Source of the DNA: a bacterium
GTDB taxonomy: Bacteria; Elusimicrobiota; Elusimicrobia; UBA1565; UBA9628
Direction: 5' to 3'
NCBI GenBank assembly: GCA_021822495.1
Contig: JAKAQO010000001.1
Span: 310,001 to 374,000, forward strand
Length of the DNA: 64,000 nt
The first letter of the stretch is position 1. The number at the start of each line of letters is the position of its first letter. The notes below the pieces were generated by a model that was not told where the DNA came from, ran no database searches, and worked only from the letters and a program-made list of their open reading frames with translations. Below, piece after piece: positions 1 to 64,000 of the stretch. The translations under genes were made by a program, and so were the position numbers.

Positions 1-1391
1 TTCTCCAAATTAGGCCGCCCTAAACTTTTATACCACAAGGCCGTCGTGCGAGCGACCACCGCTTCAGCCTCCTGGGCCGCCATCGGGCTTTGCCCGCCCA
101 TAGCGCGGCCGACCACTCCATAGAGATAATCCTCAACCCCGGTTTCATTGACCAACTTAAACCCGCGGGGATTGGGAAAGACTTCAACCATACCGCGTAA
201 TTCACGGTCCCCGGAATCAAATCCGATCGTATTTGAGAAATGAGCGCTTTTGAGAAGAATCGAACCCAAAGAACCGGAAGAAGGAATAATTTTAAACGGT
301 TCCTTACTTGTATATTCGATATTGTCCTCGGTATCGCGAACCTCGATGAGCCCGTTTTCTGATTCAAAAGAAATCTGCCATTGATTATAGGGCGCAATAT
401 TATCGCGAATGACTTCGCCGTTGTGGGACACGATTTTAAACGAACGGTTGGTCATAAAATAGACTCTCGTCATGGTATGCGGCCGCCCTTTTTCTCCGCA
501 AAAAAGCGCGACTCGAATGGTGGGGCTGGAAACATCTTCTTCCGTTGAAACATCCCCCGACAAAAAAGGACGGGATATCCGCCTTTCCGGAAGAATTTGG
601 CTTGGCGGCTCCGCCAGATATTTCTGTATGGACTTGAGAATTTTAGCGAAAAAGACATTTCCTGGGTCCAAAGCCGAAAGATGATGATAAAGAATCCAAG
701 CGTCTTTGTTTTCCCCAATTTTAAATTCCAGCCGGGCCAAATCAACCATGGCTTCAAAATTAAAAAGGTCCAGGCTCACGCTTTGATTAAAGGCGGCTAA
801 TGCCGCTTCCGGGTTTCCTAGGCGCAATTCCGTCCCCCCGGTCTTGTCATAAGCGACCGATAGAGTATACGGACTTTTAGTCAGACAAAGTCCGAAAGGC
901 TTCACGGCCAACTTTGGGTGTCCATCCAAATTTTCCGCAACCCCCATTCCCAAATAGGCCTCCGCCTGTTGGGCCGAATTTAAGGAATATTTCAGCGCTT
1001 GAGAAAAAGCCGCCTTCGCTTCCCGATAATTTCCCGCGGAGAGATACCCCCAGCCTTCCTGATTGAAAACAAACCCATCCGCGTCGGAGTTTAAAGAAGC
1101 TCTCAGCCAATGGGCCAAAGCCTCATCATTACGGCCCAAATCCCGGTCTAAAATCGCCAGATTCTCATCCGGGCGATCAACACCGGAACCCATCACTTCC
1201 AAATAACGGTAAGAATTTTTAGCGTCTTTAAAGCGACCTTCAAGAAACGCTTGATAGCCTTCCTTGCGGACGCCTTCAACTTCCGAGTCAATGCGGGTTT
1301 GGACGGTTTGGGTGGACGCGCTCGGAGTTTTTGCCAAGACGGAGGAATGCGCGAATAATAACGCCGCCCACAAAAACCAAGATCGGCTCAT
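1..1391 (-). CDS. TPR-SpoIID/LytB-domain secreted protein (3' end beyond window)
   Basis: An uninterrupted frame of 463 codons runs from the ATG at 1389-1391 off the left edge. The N-terminus is a signal peptide (MSRSWFLWAALLFA..., cleavage near LA-KT). Helical repeats resembling TPRs follow over about residues 30-220. The visible C-terminal part carries the SpoIID/LytB signature: NETGVEDYLYGVVGRAMG, then MAAQEAEAVVARTTALW. In Bacillus SpoIID is a peptidoglycan lytic transglycosylase; in diderms such proteins are exported and usually of unknown role, so a cell-wall function is inferred. It lies 4 bp after the 163-residue gene and is the last visible gene of an operon headed by the GYF protein. 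The catalytic domain may continue outside the window, so the C-terminal end cannot be judged. Confidence 0.8.
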   Translation of the reverse strand, partial: MSRSWFLWAALLFAHSSVLAKTPSASTQTVQTRIDSEVEGVRKEGYQAFLEGRFKDAKNSYRYLEVMGSGVDRPDENLAILDRDLGRNDEALAHWLRASLNSDADGFVFNQEGWGYLSAGNYREAKAAFSQALKYSLNSAQQAEAYLGMGVAENLDGHPKLAVKPFGLCLTKSPYTLSVAYDKTGGTELRLGNPEAALAAFNQSVSLDLFNFEAMVDLARLEFKIGENKDAWILYHHLSALDPGNVFFAKILKSIQKYLAEPPSQILPERRISRPFLSGDVSTEEDVSSPTIRVALFCGEKGRPHTMTRVYFMTNRSFKIVSHNGEVIRDNIAPYNQWQISFESENGLIEVRDTEDNIEYTSKEPFKIIPSSGSLGSILLKSAHFSNTIGFDSGDRELRGMVEVFPNPRGFKLVNETGVEDYLYGVVGRAMGGQSPMAAQEAEAVVARTTALWYKSLGRPNLE

Positions 1392-1395
1392 CGGT

Positions 1396-1887
1396 CTAGG
1401 GACTGCTGATCCTCAGCACGATTCGATTCGCGATATTGGGCAGGGATTGCGCGCGCTGAACCATCTCTTGAATGTCTTGAACCAGATACCAGGCTTCGAT
1501 TTTATACTCCGCTTCCCGCATATGTTGGTGGGCAAGCAAGGCCTTATCATGCAAGGCCTTGACATCCCGGTTAAGCCGTTCACAAACTCTCATCAAAGAC
1601 TGCGCGGCCTTGACCGAAGATTCATCGTAGACGGCGACGCGCTCAATCGCTCCCACCTGATTGGGCACGGCAGCGACATCAAAGCCAAAACGCCTTATTT
1701 CCTGGCGGAAATGCTGAAGGTCGGAACCAAACATCATATCGGGATTTTTATGACCATTTTTGACGCTCGCGGAAATTCTCTGGGCGCGGAAAAGAAGTTC
1801 TTCTAAGCGCGCGCTTTGGACGGAAACGCGATCGCAAAGAATGCCCAGGCTCCCTTCCACCTGCCGCAAAGCGCGATCTGTTTCCAT
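1396..1887 (-). CDS. Hypothetical helical protein
   Basis: This 163-residue protein has no signal peptide and no membrane segment. It is almost wholly predicted alpha-helix, with heptad-like hydrophobic spacing in the N-terminal third (LRQVEGSLGILCDRV, SARLEELLFRAQRI) and again near 110-150. I do not recognise a family. It sits between the GYF/coiled-coil membrane protein (10 bp upstream) and the SpoIID-type protein (4 bp downstream). Its start has a GAGG-type ribosome site, so it is probably co-translated with them. A cytoplasmic partner of the coiled-coil region of the GYF protein is a guess from context only. Confidence 0.6.
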   Translation of the reverse strand: METDRALRQVEGSLGILCDRVSVQSARLEELLFRAQRISASVKNGHKNPDMMFGSDLQHFRQEIRRFGFDVAAVPNQVGAIERVAVYDESSVKAAQSLMRVCERLNRDVKALHDKALLAHQHMREAEYKIEAWYLVQDIQEMVQRAQSLPNIANRIVLRISSP

Positions 1888-1897
1888 GGGTTCAACC

Positions 1898-4000
1898 TCA
1901 AGGTTTAAGCAACTGATCCAACTCTTGATTCTGGTTTTGTCCAGATGTTGGCGCCGCTTGCGGCTGAGCCGCGGGAGAAGAGCTTGGAGCCGGCAACGGC
2001 GAGGAATTTCCAGTCGCCGATTGCGGATTTGGAATTCCCGGCATGATGTCGCCTTTTTTCATTTTCTTAACTGGGGATTTTTTGGCAACAGATTTCTTTT
2101 TCGCAACAACCTTCTTTTTTAAGGCAACCTTCTTTTTTCTGCGCGCAAGAATTTTCTTTTTGGCTAAAGGACGCTTTTTTGCTAATTTTCTCTTAACCAA
2201 AGGAACCTGGGATTTTCCGGACAACAAATCCAACGCCGCTTGATTTTGTCCAACCACTTTTTGAAGAGACAAATCCGCCTGAAACTCGTAGGATTTTTGC
2301 GTTCCGTTCATCGCGGGCGGAGTTTGATAATTGACCTGATAAAGATTATCTTTTATCTTCTCGGCGCTCCAAGGACTCAAATCTCCCAAGGGGCCGCTAG
2401 CCGTCGCCCCCAAGGCTTCGGAAATGGTTTTCCCACCCAAAGAGATCGGCCAATTTTGGACCAGTTTAATCGCGGAATCTTTAAAAGATTGGTCCTGATC
2501 TGGAGGAAGTGGGGCCGGGGTCGGAGACGAAGCAGACGCTTGAGCGGCTACGGGAGACTGATTGGGCATGGAAAGCGACGATGCCGCCGAAGAAGCAAGA
2601 GGCAAACTCAGCGCAACGGATTTTGGTTTAGATAACTCTAAGCCCGGAATAAGGCCTAAAACGTAAGCCAGAGCGAACAAGACACCCCCTGCGAGCGCGA
2701 AAATTAAAACCCAGACTCCTTTCCTGCTTTTTTTCTGCGCTTTGACCGGGGCTTCTGTGGATTCAGAGGGAAACCCGCCAAGAGAAGAGCTATCTGGAGG
2801 TGCCGAAACGGCCTGAACCCCCAAGGGAATTTCCGCCCCCGCTGAAGCGCCTGGATCAATCAAACTGTCTCCAAGACCCGGAGTCTGATTAGTCTCCATT
2901 GGCGCAACCGGAGACGCAGCCAAATTTGGGTCCGGAATATTGCCTATGGGAAGGATGAAATCCGGAACGGCCTCGGCGCCCGGAATTTGGGAAGTGGATT
3001 CTCCCATAGGCGCGATTTGAGGCATTTCCGGCATGGACGCAGGTGGCGCAAAAGGAGACGGAGGAAACCCCACGTTGCCGGCCGCAGACCCTTCTAGAGA
3101 CGCGGACTCCAACGGCTGTTCCAAAGGGGTTATCGCGGGAGCCAAAACAGAAGCGGTTGAGCTCAAAGCAAGATCAGCAAACGCCGGAGGGGGAACTGCC
3201 GAAACTGGAGCGGAAGCAAAAGATTCCTGCTTGAGCCTCAACTCCGCGATTTCATCTTTAAGCCCGCCGACCATGCCCCGCAATTCATCCAAAGAGGCGC
3301 TCAAGGGGGCAACCTGCGAAGCTCCCTCGACTTTTTCAGCCAACTCCTGAATTCTGGAGTTCAAATCAGAAATCTTGGCTTCTAACGGCTGAACGCCGTT
3401 TTGAGATTGCGAAAGAGATTCAAGTTTTTGACTCAGTTCTTCAATCCAACGTTTTTGAGATCGAGTCGCCTCCTCAAGAGAAACTCCCTGGGCGCGGGAA
3501 TCAACGGCAATCTTCTCAATACTGTCTTTCAAACCTCCAAAAGACGCGGATATATTTTCCAGGTTTTTAATCCTTTGATCCCACTCCTTGGCTTGCCCAT
3601 TATCTCCATCAAATTTCGTTCGGAACTCATCCAATTCCCTTTTCACGTCTTTGACCGACTCCTGCATCTGGCTTACATTTTGGCCCAGGGCACCCAACTT
3701 CTCATGAACAGCGCCCAACAAACTGAGTTCCTTGATTAAAAGAGTGTCTCCACTGAATTCCGGGCTTGGGTCGGGCTGACTGGGCGCAAGCTGGCTAGGA
3801 ACCGGCGATTTGGGTTTAGACATGGCCTGTGAAATGGAGGACATCAAGCTCGCCCTTTGCCAATCTCCGGCATCGGTGCCTTGCCGCCCCTCGGGACAAA
3901 CCAAGGCATCTCCGGAAAAATCCGGCCGAGATACGAGTTCTTCTATAGAAAACGGACCCACGACTTGATTATTCTGAAAAATCCAATATCGCTCGCTCAT
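1898..4000 (-). CDS. GYF_2-domain, coiled-coil, single-TM protein with Lys-rich tail
   Basis: This 700-residue protein has a clear modular layout. Residues 4-55 match the GYF_2 (DUF4339) pattern (YWIFQNNQVVGPFS then EEL), usually a short interaction module. Residues 90-260 are heptad-rich coiled coil and 265-425 are Pro/Ala/Ser-rich linker. One membrane helix lies at about 429-451 (GVWVLIFALAGGVLFALAYV). A small globular segment spans 505-595, and 602-650 is an extreme Lys/Arg run (KKKILARRKKKVALKKK and similar), followed by a Pro/Ser/Gln tail. Positive residues flank the N-side of the membrane helix, so by the positive-inside rule the GYF and coiled-coil half should be cytoplasmic and the basic tail outside. 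Function is unknown. It heads the operon with the helical protein and the SpoIID protein, which hints at the cell envelope. Confidence 0.75.
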   Translation of the reverse strand: MSERYWIFQNNQVVGPFSIEELVSRPDFSGDALVCPEGRQGTDAGDWQRASLMSSISQAMSKPKSPVPSQLAPSQPDPSPEFSGDTLLIKELSLLGAVHEKLGALGQNVSQMQESVKDVKRELDEFRTKFDGDNGQAKEWDQRIKNLENISASFGGLKDSIEKIAVDSRAQGVSLEEATRSQKRWIEELSQKLESLSQSQNGVQPLEAKISDLNSRIQELAEKVEGASQVAPLSASLDELRGMVGGLKDEIAELRLKQESFASAPVSAVPPPAFADLALSSTASVLAPAITPLEQPLESASLEGSAAGNVGFPPSPFAPPASMPEMPQIAPMGESTSQIPGAEAVPDFILPIGNIPDPNLAASPVAPMETNQTPGLGDSLIDPGASAGAEIPLGVQAVSAPPDSSSLGGFPSESTEAPVKAQKKSRKGVWVLIFALAGGVLFALAYVLGLIPGLELSKPKSVALSLPLASSAASSLSMPNQSPVAAQASASSPTPAPLPPDQDQSFKDSAIKLVQNWPISLGGKTISEALGATASGPLGDLSPWSAEKIKDNLYQVNYQTPPAMNGTQKSYEFQADLSLQKVVGQNQAALDLLSGKSQVPLVKRKLAKKRPLAKKKILARRKKKVALKKKVVAKKKSVAKKSPVKKMKKGDIMPGIPNPQSATGNSSPLPAPSSSPAAQPQAAPTSGQNQNQELDQLLKP

Positions 4001-4093
4001 AGGACCTCAAAGCCTCCCTTAAATTTTCGCGTCTCAAACAAAAGTATAACAACTCTTCCCCTGAAATCAATGACAAATTTGTTACGCCCGCCT

Positions 4094-4160
4094 ATGCCTT
4101 TCCCTCATAATCATACGGGCGGCATTGTCCCAACCTTATGGTTATTGAGGAACGGGACTA
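4094..4160 (+). repeat. Dispersed two-hairpin element, copy A
   Basis: Related copies lie at 43448-43515 and 9996-10067. It begins ATGCCTTT and contains two short inverted repeats: ATGCC (4094-4098) with GGCAT (4121-4125), then GTCCC (4127-4131) with GGGAC (4154-4158). It lies in the divergent gap between the GYF gene and the peptide-binding-protein gene, 17 bp before the latter's ATG. It is probably not coding, because copies A and B differ by a 1-bp length change between the conserved blocks. Confidence 0.6.
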
Positions 4161-4177
4161 TATTCTATACTTCTCTT

Positions 4178-5905
4178 ATGCGAAAATCATTAGCTTTGCT
4201 GATAGTAGCGCTTCTGGCGCGCCCGGTATTCTCTAACTCATCTCAAACCTTCATTCTCGCTCAAGTAGATGAAATCACCAGCCTCGACCCGGCCTATCCT
4301 TATGATAACGCCAGCCAAAACGTCATTTTTAATGTTTATGATACCTTGCTGGGTTTTGACCGTTCGTCTTTCATCCATTTAATTCCTTCAATAGCGACCC
4401 AGGTTCCCTCGCGGAAAAACGGAGGCATCTCCGCAAATGGACGAGTCTACCGTTTTCATATCCGAAAAGGTATTCATTTTCAAGATGGAGAGATATTGAC
4501 TCCTGAGGATGTTCGCTATTCTTTGCTCCGCTTCATGCTGATGGATCGTCCCGGAGGTCCCTCAAGCCTTCTCCTCAAACCCATTTTGGGAATTGACTCC
4601 ACCCAGGAGAAAGGAGTGTCCCTCAAATCTATTTTCGATTCCGCTCAAAAAGCCGTGCGCGTGGAAGGGCAAGACGTCGTCATTACTCTCAAGCGGCCTT
4701 TTGCTCCATTTTTATCCATCATGGCCCGCTGGTCTTATGTCTTGCCAAAAAACTGGGCCGCCCAACACGGAGACTGGGACGGAACCTTCGCTTCCCTCCT
4801 TCATTTCAATCGCCCATCGGAAGACCGAAGCTATCTGCGAAACCACATGGATGGAAGCGGCCCTTTTAAACTCATGCTCTGGAATCCCATTTCCAAATAT
4901 ATCATCCTAAAGAGAAACGAGTATTATTGGCGAAAACCCGCCGCCCTGTCCCAGGTCATTATTCGCACCATCCCGGAATTTTCAACCCAAAAGTTAATGC
5001 TCAAGGCCGGAGACGTGGACGCCGTCAACGTGTCTCCCGCTTTTTTAAGCGAGGTTTCCAATATCCCAGAGGTAAGAATTGTTTCCCATCTCCCGCGCAT
5101 TGCGACCGACCCGGTCTTCTTCTTTACTTTCCAGATTAGCCCCACCGCCAATCGCGATATCGGTTCCGGCCGTTTGGGAGAAGACGGAATCCCTCCCGAT
5201 TTTTTCTCCGACTTGGACGTTCGCCTCGGCATGACCTACGCCTTTGACGCTAAAACCTTCGTTGGCGACGCTTTGAAAGGCGAAGGAACCATAGCCAAAA
5301 GCGTGGTTCCCCCCAAACTCCTGCCAACGCGCGTGAAAATTCCCTACCGCTCTTACAATCTCCAAAAAGCTGTCTTCCATTTTAAGCGCGCATTCCATGG
5401 ACAAGTTTGGAAAAAAGGATTTCATTTTACCCTTACCTACAACACCGGTTCCGAAAATCGTATGGCCGCAGCCCTTATCCTGAAAAAGAACGTGGAAGCG
5501 CTCAACCCAAAATTTCACATCGATGTTCGCGGCCTGGACTGGCCCTCGTTTTTAGACAAAAGCGAAAAGCATTTGATGCCAATTTTCGTGCGCGGCTGGT
5601 ACGCGGATTATCCCGACGCCTATAATTTTCTTAATGCGTTCTACGCCTCAAACGGGCGCTATCCCTTGGAGCAAAAATATCAGGACCCTCAAATGGACTC
5701 GCTTGTAAAAAAATTAGCGGAAAGCCCGAACCGTCTCAAACGGATCGAATGGGAAAAGAAAATCTTAACGCGCGCAAGTAAAAACGCACCCAATATCCCG
5801 GTCGCTAACCCAACCGCCATTTACGCCTTAAGGCGCGAGGTTGAGGGTTTTTATGATAACCCCATTGCCTTGGGACTCGATTATTACTATATAAGGAAAA
5901 AATGA
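4178..5905 (+). CDS. ABC-type peptide/solute-binding protein (family 5)
   Basis: Extracellular solute-binding protein of the oligopeptide type (SBP_bac_5, DppA/OppA-like), 575 residues. The ATG at 4178 is chosen because it starts a clean signal peptide (MRKSLALLIVALLARPVFS); the open frame extends upstream only through the hairpin repeat. Family features are visible: ILAQVDEITSLDPAYPYDN near the mature N-terminus, VYDTLLGFD, FHIRKGIHFQDGEILTPEDV, and the GWYADYPDAYNF block near the C-terminus. No permease or ATPase gene is adjacent, so it either serves a transporter encoded elsewhere or acts alone. It overlaps the endonuclease III gene by 4 bp (ATGA), so the two are probably translationally coupled. 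Confidence 0.88.
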   Translation: MRKSLALLIVALLARPVFSNSSQTFILAQVDEITSLDPAYPYDNASQNVIFNVYDTLLGFDRSSFIHLIPSIATQVPSRKNGGISANGRVYRFHIRKGIHFQDGEILTPEDVRYSLLRFMLMDRPGGPSSLLLKPILGIDSTQEKGVSLKSIFDSAQKAVRVEGQDVVITLKRPFAPFLSIMARWSYVLPKNWAAQHGDWDGTFASLLHFNRPSEDRSYLRNHMDGSGPFKLMLWNPISKYIILKRNEYYWRKPAALSQVIIRTIPEFSTQKLMLKAGDVDAVNVSPAFLSEVSNIPEVRIVSHLPRIATDPVFFFTFQISPTANRDIGSGRLGEDGIPPDFFSDLDVRLGMTYAFDAKTFVGDALKGEGTIAKSVVPPKLLPTRVKIPYRSYNLQKAVFHFKRAFHGQVWKKGFHFTLTYNTGSENRMAAALILKKNVEALNPKFHIDVRGLDWPSFLDKSEKHLMPIFVRGWYADYPDAYNFLNAFYASNGRYPLEQKYQDPQMDSLVKKLAESPNRLKRIEWEKKILTRASKNAPNIPVANPTAIYALRREVEGFYDNPIALGLDYYYIRKK

Positions 5906-6549
5906 AACTCGCCGATCGCTCCAAACAAGCCGGAAAAGTTCTCAAAGGTCTCAAAACGCTCTACCCGGACGCTCACTGCGAACTTAATTTCAGCTCCCCT
6001 TGGGAATTAGCGGTGGCCACAATCCTATCAGCTCAATGCACCGATAAAAGAGTCAACGCCGTCACTCCCCGTCTTTTCAAGAAATACAGGACAATCGAAG
6101 ATTACGCCAAAGCCGATATCAAAGAAATTGAGTCTATTATTCGCTCGACCGGTTTTTTTCGCTCCAAAGCGCTCTCCATCCAAGAATCGGCAAAAGTTCT
6201 TCTCAAGGACTTTAACGGTCAAATGCCCAAAACCATGGCCGAATTGACAAAACTTCGCGGCGTCGCCAGAAAAACCGCCAACGTCATTTTGGGAACGGCT
6301 TTTGGCCGCGCGGAAGGAATTGTCGTTGACACTCATGTCCAACGCCTTTCATTAAGACTGGGGCTTACGAAAAAAACCAATCCCGTCGCCATCGAAAAAG
6401 ACCTCATGCCGCTCATCCCGCGAAAGAATTGGATTTTTTTCGGGCACGCTTTGGTTTTGCACGGCAGAAGAATTTGCGCGGCAAGAAAGCCGCTTTGCCC
6501 ATCCTGCTTCTTTAAACCCTTCTGCCCTTATGAATTTAAAAACAAATGA
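5902..6549 (+). CDS. nth: Endonuclease III (DNA glycosylase/AP lyase)
   Basis: Base-excision repair enzyme that removes oxidised pyrimidines and cleaves the abasic site. At 215 residues it is the normal size. The helix-hairpin-helix LRGVARKTANVILGTAFG contains the catalytic lysine, and the catalytic aspartate lies in VDTHVQR. The C-terminus has the complete 4Fe-4S loop, Cys-X6-Cys-X2-Cys-X5-Cys (from ICAARKPLC to KPFC). All key residues are present. Translation starts at an ATG overlapping the stop of the solute-binding-protein gene. Confidence 0.97.
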   Translation: MKLADRSKQAGKVLKGLKTLYPDAHCELNFSSPWELAVATILSAQCTDKRVNAVTPRLFKKYRTIEDYAKADIKEIESIIRSTGFFRSKALSIQESAKVLLKDFNGQMPKTMAELTKLRGVARKTANVILGTAFGRAEGIVVDTHVQRLSLRLGLTKKTNPVAIEKDLMPLIPRKNWIFFGHALVLHGRRICAARKPLCPSCFFKPFCPYEFKNK

Positions 6550-6618
6550 ACCAACCTTTTTACCGTTTTTTTACCATCCTGTCACAAATTTGATACAAAG
6601 AAGGAGAACTATAACCTT

Positions 6619-7722
6619 ATGGCAGACAAAGAACTGACTTTAAACCAACTTCTACAAGAGGCCATCACGGTTGGAGGAAGCGATCTCCATCTAATTCAAG
6701 GCACCTCTCCCATGGTCCGGGTTTCAGGCGAAATAGCGGCGTTAAAGCATCCTGCCTTATATTCCGATCAAATCATGGCCCTCGTTAAACCCTTTATTGA
6801 TGAGAACGAATCAGAATCTTTTAAAAAAGAGTGTAAACTTCATTTTTCGAGAAGCATTGAATCTCTGGGACGATTTCGTTTCTCTATTTATCGCGCCCTG
6901 GGAACAGTCGGGGCAACTATTCGCATTATCACAAGCAAGATTTATCCCTTGGCCTCCTTGGGACTTCCCCCCATCGTGGGGAATCTCATTACCCGGCGAA
7001 CAGGAATTATTTTAGTCACCGGCCCCACTGGAAGCGGAAAAAGCACCACCATGGCCGCAATGATTGAACAAGTCAATCAGAACGGACGCCCTCAAAAAAT
7101 AATCACCATTGAAGATCCCATTGAAACTATTTTCAAACCTGCCCATTGCATTTTCGTCCAAAGGGAAGTCGGAGTCGACACCCCTTCTTTCGAGATGGGA
7201 ACCTTGGACGCTTTAAGACAAGACCCTGATATTCTATGTATCGGAGAACTTCGGGATGCAAAATCCATTCAGGCCGCGATGCTGGCCGCAGAAACGGGGC
7301 ACTTGGTCATCACCACCCTCCACACCCGGGACGCGTCAAAAACAGCCCAAAGAATCATCTCTTCTTTTCCGGAAGCCGACCAGCAAGCCCTCAGCGAGCA
7401 GTTCGCCTCAACGATTGAAGCCGTCATCTCCCAGGAACTTTTGCCGCGCGCGGACGGAAAGGGGATGGTGCTGGCGCCTGAAATCTTAATCGCAACATCG
7501 GCAGTCCGCCAACTCATCCGCGAAAGACGCCTTGAAGCCATAAACGACGCCATTCAAGCCGGAACCTCGGTCGGAATGGTTCCTAAGGACATGTGGCTTA
7601 AGAATCTGCTTCAGAAAAGTGTCATTTCCCGGGAGACCGCTCTTGCGGCGGCGCATAACGTACAAATGATTGATGAGAAAGCTCCTCCTCCGAAAGAAAA
7701 TCTATTTTTCCGAAAGCTTTAA
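6619..7722 (+). CDS. pilT: Type IV pilus retraction ATPase PilT
   Basis: Hexameric cytoplasmic ATPase that depolymerises type IV pili (twitching motility). It has 367 residues, usual for PilT. Visible motifs are the N-terminal GGSDLHL, Walker A GPTGSGKS (about 135-142), the Asp box ITIEDPIE, Walker B near DPDILCIGELRD (about 202-213), the His box GHLVITTLHT, and a PilT-type C-terminal AVRQLIRE motif (about 293-300). The start is supported by AAGGAG 12 bases upstream. No other pilus gene is in the window, so it is a detached member of that system. The related PilU is a less likely alternative, given the length and the LIRE motif. Confidence 0.95.
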   Translation: MADKELTLNQLLQEAITVGGSDLHLIQGTSPMVRVSGEIAALKHPALYSDQIMALVKPFIDENESESFKKECKLHFSRSIESLGRFRFSIYRALGTVGATIRIITSKIYPLASLGLPPIVGNLITRRTGIILVTGPTGSGKSTTMAAMIEQVNQNGRPQKIITIEDPIETIFKPAHCIFVQREVGVDTPSFEMGTLDALRQDPDILCIGELRDAKSIQAAMLAAETGHLVITTLHTRDASKTAQRIISSFPEADQQALSEQFASTIEAVISQELLPRADGKGMVLAPEILIATSAVRQLIRERRLEAINDAIQAGTSVGMVPKDMWLKNLLQKSVISRETALAAAHNVQMIDEKAPPPKENLFFRKL

Positions 7723-7737
7723 TTCTTAGGCAAACCT

Positions 7738-8577
7738 TTAGCGCATCTTTTTGGAAAAAGATTCTATATCCTGGCCGTCATAGAAGTGAATTTGCTTCAA
7801 GCGCCTAAGGCCTCCCCAATGGACGATCTTCTCGGCGTCATCCAATAAGATTCCGGGATAAACTTTTCCATGAACGATAGCTAGCTTTCCTTGCGCGCGC
7901 AAGACAACTCCTCCAAAATCAGGCCCGTAACGCTGCGCAAAATCCTCGATCTGGGAAACAAAGGGAACCGCGTCCGAAACTTGATAGAGCGAATACGCAT
8001 CCTGGATAAAAAGAATCTCGTCAAAAGCGGTCTTGTCCCATTCCCCGGCCACTTCCCGGCGCCCAATTCCCTCGGAAAATAATTTCTTCGCCTCTAAGAC
8101 CTTTAAATTGAAGTCTTTCGCGAATTTTGGATGGCGAGCGCCGTATTCAACCATAAACAAGACGCGATTGACCCGCGCGTAAAAAAAACTGTCCTCAGTC
8201 TCGACGGGAAGCCCTAAAGAGGCGATGGACAAGGCCCGAATCAAGGCCAAATCAAATTCCGGAGATGGAGGCGACAATAAAGCATTTTTATCGAACAAAA
8301 TTCGAGAATTCGGTTCCCAGGCGAAATTAACCAGGCGATTTTTTTTGACTGATCCAATAAAATCAGGGATAAATTCCGTCTCAGCCAGGAGTTTTCGTCC
8401 GATTTTTGTTTCCGAAATTTCTTTTTCCGCTTTTTTTAAATGTCGCGCCTGGACAAAAGACAATCCTGTTTCGGAAAAACCAAGTTCATTGGGAGAAACG
8501 ACGGGTTGCGCAAAAGAGAGACCGGCGCAGGAAATAATGAGAGCCGAAAGCCAAAGTTTCAAATCACGCAGTCCCAA
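7738..8577 (-). CDS. Exported protein of unknown function
   Basis: The 279-residue protein has a signal peptide (LWLSALIISCAGLSFAQ, cleavage likely after FA-Q). The rest is soluble, mixed alpha/beta, with no catalytic motif that I recognise. A central helical stretch (EYGARHPKFAKDFNLKVLEAKKLF) is the most structured-looking part. Its start overlaps the end of the ferredoxin-NADP reductase gene by 14 bp, so both are expected on one transcript. A functional tie is not obvious because this product should be periplasmic. Confidence 0.7.
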   Translation of the reverse strand: MGLRDLKLWLSALIISCAGLSFAQPVVSPNELGFSETGLSFVQARHLKKAEKEISETKIGRKLLAETEFIPDFIGSVKKNRLVNFAWEPNSRILFDKNALLSPPSPEFDLALIRALSIASLGLPVETEDSFFYARVNRVLFMVEYGARHPKFAKDFNLKVLEAKKLFSEGIGRREVAGEWDKTAFDEILFIQDAYSLYQVSDAVPFVSQIEDFAQRYGPDFGGVVLRAQGKLAIVHGKVYPGILLDDAEKIVHWGGLRRLKQIHFYDGQDIESFSKKMR

Positions 8578-9973
8578 CGGCGGAATCCAGAGCGCTCAGC
8601 ATATCCGAGACGCGGGAAAATTTCTCTCGTGTTTTGCCCTTCCTTTTTCCTTCTTCGATTTCGATTTGATCGAGTTTTTTCCATTCGGGAAAGGAGACAA
8701 ATCGGCGCCGGCGTTCCCTTAAAAATTGTTCCATGGAAGCGGGTGGATGAACGGGCGGAACTGTCCAGCCGAATTTTCCGGCCAAGGCGTCCTCCAACAT
8801 CCCTTTGACAGTGGCGACCGAGTCGGCGCGGTTGGTACCGATGAGACCGCTCGGCCCTCTCTTAGCCCACCCCACCACGTATTCTCCCATACAGGGATTC
8901 TTTAAGTCCGAGGAAAGAACCCGCCCTTCCCGGTTGGGAATTTTTCCAGATTTTAAATCAAACGGAACTCCGGAAATGGGCGCGCCGCGATATCCAACCG
9001 AACGAAAGACAAGGCCGGCCGGCAATGTCTCAAACTGTCCGGTTCCCACGGCCTTGGCCTTTCCGTTTCCATCAGATACTAGGCGATTTTTCTCGATCTT
9101 AAGCCCCCCAACCCGGCCATCCTCAATAACGATTTCAACGGGAGAAACACAAAAACGAAGCCGAATTTTTCTGGGCTTATTTCCTTCTCCCATCTTCGCC
9201 TGGGCCTGGACATAATCGACATTCTTTTTATTTTCGGGATTCAGATAGTCGGTCTTTGAGGCTTCATCCAGCCGCGCCTCGTCTTCCCTGACCACCAAAT
9301 CCGCCGTCGTAAGGCTTCCCAGCTCCTTAATCTCCGCCGGAGAATACGCGGCTTGGGCCGGGCCCCGACGCCCTAAAAGATAGACGATCTTGATTCGGCT
9401 CTGCCTTAAAGTTTCAAGAGCGTAATCCGCGATATCGGTCTTGGCTAGGATTTCCGGGCCTTCGGCCAAAATCCGCGCGACATCAATGGCGACGTTCCCA
9501 ACTCCCACAATCGCCGCGCTTTCGCAAGATAAATCGAATTTCTGATCCCGATAATCGGGATGGGCGTTGTACCATCCGACAAAAGCGGTCGCGGAATGAC
9601 TGCCCAAAGCGTCTTCTCCGGGAATTACCATTTTTCGGTCCGTCTCAGCCCCGACCGCATAAACGATTTGATGATAGCGTTCTTTTAAATCAGAAACCTG
9701 GATGTCCTTTCCTAATTGAATATTCCCAAAAAAACGAAAACCCGGAAGCTGCGCGATTTTTTCATAAACTGCGGTCACGGCCTTGATTTTTTGGTGATCC
9801 GGAGCCACCCCGCCGCGAACAAGCCCATAGGGAGTGGGCAAACGATCGAAAAGATCAACTTCAACCGGAACCTCTTTTTGCTTAAGAAGGGCCTCGGCGG
9901 CATAAAAGCCGGAGGGGCCGGAACCAACAATCGCCACCCGTAAAATTTTTTGAGAAAACTTGTCATCCGCCAT
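8564..9973 (-). CDS. Ferredoxin-NADP(+) reductase, FprA/adrenodoxin-reductase type
   Basis: FAD- and NADP-dependent oxidoreductase passing electrons between NADPH and ferredoxin. The ATG at 9973 gives MADDKFSQK..., with a GGGGG ribosome site; the longer frame upstream only reads through repeat copy C. The 469-residue product starts with the FAD dinucleotide fold VAIVGSGPSGFYAAE. It has the family block PTPYGLVRGGVAPDH, the NADP fold IVGVGNVAIDVARIL, and a GEYVVGWAKRGPSGLIGTN segment near the C-terminus. The length and C-terminal tail (FSRVSDMLSALD) match actinobacterial FprA and mitochondrial adrenodoxin reductase. Its ferredoxin partner is not identified; the small thioredoxin-fold 2Fe-2S protein at 19755-20051 is one candidate. 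Confidence 0.9.
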   Translation of the reverse strand: MADDKFSQKILRVAIVGSGPSGFYAAEALLKQKEVPVEVDLFDRLPTPYGLVRGGVAPDHQKIKAVTAVYEKIAQLPGFRFFGNIQLGKDIQVSDLKERYHQIVYAVGAETDRKMVIPGEDALGSHSATAFVGWYNAHPDYRDQKFDLSCESAAIVGVGNVAIDVARILAEGPEILAKTDIADYALETLRQSRIKIVYLLGRRGPAQAAYSPAEIKELGSLTTADLVVREDEARLDEASKTDYLNPENKKNVDYVQAQAKMGEGNKPRKIRLRFCVSPVEIVIEDGRVGGLKIEKNRLVSDGNGKAKAVGTGQFETLPAGLVFRSVGYRGAPISGVPFDLKSGKIPNREGRVLSSDLKNPCMGEYVVGWAKRGPSGLIGTNRADSVATVKGMLEDALAGKFGWTVPPVHPPASMEQFLRERRRRFVSFPEWKKLDQIEIEEGKRKGKTREKFSRVSDMLSALDSAVGTA

Positions 9974-9995
9974 AACGCCCCCTTTAACCCTTCTC

Positions 9996-10067
9996 ATGCC
10001 TTTTCCAATCAATCGTAAGGACGGCATTGCCCCAACCATAAGCGCCCTGTCGCGAAAGAAGGGGCTA
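9996..10067 (+). repeat. Dispersed two-hairpin element, copy C (diverged)
   Basis: Related to the elements at 4094 and 43448. ATGCC (9996-10000) pairs with GGCAT (10023-10027), followed by GCCCC (10029-10033) with GGGGC (10061-10065). The second stem differs from the other copies at one pair (T-A became C-G), preserving pairing, while the loop sequence is quite different. It lies in the divergent gap between the reductase gene (minus) and the acyl-CoA synthetase gene (plus). Confidence 0.55.
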
Positions 10068-10085
10068 ATAAGTAAAATATTTAAA

Positions 10086-11642
10086 ATGGGACTTATACAT
10101 CAAGCGAAAAATAACGACCCCGTCGAGACTCTTCAAGAGCTTCTCAAACGCAGAGCCCAAGAAGCTCCGGGGAAGCCCTTTCTTTTCTTTAAAGACCAAA
10201 TTTGGAGCAGACAAGAATTGGATATCGCCTCAAGCATCTTGGCCCAGGAAATCAAGGACCTTGGCGTCAAAGCCCAAGACCGCGTCGCCCTCATTGTTCC
10301 CAATGGACCGGAATTCATCCTTCATTTCTTTGGAATCCTCAAGGCGGGAGCTCTCGTCGTTCCGGTCAACACCGCACTCAAAGAAGAAGAGATTTCTTTT
10401 ATTCTCAAAGACTCAGGCGCGGTCTGCGCCTTCACGGGGCCGTCTCATGAGAAAAGCCTCAAATCCTTGACTGACCGCATCCCTTCCCTCAAAACCATTC
10501 AAGCTCTCCCTTTGGGGGAAGACAAAAATTTCTGGCTCAAAAAGGGGACAGTCCCCTTTATTGAGGAAAAGGGGACTGTCCCCTTTTCGGCGAGCCTCAT
10601 CTACACCTCGGGAACGACCGGTTTCCCCAAAGGCGCCGAACTCACACATCGCAACTATCTGTTTGACGTGCAGAAATTCGTCGAAGCGACTCAAATGAAT
10701 GAGTCCGACCGGTTTTTATGTTTTCTGCCCCTTTTTCACGTCAACGCCCAAGTCGTCACTCTTTTATCCCCCCTCTATTGCGGCGGCGCCATGGTCTTGA
10801 TGGAAAAATTCGCGCCCAAGGAATTTTTTGAAACCCTCTCCTCAAAAAAAGCGACCTCCTTTAGCGGGGTTCCGTCCGTCTATTCCGTGCTTTTAGGCGT
10901 TCCGGATTCCGCTAATTACGATTTATCCTCTCTTCGGTTTTGCATCTGCGGAGCGGCCCCGATGCCGGTTGAGATTTTTGAGCGCTTTGAAAAAAAATTC
11001 AACGCCTACATCCTCGAGGGATATGGACTCTCGGAAGGAACCTGCGTTTCTTCCATCAACCCGCCGCCCCCGCAAAAAAGAAAAATCGGTTCCATCGGCC
11101 TTGCGCTCAAAGATCAGAATATGAAAATTTTGGATTCCGCAGGAACAGAACTTCCACGCGGGGAGATTGGCGAAATCGCGATTCAAGGCGAAAACGTCAT
11201 GAAAGGCTATTGGAATAATTCCTCCGCAACCTCGCAAACCATTAGAGATGGTTGGCTCTACACCGGCGATTTAGGCTATCAAGACGCGAACGGATTTTTC
11301 TTTATCGCGGGGCGTTCAAAAGAAATGATTATCCGCGGCGGAGAAAACATCTACCCCAAGGAAGTGGAAGAGTCCCTCTATCGCCATCCCGCCATTTTGG
11401 AAGCGGCCGTGATTGGACTCCCGGATCAGCGTTGGGGCGAAGAAGTGGCGGCCTTTTTGGTTTTAAAAGAAGGTCAAAGTTTAACCGCCAAGGATGTTCG
11501 CCTATTTCTCAAAGACAAAATCGCCGATTATAAAATCCCGCGGCAAATCGAGATTCTTTCTTCCTTGCCTAAAACGGCGACCGGAAAAATCCAAAAGCTA
11601 AAGCTCAAAAAAGAAATTTGCGAAAGGGAGGGACTCCGATAA
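10086..11642 (+). CDS. Acyl-CoA synthetase (AMP-forming, ANL superfamily)
   Basis: Activates a carboxylic acid, probably a fatty acid, to its CoA thioester through an acyl-adenylate. The 518-residue protein has the P-loop IYTSGTTGFPKG (about 172-183), the YGLSEGT motif (about 317), the YTGDLGY Asp motif (about 399), the hinge IIRGGENIYPKE, and the C-terminal catalytic lysine in KTATGKIQK. The ATG at 10086 gives the normal family N-terminus. Oddly, residues about 152-167 (KKGTVPFIEEKGTVPF), directly before the P-loop, are encoded by a pair of REP-like palindromes. The next gene, a G3P-dehydrogenase-like flavoprotein, overlaps its end, suggesting a lipid/glycerol theme. The exact acid cannot be told from sequence. 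Confidence 0.92.
   Translation: MGLIHQAKNNDPVETLQELLKRRAQEAPGKPFLFFKDQIWSRQELDIASSILAQEIKDLGVKAQDRVALIVPNGPEFILHFFGILKAGALVVPVNTALKEEEISFILKDSGAVCAFTGPSHEKSLKSLTDRIPSLKTIQALPLGEDKNFWLKKGTVPFIEEKGTVPFSASLIYTSGTTGFPKGAELTHRNYLFDVQKFVEATQMNESDRFLCFLPLFHVNAQVVTLLSPLYCGGAMVLMEKFAPKEFFETLSSKKATSFSGVPSVYSVLLGVPDSANYDLSSLRFCICGAAPMPVEIFERFEKKFNAYILEGYGLSEGTCVSSINPPPPQKRKIGSIGLALKDQNMKILDSAGTELPRGEIGEIAIQGENVMKGYWNNSSATSQTIRDGWLYTGDLGYQDANGFFFIAGRSKEMIIRGGENIYPKEVEESLYRHPAILEAAVIGLPDQRWGEEVAAFLVLKEGQSLTAKDVRLFLKDKIADYKIPRQIEILSSLPKTATGKIQKLKLKKEICEREGLR
10539..10587. repeat. Pair of REP-like palindromes inside a coding region
   Basis: AAAGGGGACAGTCCCCTTT (10541-10559) is followed after 7 bp by AAAAGGGGACTGTCCCCTTT (10567-10586). 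The central trinucleotides are complementary, so the pair is inverted, like a bacterial REP doublet. Both halves are read in frame as KKGTVPF and EKGTVPF in the acyl-CoA synthetase. Confidence 0.85.
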
Positions 11643-12967
11643 GAAATTTTGACGCCGTCGTCATCGGAGGCGGAATCACGGGCGCGGGTATTGCGCGGGA
11701 TCTCTCCATGCGCGGGGTTAAGACGCTTTTACTTGAAAAAAATTCGTTCGGGCAAGCGACCACGGCCTCTTCCTCCCACATGATTCACGGGGGACTGCGC
11801 TATTTGATGTATGACCGCTTAACGACTCAAACCACCTGCTGGGATTCGGGAAACATTCTCCAAATCGCGAGAAAAAATCTGACCCGCCTTCCCATTCTTT
11901 GGCCGGTTTACCGGGGGCACGCCCATGGAATTGAAACGGTTGAAACCCTTTTGGAATCCTACGATCAATTCCAAGTCATGAAGGGCGGGCTCAAACACCT
12001 GCGCCTCTCCAAGGAAGAAACGCTTTCTCTCATCCCCGGTCTTAAGGCCGAGGGGCTCGTGGGCGCCCTCTCCTTTGATGAATGGTGGGTAAACCCGGTC
12101 GAACTCGTCCAAAAAAATCTTGAGTCCGCGAAAAAATACGGGGCTCAAATCGAAGAAAAAAGAGAGGCTGATGAATTTATTTTCCAAAGCCGGAAAATCG
12201 TGGGTCTTAAATCCGCCGGAGAAGAAATTTACGCGAAAATTGTCATCAACGCCGCGGGGCCCTGGATTGATGAAGTGTCTCAACTCGCTCAAATTCGCAT
12301 TCCGCTTCGCCTTCAAAAAGGAACCCATTTGGTTTACAAGGAAAAACTGATTCCCTTCGGGCTAATTCTTCAAACCCAGGATGAGAGATACGTCTTTGTC
12401 ATTCCTTCGCCCCAGGGAACCTTGATTGGCCCCACGGACCTCGCAACTAAGGAAAAACCGGGCCAAATCAAAACCTCGGAGGAAGAAATTCAATACCTTT
12501 TAAAGACGGCCGCCCATTATTTGCCATCTTTTCCCTCGCGCTATGATTCCACCATTGTTGGGGCGCGTCCCATTCTCGCTCAAAAAGGAAATGAAAAACT
12601 CCTATCCCGCGGATTTGAAGTTTTGGATCACCTCAAGCGGGATGGAATTGAAGGGTTCATCACCATCGGCGGCGGAAAAATGTCTGATTTTAGACTCATG
12701 GCTGAAGAAACCTCAAATCTCGCCTGCGAAAAACTGGGCGTTCAAGCTCCCTGCAAAACTGCGCTTGAAACTTTAGATGGAAAACCGCTTTCCCCTTCTT
12801 CATTTAAGCGCCCTTCCTCCACCCTTGAACGGTTTCTCAAAGCCTATCCCCGTCTCCGGGAAACCCACGCCTTTCTGCACCTGGCCCTGGCTTTTTTGAG
12901 ACACAGCGTTTATTCTCAAAAAACTTCTTCTGAATTTACTTCTTATTATTCCCAGCTGGCGCCTTGA
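11618..12967 (+). CDS. FAD-dependent glycerol-3-phosphate dehydrogenase-like protein
   Basis: Member of the GlpD/GlpA flavoprotein family that oxidises sn-glycerol-3-phosphate to dihydroxyacetone phosphate at the membrane. The FAD-binding N-terminus FDAVVIGGGITGAGIARD, the ASSSHMIHGGLRYL block, INAAGPWIDEV and GATL-like IVGARPIL segments are present. At 449 residues it is shorter than classical GlpD and lacks part of the C-terminal domain. The first standard start in frame is TTG at 11618 with a poor ribosome site. A good site, GGGAGG, instead precedes an ATA at 11639 that overlaps the upstream stop (ATAA), so a rare ATA start giving IRNFDAVVIGGG is possible. It is probably co-transcribed with the acyl-CoA synthetase gene. 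Confidence 0.85.
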   Translation: MRKGGTPIRNFDAVVIGGGITGAGIARDLSMRGVKTLLLEKNSFGQATTASSSHMIHGGLRYLMYDRLTTQTTCWDSGNILQIARKNLTRLPILWPVYRGHAHGIETVETLLESYDQFQVMKGGLKHLRLSKEETLSLIPGLKAEGLVGALSFDEWWVNPVELVQKNLESAKKYGAQIEEKREADEFIFQSRKIVGLKSAGEEIYAKIVINAAGPWIDEVSQLAQIRIPLRLQKGTHLVYKEKLIPFGLILQTQDERYVFVIPSPQGTLIGPTDLATKEKPGQIKTSEEEIQYLLKTAAHYLPSFPSRYDSTIVGARPILAQKGNEKLLSRGFEVLDHLKRDGIEGFITIGGGKMSDFRLMAEETSNLACEKLGVQAPCKTALETLDGKPLSPSSFKRPSSTLERFLKAYPRLRETHAFLHLALAFLRHSVYSQKTSSEFTSYYSQLAP

Positions 12968-12991
12968 TCAGAAACGTTTCACGCGATTTCG

Positions 12992-13453
12992 CTAACGCAT
13001 CGTTAGAACGGGAGTCGGAGGTTCTTCGTTGAGAAGCAACCAGTAGAGGCCTATTTGGCGGGCGGCCTCGGCGAATTGAATAAAATCTACGGGCTTTCGG
13101 ACATAGCTGTTGACCCCGTGATCGTAAGCGTCGACAAGGTCTTGCTCTTCCTTGGAAGAGGTCAACATGATAATCGGCAATCGCCGGGTTCTATCGTCGG
13201 CCCTCACGCGCTTAAGAACCTCGATGCCTCCAATCTTGGGCAAGTTGATATCCAGAAGAACGATCGCCGTCCGCGCATTTTCGCCCCGCCCGGCATAAGG
13301 GCCTTGAAAAAACAAATAATCCAGGGCTTCCGCCCCATCCGAGACGACGCGAATTTCATTAGAAATATCGGCTTTTTTAAATGCCCTTAAGGCCAAGGCG
13401 ACATCGTCCGGGTTATCCTCGACCAGCAGTATGGTCCCCTGTCTCGTCTTCAT
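12992..13453 (-). CDS. Single-domain response regulator (Rcp1-like)
   Basis: Stand-alone receiver of 153 residues, without an output domain. The acidic pocket (VEDNPDD) and the phospho-acceptor D68 (VLLDINLPKIGG) are present, with the conserved T/S (MLTSS) and Lys (YVRKPVD). The DNPDD start and the GLYWLLLNEEPP C-terminus are typical of the Rcp1 type paired with phytochrome-like kinases. The ATG at 13453 is chosen for its GGAGG eight bases upstream; a longer frame also exists. The start lies inside the 3' end of the upstream kinase gene (41 bp overlap), so the kinase is the likely partner. Confidence 0.92.
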   Translation of the reverse strand: MKTRQGTILLVEDNPDDVALALRAFKKADISNEIRVVSDGAEALDYLFFQGPYAGRGENARTAIVLLDINLPKIGGIEVLKRVRADDRTRRLPIIMLTSSKEEQDLVDAYDHGVNSYVRKPVDFIQFAEAARQIGLYWLLLNEEPPTPVLTMR

Positions 13454-14765
13454 GGGAATGTCCTCCATGACCCAACGTAAAATAAAACGTGGCGCCCTTG
13501 CCGACCTCTCCCTTGGCCCATATCCGGCCTCCGTGCCGATTAATGACCCGAGAAACAATCGCGAGACCCAGCCCCTCGCCCGGGAAATCCGCCTGGGAGT
13601 GAAATCTCTGGAAGGGATCGAACATTCGGTTTGCGTATTTCATGTCAAAGCCGGCCCCGTTGTCCTTGACGAAAAAGGTCTTTTCTCCGCAAAACCAAAC
13701 GGGCTCCTCTCCTATCTCGATTTTGGCGTTTTTTGTTTTCCTTGTAAACTTCCAGGCGTTTCCTATTAAGTTTTCCAAGGCAATCCGCAAAAGCCCTGGG
13801 TCTCCTGCGGCCTCGATATTTCCGGGATCGGGGAAATCAATGAAACGCCCCGGTTCCGCCTCCTTGAGATTTCCCACAATGGAACTCGCCAAGGCCCCGA
13901 TGTCTACTTTCTCATTTTTCAGGTCTCGTCGAGTGATATTCGACAAAGCCAAAAGTTCGTCGATGAGTTGCCCCATGCGCTGGCATCCCAGATGGATCCG
14001 ATGGATGTAATCGCGACCCTGATCATCGAGGCGCGAGGCGTAGTCCTCAAGAAGAAACTGTCCAAAACCCGTAATGGCCCGCAAGGGCGCGCGCAAATCA
14101 TGGGCCACTGAATAGGAAAAAGATTCCAATTCCTTGTTGCTCTGCATCAATTTTTGCGTCAGAAGCTCCAAATCGCGATTCAACTCCTCCACTCTCGCTT
14201 CTCTCAACTTCCGTTTCGTGATATCAGTCAAAACGACAACTCCCCCAACCAGGCGCCCCGCCTCGTCAAAAAGGGGGCGGCCCGTCACGCTGATAAAAAG
14301 CCCCTCGGGGTTCAAATCGTTTTTAATGAAAAACTCGGCCCCGTCGGTCGCCTCTCCACGCAAGGCCCGAGCCATAGGCAAATCCTCGGGCTTGACAAAA
14401 CTCGTCTGGTTAGGATAATAGACTCCGTGATTCTCGGCCCATTTATTCGGATAATCCGACAGCTTATTTTCTCCTATCATTCTCAGCGCGGCGGGATTAA
14501 AGACCGTGAATTTTCCGGAGGCGTCGGCGGCGACCACTCCCTCGCCTGTGTTGGTGATAATGGAATTCAATATCTCGGCCTGATCGGCGTTCCTTGATAT
14601 TTCGTGCCACAAAAACGCGAGGGTTACCGCGCCCAATAAGATATCCAGTGCGAACATGGCGAAAGCCGCTCCATAGCGCGCGGCCCTGTGGAAGGAAACG
14701 CCAAAGCCCCAACTCAAAACCAAGGAAAGGGCTAGGGAAAAAAAGAGAGATTTCCCTCTTTTCAT
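13413..14765 (-). CDS. Membrane PAS histidine kinase
   Basis: Sensor kinase of 450 residues starting at the ATG with a strong AAAGGAGG site. Two N-terminal membrane helices (about 5-22 and 33-55) are followed by a PAS domain (about 65-185, starting IITNTGEGVVAAD) with no obvious ligand-binding residue. A short coiled coil follows, then the HisKA box SYSVAHDLRAPLRAITGF with the phospho-accepting His. The ATPase domain has the N box (ENLIGNAWKFT), VKDNGAGFD and GEGLGLAIVSR. The H-box style (SYSVAHDLRAPL) is that of Cph1-like kinases, although no phytochrome GAF/PHY module is present. The receiver gene overlaps its end and is the likely phosphotransfer target. Confidence 0.92.
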   Translation of the reverse strand: MKRGKSLFFSLALSLVLSWGFGVSFHRAARYGAAFAMFALDILLGAVTLAFLWHEISRNADQAEILNSIITNTGEGVVAADASGKFTVFNPAALRMIGENKLSDYPNKWAENHGVYYPNQTSFVKPEDLPMARALRGEATDGAEFFIKNDLNPEGLFISVTGRPLFDEAGRLVGGVVVLTDITKRKLREARVEELNRDLELLTQKLMQSNKELESFSYSVAHDLRAPLRAITGFGQFLLEDYASRLDDQGRDYIHRIHLGCQRMGQLIDELLALSNITRRDLKNEKVDIGALASSIVGNLKEAEPGRFIDFPDPGNIEAAGDPGLLRIALENLIGNAWKFTRKTKNAKIEIGEEPVWFCGEKTFFVKDNGAGFDMKYANRMFDPFQRFHSQADFPGEGLGLAIVSRVINRHGGRIWAKGEVGKGATFYFTLGHGGHSHEDETGDHTAGRG

Positions 14766-14801
14766 GAGAAACCCTCCTTTCGCGCCCCGCCAAACCGGAA
14801 A

Positions 14802-14863
14802 CCTCCGCATTCGCTCCCGCGAGGGTCAAACAACGAAAACCTCGCTGGAAACGGATGCGGAGG
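14802..14863. other. Nested inverted repeat between two kinase genes
   Basis: CCTCCGCAT (14802-14810) is the exact reverse complement of ATGCGGAGG (14855-14863). Inside it, GCGAGG (14819-14824) pairs with CCTCGC (14840-14845). The near-symmetric 8 and 9 base spacers make a two-tier hairpin possible. It lies 5' of the ribosome site of the downstream kinase gene. There is no T-tract, so it is not a classical terminator; an mRNA-stability or attenuation role is inferred. Confidence 0.5.
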
Positions 14864-14880
14864 GACCGCTCCGCCCCGGA

Positions 14881-16431
14881 TCATTCGACGGGAGAAGAGG
14901 ATTTTCGAGACGAGGAGATAACCTTCGCCTCAATACTCTCTTCTTCCTTGAACCGGGGCAAAACAAAGTGAACCGCCGTTCCCCGCCCTTCCTCGCTCTC
15001 AATCCAGATTTTTCCTCCCTGTTGCTCGACAGTTTCCTTGCACAAGGCCAACCCAAGCCCGGTTCCTTTGTATTCCCCTCTCTTGGGGTCTCGGCTGGCC
15101 TGCTGAAATTTCGCGAAAAGCTTATTGAGAGCTTCCTTGGGAATGCCCTCTCCGTCGTCAATGACGCTGACCTGAACATACTCGCCAGCGGGCAAGGCCG
15201 AAACGGGCTGATTGAGACTACGATGCCCGTAACGATTTCCAATTTCCTCGGAGACCGACCGCGCCTGGATCGTAATGCGGCTGTCGGTAAAGCGCAGGGC
15301 GTTCTCCAAGAGATTGCTGAGGATATGCCTCAGGGATTCGGAGTCCGCGTAGACGGAAGGCAAATTCTCGGACATCTCCTCCTTCACGTCGATGCCGCAA
15401 TCCTTCGCTAAAATCCGGAAATCCCCGGCGATATCGCCGATCAAGGAGGCAAGCGAAACCTGCTCCGGGCTAAAAACGGCGTTTCCCGATTCCAAGCGGG
15501 ACAAATCCAGCATACTCTCCAATATTTTTTTAAGACGGGCCGACCCCCGGTCCACGAGGCCGACGAGTTCCTGTTGTTTCCGGTTCAGCGCCCCCCCGGC
15601 GCCTTCCTTTAGGAGCCCGACGGCGGTTCTTACCACGGTCACCGGAATGCGCATCTCGTGCGCGACCGAATTCATCAATTCATCCTTCACCTTATCCATC
15701 CGCAAACGTTCCGCGATCTCGGCCTTTAATTGATCCAATATGCGCGTCCCCGTAACGTCTTGTATCAAGGCCAGGCGCGCTAATGCGCCTTTCCACTGGA
15801 TTGAGAACACGCGGAACTCGAGGGTGCGATCGGGATTTCCCACGACCCGGTTCGGCACCTTGATTTCCACGAACGGATAGGGAAGCGCGTAGAGAAACAA
15901 TTTCCCGAGAGATTCCTCCGCCCTGAGATTCAACAAGGACTCCGCCGCCGGATTCATATAAAGGACTTCGTTTTTGGGAGACAAGACGATCGCGCCCTCG
16001 ACCGCGGCGGAAAATATTTCCCGCAATTGAACTCCGGCCCGCAAACGCTCCACCGCATAGATAACCGCCTTTTTTAAATCGCGGCCATCGGTTTTTCCCT
16101 TGACCAAATAATCCTGCGCGCCCTCGGCTATCGCCTGAATCCCTACGTTCTCATCTTCAAGGCCCGTTAAAACGACGATGGGCGTTTCTCCGGCCTGAGC
16201 GCGGACGCCGCGAACCGTTTCTATTCCCCGGCTATCCGGCAACGTCAAATCAAGCAAAATAATGTCCCAACTCTCTTTTGACAGGTCCGTCAAGCCTTCC
16301 GCTAAGGTCTGGGCACAGCGGCATTCAAAGCGAAAAGGGGGTTGGTTAGGGTCGGCCAAAAGCCTGAGCAGAATCAGGGCGTCGTTTTGATCGTCCTCAA
16401 TAAGAAGAATTCTAAGGGGTTCTTCGGTCAT
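14881..16431 (-). CDS. Receiver-PAS-histidine kinase hybrid
   Basis: The 516-residue protein has an N-terminal receiver domain (1-125; IEDDQND pocket, phospho-acceptor D61 in LLDLTLPDSRG), a PAS domain (about 135-235) and a HisKA domain with NSVAHEMRIPVTVVRTAV. An ATPase domain follows (NLLENALRFTDS, IDDGEGIPKEAL, GTGLGLALCKETVEQQGG). No membrane segment is present, so it is cytoplasmic. A receiver placed before the kinase lets another kinase modulate its activity, giving a relay. It is central in a run of five same-strand signalling genes. Confidence 0.92.
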   Translation of the reverse strand: MTEEPLRILLIEDDQNDALILLRLLADPNQPPFRFECRCAQTLAEGLTDLSKESWDIILLDLTLPDSRGIETVRGVRAQAGETPIVVLTGLEDENVGIQAIAEGAQDYLVKGKTDGRDLKKAVIYAVERLRAGVQLREIFSAAVEGAIVLSPKNEVLYMNPAAESLLNLRAEESLGKLFLYALPYPFVEIKVPNRVVGNPDRTLEFRVFSIQWKGALARLALIQDVTGTRILDQLKAEIAERLRMDKVKDELMNSVAHEMRIPVTVVRTAVGLLKEGAGGALNRKQQELVGLVDRGSARLKKILESMLDLSRLESGNAVFSPEQVSLASLIGDIAGDFRILAKDCGIDVKEEMSENLPSVYADSESLRHILSNLLENALRFTDSRITIQARSVSEEIGNRYGHRSLNQPVSALPAGEYVQVSVIDDGEGIPKEALNKLFAKFQQASRDPKRGEYKGTGLGLALCKETVEQQGGKIWIESEEGRGTAVHFVLPRFKEEESIEAKVISSSRKSSSPVE

Positions 16432-16477
16432 ACTTTGAGGGTATCAGGAAACGCGCGCGCGCGCAATGAGACGATGG

Positions 16478-17206
16478 TCACCGATAGTCACCGGCGATCG
16501 CCGGTCCCAACCCAGAAGGGCATTTCAATTCATATCCATGGGAAGAAGTCAAAATCCGGTTTTTGGTTTCTGAGTCGCCTAATTCCTCGCGCAGTCTCTG
16601 AACAGCTTTTTTAAGGGCCTCATGGCTTTCGTAGCCTAAATCCATCATCAAATCTTCCCAAAGGACGGGGCCCGAACTGATCGCCAAGCGCTCAAGCAAG
16701 GTGAAACTTTTCGGCGGCAAGGTCGCGATGAGGCGGCCCTCGACCCAGACGGTCCTCAATTCCGGATTAAGCCGCAAAGAGCCTTTCACGATTTCCTTGG
16801 CCGCGGCCGATATTGGGCGATGAGAACGCCTATTCTCTGAGGAACGCAAGGCGCTCTTAACGCAAGAAACCAAATCGGAAACCGCAAACGGCTTATGAAG
16901 ATAAAAATTAACCTCCAAATTGTCGAAGCGTTTAAGCAAGGAGGGATTGTCCCCGTAAGCTGAAATGACGACGACCGGGGTACGGCGGAAAAAATTATTT
17001 TTTCGCACCTTTTCGAGCATGGCGACGCCGTCCATAATGGGAAGCATCAAATCGAGAAGCAACAAATCAGGACGGAGAGACAAGGTCTTTTCATAGCCGT
17101 CCTGACCATTCCAGGAATAATGGATCTCATAGCCGAGACGGAACAAAACATCGCCAATCAAATGCTGCATATCGGGATCGTCCTCGACGCTGAGAATCCG
17201 GGTCAT
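16478..17206 (-). CDS. OmpR/PhoB-like response regulator
   Basis: The 242-residue protein has a receiver domain (1-120; VEDDPD, phospho-acceptor D52 in LLDLMLPIMDG, VVISA, HKPF) and a C-terminal winged-helix domain (about 145-232; SFTLLERLAISSGPVLWEDL then LKKAVQRLREELGD) ending in a GYEL wing. It should bind DNA and regulate transcription when phosphorylated. Its ATG overlaps the stop of the upstream PAS gene by 4 bp, so the two are translationally coupled. Target genes cannot be read from the sequence. Confidence 0.9.
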   Translation of the reverse strand: MTRILSVEDDPDMQHLIGDVLFRLGYEIHYSWNGQDGYEKTLSLRPDLLLLDLMLPIMDGVAMLEKVRKNNFFRRTPVVVISAYGDNPSLLKRFDNLEVNFYLHKPFAVSDLVSCVKSALRSSENRRSHRPISAAAKEIVKGSLRLNPELRTVWVEGRLIATLPPKSFTLLERLAISSGPVLWEDLMMDLGYESHEALKKAVQRLREELGDSETKNRILTSSHGYELKCPSGLGPAIAGDYR

Positions 17207-17619
17207 GGGGAAATTCTCCCCGCGCCTTCTTGGACGCCCGGGCGGGCGGAAATGTCCTCAATTAAGGTCAGACGCGGATCGGAAAGGCCGGGTTCGGAGG
17301 GAAAAAGCGAAATTTTAAGGCAACGGACGCGAATATCCCGCCCCCGTAACTGGCCCGAAAAAGTTACGCTTCTTAAACCCTCGGTTGAGAACCTCAGCGA
17401 ACAGGCTTTCGAGCAATCGAAATCTTTTTTAACGAAGAGCTTCCCGCACAAGAGATCGCAGAAAGCCTTCTCTCCGGAAGAATCGGGCAAAACGCCCAAA
17501 AATTCTCTCGACGCGGGATTCCAGTAGAGAACGCGCTCCCCCTCGGAGACGACGACTCCATCCTCGAGGCTCTCAAACAACTCCCCCATATTTTCGAGAA
17601 GGTCTTTGGCGCAAGGCAT
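17203..17619 (-). CDS. Stand-alone PAS protein with four-cysteine cluster
   Basis: A 138-residue PAS-like protein without kinase or output domain. The PAS start is ELFESLEDGVVVSEGERVLYWNPAS. A Cys-X3-Cys-X10-Cys-X3-Cys arrangement follows (FCDLLCG ... DCSKACS), which could bind a metal or act as a redox switch; this is inference. It is the first gene of the signalling island and overlaps the OmpR-like regulator gene. It may be a sensor input for that regulator or the nearby kinases. Confidence 0.75.
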   Translation of the reverse strand: MPCAKDLLENMGELFESLEDGVVVSEGERVLYWNPASREFLGVLPDSSGEKAFCDLLCGKLFVKKDFDCSKACSLRFSTEGLRSVTFSGQLRGRDIRVRCLKISLFPSEPGLSDPRLTLIEDISARPGVQEGAGRISP

Positions 17620-17722
17620 ACGCCCTCCGAACTAAAAACCAAACAGACCGCCAAAAGCGAGTGTAACAGGGCGCTTCTCCTTCGTCAAGACCCAGAAAAG
17701 GCCCATTTGCTAGAATAGCCTC

Positions 17723-18589
17723 ATGATGAATCTTATTTTTTCTCTCGCATTGATACTCCAACCTTCTTTTGCCGCGGTAAAACCACGACGCACTCCCCCG
17801 TTTCACAAAGTCCTCATCGTTATTTTTGAGAACACCAACTACAAAGACGCGGCCAAGCAACCCTTTATGGCTTCTCTTGCTAAAAAAGGGGCTCTCCTTA
17901 AAAATTATCACGCCGTCACACATCCATCTCTTCCCAACTATCTCGCTTTAACATCGGGAAGCTCCTGGAAAATTAATTCTGATGACGACGTTTCCCTCAA
18001 CGTCCGCCATATTGGCGACTTGCTAAATGAAGCCCACAAAAGCTGGAAGGTTTACGCCGAAGCCTATCCCGGAAAATCGGGAAAATGCTTTTTAGGTTCC
18101 TATGCCGGAACCTACGCGCGAAAACACGTGCCCCTGCTGAGCTATCAAGACGTTCAGAAAACTCCGGCTCTCTGCGATAAAATCGTCAACGCAAACGAAT
18201 TTGCGCGGGACTTTAAAAAGAAAGCCCTGCCGGATTTCGCGCTCTACATTCCCGACTTAAAGAACGACGCCCACAACACCGACGTCCGCTACGCGGACCA
18301 CTGGTTTAAAAAGACGTTTGGGCCGCTATTGACCCACTGGCCCAAAGATGAGCTTCTCGTCTTTACTTTCGATGAGGACGGCTCTTATAATCTCCGCACT
18401 CGCGGATATAACAAAAGCGCCAACCGAGTTTTAACCGTTTTATACGGGGCAGGCGTACGCCCTGGCGCGGCTTCCCGAAAGTGGTATGACCACTACAGCC
18501 TGCTCAAAACCGTGGAAGCCGCCTTGGGGCTTAAAAGTTTAGGGCAAAAAGACCAAAGCGCCCGTCCCATTGACGACGTTTGGAAGTAA
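17723..18589 (+). CDS. Secreted phosphoesterase-family (acid phosphatase-like) protein
   Basis: Exported member of the phosphoesterase family that includes phospholipase C-like and acid phosphatases (alkaline-phosphatase-like fold). The 288-residue protein has a signal peptide (MMNLIFSLALILQPSFAA) and the family blocks VLIVIFENTNY, THPSLPNYLALTSGS, YIPDLKNDAHNTDV, ELLVFTFDEDGS and DHYSLLKTVEAALGL, which hold the presumed metal ligands. It is monocistronic between minus-strand genes. An extended -10 (TGCTAGAAT, 17708-17716) lies so close to the ATG that the mRNA may have almost no leader. The physiological substrate is unknown. Confidence 0.85.
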   Translation: MMNLIFSLALILQPSFAAVKPRRTPPFHKVLIVIFENTNYKDAAKQPFMASLAKKGALLKNYHAVTHPSLPNYLALTSGSSWKINSDDDVSLNVRHIGDLLNEAHKSWKVYAEAYPGKSGKCFLGSYAGTYARKHVPLLSYQDVQKTPALCDKIVNANEFARDFKKKALPDFALYIPDLKNDAHNTDVRYADHWFKKTFGPLLTHWPKDELLVFTFDEDGSYNLRTRGYNKSANRVLTVLYGAGVRPGAASRKWYDHYSLLKTVEAALGLKSLGQKDQSARPIDDVWK

Positions 18590-18596
18590 CCCCTAA

Positions 18597-19265
18597 TCAG
18601 GATTTTGTCGCAATCAACTGCGGCCAGATAGGTACCAGCGAATTAATGAAGGAATTGGTAATGTCGGTAATCGCGGATAAACGATCCAGCCCCTGATACG
18701 TCATCGAGGCCGACCAAAGAATTTGACCGCTCTGAACATCCACCATGCGAGACACCATCGAAACCTGGGCCGCCGAAGTGACAATTTGAGAGCCTGGAAC
18801 GCCCATGACCGCGCCTTGGGAATAGACGTTACTTCCGGGAATCGGGGTCATTCCGTAGCCGTACATCCCGGGATATCCAACCGCTGGATAACCCGCCGCT
18901 CCGGTCACGACGTAACTTTGGCTGGGCGCGCTTGCGACCACGCTCCCCACAAATAAAGCGTCCACCCCCAGGATTTTTCCCACTTGATGAACGGTCGAGG
19001 GATCTAAAATTCCCGAAGCGGCCAAATGATTCTCATTAAGAATGGCCTGGAGTTGCTGCCTTTCAATTACGTTCGCCCCGTGCGCCACCAAGGCCTGGGC
19101 CATCATGTCCGCAGCGGCGTTTCCATCGGAACCGCTAAAACTCACAACCGCGACCCGTTTAATCGAGGCGAAATCGAAATGCGGGTTGTAAGCGACATTG
19201 GGCGCCGAGGAACAGCCAATGACGGCGGCGGAAACAAGTAAAAGAAAAAAAGAGGTAATTTTCAT
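18597..19265 (-). CDS. CsgG-like lipoprotein
   Basis: The 222-residue protein has a lipobox (SAAVIGC) at its N-terminus, so it is a lipoprotein. The core FDFASIKRVAVVSFSG, then VIERQQLQAILNE and VGKILGVDALFVGSVV match the CsgG/HfaB-type family, whose members assist secretion or form outer-membrane assemblies. A Gly/Tyr/Pro-rich insert (YPAVGYPGMYGYGMTP) interrupts the domain. It starts at the stop of the TPR gene (TAATG overlap), so the two form a pair. No curli-type subunit gene is nearby. Confidence 0.8.
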   Translation of the reverse strand: MKITSFFLLLVSAAVIGCSSAPNVAYNPHFDFASIKRVAVVSFSGSDGNAAADMMAQALVAHGANVIERQQLQAILNENHLAASGILDPSTVHQVGKILGVDALFVGSVVASAPSQSYVVTGAAGYPAVGYPGMYGYGMTPIPGSNVYSQGAVMGVPGSQIVTSAAQVSMVSRMVDVQSGQILWSASMTYQGLDRLSAITDITNSFINSLVPIWPQLIATKS

Positions 19266-19732
19266 TAGGGTTTTTTCTTAGTCTTGACGACAAATTTAGG
19301 GTCTATATGATGAATGTGAAGGAGAGCCGTGTTTTTCATTTCCGGATCGGTCGCCCAATTATAACATTCCTGCCATTCCTTGAGCGCCTTTTTGGATTCC
19401 TTACGGTACTCATAAATCAAGCCGAGCATATAATGGCCTTCGACGAGCTTCGGATCAATTTTTACGGCCTCTTCAAAAGCGTGTCTTGAATCCGCGTAGC
19501 GCTTCATTTTTTTAAAAATAAAGCCCAGTTGAACTTCCAATTCCGCATTTTTGGGATATTTTTTGGCGGCCTCTTGAATAACGTCTTTCGCCTGAACTAA
19601 ATCGGCGCTGACGGCGGGGGAAGGACTCGCTGATTTCGCGACTCCGGACGTTTTTTGAGCCCTTAAAGGCGCTGTTCCGGCGAAGACAAAAAGAGAGATA
19701 AGCGCGAAAGTTTTAAAAGAAATCAATTTCAT
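19265..19732 (-). CDS. Exported TPR protein
   Basis: The 155-residue protein has a signal peptide (LISLFVFAGTAPLRAQ) followed by about two to three TPR units (ELEVQLGFIFKKMKRYADSR, LVEGHYMLGLIYEYRKESKK) and a basic tail (KTKKKP). The start is supported by GGAGG. It overlaps the CsgG-like lipoprotein gene by one base and is probably its periplasmic partner; that pairing is inferred from gene order. Confidence 0.8.
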   Translation of the reverse strand: MKLISFKTFALISLFVFAGTAPLRAQKTSGVAKSASPSPAVSADLVQAKDVIQEAAKKYPKNAELEVQLGFIFKKMKRYADSRHAFEEAVKIDPKLVEGHYMLGLIYEYRKESKKALKEWQECYNWATDPEMKNTALLHIHHIDPKFVVKTKKKP

Positions 19733-19754
19733 AACGACCTCCTAGAATTTAATC

Positions 19755-20051
19755 TTAGCAAATTCCAATTTCGTTTAAGATTCGTGGAATGTCGGCCAGC
19801 TTTACCCCGCTCTTCCAAACTCCCTCGGGATAAACAAAGAGGTTCGGCCCTTGAGCGCATAAATCCAGGCATCCCGAACTCGCAATCCGAATCTTTCCTT
19901 TAAGCCCCGCCGCTTTAACCGCTTCTTTAAGGGCCTGACAGACTTCCGCCCCGCCCTCGGAAAAACTGGCGCAAGAGGGGCGCCCGTCTTCTCGCTTATT
20001 GACGCAAACAAAAACCGTTTTTTGATAGGGAATTTTTTTTCGCTCCATCAC
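19755..20051 (-). CDS. Thioredoxin-fold (2Fe-2S) ferredoxin-like protein
   Basis: A 98-residue small redox protein. The four expected cluster cysteines are visible: Cys in VFVCVNK, Cys about 11 residues later (GRPSCAS), and the Cys-X3-Cys of SSGCLDLCAQGPN. An additional Cys (AEVCQAL) lies between. The GPN and FVYPEGVW segment is typical of the (2Fe-2S) ferredoxin family also found as a subunit of NADH-linked hydrogenases and dehydrogenases. Here it stands alone, with no dehydrogenase gene beside it. Confidence 0.88.
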   Translation of the reverse strand: MMERKKIPYQKTVFVCVNKREDGRPSCASFSEGGAEVCQALKEAVKAAGLKGKIRIASSGCLDLCAQGPNLFVYPEGVWKSGVKLADIPRILNEIGIC

Positions 20052-20133
20052 GCAATCTCTTTCAGTTTACCGAAATATTTTTCCACTCCAAAGTTCTTCA
20101 AACGCCTTTCGTCAATAAAATTATAGAGAAAAA

Positions 20134-21216
20134 TTATCTCTTAGGCTTGGGTTCCGAGGGAACAGGAACGCCCGGAGGAAGCAAAAATTCCAGCGCCGTT
20201 TGCCGGTTATAATCAGTTTTTCGAGCGGCAAAATCAAAACGGGCCAGGACGCGGCCCAGGGGTTTTCCCTGTTCCATTCTCCAAGCCCTGAGCTCAAAGG
20301 TGGTCGAAAACATCTCCCCCCGAACGCTTTCAATTTCCACCCAAAGAACGCGGTCATTCCAGGGACGCATCATTTCGAACATCTGTTTTTGATATTCCGC
20401 GTATTCCGCGTCTTTCATGCGTCCGGTGGTCGCAGCGTTAAAAATCAAAAGCCCCATATCTCCTTCCGCCGGAATGTTTTTAGCCAAAAATTCCGGCGCG
20501 TTTTGGGCCTGACAAGGAAAGATTTGGACGAGTTCCGTATCTTGGGACAGAAGATTGATGAATTTTTCCGCGTCTTCATCGAATTCGTCAATGGCCGCCA
20601 TCTGCTCCGGCAAAAAAGAAGCGGTCAGCCAACGGCGATGGTTAATGTCGTGAATGTCCAAGGGCTGGGAATCAAGGCCGATGCGGGCCTCAAGCAACTC
20701 GGAATTGAAACCCTTGACTTCGCGCAACAAATCCATGGTCATATTGAGACCTGCTCCGGCGTTGACCTCGACCATGTAATAAGAAAACCCTACGGTCTGG
20801 AAAAAGAGCTGCGCGAGTGGCGGCCACAAAAGATTTCGCGCCGGAAGATAAACCCGGCGTTCGGCCTTCTTTAAGTTTTCAAAAAAACTTTGGGGCGGAT
20901 CTTTTAAAAATTGAAGGAGCCCGGTTGCGGGATCGGCCTCCGCAGTTCCGCCACAGGAGGGGAAATAGGGAACCAAGGGGTTTTCGGCGTCGCTTAAAGC
21001 TTCATAGTGGACGGCGGAAATAAAAACTCCCCAGGCCTCAGCCCAGTGGACGAACTCGCGTTTCTCCCAAGACTTAAGGGTGTGCTTCCACCAGGGAGGA
21101 TCCCCTTTCTTTAGTTCCGACAGCAAACAGGTAAGCATCCCGCGCGTGACTGGGAGTAAAGCGGCGCCTTGAGCGGCGCGTTCAAGCTGCTGGATAAAGA
21201 CCGCTTTCTCAATCAT
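20134..21216 (-). CDS. DUF2332-family protein
   Basis: The 360-residue cytoplasmic protein resembles DUF2332. Recognisable blocks are SAVHYEALSDAENPLVPYFP near residue 70, VEVNAGAGLNMTMDLL (a glycine-rich motif like the SAM-binding loop of methyltransferases), and GLDSQPLDIHDINHRRWLTA followed by FLPEQMAAIDEF. The biochemical role of the family is not established; methyltransferase-like folding is inference. The C-terminus (PSEPKPKR) is short and basic. It lies next to a tRNA-Val gene transcribed in the same direction from upstream. Confidence 0.65.
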   Translation of the reverse strand: MIEKAVFIQQLERAAQGAALLPVTRGMLTCLLSELKKGDPPWWKHTLKSWEKREFVHWAEAWGVFISAVHYEALSDAENPLVPYFPSCGGTAEADPATGLLQFLKDPPQSFFENLKKAERRVYLPARNLLWPPLAQLFFQTVGFSYYMVEVNAGAGLNMTMDLLREVKGFNSELLEARIGLDSQPLDIHDINHRRWLTASFLPEQMAAIDEFDEDAEKFINLLSQDTELVQIFPCQAQNAPEFLAKNIPAEGDMGLLIFNAATTGRMKDAEYAEYQKQMFEMMRPWNDRVLWVEIESVRGEMFSTTFELRAWRMEQGKPLGRVLARFDFAARKTDYNRQTALEFLLPPGVPVPSEPKPKR

Positions 21217-21250
21217 AAAAAAAGAGGAGTCAAGCCCCCTCTTAAAAACG

Positions 21251-21322
21251 TGCCCAGTATAGGATTTGAACCTATGACCTTTCCCATGTCAAGGGAACGC
21301 GCTACCACTGCGCCAACTGGGC
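21251..21322 (-). tRNA. tRNA-Val (anticodon GAC)
   Basis: A 72-nt cloverleaf reads cleanly on the minus strand. The acceptor stem is GCCCAGT/ACTGGGC, the D-arm stem GCGC/GCGC with loop AGTGGTA, and the anticodon stem TTCCC/GGGAA with loop TTGACAT (anticodon GAC, valine). The variable loop is AGGTC and the T-arm ATAGG-TTCAAAT-CCTAT. The CCA end is not encoded. A REP-like palindrome lies 19 bp beyond its 5' end. Confidence 0.95.
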
Positions 21323-21340
21323 GTTAAGCTATTTTACTAT

Positions 21341-21362
21341 AAAAAAAGGGACAGTCCCCTTA
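21341..21362. repeat. REP-like palindrome beside tRNA-Val
   Basis: An A-run followed by GGGACAGTCCCC and TT, one base short of the full GGGGACAGTCCCC core. It lies between the tRNA and the PH-domain membrane protein gene and is a member of the family seen at 10539, 22048 and 44573. Confidence 0.75.
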
Positions 21363-21423
21363 TTACAAAAGCTCGCGCGCCACAAAAAGATTGACGGCGT
21401 CGGGATATGTTTTTTTAAAGTGA

Positions 21424-22020
21424 TTAATTTTTCTCAGCTTCATTTTGCGCACGTCTGATTTTCTCATAGACCTCTTTTGCCTTTTCAATAGTATCGAAAT
21501 TTGGAACGGCCAGGAGATTTAGGCCAGGCCACCATCCCGTATTAATCCACATATATCGCGGGTTGATTCGCCCAAAGCTTATGGTCCCCCTTTCATCTGA
21601 TCTTTCGGCTAAAGAAATATCCGACAGCGTTTTGAGATTTAAGGTTTTAACCTGGCGGCTTAAAAGACCAGAAATGATGATCACTCGTTGATTCGTCAAA
21701 CCGTAAATAATTTTTCTTCGTTGCGAGGCATCTGCGAAGAAACGTCCTATGATCATATAAAGGCCAAGGAGAACAAAGGGTATTCCAAAGAGCCTGAATA
21801 AAAAAGGCGCATGGTTCCTAAAAACAATAATCTCCCAGAAAACGGCGAATCCGCCCCACATCAAACTAAACGGAATAAGAAAAGCGTCAGTTCCACGCAG
21901 AAAAATGCCTTGTTTCGGTCTTCCACTCCAAAGCAGTTTTTCATTTGGACCAAGTTCTAATTTTATTTTTTGTTCAGCTTCTTGCGCCGCGGCCCAGTCT
22001 TCCGTTTGATTATCAAACAT
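21424..22020 (-). CDS. Membrane protein with bacterial PH-like domain
   Basis: The 198-residue protein has LGPNEKLLWSGRPKQGIFLRG near the N-terminus. Two membrane helices follow (about 48-68 and 74-95). The soluble domain begins RRKIIYGLTNQRVIIISGLL and continues LKTLNLKTLSDISL. This layout is that of the bacterial PH-domain (YdbT-like) membrane proteins, whose role is not defined. It is separated from the kdtA operon by a REP palindrome and looks monocistronic. Confidence 0.8.
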   Translation of the reverse strand: MFDNQTEDWAAAQEAEQKIKLELGPNEKLLWSGRPKQGIFLRGTDAFLIPFSLMWGGFAVFWEIIVFRNHAPFLFRLFGIPFVLLGLYMIIGRFFADASQRRKIIYGLTNQRVIIISGLLSRQVKTLNLKTLSDISLAERSDERGTISFGRINPRYMWINTGWWPGLNLLAVPNFDTIEKAKEVYEKIRRAQNEAEKN

Positions 22021-22045
22021 TTTCCCCCTCCTTTGAGGTTTACAT

Positions 22046-23995
22046 CTAAAAAGGGGACAGTCCCCTTTTTTTAATCGCCTCCAGCGTTCTATTGGAAACT
22101 CCCCTAAAACTTTCAGCTATCGCCTGGGCCGCCTGGGCCGATTGTCTCTGCCGCTCTGGATCATTCAACAAAAGAGTCAGACAACCCGCCAAAGCGTCCG
22201 CATCTTGAACTTTAAAGCCCGCTCCTTTTGAGATAAGTCTCTCGGCCAATTCCAAACTTGAATCAATCGAGGGCCCAAAAGCCAGAGGACTTCCCTCCAA
22301 AGCCGGCTCAATCAAGCTGTGTCCCCCTAAGGAAATCAAGGTACCGCCGATAAAAGTCAAGAGAGCCCCCTGGTAAAAGCCGGAGAGAAGCCCCAGGCGG
22401 TCCAAGACCAGGCAAGCGATATCCTGAGAAACCGCATTCTCCAACTCTGAATAAAAAACGTAAGAAATCCCTTTTTGATTAAGAAGCCCCGCCAGTTCCC
22501 GCGCGCGCTCGACGTGACGCGGGGCCATCACGAGTTTTAAGTTCAAAAGAGAAGCGCGCACTCGGACAAAAGACTCAAGGAGTATCTCTTCTTCTTTCAA
22601 ATGGGTGCTGGCCGCCACCCAAAAAGGCGCGTTTTCCCAACGAAGATTTTGAAACGCCTCTTTCGCTTCAGTTCTGGCGGGCGAAGAAACGCGGTCATAT
22701 TTTAAGTTTCCCGCGACGAAAATTTTACCGGGGTCCACTCCCAGAATTTTAAACCGCTCGGCGTCTCTCTCGGTCTGGGCCGCAATCAATGATATCCGCC
22801 TTAAAAAAGGCCGCGCAAGAAAAGAAAACTTTTGGTAGCGAGAAAAACTTCTCTCGCTTAAAGCCGCGCTGACTAAAATGACGGGAATGTCTCGCGAAAA
22901 AGACAGGGCGATTAAATGCGGCCACAATTCCGTCTCAACCACGATCAAGGCTTTGGGGCTAATTCGGTTTAAAGTTCTTCTCACCGCCGGAAAAAAGTCC
23001 AGGGGAGACATAAAAGCAAAATCAGAAAAATCTAATTTTTGGGCGCGAGTTTTTCCCTGAGCGTTAGTAGAACTTAAACCCACCGCGTATTCCGGGTACC
23101 GGGCCTTAATGAGGCGTATCAAGGGCTCAACCGCCGAAACCTCGCCGGCCGAAGCGGCGTGAACCCAAAGGACGCGCCGACCGGAGGCCTTGACGTTTTC
23201 GGGCAAGCGCAGAAAACCCAGGCGCTCCTTGATTTCATCTTGAAGCCCCCAAAGGACGCGCCTTCGGCTGGAGAATAAAAACTTAAGGACAAAAAACAAA
23301 GACAGGGGAAAGGCGAGAATATTTTCAAGAAAAAGAACCAGCCGCGCAATCCAGGGGCCGGATGAACTCTGAACCCAGTCTGAAGCCTTAAGACTTGTCT
23401 TTGAGAGCTCCTCGGCTAATTCTTTGGCCTTTAAGTCTAAATCATCGTCAGGCCCCACCTCAACCGGTTTTCCGTAAGCCACGGCGGCGCGCCCAAAGGG
23501 AAGCGGAACCTGATATCCGTCCCAGCTTTTTTTAAGGACGATTTTACGGGAAAGAAAATTCGCCGTCGGCAAAATAGGAACGCCCAATTTTTGCGCGAGA
23601 AAAACCGCCCCGCGCTTGACCTCTTCTTTCGGGCCCTTGGGGCCGTCGGGAGTAATTCCCAAATTCCAGCCCTCAGCGGTCAAGCGCATCATTTCTTTGA
23701 GGGCCGCGGAAGCGTTTCTGGAGGAAGAACCGCGAGAAGCGCGAATTTTGGAGAGACTCATGACTTTGGCGATCATCTCCCCGTCGCGACTGAGGCTGAC
23801 CAAGACCGAAAGATTATCTCCGCGGTGACTGGTCGTAAAAAACATCTGCTGGCTGTGCCAGAAAGCGTAAACAAAACGCCGGTTTTGAGCGCGCAAAGAC
23901 GCCCTTTTTTCTTCGCCCAGGACTTTAAGGCTTGTCGTCCACTTGACGAGAGTGAGATAAAGATAAGCCAAATACGGCGCCAGCCGCCGCAGCAA
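22046..23995 (-). CDS. kdtA: Fusion of DUF374 acyltransferase and Kdo transferase
   Basis: One chain carries two lipid A-linked functions. Residues about 20-190 are a DUF374/LPLAT-type acyltransferase-like domain (YAFWHSQQM, SLSRDGEMIA, ITPDGPKGP). Residues about 230-645 are KdtA/WaaA, which transfers Kdo from CMP-Kdo to lipid A precursor. KdtA motifs present are HAASAGEVSAVEPLI, VVETELWPHLIAL, VMAPRHVERA and GGHSLIEPALEGSP. I place the start at TTG 23995 (GGAG upstream, two bases after the previous stop); the ATG at 24085 would overlap the previous gene by 89 bp. The last codons and the TAG come from a REP palindrome (ending RGLSPF). It is the last gene of the yajC-secDF operon and acts at the inner membrane. 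Confidence 0.9.
   Translation of the reverse strand: MLRRLAPYLAYLYLTLVKWTTSLKVLGEEKRASLRAQNRRFVYAFWHSQQMFFTTSHRGDNLSVLVSLSRDGEMIAKVMSLSKIRASRGSSSRNASAALKEMMRLTAEGWNLGITPDGPKGPKEEVKRGAVFLAQKLGVPILPTANFLSRKIVLKKSWDGYQVPLPFGRAAVAYGKPVEVGPDDDLDLKAKELAEELSKTSLKASDWVQSSSGPWIARLVLFLENILAFPLSLFFVLKFLFSSRRRVLWGLQDEIKERLGFLRLPENVKASGRRVLWVHAASAGEVSAVEPLIRLIKARYPEYAVGLSSTNAQGKTRAQKLDFSDFAFMSPLDFFPAVRRTLNRISPKALIVVETELWPHLIALSFSRDIPVILVSAALSERSFSRYQKFSFLARPFLRRISLIAAQTERDAERFKILGVDPGKIFVAGNLKYDRVSSPARTEAKEAFQNLRWENAPFWVAASTHLKEEEILLESFVRVRASLLNLKLVMAPRHVERARELAGLLNQKGISYVFYSELENAVSQDIACLVLDRLGLLSGFYQGALLTFIGGTLISLGGHSLIEPALEGSPLAFGPSIDSSLELAERLISKGAGFKVQDADALAGCLTLLLNDPERQRQSAQAAQAIAESFRGVSNRTLEAIKKRGLSPF
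22048..22070. repeat. REP-like palindrome forming the end of kdtA
   Basis: AAAAAGGGGACAGTCCCC followed by TTTTT, a perfect inverted repeat around the central trinucleotide. The kdtA reading frame enters it and stops at TAG on its far side. It could fold as a stem followed by T residues in the kdtA transcript, so a terminator role is possible. Confidence 0.85.
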
Positions 23996-23996
23996 G

Positions 23997-24584
23997 CTAA
24001 CTCTCCGCGGAAACCGTCTCGGCGCCGGGCTCGCGAACGGGCTGAGGCTTTGATTTTTTCTTCTTAATCTTAGAAACCCAAGCAAGCGAAGCGACCGAAG
24101 ACAAAAGCGGCGTCAGGCGCCCGTCCTGAAAACTCATTCCTATTTTGCCTGCATCCATTTTTTTAACGGCCGCTTCTTGAATTTCCGGCGCAAGGAGAAG
24201 AGAAACCGGGCTTAATTCGCAGGAATCTTTTTGAGCTTCCGAACTGATAATTTCAACCGCGAACTTCCGGCATTCCTCCAAGGCCATTTCCCAAATTAAG
24301 GTTTCATGTCCAACCGACACGGGCTCAAGCGGAGACGAGGCTTCTCCAATGGTCGCTAAGATAAGGCTATAAGCGATTCCGGAAACCGGAGAAAAAACTT
24401 TTCGGTCAGGGTCCTCAATTCCGAAAGTGTCAAAAAGAATCGCGGGCTTAAGAGATTTCGCGATTCGGTCTAAATCCCCCTGAACCGCTTCTTGAGAAAC
24501 CTCAAGCGCAAGACCGCTTTTTTTAGCGCGTCTCATAAGTTCAAAAGCGCGCAGTTGAATCTTAAATCCGACGATCTTACGCAT
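23997..24584 (-). CDS. Unknown protein between secF and kdtA
   Basis: The ATG at 24584 gives a 195-residue protein (MRKIVGFKIQLRAFELMRRA...); the longer frame reads back through secF. It is a soluble protein with predicted alternating helix and strand segments and no motif I recognise. Notable segments are KPAILFDTFGIED, PVSGIAYSLILATIGEASS and a basic, proline-containing tail (KIKKKKSKPQPV). Eight bases overlap the secF end and two bases separate it from kdtA, so it is tightly embedded in the operon. The function is unknown. Confidence 0.65.
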   Translation of the reverse strand: MRKIVGFKIQLRAFELMRRAKKSGLALEVSQEAVQGDLDRIAKSLKPAILFDTFGIEDPDRKVFSPVSGIAYSLILATIGEASSPLEPVSVGHETLIWEMALEECRKFAVEIISSEAQKDSCELSPVSLLLAPEIQEAAVKKMDAGKIGMSFQDGRLTPLLSSVASLAWVSKIKKKKSKPQPVREPGAETVSAES

Positions 24585-25563
24585 TTTTAACGGGTTTTTT
24601 GGATTTCCGTTCGTATTTTGAAGAACCGGAGTTTTTTGAGGCGACGACGGGCTTTTCATCCGGACGCCCGCGCTCATGGCGCAAGGTCCACTCGTAAACC
24701 AGGGGAGCGGCGACCGCGATGGAGGAATAAGTACCGACAATGGTGCCGAAGACCATCGCCAAAGCGAAATGATGAATCACTTTTCCGCCGAAGAAATAAA
24801 GAATGGAGACGACGATGAGCACCGTGGAGCTGGTGATAATCGTCCGTGATAAAGTTTCGTTCATACTCTCATCCATCACCTGTCTTAAAGATTCTTTCCG
24901 CATAATGCGAAGTTTTTCGCGAATGCGGTCGAAGATGACGATGGTGTCATGAATGGAATAGCCGCCGATGGTCAAGATGGCCGAAACAATCAGCAAATCC
25001 ACGTGAAAACCCATCAGGGAGAAAAACCCGTAGGTCGCCAAAACATCGTGAAAAAGGGCGATAATGCCGGCGAGGCCCCAAACCGGGTTTGCAAAGCGAA
25101 AGCCGAGATAAATAATGATGCCCGACAAGGATAAGGCAATCGCCCACAAGGCCTGTTGGAACAAATGCTTTCCCACCGCCGGGCCGACATAGGATTTGCT
25201 GTCGACATGAAAAGTATTTCCCGGCAAGGCCGCCTGCAAGTTTTTAAGCTGGGTATCAAGCGCGTCGGAGGAAGAGTTTTGATCGGAATTCTGAACGCGC
25301 ACCATGAAGGTATTGGAGCCGACGTATCGTTGAATGGCGGGGTTCGTCAAGCCCGAAGCCGTCAAGGCCTTTCTCAAATCCGAGGTGTTGATCGCCTTAT
25401 CAAAGCTCATCTGGATTTCGGTTCCGCCGGTAAAGTCAATTCCGTATTTAATGCCGCGCACCATCAAAGACACGACGCTTCCGCCCAACAAAAGCCCGGA
25501 AACGGCGAAAAATTTCCAGCGGAGTCCGAGAAAGTCGAAATGAGTTTTAGGAAATAGTTGCAT
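24577..25563 (-). CDS. secF: Protein-export membrane protein SecF
   Basis: The 328-residue subunit of the SecDF-YajC accessory complex uses the proton gradient to help pull proteins through SecYEG. It has six membrane helices, the N-terminal GIDFTGGTEIQMSF motif, the ATYGFFSLMG and SIHDTIVIFDRIRE block (with the conserved Asp/Arg) and ETLSRTIITSSTVL. It starts 3 bp after secD. Length and motif order are normal; the C-terminus has an extra basic tail. Confidence 0.97.
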   Translation of the reverse strand: MQLFPKTHFDFLGLRWKFFAVSGLLLGGSVVSLMVRGIKYGIDFTGGTEIQMSFDKAINTSDLRKALTASGLTNPAIQRYVGSNTFMVRVQNSDQNSSSDALDTQLKNLQAALPGNTFHVDSKSYVGPAVGKHLFQQALWAIALSLSGIIIYLGFRFANPVWGLAGIIALFHDVLATYGFFSLMGFHVDLLIVSAILTIGGYSIHDTIVIFDRIREKLRIMRKESLRQVMDESMNETLSRTIITSSTVLIVVSILYFFGGKVIHHFALAMVFGTIVGTYSSIAVAAPLVYEWTLRHERGRPDEKPVVASKNSGSSKYERKSKKPVKNA

Positions 25564-25566
25564 GGT

Positions 25567-26988
25567 TTATCCGATACTAATTGAAGTGATGTCGCGATTA
25601 GCGAGATAGCTTTGGAAAATGAGCCTTGTCAGCCAAACGGCGGTAAACATGGAAATCGCAAGTCCCAAGACCAGGGTCACAGCGAAACCCTTGATGGAAC
25701 CGCTTCCAAATTGAAACAGGAAAATGGATGAGATCAAGGTCGTGATGTTGGAATCAAAAATCGCGGTGAAAGCGCGGTCGTATCCCGCCTCAAGAGCGAT
25801 TCTGACCGGCTTTTGAAGCGCGAGTTCTTCCCGGATGCGCTCAAAAACCAAGACGTTATAGTCGACCGCCATCGCAATCGTCAAGACAATACCCGCGATT
25901 CCGGGCAAGGTCAAGGTCGAACCAAAATAGCACATGCAGGCCAGCAAAAAGACGAGATTTAAAATCAGCGCAACGTCCGCAATCAAACCCGCCATGCTGT
26001 AATAAATGGCCATGAAGATCAAAATAAACGCGCCCGCGATCCCGGTCGCGACCAAACCCGCCTTGATGGAGTCTTCTCCCACCGTCGGGCCGATGGTGCG
26101 TTCTTCAATAATTTTAACCGGCGCGGGAAGAGCGCCCGCCCGAAGCACAATCGCCAAATCCTTGGCCTCGTCAATCGTAAATTGACCTTCGATGATTCCG
26201 GAACCGCCGGAAATACGGCTTTTAATCACGGGAGCGGAGTAGACCACCCCGTCCAACACAATCGCCATGTTTTTGCCGATATTGGCTCCGGTCAAATTAG
26301 AGAAAGCGCTGGCAGATTCGGGCTTGAATTTAAACGCGACATCCGGCATGCCGTAATCTCCGCCGGTTTCAACCCGGGCGGTTTCAAGTTGCGCCCCGGT
26401 CAAAGGCACGTCTTTGGAGAGAAGATAAAGCGACCCGTCTTTCCCTTTGAAAAGCTCATCTTTTTTCGGAACCAATTTTGCGGCTTCGGTGGAAACAACG
26501 ATTGTTTGCCCCACGAAGGGATTGGCGAGTTCCGAAATTTTGCTCAAGGCTTTTTGAGAAGCATCGGATTTATCCACCATCCTAAATTCCAAAAGCGCGG
26601 TTTTCCCGATCAAGTTTTTGGCTTCTTCCGTATTGGTCACGCCAGGAAGCTCGACTACAATCCAGCGGTCCCCTTGTTTGGCGATCAAGGGTTCCGCGAC
26701 CCCGAACTGGTCCACGCGGTTTCGGATAATTTCAATGGCGCGATTGAGCGCGTCGGGAACCGATTCCTTGGAACTCAGCTTAGAGACGTCGAGCTCCATC
26801 AATAAATAGGTTCCGCCGCGCAAATCAAGGCCCAGATTGAGGAGCCAATGAGGCCTAAGCCTTAAAGATTCCAGCTTTTGCCTCTCCGCCGAGCTTTGGG
26901 AATACCAGTTAATGGAGGGATAAAGAAGAAAAATAGCGAGCGCGACCGCGCCGACGACCAGGCCCCACTTCATTTGAAGTTTATTCAT
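25567..26988 (-). CDS. secD: Protein-export membrane protein SecD
   Basis: The 473-residue partner of SecF has an N-terminal membrane helix and a periplasmic P1 region (LDLRGGTYLLMELDVS) with the conserved NRVDQFGVAEPLI and ELPGV blocks. Five further helices carry IALTIAMAVDYNVLVFERIREEL-type residues, including the proton-relay Asp. It is shorter than E. coli SecD, as in many bacteria. The ATG directly follows the yajC stop (TAAATG), so the two are coupled. Confidence 0.97.
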   Translation of the reverse strand: MNKLQMKWGLVVGAVALAIFLLYPSINWYSQSSAERQKLESLRLRPHWLLNLGLDLRGGTYLLMELDVSKLSSKESVPDALNRAIEIIRNRVDQFGVAEPLIAKQGDRWIVVELPGVTNTEEAKNLIGKTALLEFRMVDKSDASQKALSKISELANPFVGQTIVVSTEAAKLVPKKDELFKGKDGSLYLLSKDVPLTGAQLETARVETGGDYGMPDVAFKFKPESASAFSNLTGANIGKNMAIVLDGVVYSAPVIKSRISGGSGIIEGQFTIDEAKDLAIVLRAGALPAPVKIIEERTIGPTVGEDSIKAGLVATGIAGAFILIFMAIYYSMAGLIADVALILNLVFLLACMCYFGSTLTLPGIAGIVLTIAMAVDYNVLVFERIREELALQKPVRIALEAGYDRAFTAIFDSNITTLISSIFLFQFGSGSIKGFAVTLVLGLAISMFTAVWLTRLIFQSYLANRDITSISIG

Positions 26989-27294
26989 TTACTTAGAGGC
27001 GAGTTCCGCTTCGTTTTCAGAGCCTGAAGCGATGAGTTTTGAAACCGCCTGTCGGGCCACCGTCAATTTCACGTTTTCGGCGAAACGCACTTCCAAATCA
27101 GTCCCTTTAATCCCGACAATCGTTCCGTAAAAACCGCCGGTGGTCAAAACCTTATCGCCTTTTTTGAGCCCTTCGAGCATTTTTTCGTGGGCTTTCTGTT
27201 GTTTCTGCTGGGGACGAATGAGCAGAAAATAGAAGATGACGAAGATTGCGACAACGGGAAGCAGGCTGATGATCGGGTTTCCTTGCGGTTGCAT
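26989..27294 (-). CDS. yajC: Sec translocon accessory protein YajC
   Basis: The 101-residue protein has a single membrane helix near the N-terminus (IISLLPVVAIFVIFYFLL), the family signature IRPQQKQQKAHEKML, and a small beta-domain (GLKKGDKVLTTGGFYGTIVGI). The start has AGGAG upstream. It is the first gene of the yajC-secD-secF-unknown-kdtA operon, which links protein export and lipopolysaccharide core synthesis in one transcript. Confidence 0.96.
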   Translation of the reverse strand: MQPQGNPIISLLPVVAIFVIFYFLLIRPQQKQQKAHEKMLEGLKKGDKVLTTGGFYGTIVGIKGTDLEVRFAENVKLTVARQAVSKLIASGSENEAELASK

Positions 27295-27315
27295 AAAATT
27301 TCTCCTGAATTTTTA

Positions 27316-29469
27316 TTATACGAAAAGCGGAGCCAAAACGAGCGTAATGGTCGCCAAGAGTTTAATCAGAACATGAAGCGAAGGGCCGGCGGTATCTTTA
27401 AAAGGATCCCCCACAGTGTCCCCCACCACCGCCGCTTTATGAGTGTCCGACTTTTTTCCGCCGTGAGCGCCGGTCTCGATAAATTTCTTGGCATTGTCCC
27501 AAGCTCCGCCTGAATTATTCAAAAACAAGGCCATCAAAATTCCCGCGATGGTGCCAACCATCAAAAATCCGGCCACGGCTTCCGCCGCAATGGTCGGATC
27601 AAGAGGCGTGATAAACGCCCGGAAAGACACTCCCACTAAAACCGGCCCCGTAACCGCAAGAATCCCCGGAAGCACCATCGCCTTAAGCGCCCCAAGAGTC
27701 ACGATATCCACGCATTGACCGTAATCGGGTTGCTCGGTCCCTTGCATAATGCCCGGCTTTTCTTTAAATTGACGCCTCACTTCGCTAATGACGGCATAAG
27801 CCGCTTTTCCCACCGCGCGAATGGCCAAAGCCGAGAAGAGAAACACCAGCATCGCTCCAAAAATCGCCCCGACGAAAACTTCCGGTTTGGAGATATCGAC
27901 CGCGATCCGGTGAGAGGTGTAGTGAAACACCTCATCCAAATAGGCCGAGAAAAGAAGAAACGCCGCTAAAGAGGCAGACCCAATGGCGTATCCTTTGGTC
28001 AGAGCCTTGGTCGTATTCCCAGTCGCATCCAAACGATCAGTTTTTTTGCGCGTCTCTTCGGGCTCCTGGCTCATTTCAACAATGCCGCCGGCGTTGTCGG
28101 TGATGGGACCGAAAGTGTCCATGGCTAGAATATAGGCCGCCGTTGAAAGCATTCCCATGGTCGCGACCGCCGTTCCAAAAAGGCCGCCCTTTCCGGGAAG
28201 GGCCATGGCCCCGATTTTATAGGAAGCGAGAATCGCCGCGCCGATGACTAAAATCGGCGCCGCGGTTGATTCAAGCCCCACCGCCACTCCGGCAATGACG
28301 TTGGTCGCGGGGCCGGTTTCGGAGGATTTCGCGATATCTTTCACCGGACGATAACGAGATTCGGTGTAATATTGCGTGATATAGACAAAGGCCTGGGCCG
28401 TCAAAATTCCGATGAGGCCGCAGGCGGAATAATATTTCCAAGCCTCCGGCGCTTCCGGAGAAGCCAAGAGCCAATGCGCCGCGCACACAAACCCTATTGC
28501 GGCAAGAAGAGAAGAAACCCAATAACCGCGGTTTAAGGCGCTCATGGGATCTTCTTCTTCATTGGTTTTAACAATCATGATTCCCACAATCGAGGCCAAG
28601 ATGCCGAGGCTTCCGGCAACAAGCGGGAAAAGAACGCCTTTAAACCCGAAAAATGGAATCAAGCCCACGCCCAAAATCATCGCGCCGATGTTTTCTGCGG
28701 CGGTAGACTCAAACAAATCCGCGCCTCTTCCGGCGCAGTCCCCGACGTTGTCTCCCACCAAGTCCGCGATCACCCCGGGGTTGCGGGGGTCGTCTTCCGG
28801 AATTCCGGCTTCCACTTTGCCGACCAAATCCGCCCCCACGTCCGCCGCCTTGGTATAAATTCCGCCGCCTAATTGCGCGAAAAGAGCGACAAAGGAAGCC
28901 CCAAAGCCGTAGCCGACGATAATAAACGGAATTTGGAAATAATCATAACCCATAAGTTTGAGAGCCGCGAAAAGACCTCCGACCCCCAAAATGGACATGG
29001 CCGTGACAAACAGCCCGCTGACCGCGCCTCCGCGCATGGCGGTTTGAAGAGCTTCCCCCAGGGAATTTCGCGCGGCGGAAGCGACGCGGATATTGGTCCG
29101 AATAGAAACCCACATACCGACGTATCCCGCGATCACCGAACAGAGAGCGCCGATAATAAAGGAAATCGTGGTCAAACACGCCAAGGTCATGGGAAGAGCG
29201 GGGTCTTGCGAATTATGCGGCCGGACAAAAGCGTAAAGAACGAAAATCACAACCGCTAACACCAGAGCCAACCCCGCGATCGTCTTATTTTGCCGCCTTA
29301 AGAAAGCCTCCGCCCCGCTTTTAATGGCGTCTGAAATTTTCCGCATTCCCGGCGTCCCGGTATCTTTGGCCAAGACCCAGCGAATAAGCCCTAAGGCGAC
29401 GAGCAACCCAAACAGGGAAGCAGAAAAGATAATCAAAAACTCCGGCTTCATGGACGCGGATGAAAGCAT
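27316..29469 (-). CDS. hppA: Membrane H+-pumping pyrophosphatase (K+-independent type)
   Basis: An integral-membrane pump that couples pyrophosphate hydrolysis to ion export. It has 717 residues and about 16 helices, the usual size. The substrate region GGGIYTKAADVGADLVGKVE and the repeat GDNVGDCAGRGADLFES are intact, as are the C-terminal DTVGDPFKDTAGPSLH acidic motifs. The residue that separates the two subclasses lies in GNTTKALTKG: lysine there marks the K+-independent, proton-pumping class (alanine would mean K+-dependent). The start is supported by AAGGAG. It is monocistronic, immediately upstream of the yajC operon. Confidence 0.96.
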   Translation of the reverse strand: MLSSASMKPEFLIIFSASLFGLLVALGLIRWVLAKDTGTPGMRKISDAIKSGAEAFLRRQNKTIAGLALVLAVVIFVLYAFVRPHNSQDPALPMTLACLTTISFIIGALCSVIAGYVGMWVSIRTNIRVASAARNSLGEALQTAMRGGAVSGLFVTAMSILGVGGLFAALKLMGYDYFQIPFIIVGYGFGASFVALFAQLGGGIYTKAADVGADLVGKVEAGIPEDDPRNPGVIADLVGDNVGDCAGRGADLFESTAAENIGAMILGVGLIPFFGFKGVLFPLVAGSLGILASIVGIMIVKTNEEEDPMSALNRGYWVSSLLAAIGFVCAAHWLLASPEAPEAWKYYSACGLIGILTAQAFVYITQYYTESRYRPVKDIAKSSETGPATNVIAGVAVGLESTAAPILVIGAAILASYKIGAMALPGKGGLFGTAVATMGMLSTAAYILAMDTFGPITDNAGGIVEMSQEPEETRKKTDRLDATGNTTKALTKGYAIGSASLAAFLLFSAYLDEVFHYTSHRIAVDISKPEVFVGAIFGAMLVFLFSALAIRAVGKAAYAVISEVRRQFKEKPGIMQGTEQPDYGQCVDIVTLGALKAMVLPGILAVTGPVLVGVSFRAFITPLDPTIAAEAVAGFLMVGTIAGILMALFLNNSGGAWDNAKKFIETGAHGGKKSDTHKAAVVGDTVGDPFKDTAGPSLHVLIKLLATITLVLAPLFV

Positions 29470-29574
29470 AGGCGGCTCCTTTCTAAGTTAAACTTAAAAA
29501 ACGCATAACATTAAATCACTTTTTCAAGGCAAATATCAAATCTTTCGCCGAGGCATCAGACTGGCTCAAACGGT

Positions 29575-30582
29575 TCACCACCGGGCATAAAGGCGAATAA
29601 CCGGCCCCTGGTAAAAAAGAAAGAAGGGATGAATATTGAGAGTTGATTCTGTAAAGTAATTAGAGTTTCCGCCGTTACCTAATGGCATCACCGCAAAAGT
29701 CCCCGCTTCATAACCAACCCCAAAAGCGGTAGGAATATTCCAGAATTGATGATTCCACCTAATCCCCAAAGACACATCGGCATGAGCAATGTCATTGGTA
29801 AAGACGCTCGAATGAAGAGTATATCCTCCGTTGAGTTGTTCGGCATAAGAAACAGTCTGAGAACCTAAACGCGCTTGGCCAAGTCCAAAACCGGCGAGTC
29901 CGCGCGAAAAAAATCCCCATGAGGAATCTGAGTTTGAGGATTGATCCAGAAATTTTCCGGCCAAGGTATCCCAACCGAAGTCAAACTCGAAAGTTTTAAG
30001 CGGGTAACTGGGATCATAGACAGAAGTGGCCGCGCAAGAGCTAAACCCGCCGCAAGGGCGATATCCCTGTAAGGCTACGGGCATGGAAAGAGACGAATAT
30101 CCAAGACTGATATACGTTATACCCATTTCATAAACGGCATCAATACTGGTGTATTGATTATCGAAATTCGTTTGACCGGATTGACCAGGCGCCAAAGCGC
30201 CGCTCCAAGAAGATGTTCCGTAAAGACGGCTTTGTTCAACCCTCATCATCCAATTTTTGTATCCCAAATATCCAATCAAATCCTGATAGGCGCCGGCCGC
30301 ATTGGACTGGGTATTACTGAGGCTGGCGTCAAAGCCAAATTTCAACCCACCCAGTTTATTTGAAATCAAGGTTCCTTGGTAACGGGTTAAGGAGGTAGGG
30401 TTAAAGTGATAGGAAATCTCCCCCGGATGATCAAAAACCTGCCAATTCATATCCGGAATGACATCGATATTAGTCGAGGCGGTGTCCTGCGGAGAATCAT
30501 CCGAGGACGAAAATCCATCGCTCCAAGCCATTTTAGGCAGGAAAAAAAATGACAGACAGCTGAGCAGAAGAAGCCGGTTCAA
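29575..30582 (-). CDS. Predicted outer-membrane beta-barrel protein
   Basis: The 335-residue protein has a signal peptide (LLLLSCLSFFFLPKMAWS), an acidic linker (SSDDSPQDTAST), then many alternating amphipathic strands rich in Tyr, Trp and Gly. It ends in Arg-Trp (YARW), the terminal aromatic residue expected of outer-membrane barrels. I do not recognise a named family. The start overlaps the aminopeptidase gene by 4 bp, so the two are coupled on one transcript; the reason is unclear because the aminopeptidase lacks a signal peptide. Confidence 0.65.
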   Translation of the reverse strand: MNRLLLLSCLSFFFLPKMAWSDGFSSSDDSPQDTASTNIDVIPDMNWQVFDHPGEISYHFNPTSLTRYQGTLISNKLGGLKFGFDASLSNTQSNAAGAYQDLIGYLGYKNWMMRVEQSRLYGTSSWSGALAPGQSGQTNFDNQYTSIDAVYEMGITYISLGYSSLSMPVALQGYRPCGGFSSCAATSVYDPSYPLKTFEFDFGWDTLAGKFLDQSSNSDSSWGFFSRGLAGFGLGQARLGSQTVSYAEQLNGGYTLHSSVFTNDIAHADVSLGIRWNHQFWNIPTAFGVGYEAGTFAVMPLGNGGNSNYFTESTLNIHPFFLFYQGPVIRLYARW

Positions 30583-33263
30583 GCGCGCTTTTTAAGCCAT
30601 TCCGAAAAAGCCTGGGTCTGGGCAGACTTAAACTTAATGCCGGCTTCAATATATTCAACGGTCTGAGCCAGGCTTCTTTTCGCTGAAGGGACCTGATTTT
30701 GAGAAAGGCTAAAAAAGGAATTGATTTCCTTTAAATACTCCGGCTCATCCATTCCGGCAAGCCCCTGAATAACGCGCTCACTTCCCTTGCCCCCCACCTT
30801 TTTCCTTAAAGAATCCCAATGTTCCTGAACAAATTTCCAGGCCGCGCGCTGAGACCAGGGATTTCCTAAAAGACGGACCACGGGCCGCCAGGCGTCTTGC
30901 CCGCGAATAAGGTCAAGACCTTGCGAGTCTTTCGCCTCAATCAAAGACAAGAGTTTCTGAGTCAAAGCCGGAGATTTAAAGTCCGTCATCGCCGCCAGGA
31001 AATTATCCCGCACCTCGGGGGTCTTGGCGTTTTGAAAGCGCTCTTGATAGACGGAAAAGTCCTCTTCCGTTCCATTGAAAGCGTTGAGAGACAAAACCGC
31101 AAACACAATGGTCGGGTCGAGCTTTTCGGGGCTTTTGAGATAGAGGGCCAAGTCTTTTTTCACCCGACTTAAAATCTCGGAAGAGGGCGAAATCGTCCCC
31201 AATGCGGATAACACCGCCGCGCGGGAAAGACGGATTTCATCGGTCTCTCCTTTTTTAATCTTGGAGAGTTTTTTCCAGTGATGACCCAACAATTCCACGG
31301 CAAACTTCGCAAATAAAGGACGCTCCTCCTCTTTAAGGAGGGTGTAGTAAAGAGTCTTAAGATAAGCTGAAATGTCTTCCAGAATCATGCGGGAAGAATC
31401 TTCCTTAAAGAGGGTTAAAGCGTTCATGAATTCCGCGATTTGAACTTCTCCCGCCTTCATCTGAGCCCACATATCCGCCAGGAAAGCCGAACGCTCAATG
31501 GTCGAGAGATTTTTACGGCCATTTTTAAGAAGATTCTGGCGCAAATTTTGAGATAAGAAGGCGCGGTAATAGCCCGTCGCATCAGCATTGGGATAAAGCC
31601 AGGAAATTTTTCCTCTTCCTGGGAGCGTCACCTTCATTTCCCGATCTTGAAGAATCAAGCGCGCGGTTTTAAGGCCATTTGCGTCTTTATAGCGAAGGAC
31701 GACGGGAATCGTCCAAAGTTGTTCGGAACCTTTCTTTGTCCCGTCAATCATAAAGCGATATTGGCTGATTTTAAGCGTTCTTAAATCCAGATCGCCTTCG
31801 ACGAAAACGCCGGGATATCCTTCCTGGGTCAGCCAGTCTTTCGCCATGTGATCAACCGGTTTTTGGGAAGCCGCCTTCAACTGATTCCAGAGATCCGAGG
31901 CCTTGGTGTTGGCGTATTGATGCTTCTTCATGTAGGAACGCACGCCGTCCCGGAATTTAGCTTCGGTCAAGAAGTTTTCAATCATTCTGAGAATCGAGCC
32001 CCCCTTTTCATAGGTCAAAACGTCGAACATCGCTTCGATCTGCGCCGGATCATGAACCGGAGAACTGACGGTTCGGGTATTTTTCAAGGCGTCCAAAGAC
32101 AGAGCCGCCCGGCGCTCGCGCTCAAAATTCTGCCAGGTCAGCCATTTCGGCCTTTTGTGGTCGACCACTTTATAGGCCAACCAGGTCGCAAAAGACTCGT
32201 TCAACCACAAATCATCCCACCAATCCATGGTGACCAAATCGCCAAACCACTGATGGACGATTTCATGGGAAACCACCTCATCCACGCGCTGCTTGGCTTT
32301 GATGGAAGACATCTTGGGATCGATGAGAACGGCGGAATCTCTAAAGAAAATCGCTCCCCAGTTTTCCATGGCCCCGGCGGAAAAATCGGGCACGGCGACC
32401 AAATCCATTTTCGGAAGGGAATAGGGAATTTTAAAGTAGCCGTTTAAGTAGCTCAAGGTCTTTTGAGCGGCGTCAAGAGCAAAAGCGGTTTGCCCGGCGT
32501 CTTCCGGGCAGGTCCAAACCGTAATTTTGGTCTTTCCCACCTTGACTGTTTTACTGGGAACCAGTCTCGCGACCGCCAAAGCTAAAAGATAAGTGGACAT
32601 TTTCGGGGTTTCCAGAAATGTCGTCATTTTCCAGCCGTTAGACTGCGTCACGCCTGCGTAATTTTTGGATTTTTTCGGAGTGTTGCTTTTCTTCTCCGGC
32701 ATATTCGACAGGGCATGGAATTTTTCCGGATGGGAAACGGAGAGTTTAAACGTCGCCTTGAAAGACGGCTCGTCAAAACAGGGGAACATCCGCCGCGCGT
32801 CAATGGCCTCAAACTGGGTGAAAGCGTAATTTTCCAGTTTTTCGCGTCCGTCTTTTTCCTTATGTTTCGCGGTGGACAGATACAAACCGCGCATCTGCCG
32901 GTTGAGAGTTCCGGAAAAGGCAATGGACAGAATTCCTCTTTTAAGCGGAGAAGAAGCGGAAAAAGAAATCGTTTGGGCCTCAGCGTCCATAGAGACCGAA
33001 AGCTCTTGTTCGTTAAGCCAGGCTTTTTCAATTTTAAGATCGCGCCCGTGAAGGACGATTTGACTGGTCTCGGATTTAATCTCAAGCTCAATTTTCTCTT
33101 CTCCGGAAAAATAGCCCGCGTCGGGGTCAACCTTAATTGTGATATCGTATCTTTTAGGATTTACGTTTTTAGAAAGACGGATAGACGATTCATTTTTGCT
33201 AGAAATTTTTGAAGAATTCATTGGCGTTAAAACGGCTCCTCCCGCATTTGGCGTCTCGTTCAT
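30579..33263 (-). CDS. M1-family zinc aminopeptidase
   Basis: A cytoplasmic metallo-aminopeptidase of 894 residues. The exopeptidase motif GAMENWG and the zinc site HEIVHQWFGDL with the downstream Glu of WLNESFATW are intact, as is the FDVLTYEKGGSILRM block. The N-terminal domain NPKRYDITIKVDPDAGYFSG and the long C-terminal ERAP1-like helical domain are complete. The start at 33263 is preceded by GGAGG. No signal peptide is seen. It frees N-terminal residues from peptides; specificity cannot be told. PepN is the closest functional label but the symbol is not certain. Confidence 0.93.
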   Translation of the reverse strand: MNETPNAGGAVLTPMNSSKISSKNESSIRLSKNVNPKRYDITIKVDPDAGYFSGEEKIELEIKSETSQIVLHGRDLKIEKAWLNEQELSVSMDAEAQTISFSASSPLKRGILSIAFSGTLNRQMRGLYLSTAKHKEKDGREKLENYAFTQFEAIDARRMFPCFDEPSFKATFKLSVSHPEKFHALSNMPEKKSNTPKKSKNYAGVTQSNGWKMTTFLETPKMSTYLLALAVARLVPSKTVKVGKTKITVWTCPEDAGQTAFALDAAQKTLSYLNGYFKIPYSLPKMDLVAVPDFSAGAMENWGAIFFRDSAVLIDPKMSSIKAKQRVDEVVSHEIVHQWFGDLVTMDWWDDLWLNESFATWLAYKVVDHKRPKWLTWQNFERERRAALSLDALKNTRTVSSPVHDPAQIEAMFDVLTYEKGGSILRMIENFLTEAKFRDGVRSYMKKHQYANTKASDLWNQLKAASQKPVDHMAKDWLTQEGYPGVFVEGDLDLRTLKISQYRFMIDGTKKGSEQLWTIPVVLRYKDANGLKTARLILQDREMKVTLPGRGKISWLYPNADATGYYRAFLSQNLRQNLLKNGRKNLSTIERSAFLADMWAQMKAGEVQIAEFMNALTLFKEDSSRMILEDISAYLKTLYYTLLKEEERPLFAKFAVELLGHHWKKLSKIKKGETDEIRLSRAAVLSALGTISPSSEILSRVKKDLALYLKSPEKLDPTIVFAVLSLNAFNGTEEDFSVYQERFQNAKTPEVRDNFLAAMTDFKSPALTQKLLSLIEAKDSQGLDLIRGQDAWRPVVRLLGNPWSQRAAWKFVQEHWDSLRKKVGGKGSERVIQGLAGMDEPEYLKEINSFFSLSQNQVPSAKRSLAQTVEYIEAGIKFKSAQTQAFSEWLKKRA

Positions 33264-33366
33264 GGCGGCCTCCTAGACGGATTTTTTCATATATTACTAA
33301 TTGTAGGCTTGGTTTTGAATCCTTTTGGCCCCATGCGCATCTAAAATAAAGACAAGGAGAGACTCA

Positions 33367-34215
33367 ATGGCAAAAACTTTAAAAGAAGAGTTGCCCCACA
33401 AGATACTCATCGCCAGCGATTTAGGCCCGGCTTCCGGGGCGCTGATGAAATACGCGGAAATTCTCAAACCCATTCTCAAGCCCGAGATGATTGTTCTTTA
33501 CGCCCAGCACTTCGAGGTCCCGCCCTATTTCACGGAAGGCCAAATTTCCTTTTTCGCGAAGGAATTAAAAGAGGCCCACAAAACGGCCCGCCAACACATC
33601 GCGAAATGGGCCAAGGAATTTTTAGTTGACATCGCGAAAATCGACCTTCGAGAAGAACCGCCGGTGGAAGCGGTGTTATTAGGCGCCCGGGAAAACCAGG
33701 CGAATTTGATTATGCTCGGATCCCACGGAAGAAGCTGGGTGGGAAGAGTTTGGCTGGGCTCGGTCGCGGAAAACGTTTTAAGGAGATCAAACCTTCCCGT
33801 TCTCATCGTTTCTCCGCACGCAAAACTCGCATCCGTCAAAAAGATTCTTTCCCCCGTGAGTTTTGGAGAAACCGGAAAAAACGCCCTCAACCATGCAGCC
33901 CTATGGGCCAAGGCCGCAAAAGCCAAACTCGTCATTTTGCACGCACGAGAAGTCGGAAGCCCTAAAATGCCTTGCCCCTGGAACGCCAAGGAACTGCCGG
34001 TTCAATGCGAGATTGACGAGGTTTCCGTCGAGGGAAATCCCGCGGATGAAATTTTAAAATTCGCGGAAGCGGAAAACCCCGATCTCATCGTCATGGGATC
34101 CGACGTCAAAAAAACCACCCTGGGCGCGGTGTTTAGCTCGATTACCGAACGCATTCTCCACGCGACCCGTTGGCCCACCCTCATCATCCCTAAAACCCAA
34201 GGAGAGATTTTCTGA
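33367..34215 (+). CDS. Tandem universal stress protein
   Basis: Two Usp domains in one chain of 282 residues. The first (about 1-145) has the ATP-binding loop LGSHGRSWVGRVWLGSVAENVLRRS (G-X2-G-X9-G-S/T type); the second (150-282) has VMGSDVKKTTLGAVFSSITERIL with a weaker loop. The ATG at 33367 has AAGGAG upstream and is preferred over a longer frame. It is cytoplasmic; members of the family are induced by stress or energy limitation. Its stop overlaps the start of a 56-residue membrane protein gene (TGATG). Confidence 0.92.
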   Translation: MAKTLKEELPHKILIASDLGPASGALMKYAEILKPILKPEMIVLYAQHFEVPPYFTEGQISFFAKELKEAHKTARQHIAKWAKEFLVDIAKIDLREEPPVEAVLLGARENQANLIMLGSHGRSWVGRVWLGSVAENVLRRSNLPVLIVSPHAKLASVKKILSPVSFGETGKNALNHAALWAKAAKAKLVILHAREVGSPKMPCPWNAKELPVQCEIDEVSVEGNPADEILKFAEAENPDLIVMGSDVKKTTLGAVFSSITERILHATRWPTLIIPKTQGEIF

Positions 34216-34385
34216 TGGAAGCGCGCGTTCTAAAAATTGTTTCGGGAGTCTTGATCGGGGGCGTCGCTGGATACGGCTGGCACCGGCTCGTGGGCTGCTC
34301 GACTGGCGCCTGCCCCATCACGGCCAACCCTTACATCAGCACTATTTACGGGGCGCTGGTGGGACTAATGATCGCCCTAGGATAA
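34215..34385 (+). CDS. DUF6132-type small membrane protein
   Basis: A 56-residue protein. It has one or two short helices with glycine spacing (VLIGGVAGYGWHRLVGC and IYGALVGLMIALG) around the signature VGCSTGACPITANP. This Cys-rich motif is characteristic of the DUF6132 family. It starts within the stop of the universal stress protein gene (TGATG), so it is translationally coupled. The function of the family is unknown; the cysteines suggest a metal or redox role. Confidence 0.8.
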   Translation: MEARVLKIVSGVLIGGVAGYGWHRLVGCSTGACPITANPYISTIYGALVGLMIALG

Positions 34386-34394
34386 CGGGTTCAA

Positions 34395-34865
34395 TTAGGC
34401 TTCGACCAGAAACATCACCCAAGGACTTTCTTCGCCGGAATACTTCTCATAAACCAGTCCTTTCCCTGGAGCATAATAGCGTTCCACGCTTCCTGTATTC
34501 TGATCGGTCGCGATAATCTTGAGGCAATGGGGAATTTCTCCACCCGGGATTTTGATGGAGGCGCCCGTAGATTCAATTCCACAAGAGGGGTAACGGCTTA
34601 AATCCTCCCACTTTTCACCCACTTTGGGAGAGACGGGAAAAAGAAGATTTCCTTCCGACCAGACGCCTTTAGAATCTTTCTTGATACGATACGTAAAAGA
34701 TTTCCCATCCCCCCAACGCTCGCTGATCATGGCCATGGTTTCTCCCCCTTTTTGTTCTAAGGATTCAACCTTTCTCACAACTTGCCGAATCAGCGGCGGT
34801 TCACTAAAGGTCACGGCGACATAAATCCAATTTTTCCCTACTGACAGAGGATAATAATCCATCAT
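34395..34865 (-). CDS. Hypothetical protein with YPLSVGKNWIY start
   Basis: A 156-residue mostly beta-strand protein. Its N-terminus (DYYPLSVGKNWIYVA) resembles a common start of small bacterial beta-rich proteins of unknown function. It has no signal peptide of its own. It overlaps the phospholipase D-like gene by 4 bp and is the last gene of a long minus-strand run. It could be a partner or immunity factor of that enzyme; this is inference from coupling only. Confidence 0.6.
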   Translation of the reverse strand: MMDYYPLSVGKNWIYVAVTFSEPPLIRQVVRKVESLEQKGGETMAMISERWGDGKSFTYRIKKDSKGVWSEGNLLFPVSPKVGEKWEDLSRYPSCGIESTGASIKIPGGEIPHCLKIIATDQNTGSVERYYAPGKGLVYEKYSGEESPWVMFLVEA

Positions 34866-36868
34866 AAAATTAGCTGTTTCTCCCTGGAGGAAACATTCTG
34901 GTTGGGACTCAAACCTTGGGGGTTTTGCGAAAAGTCGGGTTCCGCCCCCAAGTTCCAGAGCGCTTCCAGATAATTGGTCAAGGCGCTAAGATAGCCGCCC
35001 TTAAGATAAAGCGTGTTCTCAAAGTTATTTCTGGTTCCGTTGATGCTCATGTTGGTCGAACCCGTCGCGACAATTCCATCTCCCTTCGAATCCCCAATCA
35101 CAATTTTATTATGAAAAAGGCCGCCATTACTGGCGCCCCCAATAATGCGAACCTGGGCGCCCGCTTCCTTGAGATGCTGTAGAGCCGCCATGGAAGCGAC
35201 GTTATGAGATTGTTTCTGATCCGCGAGGATACGCACCGGCAATCCGGAGTTAACTCGATCCGTAATGGCCGACATCATAGCGGGCCAAGGATAAAAAGCG
35301 AACATCCCGATAAAAATTTCTTGCTTGGCCGCTTTGATAATTTGAATCCAAGTGTCGTCGGTTCCGCCCGCGGGAGAAAAAGTGGCGATAGGAAGAGGCG
35401 TGCCGTTAAAACTTTGATCCAAGGAGCCCGCAGTCGGAATGGGCGTATTGAGGGTCGGTTGCTCGGGATCCAAGTCTTCCGAGAAAACTCGGGCCACGCT
35501 TTTCATCCAGTCAAAATCTTTTTGATAGAGATCAATCAGTTTTTGGTCATCGATTAAAACGGCATTTTCCCAGTTGCTGGCCTGGGTATGAGCGGAATAG
35601 TTATAGGAACCAGTCTCCAATATCTGAGAGACCTTTCCGTCCGCTTGCGGAATATTCCAGACCCGATATTTTGAATGTTGAATTCCAAATTTCCCAAGGC
35701 CTTTGAGGACGTAAAGCTTGAGATTCGGCGTCCCCGCGAGATAAGCGTCAACTAATTTTTGAAGCTGCGGGCTTCGAGTTTGGTGAGCCCCGTCCTCTCC
35801 GCGCCCCATCTTTTGCGGAAAAAGATTTGAGTAATCAATAATGAGCTCATAGGATTTTCCTTGACGCGCCCCTTGAAGAATGGAATCCGCGTCTTGATCG
35901 AGGGTTTCCTCATACATGGCGATTTGGGTCTGTTGACTGGCGAGATTTCCCGCGGCAAGAACGGAAGGAATATCGTCCCCGTTTCCACTGGGGCTATTGG
36001 GAAAAAGAACGCGCCGGACCGACTGATTTCCAATGCTAACAGGGTCGTCGTTTGGGGAAGAAGCGGGGAACAGAAAATGCCTGCTTGTCGGAGGCGCCGG
36101 CTGTTCCGCGCTTTCTTCCGAGAGTTCCATTTGTTGGTCCGCGGGAGCCTGATAAAGAGACGGATTGCTCAGGAGATTCCAGGCGTATGAGCCCTCCTCC
36201 GGATTCCGGCCGCTTGCCCAAAATGGTTTTAAAGTCTCAGCCACATGGCGGGCTTGAATGGAAGAAAGATTTTGGCTTAGATTTTTGATAAAGCCCTCTT
36301 GGCTTTTATCATGGGCATAAACCTTCGCGAGAGGAAGAAGAGCCTCATCCAACTCTCTTGATTGGTCAAAAGCCCGAGCATTAGCCCCTGATTGCGCGTT
36401 GGCTTCAATTTTCTGGCCATAGCTTTTTAAAGCCGCAAAAACCTGGGGAGACGCCCGGACTTGAGCGTCTCTGAGACGCTCCACTATTTGAGCGACAAGG
36501 GCTTTTCGTTCTTGCGCGTTGCCTGAGCGAACAGCCGTTTCAATATCTTTCTTGATTTGGGAAAGAGAATCGGGGGAAAGTTGTTTAAGGATGGGAACCG
36601 CCAAGGCCGAAGCTAAAGGAGAACGAGAAATCTCCGAGAAAATTTTAAGGCCGGTCCCGGCCTGACTTTGTTTAAACTCCTCAAGGTTCCCTAAATTTTC
36701 AAAACTGGGTAATTCTTGAGAGAGGCCATTAGGGGTAAAAAGAGGCTGAGAAAAAAAAGCGGACGTTTCCGCCCCTCCCGCGTCAATATTTTGTCCTAGC
36801 GCAAAAATAGGGCTTGCCCCTAAAAAAGAGGCGGCCGCAAACCAAAATATTGTGATCTTTTTCCGCAT
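34862..36868 (-). CDS. Exported phospholipase D-like protein
   Basis: The ATG at 36868 gives a 668-residue protein with a signal peptide (MRKKITIFWFAAASFLGAS). The C-terminal half has two HKD-type motifs. The first is HSKYRVWN (about residue 398), where the usual Asp is Asn. The second, HNKIVIGD (about 586), is complete and followed by GSTNMS. The N-terminal half is a helical, Gln/Ser-rich region of unknown role. Members of this family hydrolyse phosphodiesters; the substrate may be lipid or nucleic acid. The altered first motif could lower or change activity. The gene downstream overlaps its stop. Confidence 0.85.
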   Translation of the reverse strand: MRKKITIFWFAAASFLGASPIFALGQNIDAGGAETSAFFSQPLFTPNGLSQELPSFENLGNLEEFKQSQAGTGLKIFSEISRSPLASALAVPILKQLSPDSLSQIKKDIETAVRSGNAQERKALVAQIVERLRDAQVRASPQVFAALKSYGQKIEANAQSGANARAFDQSRELDEALLPLAKVYAHDKSQEGFIKNLSQNLSSIQARHVAETLKPFWASGRNPEEGSYAWNLLSNPSLYQAPADQQMELSEESAEQPAPPTSRHFLFPASSPNDDPVSIGNQSVRRVLFPNSPSGNGDDIPSVLAAGNLASQQTQIAMYEETLDQDADSILQGARQGKSYELIIDYSNLFPQKMGRGEDGAHQTRSPQLQKLVDAYLAGTPNLKLYVLKGLGKFGIQHSKYRVWNIPQADGKVSQILETGSYNYSAHTQASNWENAVLIDDQKLIDLYQKDFDWMKSVARVFSEDLDPEQPTLNTPIPTAGSLDQSFNGTPLPIATFSPAGGTDDTWIQIIKAAKQEIFIGMFAFYPWPAMMSAITDRVNSGLPVRILADQKQSHNVASMAALQHLKEAGAQVRIIGGASNGGLFHNKIVIGDSKGDGIVATGSTNMSINGTRNNFENTLYLKGGYLSALTNYLEALWNLGAEPDFSQNPQGLSPNQNVSSREKQLIL

Positions 36869-36939
36869 AAACCTATTGTAAGAGGCTGAAGGCCAATCAA
36901 GTAGGGCCAAAAGGCCCAGAAAGGTTTCCGGCAAAGGAC

Positions 36940-38190
36940 CTAGTGTTGCGTCCCGCTTTCGTTGGAATCGGTCCCATGACTCTCTATGGATTTAAACTGC
37001 AAGAGAAGAAAAATCTCTTTGCGCCCGCAAGGGGATTTAATACACTGGGCGGCCTGAGCCTGATTTTCCAAGAAATCGGGATGGTCTAAAACCCATTGAT
37101 AGTCGTTTTTGGCGGCTCCAACCAAACCTTCGATATCTTCCCCAAAACCGCGATAAAGATGAAGTAAGGATAAAAGCCCTTCATCTTCGGAATCCAGGCG
37201 CCCCGGCTGATTAAAAAAATCAATGGCCCGGCTGAGCCAATTGACAATCTCATAACTCTCCCGAGGATTCAGGCAATCTCGCGGACTAAAACCGCAAGCG
37301 ATATTCAAGAGCTCCTTCTTATAGCCTTCGGGGTCGGTCTTAACAGCCTGAAAAAAATCTCGCCCCAAGGCGAAAGATTGGTCCCACTCCTCCAATTTTG
37401 CCCGAAGAGCGATCTCGATGAGTTCAAAGTAAAGGCTTTGCGGATATTTTTTACGCAACTTTTCAATAATTGACAGGGAAGTTTTATAATCTTTTTTATC
37501 CATCAAATACAGAGTCGCGAGAAAAATCGCGGCCTGATCCCGGCTATAAGGCCCGCGATCCTCGGCGATAATGAGATGCTCGATTCCGCGCCGTTCATTG
37601 GCGTGAAGCCCTCCCAAAAAGGCCCCGGTTTTAAGCAGAAAGCCAAAACGCGAAACCTGATAATCATAACTCCCAAGTCCCAAATAGGCGTCGTAATAAG
37701 TAGAGTCCAGGCGAACGCAATCTTTAAGATGAGACAGCGCCTTACGCCCATTAAAAAAAGCCTTGAACCAATGATGGTTGATAAAATCCCACTCGCCCAA
37801 TTCTCCTAGGGAAAGACCGAGAATAAAATGTCCCTCCGCCTGATCTTCAGGTTTGGGGCTTGACAGTAAGCGCTTGGCGCCTTCAATAGCGAGGCTTAAA
37901 TCGTTTTCAAAACGTTTTTTTAACCAAGCAGGAGGCGGAACAATTCCGGCTTGAGCGGAGGTTTCCCACCACAAGGCTCCAGCATCCGATAAATAGGCGA
38001 ACGGATCGTTGGGATTATTCTGGATGATTCGGGCGAAATCGCGATTAGCCTCGTCAAAATCCATGCCGTAGAGGCTGCTCAAAGCCGCTTTTAATTCCGC
38101 CGTGGAAGTCGAAACCAAAAAATGCTCCTCGGCATAAAGAGGAGCTTTGGGCCACAAGAGTATCAATAAGAAAAACAATCCCCTCTTCAT
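36940..38190 (-). CDS. Exported TPR-like protein
   Basis: The 416-residue protein has a signal peptide (GLFFLLILLWPKAPLYA) and is then almost wholly helical, with TPR-like pairs (FDEANRDFARIIQNNPNDPFAYLS; HLKDCVRLDSTYYDAYLGLGSYD; IIEKLRKKYPQSLYFELIEIAL). It is probably periplasmic. It starts within the stop of the LOG-family gene (4 bp overlap) and is the last but two of the operon headed by the TRAP transporter, so a role in binding TRAP-related or envelope partners is possible but unproven. Confidence 0.75.
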   Translation of the reverse strand: MKRGLFFLLILLWPKAPLYAEEHFLVSTSTAELKAALSSLYGMDFDEANRDFARIIQNNPNDPFAYLSDAGALWWETSAQAGIVPPPAWLKKRFENDLSLAIEGAKRLLSSPKPEDQAEGHFILGLSLGELGEWDFINHHWFKAFFNGRKALSHLKDCVRLDSTYYDAYLGLGSYDYQVSRFGFLLKTGAFLGGLHANERRGIEHLIIAEDRGPYSRDQAAIFLATLYLMDKKDYKTSLSIIEKLRKKYPQSLYFELIEIALRAKLEEWDQSFALGRDFFQAVKTDPEGYKKELLNIACGFSPRDCLNPRESYEIVNWLSRAIDFFNQPGRLDSEDEGLLSLLHLYRGFGEDIEGLVGAAKNDYQWVLDHPDFLENQAQAAQCIKSPCGRKEIFLLLQFKSIESHGTDSNESGTQH

Positions 38191-39095
38191 CGGCGTTTTC
38201 TTTTCTTATCCTCCATCGCCCACGCACCCCGGCCGCTTTTATTCCAAAAACTTTGAATATAGGCCCAACCTTCTTCCGCCGTCTCGGCGATATAAAAGAG
38301 ACGCCTCTCGGGCCAAGAAATGAGCCCTTGCTCGGCCAGGAAATCCCAATCAATGACGCGCTCCCAAAACTCGCGCCCGAACAAAACGATCGGCAGAAGG
38401 GATTTTTTGCCCGTTTGGACCAAGGTCAGAGCCTCAAACAGTTCGTCGAAAGTCCCGTATCCTCCGGGAAAAGCGACCATCGCCTTGGCCCGCATCATGA
38501 AGTGCATTTTTCTCAAAGAGAAATAATGAAACTGAAAGCTGAGTTCCGGCGTCAAATACGGATTAGGGTCTTGCTCATGCGGAAGGGTGATATTAAGCCC
38601 GATACTTTTTGATCCGGTTTCCCAGGCGCCGCGATTAGCCGCTTCCATGATGCCGGGTCCGCCGCCGGTGACAATGACAAACTCAAGCCCCTTGTCTTTC
38701 TGCTGGGCCTTTGAGATTAAAGCCGCGAATTTTTGCGTCTCCACGTAATAGCGGGATTGAGAAAGCCTCATCTTTGCGAAATTAAATTTTTTGACAAGTT
38801 CCGGGTTCCGCGGAGAGGCTTTGAGCTCCTTTTGGACTTCTTTTAAGTTTTCCCGCGCGGCCTCCGGAGACAGAATGCGCGCCGAGCCGAACACCACAAT
38901 CGTCGAGCGAATGCGGTGTTCCCGTAAAATCATCTCGGGCTTTAAAAGTTCCAGTTGCAAACGCACGGGGCGAAGTTCCCGTTTGTTTAAAAAGCGCATA
39001 TCCTCATAGGCCAAGGAATAGGCCTTGGAACTTTTAATCTGATGAATCATCCGGGCTTTTTCCTCGCGGCCCGCTTCATGACCTAAATTTTCCAT
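38187..39095 (-). CDS. LOG-family protein (cytokinin riboside phosphoribohydrolase-like)
   Basis: The 302-residue protein has the Rossmann-like LOG motifs GGGPGIMEAANRGAWE and FPGGYGTFDELFEALT (PGG-X-GT-X2-E). The family, formerly annotated as lysine decarboxylase, cleaves the N-glycosidic bond of nucleoside monophosphates. The N-terminal 80 residues extend beyond the core, as in the long LOG subgroup. It is co-directional with and 18 bp downstream of the TRAP large permease gene. Confidence 0.9.
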   Translation of the reverse strand: MENLGHEAGREEKARMIHQIKSSKAYSLAYEDMRFLNKRELRPVRLQLELLKPEMILREHRIRSTIVVFGSARILSPEAARENLKEVQKELKASPRNPELVKKFNFAKMRLSQSRYYVETQKFAALISKAQQKDKGLEFVIVTGGGPGIMEAANRGAWETGSKSIGLNITLPHEQDPNPYLTPELSFQFHYFSLRKMHFMMRAKAMVAFPGGYGTFDELFEALTLVQTGKKSLLPIVLFGREFWERVIDWDFLAEQGLISWPERRLFYIAETAEEGWAYIQSFWNKSGRGAWAMEDKKRKRR

Positions 39096-39113
39096 AAATT
39101 CCCCTCTTATCGT

Positions 39114-40382
39114 TTATTGTATTTTTAAAATTCTCGGAAGCCAAAGACTGAGCCCCGGAATATAGGTGACCAGGACTAAAAAAAAGACGAGCATCAACCA
39201 AAAGGGAAACGCCGCGCGGTAAAGCTCGGGCAAGGGCTTTTCAAAGCGTCGGCTTGAGAGAAAAAGGTTGAGCCCCATCGGAGGGGTCATGTATCCAATT
39301 TCGAGATTAAGCAAAAACAGGCTTCCCAGATGAACAGGGTCAATTCCATATTTCAGAGCGATGGGAACGATAATCGGAACGACGATGATAATCGCCGAAA
39401 AAATTTCGACCATATTGACGACCAAGAGAAAAACGTTGAGCAAAATTAAAAACTCATGAGGCCCGGAGATATGGGTTTGAAGCCAGCCAAAAAGACGATT
39501 GGGAATCTCCGCCTCAATCAAATAATTCGTCAGCCCCAAGGCCGTTCCCAAAACGATGAGAATCGCGCCTACCAGGGTCATGCTTTTTCTCATCACCTCC
39601 GGAATAGAAGAAACCCTGACGTCCCGGTAAATTAAAACCTCAACCGCCAGGACATAGAAGGCCATCACCGCCGCGGCCTCGGAAGCGGTAAAAACCCCTC
39701 CATAGATTCCGCCGATAATCAAGAAGGGAAGAGGAATTTCCCAAGCGGCCGCGCGAATGGCTTTTTTAAAAGAGGCCCATCGGAAAGGAATCGCGACAGC
39801 GCCTCCTTTCAGCGAAACCCTGGCCGCGTAAATAGACAATAGGATGAGAAGAAGAAGGCCGGGAATCAAGGTCGCGGCAAAGAGTTTATTAATTGAGATT
39901 TGGGCGACTAAGGCGTATAAGATAATGGGAAGGCTCGGCGGAAACAAAAGTCCCAAACTCCCCGTCGTCGTAATGAGCCCCAGGGAAAATTTTTCCGAGT
40001 ATCCCTGGCGAGTCAAAACGGCGTAGATAATTCCGCCCAAAGCGATAATCGTCACTCCCGAGGCCCCGGTAAACGCGGTAAAAAGAGCGCACGCCCCCAG
40101 GGAAGCGACCGCAATACCGCCCGGAAGCCAGGATAAAGACGCTTCCGCCACGTCCAAAAGCCTTTGGGGCGCGTTTGATTCGGCGAGCAAGTATCCGGCG
40201 AAGGTAAAAAGAGGAACCGCGATCAAAGACGGCATATCCGCCAGGCGCGCCAGTTCAATAATCAGGGCCGAAGACTCAATCTGCGCTTGATGAAAAAGGA
40301 AAAGAGACAGCCCGCCTAAAAGGGCGAAAATAGGCGCTCCCAAAGCCGCCAAGATTATAAGCCCGATAAAAAATAAGCTCAT
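39114..40382 (-). CDS. dctM: TRAP transporter large permease
   Basis: The 422-residue membrane subunit of the TRAP transporter carries the ion-coupled substrate through 11-12 helices. ATG 40382 (MSLFFIGLIILAALG) is used because it overlaps the stop of the small permease gene (ATGA). Characteristic blocks are FTAFTGASGVTIIALG and LITTTGSLGLLFPPSLPIILYALV, and EIGYMTPPMGLNLF near the end. Substrate specificity is set by the binding protein and not visible here. Confidence 0.94.
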   Translation of the reverse strand: MSLFFIGLIILAALGAPIFALLGGLSLFLFHQAQIESSALIIELARLADMPSLIAVPLFTFAGYLLAESNAPQRLLDVAEASLSWLPGGIAVASLGACALFTAFTGASGVTIIALGGIIYAVLTRQGYSEKFSLGLITTTGSLGLLFPPSLPIILYALVAQISINKLFAATLIPGLLLLILLSIYAARVSLKGGAVAIPFRWASFKKAIRAAAWEIPLPFLIIGGIYGGVFTASEAAAVMAFYVLAVEVLIYRDVRVSSIPEVMRKSMTLVGAILIVLGTALGLTNYLIEAEIPNRLFGWLQTHISGPHEFLILLNVFLLVVNMVEIFSAIIIVVPIIVPIALKYGIDPVHLGSLFLLNLEIGYMTPPMGLNLFLSSRRFEKPLPELYRAAFPFWLMLVFFLVLVTYIPGLSLWLPRILKIQ

Positions 40383-40873
40383 TTCATTTCTTCTTGAAGC
40401 GGAACAAAAACCCGAAGCGTAAAATGAAGACCTACGAGCAAAAAACCGAACCAAATAATATCGGCAGAAGCCCAGGACGGAAATGAAAAGCCTCCAATCC
40501 TAAAAAGGGTATGCCCGTACATTTTTTCCTCCCTCGCGTATTGACGGGCGGCCAAAGCCAAAAAAAAGGAGGCGAGCGCGCCGGAGAGATTGGAAATAAC
40601 CCCCAGCATTCGCCCCAAAGCCGGGTTTTTTGGACGCGGCATTTCCCAGGCGAAATGTTTTCCCTGGGAAGCGGCGAAGGCCGCGCCTAAAAACCCCAGC
40701 CAAACGACCATATGCCTAAGCAAGGGATCCGCCCATAAAATCCCGGAGTGGAAAAAATCGCGCAAGAGGACCTGAAAGAACGCCAGAAAAATCATCGCCG
40801 ACAGGAAGACCACGAGCAAAATGGTCTCAAGGAGATAAAGCGCCCGTTCAACCGGTGTGAGTAGAGCGCCCAT
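40379..40873 (-). CDS. dctQ: TRAP transporter small permease
   Basis: The 164-residue membrane protein has four helices, the usual DctQ pattern: LLETILLVVFLSAMIFLAFFQVLLRDFF, then LLRHMVVWLGFLGAAFA followed by the GKHFAWEM segment. ATG 40873 (MGALLTPVERAL) is preferred; the next in-frame ATG upstream (40912) would overlap the binding-protein gene by 65 bp. It pairs with DctM in the membrane. Confidence 0.92.
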   Translation of the reverse strand: MGALLTPVERALYLLETILLVVFLSAMIFLAFFQVLLRDFFHSGILWADPLLRHMVVWLGFLGAAFAASQGKHFAWEMPRPKNPALGRMLGVISNLSGALASFFLALAARQYAREEKMYGHTLFRIGGFSFPSWASADIIWFGFLLVGLHFTLRVFVPLQEEMK

Positions 40874-41882
40874 GATGTTGTCGGAATGTTTTGAGAGAGT
40901 TTTGAACCTCATCCAGAAATTTTTGCGAATAAAGTTTTCCGACCAGGGCTTCCCGCGCCTTTTGCCCCAAGACCTTATAGAGTTTCATCGTTTGAGGATC
41001 GGGATTGGGGCTCAGGGTCAAACCTTGCTTTTGAAGAGCGCGTAAAGCTTCGTCATTGTCTTTCCGCGCGAGGGCGTTAAGGCGCGTCAAATACTTCAAG
41101 CTGACTTTTTTAAGAATTTTTTGCTGGGACGGGTTTAACTGGTCGAAGATTTTTTTAGAAACTAAAACAGCTCCCGAGGCGTAAGCCAAGGACACGGGAT
41201 CGATGTATTGAGTTTTGGTAAACCACTGAAGCGCGGTCACGGCCAAGGGCGGCCCATAAACCGTGTCAATCATCCCTGTTTGAAGAGAGGTCATGACATC
41301 GAGTTCGGACAAGGGAATGGGGTTAATTCCTAAAACCTTAAAAGCCGCTTCGGCGATGGGATCTCCCTCCCAAATCCAAATCTTGTCTTTTCTAAGCGCG
41401 TCTAAATTAGAAAAAGGGCGCTGGCTAAAAAAATGAACAAAGCCTAAATCGCTCCAGCCTAAAAACACAAAACCGCCTTTCAAAAAAGCCTTTTCAAATC
41501 TTGCGTGAAACTTCTTTCGGATAAAATCAACTTCCAAAACGTTTTTAAAAAGCCAAGGAGAGTCTAGAATACGAACCTTGGGCGCGATTTCCCCAAGCCC
41601 AAGCCCGGTAAAACCGCCGGCCTGCATTTCTCCGATTCGAATTTTTCTCAAAACGTCTTTTTCATCTCCCGCGACGCCGCCGGCGTAAATCTTAAAAGAA
41701 ACCTGCCCCTGGGTTTCCTTCTTAAGCTCTTGGTTTAAGTCCTTCATCGTGTTCATCCAGGCCGAACCCTCTGGAGCCAGGGTCGCAAATTTGATCACGA
41801 CGGGACCAGCCCAAAGCCCACTCGGCCCAGAAACGAGAAGAACCAAAGAAAAGACGGTATTTTTAAGTTTAGAAGAGATCAT
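40848..41882 (-). CDS. dctP: TRAP transporter substrate-binding protein
   Basis: The 344-residue periplasmic binding protein has a signal peptide (FSLVLLVSGPSGLWAG). The DctP family features LAPEGSAWMNTMKDLNQEL, YAGGVAGDEKDVLRKIRIGEMQAG and YGPPLAVTALQWF are visible, and the conserved Arg of the carboxylate site lies in the RKIRIG block. The ATG at 41882 follows GGAG. Together with TatT it forms a TPR-protein-associated TRAP transporter. The ligand is unknown. Confidence 0.93.
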   Translation of the reverse strand: MISSKLKNTVFSLVLLVSGPSGLWAGPVVIKFATLAPEGSAWMNTMKDLNQELKKETQGQVSFKIYAGGVAGDEKDVLRKIRIGEMQAGGFTGLGLGEIAPKVRILDSPWLFKNVLEVDFIRKKFHARFEKAFLKGGFVFLGWSDLGFVHFFSQRPFSNLDALRKDKIWIWEGDPIAEAAFKVLGINPIPLSELDVMTSLQTGMIDTVYGPPLAVTALQWFTKTQYIDPVSLAYASGAVLVSKKIFDQLNPSQQKILKKVSLKYLTRLNALARKDNDEALRALQKQGLTLSPNPDPQTMKLYKVLGQKAREALVGKLYSQKFLDEVQNSLKTFRQHHGRSTHTG

Positions 41883-42720
41883 TTTCTTTCTCCAAAAGAT
41901 GTTTCGCCTTTTCCTTGGCGACCGCATCCATAAGGCGGGAGTTCTGGAGTTCTCCGGTGGGAAGTTCCTCGACTTTTTTAAGCAGGGACTCAAAAAGAGA
42001 CTTATCCTGAACCGCGACCGCGTAATACTCGGCCTCTAAAACATATCCCATCAAATATTTTCCGTGATTCATCGTTTGGGCTTTTTCAAAATAAGCTCTC
42101 GCTTTTTTGGGGTTTCCGCCCAACATCAAAGAACGGGAATAATAAGTTCCAAAGAAAAGCTCGGGGCCAGCGAAGTGATAAGCGGGGTTTAGTTCCTTGA
42201 CTCGCCGCATCATCGCGACGACCTTGGGGAGAGCCGCTAAATTTTTGGGAGAATCTTTTTTAAGATTGATCTCCCCCGCCCAGTTAAAAGCGGCCCAGAA
42301 AAGAGGCGGCACGTCCTTTAGCGAAGCCGTCTTTAGTTCTTTTGAAAGGGTCCCGAGGTTTTCCGTCTTGATGTTTTTAAATTTCTTCTGAAGAGAGAGC
42401 GCCCTCAAGGCGTAGTTCCTCCCTCGCCGGTAAAAGGCGGCGGCTCTTTCGGGGTTTGAATCCTCGATAAAGAGAAAACTATATCCCGCAAAACCCTGAG
42501 CGGCCAAGACTAGCAGAGAAGAGTTTTTCGGACTATTATAAAGAAGCTCTTCGAGAAGTTTCAGTTGCGCGGGAAACGCGTCTTTCGCGAAAGCCGGATC
42601 GGCTTCGTCATAGAGGGCACCAATCCCGCCCTGAATGACCTCCGAAGTCGAACGCACGGCGATCGGGCGCAAGCTACAGGCCGAGGCCAAAAGGGCGAGA
42701 AACAAAAAAGATTTTTTCAA
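41869..42720 (-). CDS. TatT-type TPR lipoprotein of a TRAP transporter
   Basis: The 283-residue lipoprotein (lipobox LLASAC) is helical throughout and matches the TatT family, known from Treponema pallidum Tp0956, a trimeric TPR protein that associates with the TRAP binding protein. Motifs seen are EVIQGGIGALYDEADPAFA, YSFLFIEDSNPERAAAFYRRG and ELFFGTYYSRSLMLGGNPKKA. It is 14 bp overlapped by dctP, so all three proteins are made together. It may help pass hydrophobic ligands to DctP. Confidence 0.9.
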   Translation of the reverse strand: MKKSFLFLALLASACSLRPIAVRSTSEVIQGGIGALYDEADPAFAKDAFPAQLKLLEELLYNSPKNSSLLVLAAQGFAGYSFLFIEDSNPERAAAFYRRGRNYALRALSLQKKFKNIKTENLGTLSKELKTASLKDVPPLFWAAFNWAGEINLKKDSPKNLAALPKVVAMMRRVKELNPAYHFAGPELFFGTYYSRSLMLGGNPKKARAYFEKAQTMNHGKYLMGYVLEAEYYAVAVQDKSLFESLLKKVEELPTGELQNSRLMDAVAKEKAKHLLEKENDLF

Positions 42721-43412
42721 TTTAAGAGAGGTTCAAGGGACCGCCGGAGTTTCAAGAACTTAATAGCCGAATTCCAGGGACCGCGCTTTCCGTAAAACTC
42801 AAGGACATCTCCATTGAGTTTGACTCCGTACATATTCTGATCAACGGCAAAAAACCACTGGATGGATTTCCTCAAGGCTGAAACAGGCTCGTGCATGACG
42901 TAGAAATTCCCATCTTCAAATTGAAGCAAACACACGGAAGCCGCCGGATGCGGGCCGGGCTGATAGACGGGCGCGAAAACGATGGAATCAATCGTGATTT
43001 TATCCACAGAATCGTAAAGCGGCCTTAAGAGATCGTCAGAGACAATTTTAGCCTCAACCCCCTCGGGCTTGTCTAAATCCTTGACCCAGACGGCGTCTCC
43101 TTTCAGAGAAACCTGATAATTGTGCGCGGGAAAAACCGCGGTCACTCCTTTGGCCAAATCCGCGCGGGAATAAATATGGATCACTCCGTCCTGGCGAAAT
43201 TCCGTCCACAAGGAGCTGTCCGAACCAATTTGAACCGCGACCTTGATAAGGTCATCCCCCACCGGACGGGAGATAAAGGCTTCCTTCTTAGGAGATGTAA
43301 ACGCGTTCAAATTCAACTCCAAAAGAAGTTTCGGAGTCGGGCTTGAGGCGGCCCGTAAGACGGAAGGCGCTAAAAAAAGCGCTAAGGCTGAAACGGAGAT
43401 TATTTTTTTCAT
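42717..43412 (-). CDS. Exported protein at the head of the TRAP operon
   Basis: The 231-residue protein has a signal peptide (SALALFLAPSVLRAA) and is beta-rich in the remainder, with the segments AVFPAHNYQVSLKGDAVWVKD and CLLQFEDGNFYVMHEPV. I do not recognise a family. It overlaps tatT by 4 bp and is the first gene of the operon. A periplasmic role beside TatT and DctP is a reasonable inference. Confidence 0.65.
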   Translation of the reverse strand: MKKIISVSALALFLAPSVLRAASSPTPKLLLELNLNAFTSPKKEAFISRPVGDDLIKVAVQIGSDSSLWTEFRQDGVIHIYSRADLAKGVTAVFPAHNYQVSLKGDAVWVKDLDKPEGVEAKIVSDDLLRPLYDSVDKITIDSIVFAPVYQPGPHPAASVCLLQFEDGNFYVMHEPVSALRKSIQWFFAVDQNMYGVKLNGDVLEFYGKRGPWNSAIKFLKLRRSLEPLLN

Positions 43413-43447
43413 ACTCTCATTGTATAAAAGTTCAAAAATTATTTACT

Positions 43448-43515
43448 ATGCCTTTTCCTTATAATTCTTATAGACGGCATTGTCCCGACCTTATGGTTAT
43501 TGAGGAACGGGACTA
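43448..43515 (+). repeat. Dispersed two-hairpin element, copy B
   Basis: Nearly identical to copy A from GGCATTGTCCC to GGGACTA. ATGCC (43448-43452) pairs with GGCAT (43476-43480), and GTCCC (43482-43486) with GGGAC (43509-43513). It lies between the divergent TRAP operon and the EXORDIUM-like gene. An extended -10-like TGTTAGAAT follows at 43534-43542. Confidence 0.6.
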
Positions 43516-43574
43516 GACTTTTCTCCGCGCTCTTGTTAGAATCAAGACAAGTCGCGACAACTGGAGGCAGTACC

Positions 43575-44573
43575 ATGAAAAAAAGTCTTTTTGCGATATG
43601 GGGAGCGCTCTTAGCCATTGGTCTCATTTTTTCGCCCGCTTTTTCTCAAACGGAAATCTCAAATCCCTCTCCCTGGTATCAGAAACTCATTCCGCTCGCC
43701 AAGAGCTTTCATTTTAAACCTTCCGGCGCAAAAGCCTACCCCTCCCCTCAAACCCGCTTCGGCGCGCACATCATGCCGGTCGACTTTCATTCAAAATTCC
43801 TGTCGCACGCGCCCAAAGCCTCTTCCTCCAAAATCCTTTTGTCTTATTACGGCGGGCCCCTTCTCAGCCACGTGAAGGTGGTCGTGGTCTATTGGAATAA
43901 AGACGTCGCCTTTCAAGATCAGATTCCGGGGTTTTTCGCCAACATCACCCAAAGCCATTTTTTTGATTGGCTTAAAGAGTATAACGCGCCCCATCAATCC
44001 ATTGGATACGGTTCTCTGGAAGCCATGCACCTGGATCAAAAAGCTCCGTTTAAGAGCCTAGTCGAGGATTCCGAGATTCAGGCTCAGCTTTCAAGGATGA
44101 TCAAAGACGGTTCCGTTCCCGCCGCAGACAAAAACACGCTTTATATGATTTATTTCCCGCCCAAAATGCAAATTGATTTATCCGGGCAAAAATCCTGTCA
44201 GGTCTTCTGCGCCTATCACAACAGCTTTCTCAAAAACGGATCTGAAATTAATTACGGGGTCATTCCCGATCAAGGAGGAAGTTGCGACGGCGGTTGCGGG
44301 CCCAGCCCATCTCGCTTTGACAACGAAACCTCGGTCACCTCGCATGAGCTCACCGAAGCCATCACCGACCCGGCCGTGGGTCTTGTTCAGGGCTCCCAAC
44401 CCGCCTATCCCTTGGGGTGGTATAACGCCTCCGCCGGGGAGATTGGAGATATCTGCGCGGACAAGCAAGGAATGGTGGATGGATACGTCGTTCAAAAGGA
44501 ATGGTCTAATTCCCGCCAGACCTGCGTCAGCTCTTCAGATGATCCCGGTTCGCCCGTTCCATCCCCCAACTAA
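43575..44573 (+). CDS. Exported EXORDIUM/phosphate-induced-like protein
   Basis: The 332-residue protein starts at the ATG at 43575 (GGAGG 9-13 bases before it) with a signal peptide (FAIWGALLAIGLIFSPAFS). Two blocks resemble the plant EXORDIUM/PHI-1 family: SYYGGPLLSHVKVVVVYW in the first half, and TSHELTEAITDP followed by GWYNASAGEIGDIC in the second. His-Glu-X2-Glu with a later Glu and Asp looks like a metal site, but peptidase activity is not shown for the family. Conserved cysteines (SCQVFC, SCDGGC) suggest disulfides. It is monocistronic, ending in a REP palindrome. Confidence 0.7.
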   Translation: MKKSLFAIWGALLAIGLIFSPAFSQTEISNPSPWYQKLIPLAKSFHFKPSGAKAYPSPQTRFGAHIMPVDFHSKFLSHAPKASSSKILLSYYGGPLLSHVKVVVVYWNKDVAFQDQIPGFFANITQSHFFDWLKEYNAPHQSIGYGSLEAMHLDQKAPFKSLVEDSEIQAQLSRMIKDGSVPAADKNTLYMIYFPPKMQIDLSGQKSCQVFCAYHNSFLKNGSEINYGVIPDQGGSCDGGCGPSPSRFDNETSVTSHELTEAITDPAVGLVQGSQPAYPLGWYNASAGEIGDICADKQGMVDGYVVQKEWSNSRQTCVSSSDDPGSPVPSPN

Positions 44574-44594
44574 AAAAGGGGACTGTCCCCTTTT
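44573..44594. repeat. REP-like palindrome between convergent genes
   Basis: AAAAAAGGGGACTGTCCCC followed by TTTTA. Central trinucleotide CTG, so it is in the opposite sense to the copies at 21341 and 22048. It overlaps the ends of both convergent genes (EXORDIUM-like and large TPR protein). The A- and T-flanked stem could serve as a bidirectional terminator. Confidence 0.85.
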
Positions 44595-47550
44595 AGGGCT
44601 TCGAAGGGCTCTGTTCGGACAGGGACTGGGCGTTCTGGATAAATATCCGATACCTCTGGGCCAGATGAGGATCCTGGTTTAAGAGGGCCGCGCTCTTAAA
44701 GTCCGAGACGGCGTTTTCATATTGCCCCATCTTGGTATAGGCCGAGGCGCGGTTTCTCCAATACCTAGTCGCGCGAGGGCTCAATTCTATCGCGCGGCTA
44801 AAAGTGGCCACGGCCTTTGGATAATTGCCAAGGGCGAAATACCCCAATCCCAGGCCGTTATAGGTTTGGGCGCTGACTGGATCTTTCTGAACCGCCAAGG
44901 CATAATTATCTAACGCTTTCTGAAAGTCTTTTTGGAAATAGCGAAGGTTTCCGCCTAGAAAGTAAGCGCGCGCGTTGTTGGGATCAAGATTTAAAGCCGT
45001 GGAAATCTCGGACAAGGCATCCTGGTATTCCTTGCGGATAATCAAAAGAGAGGCGAACTCCAAGCGATAGGAAACATCTCGCGGAGAACCGGTAATCGCG
45101 TTCTCAAAATCGGTCTTCGCCGAATCATAAAGGTGATAGGCGATATAGGCCTCTCCGCGAGCCGCCAAAATTTGGGAATTGTTCGGCAAAATATCCAAGG
45201 CCTTGGAATAGCGCGTGATGGCTTCATCCATTCGCCCGGCGTTGGCGTCGGCATCCGCCTTAATCAGCAAAAGATAGGGGTCCACCTTGTCGGCCGGAGA
45301 CAAGGGCGCGGCCTCGGCAATGGCCCGATAGAAATCATTTTGGGTGTCGTGCGGAATAACAAAACCGAAATCGGGAGAATGCGCGATTGGAAGCAGCAGA
45401 TTCGCCGCCCGGTAATCCTCATGCGCCTGCCGGTAATGATGGGAAGCGGCATGGGCGACGGCCTTGGCCAGATACAAATGAGAATTCCTGATTCCAAGGA
45501 TAATCGCGCGATTTAAATTGTCCAAGGTCTCCCGCGCTTGATGCAAGGCCAAATACGAAAGCCCGCGCTGGAAATAGGCCGGCCCATAAGAAGAATCTGC
45601 TTCCAAAGCCTGATTGCAGAAAGAAATGGCTTTTTCCGGCTTTTTAAGAATCCTCCACGCCTCGCAGGCGCCGATCAAGGCTTCTTTTGAACGCGCGTCC
45701 ACTTTTAAGGCTTTCTGGAAATCCTTCAAAGCTTCTTTCGTTTCGCCCAAAGCCCCCTCGGCCCGAGCCAGATAAATGAGATAGGAAACACTCTTTTCAT
45801 CCAGATCAGCCGCCCGGCCAAAAAACTTCACGGCGCGCTCATCATCGTTACTCCGCCAATAGAGAAGCCCCTTCACGTAATAGGCCGGCGCGTATTTGGA
45901 ATTTTGAGCGAGGACGGAATTGACGTCCTTAAGCCCATGATCCACGTCTCCCAAACGGGAATAGACCTTAGCCCGGGCGACGAGAACTAGTTTTGAATCC
46001 ACCCCCAATTTTAGAGCCTCGTCGAAGGATTTCAGCGCGCCGAGGAAATCCGACATCTCATATTGGACAACTCCCAAATTATATTGGTAAACGGAGGATT
46101 TGGGAGACAAGGAAACCGCCTTAAGCAAATCCTTAAGCCCCTGGTCTTTTTGATGGAGCATCTCGGCCTCGATAACCCCTCGGTCATTATAAGCCTTGGC
46201 ATTCCTTGTATCCGTTTCGATGGCGAAGTTTAAATCACCCAAGGCCTTTTTTAAATGATGGGTGGAAACGTAAAGCCCGGCCCGATCAAGACGCACAAAT
46301 ACGTCTTGCGGGGCGATTCCCACCGCTTGGTTTAAATCATTCAAAGCCTTCGCGTTTTGGCCCGCCTTTTCTTCTATTTTGGCCCGCAAAGTCCAGGGAA
46401 TGGGAGAACTCGGCCCCATCTCAATGGCTAAAGACAAGTCTTTCAGCGCGGCTTTGTCATCTTCATTTTTTCTCTCCAAATTAATTCGCCTGAGAATCGC
46501 GGTCAGAAAAATTCGGGAACAAGGAGCTTTTAAGCAAAGGCTTTCCTCAACCGCTTTGGAATAAGCCTGATTGGCTTTTTTAAAGCTTTTATTTTGCGCG
46601 AAATAATCTCCGATCTGAATGGCCTTCACCGGCGAAAGCCAATAAAGGCTTAAGACTTTTTGATAATCTTTCTCGGCCTTCGATTTTTTCCCTTGAGCGA
46701 AATACGCCGCGGCTCTTTCCAAATAGGGCTTTTCATCCCCGCCCGCTTCTTGAACGGCGCGGTCCGAGTTTTCAAAGGCGGCGGTCGTTTTATTGACGGA
46801 AAACTCAAGCCGGGCCAGGGCTAAATAAGGACGATCATCATCCGGGTTTATCTTCAAGGCTTTTTGATACGCCTCTTCCGCCCGCTTGGGATCATTTTTT
46901 TGAATTAAAATATCGCCTAAAAGAACATAGGCCTCCAAGTCCGCCTGGTTTTTCTGAAGGACCCCGAGCAAATCTTTCAAGGCTTCGGCGGGTTTGTTTT
47001 CCTTATAAAGAATGCGCGCCTTCTCATAAAGGTACAGCGCGGGCGGCGCGGCTTCAATTTGAAGGGCGTCGTTGATATCGCTTAAGGCTTGGTCGTATTT
47101 CCCCAGGGATTGATAAGCCAAGGCTCTTCCCGCTAAAACTTCCGGGGTCTTAATGCCGCGGCTGAGCATTTCGGCATAAGCCTTTAAGGCTAAATTTCCT
47201 TCCCCTCTGATTTCAAAGGAGATGCCCGCCGCCAGAAGGTCCCCACTCCGCATTTGGGAAAATGGTTTTGAGTTATGCGAGAAAATCCAATTAGCGTCCT
47301 TGAGAGAATTCTCAAAGTCTCCCAAACGATCCTCAATAGCCGCCTTAAGCCCTCTTGAGCGCAGCCAATCGGAATCGGCCGATACCGCCTCTTTCGCGTA
47401 AACCAGGGCTTTCCTGAAATGCGTGTTTAAATACATTTCATCGGCCCTCTGATAAAGGCCTCGCGGATGCCGCGAATTATTGGCCCAGACGGGTAAGGAC
47501 AAGAAGAGAAAGGCCCAAATCAAGAATTTTGCTTTTAATTTTAATCCCAT
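44593..47550 (-). CDS. Large exported TPR-repeat protein
   Basis: The 985-residue protein has a signal peptide (AKFLIWAFLFLSLPVWA) followed by at least 20 TPR units without any other recognisable domain. Clear units include AYQSLGKYDQALSDINDALQI, PAYYVKGLLYWRSNDDERAV and AYTKMGQYENAVSDFKSAAL. It should form a long superhelix in the periplasm or on the outer membrane and act as a scaffold; the partner is unknown. It is monocistronic, transcribed away from the AbrB/RelE pair. Confidence 0.88.
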   Translation of the reverse strand: MGLKLKAKFLIWAFLFLSLPVWANNSRHPRGLYQRADEMYLNTHFRKALVYAKEAVSADSDWLRSRGLKAAIEDRLGDFENSLKDANWIFSHNSKPFSQMRSGDLLAAGISFEIRGEGNLALKAYAEMLSRGIKTPEVLAGRALAYQSLGKYDQALSDINDALQIEAAPPALYLYEKARILYKENKPAEALKDLLGVLQKNQADLEAYVLLGDILIQKNDPKRAEEAYQKALKINPDDDRPYLALARLEFSVNKTTAAFENSDRAVQEAGGDEKPYLERAAAYFAQGKKSKAEKDYQKVLSLYWLSPVKAIQIGDYFAQNKSFKKANQAYSKAVEESLCLKAPCSRIFLTAILRRINLERKNEDDKAALKDLSLAIEMGPSSPIPWTLRAKIEEKAGQNAKALNDLNQAVGIAPQDVFVRLDRAGLYVSTHHLKKALGDLNFAIETDTRNAKAYNDRGVIEAEMLHQKDQGLKDLLKAVSLSPKSSVYQYNLGVVQYEMSDFLGALKSFDEALKLGVDSKLVLVARAKVYSRLGDVDHGLKDVNSVLAQNSKYAPAYYVKGLLYWRSNDDERAVKFFGRAADLDEKSVSYLIYLARAEGALGETKEALKDFQKALKVDARSKEALIGACEAWRILKKPEKAISFCNQALEADSSYGPAYFQRGLSYLALHQARETLDNLNRAIILGIRNSHLYLAKAVAHAASHHYRQAHEDYRAANLLLPIAHSPDFGFVIPHDTQNDFYRAIAEAAPLSPADKVDPYLLLIKADADANAGRMDEAITRYSKALDILPNNSQILAARGEAYIAYHLYDSAKTDFENAITGSPRDVSYRLEFASLLIIRKEYQDALSEISTALNLDPNNARAYFLGGNLRYFQKDFQKALDNYALAVQKDPVSAQTYNGLGLGYFALGNYPKAVATFSRAIELSPRATRYWRNRASAYTKMGQYENAVSDFKSAALLNQDPHLAQRYRIFIQNAQSLSEQSPSKP

Positions 47551-47602
47551 ATGAACATATATAAATACAAGTTATTAAATTTTCAAGTCTTAACCAAACG
47601 CC

Positions 47603-47631
47603 TTGACATAAATCAGAATATCTGATATACT
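47603..47631 (+). promoter_or_regulatory. Promoter with embedded operator of the AbrB/RelE pair
   Basis: TTGACA (47603-47608) and TATACT (47626-47631) are separated by exactly 17 bp, nearly a consensus sigma-70 promoter. The spacer contains a perfect inverted repeat, ATCAGA-ATA-TCTGAT (47612-47626), placed so that a bound dimer would block polymerase. The antitoxin gene begins 20 bp downstream. Autoregulation by the AbrB-type protein is inferred. Confidence 0.75.
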
Positions 47632-47650
47632 GAATTTAGGAAATACAGCT

Positions 47651-47926
47651 ATGGCCACGCTCAGAAAAATCAACGAACGGCATCAAATCACGATTCCCCC
47701 CAGCATCCTTCGGGACGCGGGGCTCCCTTCCGCGGGGCTTTATTCCATAGAAGCCAAGGAAGGAAAGATCATTCTTGAGCCCCAGGAAATCAAGGGAAAA
47801 GACCTCGAAGAAGAAGATTGGAAGGCCCTGGAAGCCTTCATCCGCAAGCAAGTTGATTCCGGAGAATGGACGCAATATCCAAACCCCCAAGCGGCCAAGA
47901 GTCACTTTAAACGTCTGCGCAAGTGA
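47651..47926 (+). CDS. AbrB/MazE-type antitoxin
   Basis: The 91-residue protein has an N-terminal SpoVT-AbrB swapped-hairpin domain (LRKINERHQITIPPSILRDAGL) that binds DNA, and a charged C-terminal tail (KGKDLEEEDWKALEAFI) expected to wrap the toxin. Its stop overlaps the toxin gene (GTGA), the standard arrangement of type II modules. The strong promoter upstream contains the likely operator. Confidence 0.85.
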   Translation: MATLRKINERHQITIPPSILRDAGLPSAGLYSIEAKEGKIILEPQEIKGKDLEEEDWKALEAFIRKQVDSGEWTQYPNPQAAKSHFKRLRK

Positions 47927-48225
47927 TTCAAGTCCGTTATCTTCGCTCTTTTGACCAAGCTTTCTTGTCTCTGCCCAAGCGGGATCAAGTTCTCGTGGAA
48001 AACGCGGTCCAGCGGCTTTTGGACTCTTTCGACGACAAGCCCCGCCCCCTGGGCCTGGGGCTTCGGAAACTCAAGGGCTCTTTCTGGGAAGTTCGCGCAT
48101 CCCTAAACAAAAGAGTTCTTTTTACCTTGGACAAGAATTGCGCAACCTTCATTGTAGTCGGAAACCACGATGAAATTCGGCGCGCTCTCGGACGTTCACG
48201 CGGCGTTTCGGGAATCCTTTCATAA
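47923..48225 (+). CDS. RelE/ParE-family toxin
   Basis: The 100-residue protein starts with GTG overlapping the antitoxin stop. The sequence VRYLRSFDQAFLSLPKRDQ, then KLKGSFWEVRASLNKRVLF and VGNHDEIRR fit the RelE-like ribonuclease fold. These toxins cleave mRNA at the ribosome; the basic residues typical of the active site (Arg in EVRAS and NKRVLF) are present. It is followed by a short gap and a new promoter. Confidence 0.82.
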   Translation: MIQVRYLRSFDQAFLSLPKRDQVLVENAVQRLLDSFDDKPRPLGLGLRKLKGSFWEVRASLNKRVLFTLDKNCATFIVVGNHDEIRRALGRSRGVSGILS

Positions 48226-48258
48226 AAGTAAAAAATCGGTAAAAAAAACCGCCGAGCC

Positions 48259-48287
48259 TTGACAAAAAGGCGGCGCGGGGTTAACCT
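48259..48287 (+). promoter_or_regulatory. Predicted sigma-70 promoter of the Gly/Ala-rich gene
   Basis: TTGACA (48259-48264), 17-bp spacer, and TAACCT (48282-48287, a weak -10). The ATG is only 7 bp further, so any transcript would be nearly leaderless. Confidence 0.45.
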
Positions 48288-48293
48288 TAAAGT

Positions 48294-49970
48294 ATGGCAA
48301 CGATAATTTCGACGGCTCCGATACCCGGACTTAAGATTTCAAGAGTAGGCAGTTCGCGCAAGATTAACAAGAATAAAAAGAAAGGCGGCGGGCTGTTTGG
48401 CTTTGGGAGTAAGGCCGCTGAAGAAACCGGAAGTTTAGTCCGCGCCCGCGCGGCCACATCCGTTTTATCGGCGGGGGCTTCCGCCGCTGGCGGCGCGGCG
48501 AGAGCCGCTCTTCCCTTTGGAGCCAAGATTTTCATGACCTTAATGCTGGGCATCGCGGGTTTTGGCGTCTATTCCGCAAGACAAGCCTTTAACAGTCGTC
48601 CCGTCATTCCCGCGGCCAGCCCGCGGGTTTTCGCCCCGCGCTCCGCGCCTCAAACGCAAGCCCCGCAAGCTTCCGCCGCGCCGGCAAATCTTCCAACAGA
48701 TAATCAAGGTTATAGTTCCTTAAACATGGTCAAAGGCGGGCTTCCGGAAATGCAGTCTCCGGCCCCGGCGCCTGTTCAAGCCGCGGCCGCGCCGCCCCCA
48801 ACTCAACCCGCTTCGCCGGCCATTCCCGATATGTCGGCCCTAACCCAGGCGGCTAAAGCCGCCAAGGGCGGAAACGGCGGCAGCCCCTTTGATTCCAAGG
48901 TCGGGCAACTCGACAGCGCGATGCCAAGCCTCTCCGGCGGCGGCCCCGGCCTTTCCGGCGGAGTGGGTATGCCATTTCAGAAAATGCAGCCGGCCGGCTT
49001 TTTGCAAAAACCTAAAGCCATGGCCATGGCCCAAACAGCCCCCAGCATGGGCATGGCTCACGGCGCCGCGTTTGGCGGCGCGGGAAAAGCTTTTAGTCAA
49101 GCCCGAAACGCCGCGGCCTACGGGGGCGCCGCCCAAAACTCAAACGGCGCCGGGGCGGCTTATAATTCCGGAGCGCAATTTGACAGTCCCATCGGCGCGC
49201 CCGCCACCATGGGCGCCCCGCAGGGCATCGGTTCCGGCACCGGGCTTTTAGGCGCCGCGGATGCCAATCCCTCGACTAACCCCAATGGAGGCGGTCAACC
49301 CTCCGGCGGCGGCGGTGGCGGCAACTACGGCAATTCCAATTATTGCCCGGGGTGCATCCCGGGAGGCTCCGGCGGCGGAAGCAACGTCACGCCATGGGGA
49401 GGATTAACGACAGCAGCAGGTCTTCTTCTCACAATAGCTGGATTGATGGTTTTAACAGCCTCTTTGTTGGCTAAGAGTACGATCCCTTGGGTTCTCACAC
49501 TAGCTCAATGGCTTGGAGGAATTGGAGCAACCTTAGCAGCAGCAGCAGCAGTAATGGGAATGATCATAATGTCCCAAGGCCAGACCCTCCAAGGGCTTAT
49601 ATTTACCCTCGGAGGCGGGCTTTTAGTTTGGGGAGGAATCAATGCTCTTATGGGTGCTGGCCAGGAAGCTACAGCATTAGCAAATGCAAACACTCAAACT
49701 ATCGATCAGACTATAAATGAGCAGATGGCGGGTTTCCAACAACAAATGAACAATCTGAATAATGCTTTTCCTTCAGAGATTGTAAGTGATCCATCCAACC
49801 TGGCAACCTATAATCCTGGTAGCCTCAACTATAACCCTCTTCTCGATCCACTGTCTCCCGCCAACGCAGTTGGCCCAACCACCCCATCTGCCGTTTATGA
49901 GACCCCCATTGCTTCTGGTAGCTCAGTGACTGTATCTCAAGCTATTATGAATGGAGCAATTTTACAGTAG
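48294..49970 (+). CDS. Gly/Ala/Pro-rich multi-pass membrane protein
   Basis: The 558-residue protein has a basic N-terminal patch (RKINKNKKKGGGLF), one membrane helix at about 78-95 and a long low-complexity Pro/Ala/Gly/Gln region (100-365; PAPAPVQAAAAPPPTQPASP and similar). A Gly-rich stretch with a Cys pair (YCPGCIPGG) follows. Three further hydrophobic helices lie at about 370-450 and the tail is Asn/Gln/Thr-rich. I do not recognise a family. The DNA changes character at about 49395: GC-rich with C/G third positions before, A/T-richer with A/T third positions after. The gene therefore looks like a mosaic or a recombination product. Confidence 0.7.
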   Translation: MATIISTAPIPGLKISRVGSSRKINKNKKKGGGLFGFGSKAAEETGSLVRARAATSVLSAGASAAGGAARAALPFGAKIFMTLMLGIAGFGVYSARQAFNSRPVIPAASPRVFAPRSAPQTQAPQASAAPANLPTDNQGYSSLNMVKGGLPEMQSPAPAPVQAAAAPPPTQPASPAIPDMSALTQAAKAAKGGNGGSPFDSKVGQLDSAMPSLSGGGPGLSGGVGMPFQKMQPAGFLQKPKAMAMAQTAPSMGMAHGAAFGGAGKAFSQARNAAAYGGAAQNSNGAGAAYNSGAQFDSPIGAPATMGAPQGIGSGTGLLGAADANPSTNPNGGGQPSGGGGGGNYGNSNYCPGCIPGGSGGGSNVTPWGGLTTAAGLLLTIAGLMVLTASLLAKSTIPWVLTLAQWLGGIGATLAAAAAVMGMIIMSQGQTLQGLIFTLGGGLLVWGGINALMGAGQEATALANANTQTIDQTINEQMAGFQQQMNNLNNAFPSEIVSDPSNLATYNPGSLNYNPLLDPLSPANAVGPTTPSAVYETPIASGSSVTVSQAIMNGAILQ

Positions 49971-50034
49971 GAGGAGTTGTGCCCCAAAGGAATTCACCAA
50001 CATTCAACCGATGTATAATATCAAACGTGGGACC

Positions 50035-50190
50035 ATGGCGCTAACTCTAACACAACAAATTGTAGCCTTAGCCTTATGCCCCTTTTTATTTAACGCCTGT
50101 GGATATGAAATCAGTCCCGAATTCTGGGGACACATCACTGATCCCCCTGTCGCTGCCTCAAACCCCAGGTCAAAGACGCCGCGCATTTAG
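50035..50190 (+). CDS. Truncated small lipoprotein
   Basis: The ATG at 50035 opens a 51-residue frame with a lipoprotein signal (QIVALALCPFLFNAC, lipobox FNAC). About 25 residues later the frame runs out of register into a copy of the caspase gene's tail (junction near 50156) and stops. The start of a lipoprotein gene therefore appears joined to unrelated DNA. Composition is A/T-rich like the 3' half of the preceding gene. The original C-terminus is lost. Confidence 0.5.
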   Translation: MALTLTQQIVALALCPFLFNACGYEISPEFWGHITDPPVAASNPRSKTPRI

Positions 50191-50258
50191 ATTCCCGCGA
50201 CCAAGACCCGCAACTGTTGCCGCCTCATTCCCCGGCGGACGGATTGCAGTTGCGATAG
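50157..50258 (+). pseudogene. Orphan 3' end of a caspase-like gene, tail T1
   Basis: The frame beginning CTC AAA CCC CAG reads LKPQVKDAAHLDSRDQDPQL, then LPPHSPADGLQLR and a TAG. It corresponds to the last 33 residues of the intact caspase-like protein at 51682-53094, but ends differently (PADGLQLR instead of PAEDIKLR). No caspase catalytic segment is upstream, so this is the remnant of a lost paralogue. Confidence 0.75.
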
Positions 50259-50311
50259 TCAAAGATTAAATCGGATGACTTTTCCAAAAAATGCTAAAGT
50301 GAATTTGCGCA

Positions 50312-50570
50312 ATGAAAGAGGATATTCTCGGCATCCGGGATTATGACGGCGTCGAAGTCGTCCTTGAGAAATCCGTATGGCATGGAAAAATTCTCCATCC
50401 AGCTCTTGGCCATCCGGAGGTCAGGGATTATTTGGACGAAATAAAGCTAACCGTTCAATCACCGGAAGCCGTTTATGCTAGCGGGGGTAAAGGGCTATGT
50501 CAGCACCGCCTTTATTGCCCGATCTCTTAAAAAGAGAGGTGAAAAATTATGGCCAAGATTGGCAAGCTAA
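50312..50570 (+). pseudogene. Broken toxin-like gene (RelE/PBECR-type fold)
   Basis: An ATG at 50312 opens GIRDYDGVEVVLEKSVW and HPEVRDYLDEIKLTVQSPEAVYAS, similar to the start of small nucleases of the RelE/PBECR type often encoded beside DUF2283. After VYAS the frame is lost, and the matching C-terminus (VKGYVSTAFIARSLKKRGEKLW) follows in the +1 frame from 50487 to a TAA at 50568-50570. Some 30-40 central residues appear deleted. The family label is inferred from pattern memory. Confidence 0.55.
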
Positions 50571-50821
50571 CGCTGGGATATGATCCCAAACGGGATATTT
50601 TGGAAGTGACGATCGGAAACAAGGCCCAGGAGGCGATTTCCGTTGAGGAAGATGATGTGTTCGTTCGAATGCGGCCAGACACTGGAGAACTGGTGGGAAT
50701 GACGATTATCGGGTTCAAACATTATTTATCCGACAGACTCTCCCGCAATGGGAAACCCGTGGAATTCTCCGTTGAGACTCGCGCGCCCGCGGCGCAGCGG
50801 CGAATTGAGAATACCCTTTGA
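50549..50821 (+). CDS. DUF2283-family protein
   Basis: The 90-residue protein has the DUF2283 pattern: GYDPKRDILEVTIGNKAQEA, then VEEDDVFVRMRPDTGELVGMTIIGF. DUF2283 proteins are small and often paired with toxin-like genes; an antitoxin role is suspected, not shown. GAGAGGTG precedes the ATG. Its start lies inside the 3' part of the broken toxin gene, as expected of an original two-gene module. Confidence 0.75.
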   Translation: MAKIGKLTLGYDPKRDILEVTIGNKAQEAISVEEDDVFVRMRPDTGELVGMTIIGFKHYLSDRLSRNGKPVEFSVETRAPAAQRRIENTL

Positions 50822-50841
50822 TTTTAAGTGGGTAAATCTAG

Positions 50842-50935
50842 GACGCCGCTCATTTAGATTCCCGCGACCAGGACCCGCAACTGCTTCCGCCAAATTCCCC
50901 GGCGGAGGATATTAAACTCCGTTAGCTCTTGACGA
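50842..50935 (+). pseudogene. Orphan 3' end of a caspase-like gene, tail T2
   Basis: From GAC (50842) to TAG (50925) it reads DAAHLDSRDQDPQLLPPNSP and then AEDIKLR, exactly the protein end of the intact caspase-like gene. The DNA differs from that gene at only four of 84 positions, and all four are synonymous. The match continues 10 bp past the stop (ctcttgacga). The upstream body of the gene is missing. Confidence 0.8.
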
Positions 50936-50961
50936 AATCAAACTAGTCTGTTAAACTAGTT
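50929..50961 (+). promoter_or_regulatory. Promoter/operator of the Phd-VapC pair
   Basis: TTGACG (50929-50934), 17-bp spacer, TAAACT (50952-50957). A perfect inverted repeat, AACTAGT (50941-50947) with ACTAGTT (50955-50961), overlaps the spacer and -10. The ATG of the antitoxin is at 50964, about where transcription should start, so the message may be leaderless. The -35 box lies in the copied downstream end of tail T2. Confidence 0.6.
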
Positions 50962-50963
50962 AT

Positions 50964-51206
50964 ATGGAACATCCCATCAGCGCTTTTGAGGCCAAAACCC
51001 ATCTTTCGGAACTTCTGCGAAAGGCGGAAATGGGGGAATCCTTTCTCATTCTTAAAAGAGGCCGGCCCGTCGCGCATCTAACGCCTATAGTGGAAGAAAA
51101 AACATCCTCCTTCCTGGAAATCCTTGACCGCTTAAGCTCTCTCCGAAAAAAAATTCCGGGCCGCATGGACGTCCTTAAGCTCATCCAATCGGGACGGCGA
51201 TATTAA
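50964..51206 (+). CDS. Phd/YefM-type antitoxin
   Basis: The 80-residue protein has the Phd/YefM fold pattern: PISAFEAKTHLSELLRKAEM followed by LILKRGRPVAHLTPI. The N-terminus binds DNA, while the C-terminal part (LEILDRLSSLRKK) should neutralise the toxin. It has no Shine-Dalgarno sequence, consistent with a leaderless start. It shares one base with the start of the PIN toxin gene (TAATG). Confidence 0.85.
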   Translation: MEHPISAFEAKTHLSELLRKAEMGESFLILKRGRPVAHLTPIVEEKTSSFLEILDRLSSLRKKIPGRMDVLKLIQSGRRY

Positions 51207-51622
51207 TGGATTGCGTCCTGGACGCTTCCACCGCCTTGGCCGCGGTCTTGCCCGATGAACGCTCGGGTCAGGCCGAGCAGATGTTGCGGCGCTTTTCTAA
51301 AAACAAAGATGGGCGCTTTCTCATTCCCGAGCTCTGGTGGCATGAAGTGTCCAACGCCCTTTTAAGCGCTTATCGCCAAAAACGACTCAAGGAAGCTGAG
51401 ATGGAGAGAATTGCCGAACTCTTGAATCAGTGGCCCCTCCGCCCCGAATCTTCTTCCGGATACGAATTCTCCCGCCGCCACAGGGCTTTGGCTCTTTCTC
51501 ACCGCCTCTCTGTTTACGACTGCGTTTATCTTGAGCTTGCCGAGCGCAAAGGCCTCCCCCTGGCGACTCTTGACGAAGAGATGCGAGCCGCGGCGAAACG
51601 TTTGGGAATTTCGGTATTGTAA
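51206..51622 (+). CDS. PIN-domain (VapC-type) toxin
   Basis: The 138-residue protein has a PIN-domain ribonuclease pattern. The acidic active-site residues are visible: Asp in VLDASTA, Glu in WWHEVSNAL, Asp in VYDCVYLELA and Asp in ATLDEEM. VapC toxins cleave tRNA or rRNA. The gene is directly downstream of its antitoxin gene. A caspase-like gene follows. Confidence 0.88.
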   Translation: MDCVLDASTALAAVLPDERSGQAEQMLRRFSKNKDGRFLIPELWWHEVSNALLSAYRQKRLKEAEMERIAELLNQWPLRPESSSGYEFSRRHRALALSHRLSVYDCVYLELAERKGLPLATLDEEMRAAAKRLGISVL

Positions 51623-51681
51623 GATTGCTTATGTTCACTAATTCACCTCAAGATTCACGCTCTTATGTTAAAGATATCCGA

Positions 51682-53094
51682 ATGGAGCGAAGGAAAAATA
51701 AATTGTTTGGACGCATAAGAATTTGGGCCCTATTGCAAACATCGCTCATTGCCTTTTGTGGTTGCACGACCCCTCTTATCCGGGCCGTAAATAACGGAGA
51801 CTACAATCAAGTGCAGGCGCTGCTAAATAGAGGAATGGACCCAAACACGAAAGGGCTTCCGCCTATAGGATTTCAAGGCGGACAGAATATCTGTGATAAT
51901 ATATTCTGCACTCCTGCCCCTGGGATAGGGTTATTGGGGTTCGGGATAATGCTGTGCCCCATGTCTCTCCTTTCTCCCAGGAGAACGCCCTTGGAACAGG
52001 CCCTTTGTCTTCTGTCAGGAACCCATTCGGATACTCAGTTAGAAATCACCGAACTCTTGCTCCAAAGCGACGCAAGAGTTTCATCGCAAGATGTCAGAGA
52101 TGCCCCCCCTTCCGTGGCTCGCCTCCTATCGGAAACGCACGAGAGACAAATGGCGGCATTCGAACAAAATCATATCCTTGCGCCCAGTTATAACAGGATA
52201 AGCGCAGTCCCTCATTCTGCCGCTAGTCTGGATTCCGGCGCAAGCAAAAATAGCGCAGAAAATGGAAATAGGGACAGTCCGCAAGGGACAGTCCCTATTT
52301 CCGCGCCTATTTCCGTCAACACGCCGAATTATTCCGAGCGCATCCATCCCGACGATTTCGCGGTCGTCGTCGGCGTCGAAAAATACGCCGAAAGCCTTCC
52401 GCCCGCGGAATTTGCGACCAGCGACGCCAAGGCCGTCTTTAAACATTTAAGAGCCTTGGGCGTTCCCGCCCGGCATATCGTTTTTTTGTCGAACGAACGC
52501 GCCGGAAAAAGCGAACTCGTCAAAAATATCGAGCGTTGGCTTCCCATGAACGTGAAATCCGATTCCCGCGTCTACTTTTATTTCTCGGGCCACGGCGCCC
52601 CCGACCCAACTACCGGCGACGCTTATCTCTTGCCTTTCAGCGGCGACCCCTCCGATCTTCCCGACACCGCCTATCCCTTAAGCCGCCTTTACGCCCATCT
52701 CTCGCGCCTTAAAGCCCATAAGGTGATCGCGATGCTGGACTCCTGTTTTTCAGGAGCGGGCGGGCGTTCCGTCATCGCTTCCGGCGCGAGACCCCTGGTC
52801 AATCAAATCAAAGAAGGAACGGTGTCCCCCAAGGGCAAGCTTTTAGTTTTGACTGCCTCTAAAGCCGATCAGATTTCCGGCGTCTTAGAAGACAAGCGTC
52901 ACGGAGCGTTTACTTATTATCTTTTAAAGGGCTTGAACGGCGCCGCGCTCAACCAACAAGACCATGTCACGCTTGATTCTCTTTACAGTTATCTCAAACC
53001 CCAGGTCGAAGACGCCGCGCATTTAGATTCCCGCGATCAGGACCCGCAACTGTTGCCGCCAAATTCCCCGGCGGAGGATATTAAACTCCGTTAG
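51682..53094 (+). CDS. Ankyrin-caspase (C14) lipoprotein
   Basis: The ATG at 51682 gives a 470-residue lipoprotein precursor (LLQTSLIAFCGC). Earlier starts at 51625 (TTG) and 51631 (ATG) are in frame but make an unusually long signal. Residues after the lipobox resemble ankyrin units (PLIRAVNNGDYNQVQALLNRG; LEITELLLQSDARVSSQD). A caspase-like domain follows, with catalytic His in FYFSGHGAP and Cys in MLDSCFSG, so proteolytic activity is plausible. The linker between the halves is encoded by a REP palindrome (DSPQGTVPIS). The ankyrin part is A/T-richer than the caspase part, suggesting a chimera. Two tail fragments of related genes lie upstream. A peripheral envelope protease is the inferred role; the substrate is unknown. 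Confidence 0.8.
   Translation: MERRKNKLFGRIRIWALLQTSLIAFCGCTTPLIRAVNNGDYNQVQALLNRGMDPNTKGLPPIGFQGGQNICDNIFCTPAPGIGLLGFGIMLCPMSLLSPRRTPLEQALCLLSGTHSDTQLEITELLLQSDARVSSQDVRDAPPSVARLLSETHERQMAAFEQNHILAPSYNRISAVPHSAASLDSGASKNSAENGNRDSPQGTVPISAPISVNTPNYSERIHPDDFAVVVGVEKYAESLPPAEFATSDAKAVFKHLRALGVPARHIVFLSNERAGKSELVKNIERWLPMNVKSDSRVYFYFSGHGAPDPTTGDAYLLPFSGDPSDLPDTAYPLSRLYAHLSRLKAHKVIAMLDSCFSGAGGRSVIASGARPLVNQIKEGTVSPKGKLLVLTASKADQISGVLEDKRHGAFTYYLLKGLNGAALNQQDHVTLDSLYSYLKPQVEDAAHLDSRDQDPQLLPPNSPAEDIKLR
52264..52302. repeat. REP-like palindrome at the ankyrin/caspase junction
   Basis: GGAAATAGGGACAGTCC, a short centre, then GGGACAGTCCCTATTTCC. The arms GGAAATAGGGAC/GTCCCTATTTCC pair. It is translated in frame within the caspase-like protein and marks where the DNA changes from A/T-richer to GC-richer. 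Confidence 0.8.
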
Positions 53095-53105
53095 CTCTTG
53101 ACGAT

Positions 53106-53130
53106 GGAAATGGGGACAGTCCCCATTTCC
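53106..53130. repeat. REP-like palindrome after the caspase-like gene
   Basis: GGAAATGGGGACAGTCCCC followed by ATTTCC, a perfect 11-bp inverted repeat around a 3-bp centre. Same GGAAAT-flanked subtype as the copy at 52264, so the caspase-domain segment is bracketed by two members of one subtype. Confidence 0.85.
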
Positions 53131-53272
53131 GCAATAGGACACCCATTTTACAATACCCTCTAGGCCCTTGCGGAAGCCTGGAAGGATTTTAAATCCCAGG
53201 TTTTAAATTTCATAGATTCTTTCGCGGAAAAAATCACGGACTATGGACGGGAATCGGCCGTTCTCCCGCAAG
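53131..53272 (+). other. Gap after caspase gene with possible gene remnant
   Basis: No intact gene. From 53164 a frame without stops reads LAEAWKDFKSQVLNFIDSFA followed by EKITDYGRESAVL, until about 53310 inside the exonuclease gene. It looks protein-like (helical, charged) and could be the residue of a lost gene. There is no start or ribosome site. Confidence 0.25.
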
Positions 53273-54037
53273 TCAGTCGATTTCAATTCCCACAGGGCAA
53301 TGATCGGAACCCATGACCTCGGAAAGGATAAAGGCTTTTTTAAGACGGGGGCGCAGATTTTTGGAAATGAAAAAATAATCGATGCGCCAGCCGACATTGC
53401 GCTCCCTCGCCCTTGTCAACTGGTCCCACCAACTGTAATGTCCGGGGCCTTTTTCAAACTCGCGGAAGGTGTCAATAAAGCCCGCGGCCAGCAAGCGGTC
53501 AATCCAGGCGCATTCCTCGGGCAAAAAGCCGGAAACATCGCGGTTTTCTTTGGGCCGCGCCAAATCAATGTCTTGATGCGCGGTGTTGACGTCGCCGCAA
53601 ATCACGATCTTATCCTCTCCGCGCGCGCGATACTCCTCAATAACCTTGAGAAGCTTCTCATAAAAATCCATCTTGTATTTGAGCCGCACGGCGTCTTTTT
53701 TTCCGTTGGGAAAATAAATATTAAAAAGAGTAAAGTTCGGATAAGCGGAGACCAAGACTCTTCCTTCCGAATCAAAGCGCGGATCATTAAACCCCCGCTC
53801 GATGCGCTTAGGTTTTACGCGGCTTAAAGTCGCCACTCCGCTATAGCCTTTTCTCTCCGCCGGAAAAATCTCAAAGGAATATCCATCCAATCCGGAAATT
53901 TCCTCCGGAACCTGATTTTCAAGGCATTTGGTTTCTTGCAGGCACAGCGCGTCCGGAGATTCTTTTTTAAGCCAATCCAGAAACCCTTTTTTATGGACGG
54001 CTCTAAGGCCATTGACGTTCCAGGATAAAATCTTCAT
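53273..54037 (-). CDS. xthA: Exodeoxyribonuclease III
   Basis: A 254-residue AP endonuclease/3'-5' exonuclease of base excision repair. The ATG at 54037 gives MKILSWNVNGLRAVHKKG, the normal start. Catalytic blocks are all present: LQETK (metal Glu), GYSGVATLSR, VICGDVNTAHQDIDL (Asp/Asn), WRIDYFFISK and GSDHCPVGIEI (catalytic Asp-His). It is a single gene, divergent from a strong promoter that drives a 56-residue gene. Confidence 0.96.
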   Translation of the reverse strand: MKILSWNVNGLRAVHKKGFLDWLKKESPDALCLQETKCLENQVPEEISGLDGYSFEIFPAERKGYSGVATLSRVKPKRIERGFNDPRFDSEGRVLVSAYPNFTLFNIYFPNGKKDAVRLKYKMDFYEKLLKVIEEYRARGEDKIVICGDVNTAHQDIDLARPKENRDVSGFLPEECAWIDRLLAAGFIDTFREFEKGPGHYSWWDQLTRARERNVGWRIDYFFISKNLRPRLKKAFILSEVMGSDHCPVGIEID

Positions 54038-54059
54038 TGTCAAAGGATACAATTCCCCC

Positions 54060-54088
54060 TTGACTAAATTCAAATTAGGGATTATACT
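54060..54088 (+). promoter_or_regulatory. Near-consensus sigma-70 promoter
   Basis: TTGACT (54060-54065) and TATACT (54083-54088) at 17-bp spacing. An ATG follows 18 bp after the -10 with AGGAAA as ribosome site. Confidence 0.75.
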
Positions 54089-54106
54089 GAAAATTAGGAA
54101 ACAGTC

Positions 54107-54277
54107 ATGAAAAAAACAGTCTCTAAAAAATCTCGAGGCGGAAAGGGCGGCAATCCTTTAGAACTCTCTCGCGATTGGCAGGACCTCCAAATGCAGTTTG
54201 ATCAGATGAATATGGATTGGGGGGCTCTTGCCGCTCAAGTAGACGTTTTAAAAGACCCGGACTCTTTTGAGCGTTAG
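54107..54277 (+). CDS. Small protein of unknown function (56 residues)
   Basis: A short frame with a basic N-terminus (MKKTVSKKSRGGKGGNPLEL) and an acidic, amphipathic C-terminal helix (LQMQFDQMNMDWGALAAQVD). AGGAAA sits seven bases before the ATG, and a promoter close to consensus lies immediately upstream. No family is recognised. The basic/acidic split could allow nucleic-acid or protein binding, but this is only an impression. Genes on both sides face away or toward it, so it is monocistronic. Confidence 0.6.
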   Translation: MKKTVSKKSRGGKGGNPLELSRDWQDLQMQFDQMNMDWGALAAQVDVLKDPDSFER

Positions 54278-54361
54278 ACTAACGCCCGTCCCAAAGGTCC
54301 ATATTATTTTGTCACAAGCCCTTAGGGCCGACACGCGCCGCCTCCCAATATCCCGCCGCGC

Positions 54362-55672
54362 TCAATGATTTGTCTTTTTCCTTAATTCTTTGAGGCGCAA
54401 AGACAAGCGCTTTTCGTCTCCCTCCTCGGTGGGATGATAGAACCGAATGGGACTTGGCAAATATTCCTGAAAGACGTAATGCCCGGGAAAATCGTGCGGA
54501 TACTGGTATCCCGCGCCGTGCCCGCGGCTTTTTGCGTCTAAATTGGAATCTCGGAGAAAATTGGGAACCTCGCGAACGGGCCCTTTTTCCACTTCTTCCA
54601 TCGCGGCGTCAATCGCTAAATAAGAAGCGTTTGACTTGGGGGCGCAGGCGACATAGACGGCGGCTTGAGCGAGAATAATCCGGGCCTCCGGCATCCCCAC
54701 TTTCTCAACCGCCTCAAAGGCGGCGTTACAAATTAAAAGCGCGCGGAAATCCGCATTCCCGACGTCTTCAGAAGCGCAAATCAAAAGGCGACGCGCGATA
54801 AAACGCGGGTCTTCGCCGGCTTTAAGCATCTTCGCCATCCAATAAAGGGCCGCATCGGGGTCGGAACCGCGAAGAGATTTAATAAACGCGGAGATGTGAT
54901 CGTAGTGATCGTCTGATTTTTTATCGTAGCGCAAAACGCGTTTTTGAAGGCTCGCCTCAATTTCGCCTAAGCCAATCCGGCGTTCTCCGGCGGAATCAAT
55001 CTCGGCGGACAAAACCGCCCGCTCAAAAGCGTTGATCATTTTGCGGGCGTCTCCTGATGAGGCGAGAATGAGGCGGTTTTGGACGTCCTCATCCATGTTG
55101 ATCTTCATTTTTTGAACTTCCTCGTTTTCCAAGGCCGCTTTGAGAATTTTTTTCAAATCCTTTTCCGTCAACGGCTTAAATTCAAAAGTCGCCAGACGAG
55201 ACAAAAGCGCGGCATTGACGTAAAAAGAGGGGTTTTCGGTCGTAAGTCCAATTAAGACGACATCGCCTTTTTCGGTCGCGGGCAAAAGAACGTCTTGTTG
55301 AGTCCGGTTAAAATGGTGAATTTCATCAATGATCAGAAGAGAACGTCTATTTTGAAAAGACCGAAGCTCACGGGCCGTATCTAGCGCCTTTTTTAATTCG
55401 GAAACCCCGGATGAAACGGCGTTTAAAAAGCTGGTCTCCATATCCATCTCTCTGGCAATCAAGCGGGCCAAGGCCGTTTTTCCGCATCCCGGAGGGCCAA
55501 AAAAGATGGAGGAGGAAAATTTTTTGCCGGCGATAATTTGGGAAAGAATTTTTCCGGAGCCCAGGAGATGGCTTTGACCAAAAAAATCTTCGAGGGTCTT
55601 GGGGGCCAAACGCCAGGCCAGAGGAGAATCAATAGCGGAATCAGAACGGCCAAATAAAGACTCAGTCTCCAT
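54362..55672 (-). CDS. rarA: Replication-associated recombination protein A (RarA/MgsA)
   Basis: A 436-residue AAA+ ATPase acting at stalled replication forks. Visible are Walker A (FFGPPGCGKTALARL), Walker B with sensor (LLIIDEIHHFNRTQQDVLL), sensor 1 (LIGLTTENPSF) and the RarA-type C-terminal tetramerisation region (ASEDVGNADFRALL, YLAIDAAMEEVEKGPVREVP and HYVFQEYLP). Its start overlaps the zapA gene by 11 bp. Confidence 0.95.
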   Translation of the reverse strand: METESLFGRSDSAIDSPLAWRLAPKTLEDFFGQSHLLGSGKILSQIIAGKKFSSSIFFGPPGCGKTALARLIAREMDMETSFLNAVSSGVSELKKALDTARELRSFQNRRSLLIIDEIHHFNRTQQDVLLPATEKGDVVLIGLTTENPSFYVNAALLSRLATFEFKPLTEKDLKKILKAALENEEVQKMKINMDEDVQNRLILASSGDARKMINAFERAVLSAEIDSAGERRIGLGEIEASLQKRVLRYDKKSDDHYDHISAFIKSLRGSDPDAALYWMAKMLKAGEDPRFIARRLLICASEDVGNADFRALLICNAAFEAVEKVGMPEARIILAQAAVYVACAPKSNASYLAIDAAMEEVEKGPVREVPNFLRDSNLDAKSRGHGAGYQYPHDFPGHYVFQEYLPSPIRFYHPTEEGDEKRLSLRLKELRKKTNH

Positions 55673-55964
55673 CGCCCGAGGCTAAAGCTCCCTGAAGAGA
55701 CAATTCCATGCGCTCCACCTTGTTTTCAAGCGCTCTCGCTTCCGCGTCCAAGGCCCCGTCTTTTTTAAAGTTTTCTACCGCAAAAGACAATGCCGCCAAG
55801 ATGGCGATTTTGGAACTGTCGGCAATTTGCGGATTTTCCTTAAAAATCTGCTCCATCCGCGCCTCAACTGTTTGGGCCAAAGTGTTGATTTCAATTGGAG
55901 TCAAACCCTCAATTCCAATGGTCAATTTTCGACGGAAAATTTCAATGTCGATTTTTTCATTCAT
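55662..55964 (-). CDS. zapA: Cell-division protein ZapA-like
   Basis: The 100-residue protein has the ZapA pattern: KIDIEIFRRKLTIGIEGLTP at the N-terminus, then a long helix with heptads (LAALSFAVENFKKDG, LENKVERMELSLQ). ZapA stabilises FtsZ rings. It sits in the usual neighbourhood, downstream of pheT and a ZapB-like gene, and overlaps rarA. Confidence 0.8.
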   Translation of the reverse strand: MNEKIDIEIFRRKLTIGIEGLTPIEINTLAQTVEARMEQIFKENPQIADSSKIAILAALSFAVENFKKDGALDAEARALENKVERMELSLQGALASGDGD

Positions 55965-55977
55965 TTTGCGGCTCCGC

Positions 55978-56211
55978 CTACTTTATTTTGTCTAATTTAT
56001 GAATTATTTTTTCCAGCCGTTCGCGCAGACGCCTTTGCCGGACTGGATACTGAGACAAATGCTGAATTTGAGTCTTAAGGCGTTCATTTTCATCGCTCAA
56101 ATTTTTATTCGCCTTGAGCAGTTTGGCGTTGGCCCCCCGCAATTTCTTAAGAGCCTGGCTCGCCTCCAAAACCAATTCTTCTAATCTTTTGATTTTTTCA
56201 GGGATCAGCAC
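55978..56211 (-). CDS. ZapB-like coiled-coil protein
   Basis: The 77-residue protein is a single predicted coiled coil from end to end (IKRLEELVLEASQALKKL, NKNLSDENERLKTQIQHLSQ, RLRERLEKIIHKLD). This length and composition match ZapB-type division proteins, which bind ZapA. It precedes zapA on the same transcript. Sequence identity to ZapB is weak because coiled coils are low-information, so the functional name is by size, form and neighbour. Confidence 0.65.
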   Translation of the reverse strand: MLIPEKIKRLEELVLEASQALKKLRGANAKLLKANKNLSDENERLKTQIQHLSQYPVRQRRLRERLEKIIHKLDKIK

Positions 56212-56228
56212 TCTTTTATTCCCAAGCC

Positions 56229-58622
56229 CTAAGACCTGAGGACGGCTCCGATTTTCTTCAAATTCTCCAAAATTCTAGCGACGGAGGCCTCAACTTCCTC
56301 ATCCGTCATCGTCCGGTCATTGCGCCCAAAAGTCAGCCGCAATGTTAAACTCTTAAAGCCTTTTTGAATTTTGTCTCCCGAAAATAGATCGACTAACTCT
56401 GTCTTTTTGAGGTCGGGCGCGCCAATCGCCCGTGAAATGGTGGAATAAGGGACATCTTCCGAGACGACAATGGAAATATCCCGCCAGGACGCGGGAAATT
56501 CGCTAATCGGCTCCAAAAAAAACGGCTCGCGGTTTATTTTTTCTAATTCGGAGAGGTTTAACTCAAAAATAAAAACTTCGTCTTTTCCGCTCGGATTGAT
56601 ATCCCAGCGCGGCGCCGCTTGCGGGTGAAGGGCTCCCATAACTCCAATCACTTCTCCCTTTTCCTCAAATTTAAACTCAACTGTTTTCATGGGATGGAAT
56701 AGTTTTTGGTTGTATGGCAAGCCTGAAGTCAAAGGAAAGCTCTTGATTTTAAATCCAGAGAAAGCGTCCGTCAAAACGCCCAAAATTCCGTAAAAATCAT
56801 TCTCAACTGCGCGGCCCTTTTTCCAATAAATCTCCGGAAACCGGCCGACGGCCAGGCCCGCAAGAAGAATATTTTCTTTCCCGCCATAAAAACCGGTTCC
56901 TTTCTCAAACAGGCGGAACGAAAAATTTCCGTGATTGAAATTATATTGAGCGTTCCGCAAAAGCCCGGTTAAAAGCGTGGGGCGCAAAATCGTCATGTCT
57001 TCCGAAAGAGGATTGGCCAGGCGCACGCCCTTTTTTGCCTCAGCCCCCGAGAGTTCAAAATCCGCAAGCGAAATAAAATCGTAGTTGTAGGCTTCATAAA
57101 AGCCGGCTTCTTTGAGACGCCGGCTTAAAAAATCAACCAGCGCGGCGCGAGGGGTTTTATGCGCCGGAGAAGCGGCTAGGGGCGGATGATGGACGGGAAT
57201 TCTGTCATAGCCTAAAACGCGGGCGACTTCTTCCGCTAAATCCGCTTTCGACTCAAGGTCCAAGCGATGAGAAGGCGGGGTGATGGAAAAGGAATTTTCT
57301 TGGGATTCCAAATGACCGCCAAAACGCGCAAGGGCTGAAAATACGTTTTTAATTTCCTCGGCCTTAAAGTCAGAGCCCAACATTTGATTGATTTTTGACG
57401 CTGAAACAACGACTGGGGAACTTTCTTTAATGTCTTTGTAAACGACGGGAGCGGAAACCTTGGCCGCGGGGCCCGCCAAAGACAAAATCAATTCCGCCGC
57501 TTTCAAAGAAGCGATTTCCGGAAGCTTGGGATCGGTTCCACGCTCAAAGCGATAGGAAGACTCAGACTTAAGTCGCAGGCTTTGAGTCGCCCGCCGAACC
57601 AGGGCCGCGTTAAAAGAAGCGCTTTCCAAGAATACGCGCTTGGTTTTTGACAAAACGGCCGAAGAAAGCCCGCCCATCACTCCGGCAATCGCCTGAGGAG
57701 ATTTTTGATCGGCAATGACCAAAACATCGGGTTTTAGCTCGTATTTTTTGTCATCCAAGGCCGTCAAGGATTCCCCCGCGCGGGCCCGGCGAACAAAAAT
57801 GGTATTCCCCTCCAAAGTATCCGCGTCAAAAACATGCAAGGGTTGTCCCAAATCCATTAGGATATAATTAGTCACGTCCACGACGTTATTGATTGACTTA
57901 ATTCCTACAGAGGCTAGGCGGTCCACCAGCCAAGAAGGGCTGGGGCCCACGACCAGATTTTCCAATACGCGCCCCACATAGACCGGGCAATCGGCTTTGG
58001 ACTCAACGGTAATTTTAAACGAAGGCAAATCGGAAACGCTCAAGACCGGAATCTTGAAATCCCTGAGCGGAATATTGAGCGAAGAAGCGAGTTCGCGCGC
58101 AAGTCCCAAATGGGACAAACAATCCGGACGATTGGGCGTGACCGCAACATCCAAAACCTCGGTTCTTTCTCCCAAGGCCAAGGCCATGTCTTTTCCAAGA
58201 GACAATTCCTGATCTAAAACTAAAATGCCGCCGTTTTCAGCCCCCAGGCCCAATTCTTTTCCAGAACAAATCATTCCCGAGGATTCGACCCCGCGTATTT
58301 TAGATTTTAAAATTTTCATTCCGCCCGGAAGATCGGCGCCGATTTTAGCCAGAGGCACTTTTTGGCCGACCGCGATGTTTTTGGCTCCGCAAACGATGGT
58401 CAAATTTTCGCGCCCATCGGTCACCTGGCAAACGCTCAAGCGATCCGCGTTGGGGTGTTTCTCAATTTGAAGTATCTGGGCGGAGACGACCCCTTTGAAT
58501 TGAGGCCCTTTTTTTTCAATGGACTCGACTTCAAAACCCAAGGCCGCTAATTTCACCGCCAATTCTTCCGCGGAAAAATCAAACTCCAAGTGTTCTTTAA
58601 GCCAGGAAAGAGAGATTTTCAT
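56229..58622 (-). CDS. pheT: Phenylalanyl-tRNA synthetase beta subunit
   Basis: The 797-residue beta subunit of the tetrameric synthetase. It has the tRNA-binding EMAP-like domain (HPNADRLSVCQV, GMICSGKELGLG), B3/B4 editing domain, B5 domain, catalytic-like core and the C-terminal anticodon-binding ferredoxin-fold domain (ISEFPASWRDISIVV, RLTFGRNDRTMTDEEV). It starts directly after pheS. Confidence 0.97.
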   Translation of the reverse strand: MKISLSWLKEHLEFDFSAEELAVKLAALGFEVESIEKKGPQFKGVVSAQILQIEKHPNADRLSVCQVTDGRENLTIVCGAKNIAVGQKVPLAKIGADLPGGMKILKSKIRGVESSGMICSGKELGLGAENGGILVLDQELSLGKDMALALGERTEVLDVAVTPNRPDCLSHLGLARELASSLNIPLRDFKIPVLSVSDLPSFKITVESKADCPVYVGRVLENLVVGPSPSWLVDRLASVGIKSINNVVDVTNYILMDLGQPLHVFDADTLEGNTIFVRRARAGESLTALDDKKYELKPDVLVIADQKSPQAIAGVMGGLSSAVLSKTKRVFLESASFNAALVRRATQSLRLKSESSYRFERGTDPKLPEIASLKAAELILSLAGPAAKVSAPVVYKDIKESSPVVVSASKINQMLGSDFKAEEIKNVFSALARFGGHLESQENSFSITPPSHRLDLESKADLAEEVARVLGYDRIPVHHPPLAASPAHKTPRAALVDFLSRRLKEAGFYEAYNYDFISLADFELSGAEAKKGVRLANPLSEDMTILRPTLLTGLLRNAQYNFNHGNFSFRLFEKGTGFYGGKENILLAGLAVGRFPEIYWKKGRAVENDFYGILGVLTDAFSGFKIKSFPLTSGLPYNQKLFHPMKTVEFKFEEKGEVIGVMGALHPQAAPRWDINPSGKDEVFIFELNLSELEKINREPFFLEPISEFPASWRDISIVVSEDVPYSTISRAIGAPDLKKTELVDLFSGDKIQKGFKSLTLRLTFGRNDRTMTDEEVEASVARILENLKKIGAVLRS

Positions 58623-59708
58623 TTAAGCTAAAAGAGGCAGCTCCGTGTCTTCAAATTGGGCAAGAAACCGAATGTCATTTGAATAAAAATTGCGAATATC
58701 CTTAATCCGCCATTTAAGCATCGCGACCCTTTCAATTCCGATGCCAAACGCAAAACCCGACCAAATCTCAGGGTTATAACCCACGGCTTTAAAAACGTTC
58801 GGGTGAACCATGCCGGCCCCCAGGATTTCAATAAAACCGGTTTTTTTGCAGATTCCACACGGACGGCCATCCGAGGCTAAACCCGTTCCCGAACAAAACA
58901 AACAGGATAAATCCACTTCCGCCGAAGGCTCGGTAAACGGAAAGTAAGACGGGCGAAAGCGAACCTTGATTTGAGGCCCAAACAAGGCTTTTAGAAATTC
59001 CTCCAGGGTTCCCTTCAGATCGGCAAAAGTGACGTTTTGGTCCACATACAACCCTTCCACCTGGTGAAACGCCGCGGAATGAGTCGCGTCCACGGCTTCA
59101 TGCCTGAACACCCGCCCCGGGCAGATGATTCTAAGCGGGGGTTTTTGTTTTCGCATCGCGCGAATCTGAACGGGAGATGTATGCGTTCTCAAAACCTGGC
59201 CGCCCTCGACATAAAAAGTGTCTTGCATGTCGCGCGCCGAGTGGTGTTCGGGAATATTGAGAGCCGTGAAATTGTGCTCATCATCCTCAATGAGAGGGCC
59301 TTCCGCCCACGAAAAGCCCATGAGCCCCAGAATATGCGCCATTTGATCCTGCATTTTTGTCAGCGGATGAGAACGACCTCTTAAAGGCAAAAGAGGCGGA
59401 AGAGTCAAATCCAGGCTTTGAGTTTTGAGCTCGGCATCAAAACGTAATTTCTCAATTTCCAAAGCGCGCGCTTCAATTTGCGCTTCCAGTTGGGATTTAA
59501 TTTGTTGAGCCTTGGGGGCCAGGAGCCTGCGCTCTTCAAGAGAGAGTTCTTTAATGGATTTTAAAAGCTCGGTCAGAGGAGCTTTGCGACCAAGAAAGCG
59601 AATACGAAGACTTTCTAAATCTTCTTCCGTGAGAGCGGCGGAAAAATTTTCAGAGGACACCTCATGGGCAACTTTTTCAAGAGCTTTTTCCCAATCCGAG
59701 GAATTCAT
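58623..59708 (-). CDS. pheS: Phenylalanyl-tRNA synthetase alpha subunit
   Basis: The 361-residue catalytic subunit. Class II motifs 2 and 3 are seen (ICPGRVFRHEAVDATHSAAF; GFAFGIGIERVAML), plus the FTEPSAEVDL segment. A Cys-X2-Cys pair (CLFC) and a second (CGIC) 13 residues later form a probable zinc site, found in a subset of bacterial PheS. The N-terminal coiled coil that binds tRNA is complete. It lies between rplT and pheT in the classic translation operon. Confidence 0.97.
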   Translation of the reverse strand: MNSSDWEKALEKVAHEVSSENFSAALTEEDLESLRIRFLGRKAPLTELLKSIKELSLEERRLLAPKAQQIKSQLEAQIEARALEIEKLRFDAELKTQSLDLTLPPLLPLRGRSHPLTKMQDQMAHILGLMGFSWAEGPLIEDDEHNFTALNIPEHHSARDMQDTFYVEGGQVLRTHTSPVQIRAMRKQKPPLRIICPGRVFRHEAVDATHSAAFHQVEGLYVDQNVTFADLKGTLEEFLKALFGPQIKVRFRPSYFPFTEPSAEVDLSCLFCSGTGLASDGRPCGICKKTGFIEILGAGMVHPNVFKAVGYNPEIWSGFAFGIGIERVAMLKWRIKDIRNFYSNDIRFLAQFEDTELPLLA

Positions 59709-59743
59709 CTCTTATTTTGCCCCGCGACTCGGCGAGAGCCGCT

Positions 59744-60124
59744 TCAGGCGGCCGCTTTTGCCGAAGACGCGGATTTTCCGGACGCTCCCGCAAGACCAAC
59801 CAAATGTTTAAAAGAAGCGGCGTCGGTCACTGCGATCTCGGAAAGCATCTTGCGATTGAGCATAATTCCGGCTTTTTTAAGCCCGGCCATAAAGCGGGAA
59901 TAGTTCATTCCATGCTCGCGGCAGGCGGCGTTGATGCGCTGCGTCCAAAGAGAACGAAATTCTCCCTTTCGGTCTTTTCTGCCTGTATAAGAAGCGGTCA
60001 AGGACTTTTCCACTTGCTGTTTGACCATGCGCCACTTGCGACTCTTGTCCGAATAAAAGCCCTTGGCGAGCTTAAAATATTTTCTCTTGTGTCTTCTGGT
60101 TGTAACGCCGGATTTAATTCTCAT
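59744..60124 (-). CDS. rplT: 50S ribosomal protein L20
   Basis: The 126-residue L20 is recognised by HKRKYFKLAKGFYSDKSRKWR, SYTGRKDRKGEFRSLWTQRI and NYSRFMAGLKKAGIMLNRKM. It binds 23S rRNA early in assembly and in many bacteria represses its own operon. The C-terminus has an Ala/Ser-rich extension. Part of the infC-rpmI-rplT cluster. Confidence 0.97.
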   Translation of the reverse strand: MRIKSGVTTRRHKRKYFKLAKGFYSDKSRKWRMVKQQVEKSLTASYTGRKDRKGEFRSLWTQRINAACREHGMNYSRFMAGLKKAGIMLNRKMLSEIAVTDAASFKHLVGLAGASGKSASSAKAAA

Positions 60125-60130
60125 AACTCC

Positions 60131-60328
60131 TCACCGATACGGCAGATATTGCGAAATAGTTTTTCCGTCCACGTTGTTGAGGGTATTTTTCCCGCTCAAG
60201 AAACGGCTCCGTCCGGAAGACATGGGAGCCAGAAGGTGACGCTTGCCCGCGCGTTTATGACGCCAAAGGCCCTTTCCTGTTTTTAAAAAACGCTTTTTCG
60301 CTCCGCTGTGCGACTTAATCTTGGGCAT
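60131..60328 (-). CDS. rpmI: 50S ribosomal protein L35
   Basis: The 65-residue L35 has the usual basic sequence MPKIKSHSGAKKRFLKTGKG and ends in KTISQYLPYR. It lies 6 bp before rplT and 20 bp after infC. Confidence 0.97.
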   Translation of the reverse strand: MPKIKSHSGAKKRFLKTGKGLWRHKRAGKRHLLAPMSSGRSRFLSGKNTLNNVDGKTISQYLPYR

Positions 60329-60348
60329 GGTATTCTCCTAAAAAGGGA

Positions 60349-60852
60349 CTAATGTTTTGGGATGAGCGTCATAAAAAGACGATTCCGGTCGTTTTGGGGA
60401 GCCTGTTCGATGGAACTCGTCATCTCCAGCCTCGTCCGAATATCGTCCAACAACTTCATTCCCAAATCCTTATGCTGCATTTCCCGCCCGCGAAAGACCA
60501 CCATCACTCTCACCTTGTCGCGGGCGGCCAAAAATTCCCCGATCTGTTTAATCTTAACTTCTAAATCATGAACCCCAATATGGGGCTTAAAACGCACTTC
60601 TTTGAGCATTCCCGCTTTTTGATTCTTGCGGGCTTCTCTTTCCTTCTTTTCCTGCTCGTACTTATACTTTGAAAAATCGAGTATCTTACAGACCGGCGGG
60701 TTGGCCGTGGGCGCGATCTCAATCAAGTCCAACCCTCTTTGCCGGGCCATCGCCAAAGCTTCCGGCAACGGACGCACCCCGACCTGAGTCCCATCCGAAT
60801 CAATCACCCGAACTTCTCTCGCGGAAATGCGGTTATTAATCCGAACCTGCAC
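60349..60852 (-). CDS. infC: Translation initiation factor IF-3
   Basis: The 167-residue IF-3 has both domains (INNRISAREVRVIDSDGTQV; KEVRFKPHIGVHDLEVKI and VMVVFRGREMQHKD). IF-3 keeps the 30S subunit free and checks start codons. The start is a GTG at 60850-60852 with no clear ribosome site. In other bacteria infC begins at a rare AUU and is autoregulated by start-codon discrimination; an ATT codon lies four codons downstream, so the exact start is open. Confidence 0.95.
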   Translation of the reverse strand: MQVRINNRISAREVRVIDSDGTQVGVRPLPEALAMARQRGLDLIEIAPTANPPVCKILDFSKYKYEQEKKEREARKNQKAGMLKEVRFKPHIGVHDLEVKIKQIGEFLAARDKVRVMVVFRGREMQHKDLGMKLLDDIRTRLEMTSSIEQAPQNDRNRLFMTLIPKH

Positions 60853-60918
60853 GCTGTTTTTAGTAAACTTGTTTATATTCCCTCGGGGAAAACTGCTAAT
60901 ATCTAAAATATACTGACA

Positions 60919-62061
60919 ATGAATGATACCAAGTTAACCGACTTCGCGTCAAGCAAGAACGCCGCAAAGACTGTCGTTTTTTCCGGGATGCGGCCAACCG
61001 GCAGGCTTCATCTCGGCAATTATTTCGGCGCGCTCAAAAACTGGATTGAACTTCAGGAGAAATATTCCTGCTATTTTTGCGTGGTGGATTGGCACATGCT
61101 GACGACCGGATACGCGGACACCTCTAAACTTCAAGAAAACATCCGCGAGATGGTCTTGGATTGGCTGGCGGCGGGGCTTGACCCCAAGAAATGCGTCATT
61201 TTTAAGCAGTCCGACGTTTCCGAACACGCGGAGTTGGCGCTTCTTTTAGGGATGGTCACAAATCTATCTTGGTTGGAAAATAATCCCACCTGGAAAGATC
61301 AGCTTCAGGAATTGGCGATGACAAAAGCTTCGAAGGCGGAGGAAGTCATCGGAACAGCGTTCGTCCGAAAAGAAGAGAGCGAAATACTAGTCGCGGAAAG
61401 AATGGTCTCCGAATTAGCGCCCCGCACCTTCGGTTTTCTCGGATACCCCGTTCTCCAAGCCGCCGATATTTTCCTTTATAACGCGAATATAGTTCCCGTC
61501 GGTCATGACCAGCTCCCCCATATTGAGCTGGCCCGAGAAATTATCCGTCAATTTAATCGCATATTTGGGAAAGTTTTTGATGAACCCCAGGCTCTCCTAA
61601 CCCCGACTCCCAAAATTCCGGGAACCGATGGGCGAAAAATGTCCAAATCCTATGAAAACACAATCCAGATGCTGGAAACCGAGGATTCTCTCAAGAGAAA
61701 AATCCAGTCTCTTTATACCGATCCGACCAGAATCAAGGCGACCGACCCCGGCCACCCAGAACCCTGCTCGGACAACCCGCCAGGCTGCGCGGCATTTTCT
61801 CTCCATAAGATTTATGCGCCGGAAGACTTCGTCAAACAGCGCAAAAGTGATTGCATAGCCGGAAAAATCGGCTGTGTGGCCTGCAAAAAAGATCTTTTCG
61901 CGGAAATGAAAGAGCCTTTTGCTCAATTTAAGGAAAAGCGGGAACAGCTTTCCTCTGACCCCAAAACCGTTTCTGAAATTCTGGAATCAGGAAAGAAAAA
62001 AGCTAAAACTGCGGCGGCTTTAACCATGGACCGTGTTCGCCGGGCGATGAATCTCGTATAA
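60919..62061 (+). CDS. trpS: Tryptophanyl-tRNA synthetase (probable 4Fe-4S type)
   Basis: Class I synthetase of 380 residues with the HIGH-type motif TGRLHLGNYFG and KMSKS in GRKMSKSYENT. Near the C-terminus it has Cys-X21-Cys-X6-Cys-X2-Cys (from GCAAFSLHK to CIAGKIGCVACK). This matches the 4Fe-4S cluster motif known from Thermotoga maritima TrpRS (Cys-X22-Cys-X6-Cys-X2-Cys) except for one spacer residue. It also has an approximately 30-residue insertion before TFGFLGYPVLQAADI (ASKAEEVIGTAF, SEILVAERMV). It is divergent from infC and heads the trpS-scpA-scpB-glgA run. Confidence 0.96.
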   Translation: MNDTKLTDFASSKNAAKTVVFSGMRPTGRLHLGNYFGALKNWIELQEKYSCYFCVVDWHMLTTGYADTSKLQENIREMVLDWLAAGLDPKKCVIFKQSDVSEHAELALLLGMVTNLSWLENNPTWKDQLQELAMTKASKAEEVIGTAFVRKEESEILVAERMVSELAPRTFGFLGYPVLQAADIFLYNANIVPVGHDQLPHIELAREIIRQFNRIFGKVFDEPQALLTPTPKIPGTDGRKMSKSYENTIQMLETEDSLKRKIQSLYTDPTRIKATDPGHPEPCSDNPPGCAAFSLHKIYAPEDFVKQRKSDCIAGKIGCVACKKDLFAEMKEPFAQFKEKREQLSSDPKTVSEILESGKKKAKTAAALTMDRVRRAMNLV

Positions 62062-62068
62062 TAGGCCA

Positions 62069-62875
62069 ATGCCTATTCCAACGCTGGATATTCACCTCGA
62101 AGTTTTTGAGGGGCCGCTGGATCTTCTTCTCTTTCTCATTAAGAAAGATGATCTCGATATTCACAATATTCCATTGGCCCACATCACGCGTGAATATCTC
62201 GAATATCTACAGTTGATGAAAGATCTCAACCTCGATCTCGCGGGCGAATTCTTGGTGATGGCCTCAACCCTCATGCTTCTTAAAGCAAAATCTCTCCTCC
62301 CGCCAACTCCGGCAACGACGGAAGAAGAACTCAATCTCCAATCTGATTTAACGGAAAAACTTCTCGAATACCAAAAGTTCAAAGCCGCTTCAGAATATCT
62401 GGAACGCCGAGGGGAAGATTTCAAAAACGTTTTCTACCGGGGAACGCCTCATTTTGAGGATTCCGAGAAAACCCTTTCCGTCGGGGTTTTTGATCTTCTC
62501 TCCGCGCTTAAGGAAATCTACGAAAGAGGGGAAAAAGATTCCCGTGAAATCATCGGCGAGGAATTTCCAATTGAAGAAAAAATTGAAAAAATTTCCAAAA
62601 TGCTTGAAGCTCGCCCGGCCCTGGTCTGGGAGGAAATTTTTAATGACGAGAAGAAACGCCGGGGAATTCTCAGCTGCTTTTTAGCCCTCCTTGAGCTCGT
62701 GCGTCTTCAAAAGGTTTTTATCCGGCAAGATTCAAATTTCGGTAAAATCTTGATCTTCAAGAAAGAGGTTCAACATGGAAATGGAAATGTCTCAGCCCCT
62801 TCAGACTCAAATGGAAACCTTGGAAGCCAACCTCCCGTCCCAACCAATGGAAACGGGCACGTCTTTGGAACCTGA
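62069..62875 (+). CDS. scpA: Segregation and condensation protein ScpA
   Basis: The 268-residue kleisin subunit of the SMC-ScpAB complex. The N-terminal SMC-head-binding segment FEGPLDLLLFLIKKDDLDIHNI and the C-terminal winged helix (FLALLELVRLQKVFIRQ) are seen. The last about 33 residues (GNGNVSAPSDSNGNLG...) are low-complexity and overlap the scpB start by 101 bp in another frame. Confidence 0.95.
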   Translation: MPIPTLDIHLEVFEGPLDLLLFLIKKDDLDIHNIPLAHITREYLEYLQLMKDLNLDLAGEFLVMASTLMLLKAKSLLPPTPATTEEELNLQSDLTEKLLEYQKFKAASEYLERRGEDFKNVFYRGTPHFEDSEKTLSVGVFDLLSALKEIYERGEKDSREIIGEEFPIEEKIEKISKMLEARPALVWEEIFNDEKKRRGILSCFLALLELVRLQKVFIRQDSNFGKILIFKKEVQHGNGNVSAPSDSNGNLGSQPPVPTNGNGHVFGT

Positions 62876-63557
62876 AGAAGAAAAAACTTCCTCGGCTAAA
62901 ATTTCCATGCCTTTAGCGGGAATGATTGAGACCCTTCTTTTTATTACCGATCGCCCCCTTTCGCTTAAGCGCATTGGAGAAATCGTCAAGGAAAAAAATC
63001 CCGCCAAGCTTGAAAACGCGATTAAAGAGCTGGAAGAAAACCTAAACATCAGAAATTCCGCTCTCCGGATATTTGAAATCGCCGGCGGTTTTCAAATGGC
63101 GACTAAACCGGAGTATGCCGCTATTGTCCGCAAATTATTCGCCGACAAAATGACCTTGAAACTTTCCAAGGCGGCCCATGAAACTCTTTCCATCATCGCA
63201 TATCGCCAACCGCTGACTAGAGCTGAAATCGAAACCATTCGCGGGGTGGACGTCATCGCGGCCCTGGAAACCCTCCTTGAGAAAAAACTGATCCGCGTCG
63301 CGGGCCGAAAAGAAACGATCGGCCGGCCTCTCATGTATGAGACGACCCCGGAATTTTTAAAACACTTCGGCCTCAAGCATTTGGAAGAACTTCCTCCTAT
63401 CGAACAATTTGAGGCTTCGGAAGCCGAATCCGCTCAAGCGCCTCTCAAAGAAGAACCGGCATCGGACCCTTTGCCGCCGCAACCTCCCCTCATCGCGGAA
63501 GAAACCGCGCAAGCTCAAGAAAATTCTCCGGAACCGCCCGCCACGCCCCAATCATGA
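62775..63557 (+). CDS. scpB: Segregation and condensation protein ScpB
   Basis: The 260-residue dimeric winged-helix partner of ScpA. Core blocks are IETLLFITDRPLSLKRIGEIV, EIAGGFQMATKPEYAAIVR, SIIAYRQPLTRAEIETIRGVD and IRVAGRKETIGRPLMYETT. The N-terminus (MEMEMSQPLQ...) and the long Pro/Glu-rich C-terminal tail are variable. The ATG at 62775 has GAGG upstream and lies inside scpA; a later start cannot be excluded because the core begins about residue 45. Confidence 0.94.
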   Translation: MEMEMSQPLQTQMETLEANLPSQPMETGTSLEPEEEKTSSAKISMPLAGMIETLLFITDRPLSLKRIGEIVKEKNPAKLENAIKELEENLNIRNSALRIFEIAGGFQMATKPEYAAIVRKLFADKMTLKLSKAAHETLSIIAYRQPLTRAEIETIRGVDVIAALETLLEKKLIRVAGRKETIGRPLMYETTPEFLKHFGLKHLEELPPIEQFEASEAESAQAPLKEEPASDPLPPQPPLIAEETAQAQENSPEPPATPQS

Positions 63558-64000
63558 AGGTCTTAATCGCGGCCTCGGAAGCCGTCCCTTTTTCCAAAAC
63601 CGGGGGTTTGGCGGACGTAGCCGGAGCGCTCAGCCAGACCATCGCAAGTCTTGGAAACGAAGTTCTTCTTGTTTCCCCCAAGTATCGCTCGGTTTCCGCT
63701 CAATGGACTCAAAACGCGCAAAAAATTTCTCTTTCCGTTTCTCTGGGGATGTCGATCTTCAACAGCCAGGCATGGATTTTTCAACACCATAAGGTTCAAG
63801 TAGTTCTCATTGATTATCCCGGGTTCTACGATCGACCAGGTCTCTACGGGGAAGCGGGACGAGATTACACGGACAACGATTTGCGTTTCGCCTTTTTTGC
63901 CAAGGCCGTCTTAGAAGCCGCAAAGGTCCTTCATTTTAAACCGGATATTCTCCACGCCCATGACTGGCAGACAGGGCTTATCGCCGCATTTCTCAAAAGT
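63554..64000 (+). CDS. glgA: Glycogen synthase (5' part, runs off window)
   Basis: 149 codons are visible from the ATG at 63554, which overlaps the scpB stop (ATGA). The start MKVLIAASEAVPFSKTGGLADV includes the KTGGLAD motif that binds ADP-glucose, and PDILHAHDWQTGL is typical of GT5 glycogen synthases. The frame is open at the right edge. It would make alpha-1,4-glucan from ADP-glucose in the cytoplasm. Confidence 0.95.
   Translation, partial: MKVLIAASEAVPFSKTGGLADVAGALSQTIASLGNEVLLVSPKYRSVSAQWTQNAQKISLSVSLGMSIFNSQAWIFQHHKVQVVLIDYPGFYDRPGLYGEAGRDYTDNDLRFAFFAKAVLEAAKVLHFKPDILHAHDWQTGLIAAFLKS

Follow-up and report, generated by a model that had tools for sequence, protein, structure and literature searches.

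A dispersed two-hairpin element with covarying stems is probably a non-autonomous mobile DNA in two sister species of a bacterial genus

The nearest known kind of repeat to the element described here is the REPIN/BIME, a doublet of REP sequences moved by a Y1 transposase. Both are short inverted doublets, dispersed, mostly extragenic and found in tandem clusters, and both have two alternative folds, compensatory changes and CT at their edges. REPINs are inverted doublets whose fold can be a single long hairpin or a clover of two hairpins, and they show compensatory changes (PMC3116915); those TnpA-REP proteins that have been characterised cleave at C|T (PMC8266576), and E. coli without a RAYT still keeps REPINs, in lower numbers (PMC8049555). 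Unlike a REPIN/BIME, our element has no GTAG (or CGTC) tag, carries direct repeats at the insertion site, has a long hairpin without covariation, and occurs in numbers independent of a Y1 gene. The TIR repeats of TIRYT genes, which carry a GGGGWSAS motif (PMC3733652), share with it the GTCCC/GGGAC stem and the junction GGGAC-T-GTCCC, and such repeats lie at a TIRYT-like gene in L052; the TIR here nevertheless consists of one 19-bp palindrome, whose numbers follow the Y1 gene, whereas those of the 64-70 bp two-hairpin element do not. Bacterial MITEs (ERIC, RUP, NEMIS) are likewise non-coding, dispersed, made of inverted halves and flanked by direct repeats, but our element is smaller, its internal stems covary, and a parent insertion sequence was not found in the stretches read. 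Mitochondrial double-hairpin elements are small mobile two-hairpin units with variable loops and no known enzyme of their own; they share the build of our element, although they belong to organelle genomes and we claim no sequence relation. Finally, the palindromic elements of the Rickettsia type insert in frame into proteins; here, a few copies lie in open frames.

The window (the whole stretch of 64,000 nucleotides analysed) contains three copies, all on the plus strand. The focal one occupies 4092-4160 with its flanking direct repeats (86.0 bits with our covariance model), and consists of a left CTA (4092-4094), a core TGCC...GGGA (4095-4157) and a right CTA (4158-4160). Its first hairpin (4094-4125; stem ATGCC 4094-4098 / GGCAT 4121-4125) and its second (4127-4158; stem GTCCC 4127-4131 / GGGAC 4154-4158) are separated by an unpaired T at 4126. 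The first-pass annotation had placed an element at 4094-4160; there is one, but the element proper, with its CTA repeats, is slightly longer. Direct reading and script location of the stems bore out all three copies that it had named. The second lies at 9994-10067 (55.5 bits; stem 1 ATGCC 9996-10000 / GGCAT 10023-10027, stem 2 GCCCC 10029-10033 / GGGGC 10061-10065), and the third, with a CTA repeat at each end, at 43446-43515 (92.7 bits; stem 1 ATGCC 43448-43452 / GGCAT 43476-43480, stem 2 GTCCC 43482-43486 / GGGAC 43509-43513). The combined stem motif, found three times on the plus strand of the window, was absent from both strands of 100 window shuffles. The replacement of a T-A pair by C-G in the second stem of the 9994-10067 copy, which the first-pass annotation had pointed out, is real; the second loop of this copy is wholly different, as had been claimed, while the first differs only in part.

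That these copies are mobile DNA we consider almost certain. In three congeners (G001, G002 and G004), none of the three window sites holds the element. The focal site is GTTACGCCCG-CTATATTC in these genomes and GTTACGCCCGC-CTATGCC...GGGA-CTATATTC in the window; in shorter form, ACGCCCG-CTATATTC versus ACGCCCGC-CTA-element-CTA-TATTC. The empty counterparts of the 9994-10067 and 43446-43515 copies read TTC|TAATAAG and C|TAGAC, and empty sites hold a single copy of the target. Further sites differ reciprocally between the home genome (G000) and its sister species (G003), the element being present in one and absent in the other. Copies have inserted into new sites after the species of the genus diverged, beside CT(N)A or CTG. 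The suggestion of a miniature transposable element, originally made as one of two options, is supported by these empty orthologous sites, by flanking direct repeats, by tandem copies and by a patchy distribution within one genus. The G003 orthologue of window position 4092 (L157) carries a different insert of some 160 bp at the very target used by the focal copy, which points to a hot spot. In L055, at about 923-1023, a shared element copy is accompanied by a separate insertion of roughly 100 bp that has long inverted arms.

A matching direct repeat of 3-4 bp abuts the core in 65 of 83 copies, compared with a mean of 29.6 and a maximum of 41 in 5000 reshufflings that ignore the relatedness of copies. 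The repeat is spelled CTA in 29, CTG in 17, CTAA in 11 and CTCA in 2, with CTGA, CTTA, CCA, CGA, CCG and TTA seen once each; CT stands at both edges of most copies, and those with CTG look like one subfamily. When CTA/CTA pairs are excluded, the flanks still match in 36 of 54 copies, versus 13.3 (maximum 24) after reshuffling. Read from sequence, matching flanks are likely to reflect target duplication. The copy at 9994-10067, however, has CTCA on its left (9993-9996), but CTAA both on its right (10065-10068) and in the relatives, a pattern that cutting at C|T without duplication would explain just as well or better; such cutting could account in part for matching flanks generally, and target duplication is therefore a likely step, not a certain one.

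The element was found 26 times in the home genome by BLAST and a comparable number of times in G003; it had no match in the remaining genomes sampled, three other species of the genus among them. A covariance model was then built from 44 copies and searched for further members against the home genome and its relatives; this enlarged the family to at least 53 copies in G000 and 31 in G003, among the copies examined, with none in G001, G002 or G004. High-scoring members are found in just these two of 294 genomes of the phylum. An exact-core scan of 85,000 genomes matched the sister MAG JAJZCM01 in nine stretches and gave two further single matches, in Bacteroidales and Butyrivibrio, which are probably due to chance; plasmids and viral contigs had no match. 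Elements measure 64-70 bp, with a core of about 60-68 bp formed by two adjacent hairpin units, TGCC-loop-GGCA and TCCC-loop-GGGA, with one T between them; each has a 5-bp stem, foot base included. There are also head-to-tail tandem arrays in G003 (G003:C74), with a period of 66 and CTA shared between units, and two longer copies in G000 (L029, 2990-3100; L032, 2880-3020) that have two extra hairpins between the halves, CGGCG/CGCCG and TGCCTGCGG/CCGCAGGCA.

Selection for pairing had been proposed on the basis of one change in three copies, and the proposal holds for 44, and then for 77 distinct copies. Across the 44 sequences, 97.7% of stem cells are paired, against 95.4% with reshuffled partners, and double-sided changes occur at 6 of the 10 pairs (0 of 500 shuffles). 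RNAalifold, run unguided, predicts stem 2 alone, with compensatory change in four of its five pairs. Among the 77 distinct copies, pairing with the own partner exceeded all 5000 reshufflings for each short stem, in shuffles that ignore the relatedness of copies. The double-sided variants include GCCCC/GGGGC, GTTCC/GGAAC, GTCTC/GAGAC, ATCCC/GGGAT, ATACC/GGTAT and GCGCC/GGCGC. A pairing constraint on both short stems is supported. As a single strand, the consensus favours instead a long hairpin that joins both loops, because the loops are inverted near-copies, and 42 of the 77 copies fold in this way, with inverted halves. Loop 1 is no more complementary to the loop 2 of its own copy than to a reshuffled one (equalled or exceeded in 1538 of 2000 shuffles; 77 copies, relatedness ignored). 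The long hairpin, with own-loop pairing at the reshuffled level, is not kept by selection. We would interpret the complementarity of the loops as a trace of ancestry, and the short stems as the functional part.

The majority of copies lie between genes or at their ends, many of them directly beside a stop or start codon, and some lie inside open reading frames. Among copies outside open reading frames with both neighbours called, simple ORF calls place 18 between divergent genes, 43 between genes of the same direction (23 and 20) and 5 between convergent genes, so that the divergent setting described for the window, true of all three copies there, is not a rule for the family. Annotated genes near several of the copies and arrays are ordinary and varied; no transposase gene was found among 20 proteins scanned near clusters and arrays. 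Ten copies lie between closely coupled genes, including bamA/ompH and a site just upstream of lpxA in G003 (loci with copies between translationally coupled genes: L103, L117, L101, L109, L114, L115, L099, L118 and L104), and these insertions, set between the coupled genes of an essential operon, illustrate how repeats of this sort can be tolerated. In all ten, a frame of 22-23 codons stays open through the element (form MP..N.K.GI.PS.K), and most of the copies place a ribosome-binding (Shine-Dalgarno)-like GGAGAGGGAC ahead of the next start codon. Away from coupled-gene sites the frame is often lost, which looks like site-specific selection at coupled genes and not like a conserved peptide. 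A conserved peptide was rejected, since the reading frame shifts with loop length; the first-pass annotation had argued the same from a 1-bp length difference, and the same core indeed reads GIVP or RHCP depending on the loop.

Stem covariation would fit a cis-acting RNA (a leader or terminator) copied and kept for gene regulation, the other option originally raised, and so would the position of most copies in intergenic space or at gene ends and the subfamily in which GGAGAGGGAC directly precedes the next start codon. Yet copies occur in all gene arrangements and beside varied genes, some within open reading frames, the same loci are empty in three congeners, and searches with Rfam covariance models, at both thresholds, returned nothing relevant. 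Moreover, the element strand has 24 G.T pairs versus 18 A.C mismatches over the 77 copies; the counts are about equal, and thus neither strand is favoured for folding. (An early wobble count on fewer copies had hinted at an RNA strand preference, which vanished on 77 copies.) We regard a regulatory RNA as very improbable; as far as can be seen, the element is an unusual mobile repeat and not an RNA switch. Among mobile DNAs, a MITE derived from a DDE-type insertion sequence, with the inverted halves as terminal inverted repeats and a DDE transposase making the 3-4 bp duplication, would account for the flanking direct repeats (65 of 83 copies) and for the imperfect inverted relation of the halves. 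The covariation of the stems, unlike the target duplication, would be left unexplained by such a transposase: terminal inverted repeats give no reason to expect compensatory change between the outer end of the element and its middle, and in distant elements of similar build, described below, the halves are not inverted copies and both hairpins still pair. No full-length parent insertion sequence with the element ends was found among the stretches read, and we find this origin rather unlikely.

A stronger competitor is an element of REPIN/BIME type moved by a RAYT/TIRYT (HUH Y1) transposase, such as G000:C11:85009, through single-strand cutting at C|T. This protein scores above the NCBIfam threshold for REP-associated tyrosine transposases (82.4 versus 80 bits). 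On either side of its gene stand GTCCC...GGGAC hairpins that have CAG/CTG feet and loops unlike those of the element, an arrangement of the TIRYT type (PMC3733652); many CTG-type copies are centred in AAAAGGGGACTG|TCCCCTTTT palindromes, i.e., the flanking repeats of the Y1 gene (AAAAGGGGACTGTCCCCTTTT); and both the C|T cutting of TnpA-REP and the choice of REPINs between two folds match features of the element. Gene and element nevertheless fail to correspond in either direction, which weakens the Y1 transposase as a simple driver: G003 (97% complete, draft) has many elements and no Y1 match, G048 (98% complete) has elements of the same architecture and again no Y1 match, and G002 has the Y1 gene and no elements. 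What does track the gene is the simple palindrome, with 111 sites in G000 (counted at up to 2 mismatches) and 55 in G002 versus 12-18 in three genomes lacking the gene. In addition, the copies listed have no consistent GTAG at either foot, their flanks being CTA, CTG, CTNA and related sequences; the long hairpin is not maintained; and direct repeats of 3-4 bp are present, whereas Y1 transposition is not known to leave a target duplication. Since these genomes are drafts and REPINs can outlast their transposase, we keep the Y1 reading as a serious possibility, albeit one held at well under even chance. The Y1 gene's own palindrome, GGGGACAGTCCCC, is 19 bp long and fits the GGGGWSAS motif, which the two-hairpin element does not. 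Further palindromes of the Y1 type (GGGGACWGTCCCC) are found in the window at 21344-21362, 22050-22068, 44575-44593 and 53109-53127. Within an acyl-CoA synthetase gene, two AAAGGGGACAGTCCCCTTT palindromes occupy 10541-10586 in frame, where KKGTVPFIEEKGTVPF directly precedes the YTSGTTG motif; the orthologues in three congeners do not have that sequence there.

Our favoured explanation, which as a whole we hold to be probable, is that the focal feature belongs to a non-autonomous family of miniature mobile DNA, with its stems as the proposed recognition feature for an enzyme encoded elsewhere. With somewhat greater confidence, we take the stems to act at the DNA level rather than the RNA level, whereas for recognition of the hairpin by a transposase in trans we see the chances as evenly balanced. 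The short stems would form in single-stranded DNA or in an extruded cruciform and serve as the recognition feature for this enzyme, which would cut at the CT-containing edge and join the element to a similar target; the loops would drift freely. The two half-units probably derive from an inverted duplication, which would explain why the loops are still partly complementary, but the long hairpin is not maintained. Insertions would survive mainly in intergenic gaps, at stop/start junctions or in frame. We observed no replication-strand bias (25/53 and 19/31, from 2-8 kb GC skew, a crude local proxy), which counts against this proposal, because a single-stranded DNA mechanism might have shown one. 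The compensatory changes indicate that selection can act on nothing but pairing in a mobile repeat, and the two alternative folds can here be distinguished from sequence. The clean separation of the element from the Y1 palindromes in the same genomes raises the question of how small hairpin repeats move without the usual enzyme. Similar families could escape sequence-based repeat searches, because pairing alone is common to their members.

In other families of the class, weak matches to the model are strings of two to four hairpins with other stems, such as (GTCCC..GGGAC)T(GTACC..GGTAC), (GCACC..GGTGC)A(GTCCC..GGGAC) and (ATCCC..GGGAT)A(GTCCC..GGGAC). In these distant elements neither half is an inverted copy of the other, and still both hairpins are paired. 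Having been found with a model that rewards pairing, they are not an independent proof of covariation, although their stem letters differ from the model consensus. Tentatively, and with considerable doubt, all may belong to a structure-defined class of miniature mobile DNA: strings of hairpins of about 30 nt with interchangeable 5-bp stems, one unpaired base apart, in which an enzyme would read the folded stem and duplicate a CT-containing target of 3-4 bp, independently of Y1 transposases, the spelling of the stems varying by lineage within one bacterial class. One array of four hairpins splits a tRNA-Pro-like fragment (GTGCTCTG[array]CTGCCGTTGAG), with CTG on each side of the array, where the intact tRNA has CTG once. 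Hairpin arrays lie beside tRNA-Pro and tRNA-Ser genes in L126 and L121, inside partial duplicates of the tRNA sequence.

Follow-up and report, generated by a model that had tools for sequence, protein, structure and literature searches.

Bodyless 3' ends upstream of an intact caspase gene in an Elusimicrobiota genome: probable relics of two duplicated copies

Multiple caspase paralogues per genome are known among the prokaryotic caspase homologues (Peptidase C14, metacaspases) of other phyla, and none were found in Elusimicrobia in 2012 (PMC3501461). Against that zero, the caspase family is found in most of the related genomes compared here, with up to 27 matches in one genome, and the intact gene at the present locus resembles the described homologues in having the Pfam domain with its His and Cys motifs. 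The locus is also comparable to the pseudogene relics of birth-and-death evolution, in which extra copies are mostly deleted and one copy stays intact; it differs in that the extreme 3' end survives recurrently and near the same codons, which is unusual and may be a detection effect. Small modules between remnant gene ends are likewise seen where Phd-VapC or AbiE-type modules lie beside decaying genes, whereas here the module promoter abuts the caspase stop codon and the module seems to have been duplicated with the caspase. A literature search found no paper on Elusimicrobiota with peptidase C14 and none on caspase pseudogenes that lie in tandem next to toxin-antitoxin modules.

The stretch of DNA analysed (the window; 64,000 nucleotides, with the caspase gene, its tail copies, the VirB6-like gene and the toxin-antitoxin genes between the tails on its plus strand) belongs to a genome of 2.2 Mb, and the related genomes are Elusimicrobiota. 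The intact caspase gene (51682..53094) is defined by its open reading frame, a Pfam Peptidase_C14 match and orthologues in relatives. It encodes a lipoprotein-type leader, one ankyrin-like repeat and the Peptidase_C14 domain (Pfam), in which the catalytic motifs SGHG and DSCFSG are both present; compared by sequence with solved structures, it gave no match. Its tail (52993-53094) is the source for the comparison with the two other copies. A palindromic repeat of the GGGACAGTCCC type runs in frame at 52262-52304, within the linker that joins the N-terminal part to the caspase domain, and encodes PAKAGI/FRRNDG-like peptides. The caspase linkers of three relatives (L047, L048, L049) likewise contain palindromic repeats in frame, and these repeats partly differ between species.

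Two further copies of the caspase 3' end, T1 and T2, lie upstream without a caspase body, as an earlier note on this DNA had claimed and as both a repeat search and a whole-genome search bear out. T1 (50157..50258) consists of 34 codons including the stop, corresponds to the final 102 bp of the intact gene and ends in the ancestral-like ADGLQLR. T2 (50837..50935) corresponds to the final ~88 bp together with 10 bp of 3' flank; its coding part runs from the GAC codon at 50842 to the TAG at 50925. The extent earlier given to T2, 50842-50925, captures the recurrence but ends too soon, as homology continues past the stop to 50935. The repeat search returns a single 99-nt family of three copies, with identities to T2 of 75% (T1) and 94% (intact gene). 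A search of the complete genome with the intact tail as query recovers the query itself (E 7.7e-53), T2 (4.3e-38) and T1 (1.4e-30), and no fourth copy, the next match being 19 bp at E 0.1. All three copies share one orientation within a span of 3 kb, and the family is confined to this locus. T2 and the intact copy differ at four of 84 nucleotides, in three codons and with no amino-acid change, in agreement with the earlier count of four synonymous sites; over the same 84 bp T1 differs from the intact copy by 14 nucleotides and five amino acids. A search with 113 caspase-containing frames as queries detects no caspase sequence between the tails in any frame; the intact gene has the catalytic domain with its His and Cys, whereas upstream of T1 and T2 none is detected. 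T1 and T2 are relics, not caspase genes.

Judged by profile searches, the tail belongs to a large Elusimicrobiota family of lipoprotein caspases, whose conserved C-terminus it represents, and is no unrelated element. When 38 caspase C-termini are aligned, their consensus reads LYDYLxPKVxDAARRxNRDQTPQLxP...LR, and the tail model matches T1 at E 1.6e-11 and T2 at 1.0e-9, which makes both homologous to the C-terminus of the Peptidase C14 family. Across 49 related genomes the profile matches almost exclusively the C-termini of caspase-sized frames, rather than stretches beside many non-caspase genes, and only a handful of the ~300 matches are bodyless. Within the genus and 12 further genomes from the first batch, no clear bodyless copy was seen besides T1 and T2, apart from one gene that a contig end truncates. 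A second tail in G003 was rejected, its gene being split by a contig end, and in G021, G013:C30 and elsewhere the tails within short frames belong to frameshifted or contig-end caspases and do not count as bodyless. Nor does the tail behave like the repeated recombination site of an integron cassette array: the genome holds only three copies, all derived from caspase and not placed behind many unrelated genes.

The ancestral arrangement is visible in three relatives of the same genus (G001-G003), each of which has one caspase at this place, directly behind a VirB6-like gene. In the window the VirB6-like gene is a conserved membrane-protein gene (48294..49970), VirB6/TrbL-like by eye and with a weak Pfam match to Maff2. 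The caspases of G002 (L047) and G003 (L048) have the lipoprotein and ankyrin-like N-terminus of the intact window gene; the single caspase of G001 (L049) has a shorter N-terminus. A flippase gene lies downstream of the caspase, immediately in G001 and G003 and after a DUF4143 gene in G002, and in G004 a DUF6036/AbiEii-like gene occupies the locus without a caspase. The flippase of the window's genome lies 220 kb from the caspase, so the downstream side has been rearranged; no tail copy is found near it. A sister genome with intermediate states was not found among the relatives.

T1, T2 and the intact tail have bases in common that the three same-genus relatives lack, which places the origin of the copies in the window's lineage. 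Specifically, T1 and the intact gene read CTCAAACCCCAGG where the relatives read CTCGCCCCCAAGG, and a PPxSPA segment is common to all three copies. The ending of T1 resembles those of two relatives (GLxLR, NLTLR), whereas T2 and the intact gene share the derived ending EDIKLR as well as the 10 bp after the stop codon. The T1 ending, earlier described as the one that had diverged further, is therefore the ancestral-like one, and the polarity is reversed. With a related intact copy beside them and a single copy in the relatives, the tails have the make-up of pseudogene relics.

The pattern of substitutions points, with moderate strength, to past protein-level constraint on the tails. None of the three nucleotide changes private to T2, among them a double change in one leucine codon, alters an amino acid (P 0.009-0.028 in simulations free of constraint), nor does any of the four T2/intact differences (P 0.003-0.007), and T1 and the intact gene show five unusually conservative replacements in 14 changes (P < 0.001); the test rests on 28-34 codons, is weak and partly post hoc, and these probabilities give moderate support. 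The earlier view that T2 had been under protein-level selection keeps its footing in the synonymous excess, at the moderate strength that such short sequences allow.

We consider it probable that the intact caspase gene once had two additional copies, made by duplication, of which deletion left T1 and T2 as pseudogene relics. One caspase, located behind the VirB6-like gene in the ancestor, would have duplicated in the window's lineage, with the T1 copy keeping the ancestral place and the other copy altering its C-terminal codons and having phd-vapC directly behind its stop. A second duplication, of caspase and phd-vapC together, would have produced T2-phd-vapC and the present intact gene, so that T2 would formerly have been a full-length gene. 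Deletions may then have stripped the T1 and T2 copies of their bodies, with ~28-34 codons of each 3' end remaining, and the phd-vapC that followed the intact gene would have been lost with 10 bp left. Besides the lack of a sister genome with intermediate states, the shortness of the tails and the commonness of CTTGACGA (see below), two observations weigh against this account: no body fragment survives in front of T1 or T2, and their breaks lie within ~15 bp of each other, which would be rare for independent random deletions. A lipoprotein-leader-like ORF (50011..50190), which enters T1 out of frame, may represent the start of the T1 caspase with its own leader kept; it has no homologues at a useful E-value.

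Related genomes offer parallels. Neighbouring caspase genes lie at L100 (three genes), L102, L104, L105, L107 and L108, and at the first five of these loci the genes stand in tandem. Further bodyless tails lie at L160, L161, L174 and L176, and no intact caspase was found within ~15-19 kb of those at L174, L176 and L160; at L175 a caspase with internal deletions is joined to its tail. Together with the shortened toxin-type gene of the window, these tails and the L175 deletions show that deletions sparing gene ends are seen repeatedly. The earlier picture of a former paralogue array whose 5' parts were replaced by cargo holds in part: the tails are 3' ends of in-paralogues, given the lineage-specific bases and the tandem caspases in relatives, while former full length of both copies and replacement by cargo are conjectural, plain deletion fitting equally.

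T1 and T2 each directly precede a toxin-antitoxin module, in line with the toxin-type modules that the earlier note named between the tails. Behind T1 lies a toxin-type gene remnant (50312..50548); compared with the intact gene next to DUF2283 in L131, it carries an internal deletion and is frameshifted. After it comes a DUF2283 protein (50549..50821; Pfam, homologues), a putative antitoxin partner. The toxin-type partner is broken while the putative antitoxin remains intact. Behind T2, a Phd/YefM antitoxin (50964..51206; PF02604) and a VapC-type PIN toxin (51206..51622; PF01850, homologues) follow one another in one operon, the arrangement of a type II Phd-VapC toxin-antitoxin system.

A promoter-like site (TTGACG-17-TAAACT) with a palindromic operator (50929..50957) precedes phd-vapC and begins at the T2 end, its sequence CTTGAC..AAACTAGTCTGTTAAACTAGTTATATGG starting where T2 stops. 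A similar promoter layout is present, without a caspase tail, at the phd-vapC homologues of G019 (L122), G040 (L121) and G033 (L125), and the CTTGA promoter edge occurs both at phd-vapC homologues of other genera and behind the stop codon of the intact caspase. There, CTCTTGACGA (53095..53104) equals the left edge of the post-T2 phd-vapC promoter and probably marks, as a footprint, where a copy of phd-vapC was lost; it is abutted by a GGGACAG palindromic repeat, GGGACAGTCCC (53105..53137). Duplication of the caspase-phd-vapC unit and later loss of the second phd-vapC would be the simplest account of this footprint, which is suggestive only because the 8-mer CTTGACGA is common in the window (10 occurrences, one inside vapC). 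Alternatively, the -35 box of phd-vapC may have been taken over from sequence flanking the caspase.

Rather than whole genes, only the ~100 bp caspase 3' ends could have been copied next to the toxin-antitoxin modules, by short templated or partial duplication and with no full extra caspase ever present. The shortness and similar length of both copies, the absence of body sequence and the rearranged state of the locus, its ancestral downstream neighbour now being distant, would all suit such copying. We nevertheless regard it as unlikely, since the T2-private changes, synonymous throughout and including the double leucine-codon change, are unexpected in a dead fragment, the older ancestral-like ending shows that T1 is no recent copy of the intact end, and whole caspase genes do duplicate in relatives.

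Duplication and deletion by themselves leave the clustered tail starts unexplained, an effect that is partly one of detection. Counted in tail codons, the breaks fall at 10 in T1, 15-16 in T2 and 11-17 in the others (L160, L161, L174, L175, L176), and the tail model's limit of detection, near codon 16-17, may cause part of this pile-up. A preferred break point ~26-34 codons before the stop in caspases of this order, at which a recurrent, site-biased process of body loss or cargo (toxin-antitoxin) entry leaves 3'-end scars, is a rather improbable cause.

The earlier note ranked att-like insertion, in which cargo integrates at the caspase 3' end, displaces or duplicates that end and leaves the tails as integration scars, as the weaker alternative, and we concur in thinking it very improbable. 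In its favour, the tails here and at L160, L161, L175 and L176 start within a few codons of one another, and at L160 the AbiEi and DUF4143 genes separate a caspase end from a bodyless tail; the pile-up near codon 16, however, falls at the limit of what the model detects. When an element integrates into the 3' end of a gene, the gene is rebuilt and the displaced end comes to lie downstream of it; T1 and T2 both lie upstream of the intact gene, opposite to that expectation. In addition, none of the nine ORFs scanned with Pfam is a recombinase, no integrase lies between the tails, the copies are diverged, and bodyless tails are rare among the matches in the 49 genomes. It is scarcely credible that a function of their own, as regulatory RNA, as terminator or as a site of cassette recombination, has preserved the tails as a repeat, for although each stands immediately before a toxin-antitoxin module, there is no Rfam family or terminator-like site at T1 or T2 and no further genome copy, and T1 and T2 differ in their 3' third.

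Duplication followed by deletion is an ordinary process, here well preserved; the locus is informative gene archaeology for which known processes suffice, with no new mechanism. It documents birth-and-death evolution in a strongly expanded Elusimicrobiota caspase-like family, with bodies lost and 3' ends kept, and it advises caution: where bodyless gene ends lie among toxin-antitoxin modules, decay should be checked before they are called attachment or cassette sites.

Three smaller observations concern the surroundings. Between the TPR and VirB6-like genes of the window, a two-gene toxin-antitoxin-like pair (47651-48225; AbrB-like and RelE-like as judged by eye, without a Pfam match) is present that is missing from G002. 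At L160, which belongs to another genus, positions 1-2540 hold in the same orientation a caspase end, AbiEi, a DUF4143 ATPase and a diverged bodyless tail, which makes it a second such locus. The displaced flippase gene of the window's genome (G000:C4:137957, L158) has a tRNA-like gene beside it, together with an ORF that by eye encodes a phage-type integrase.
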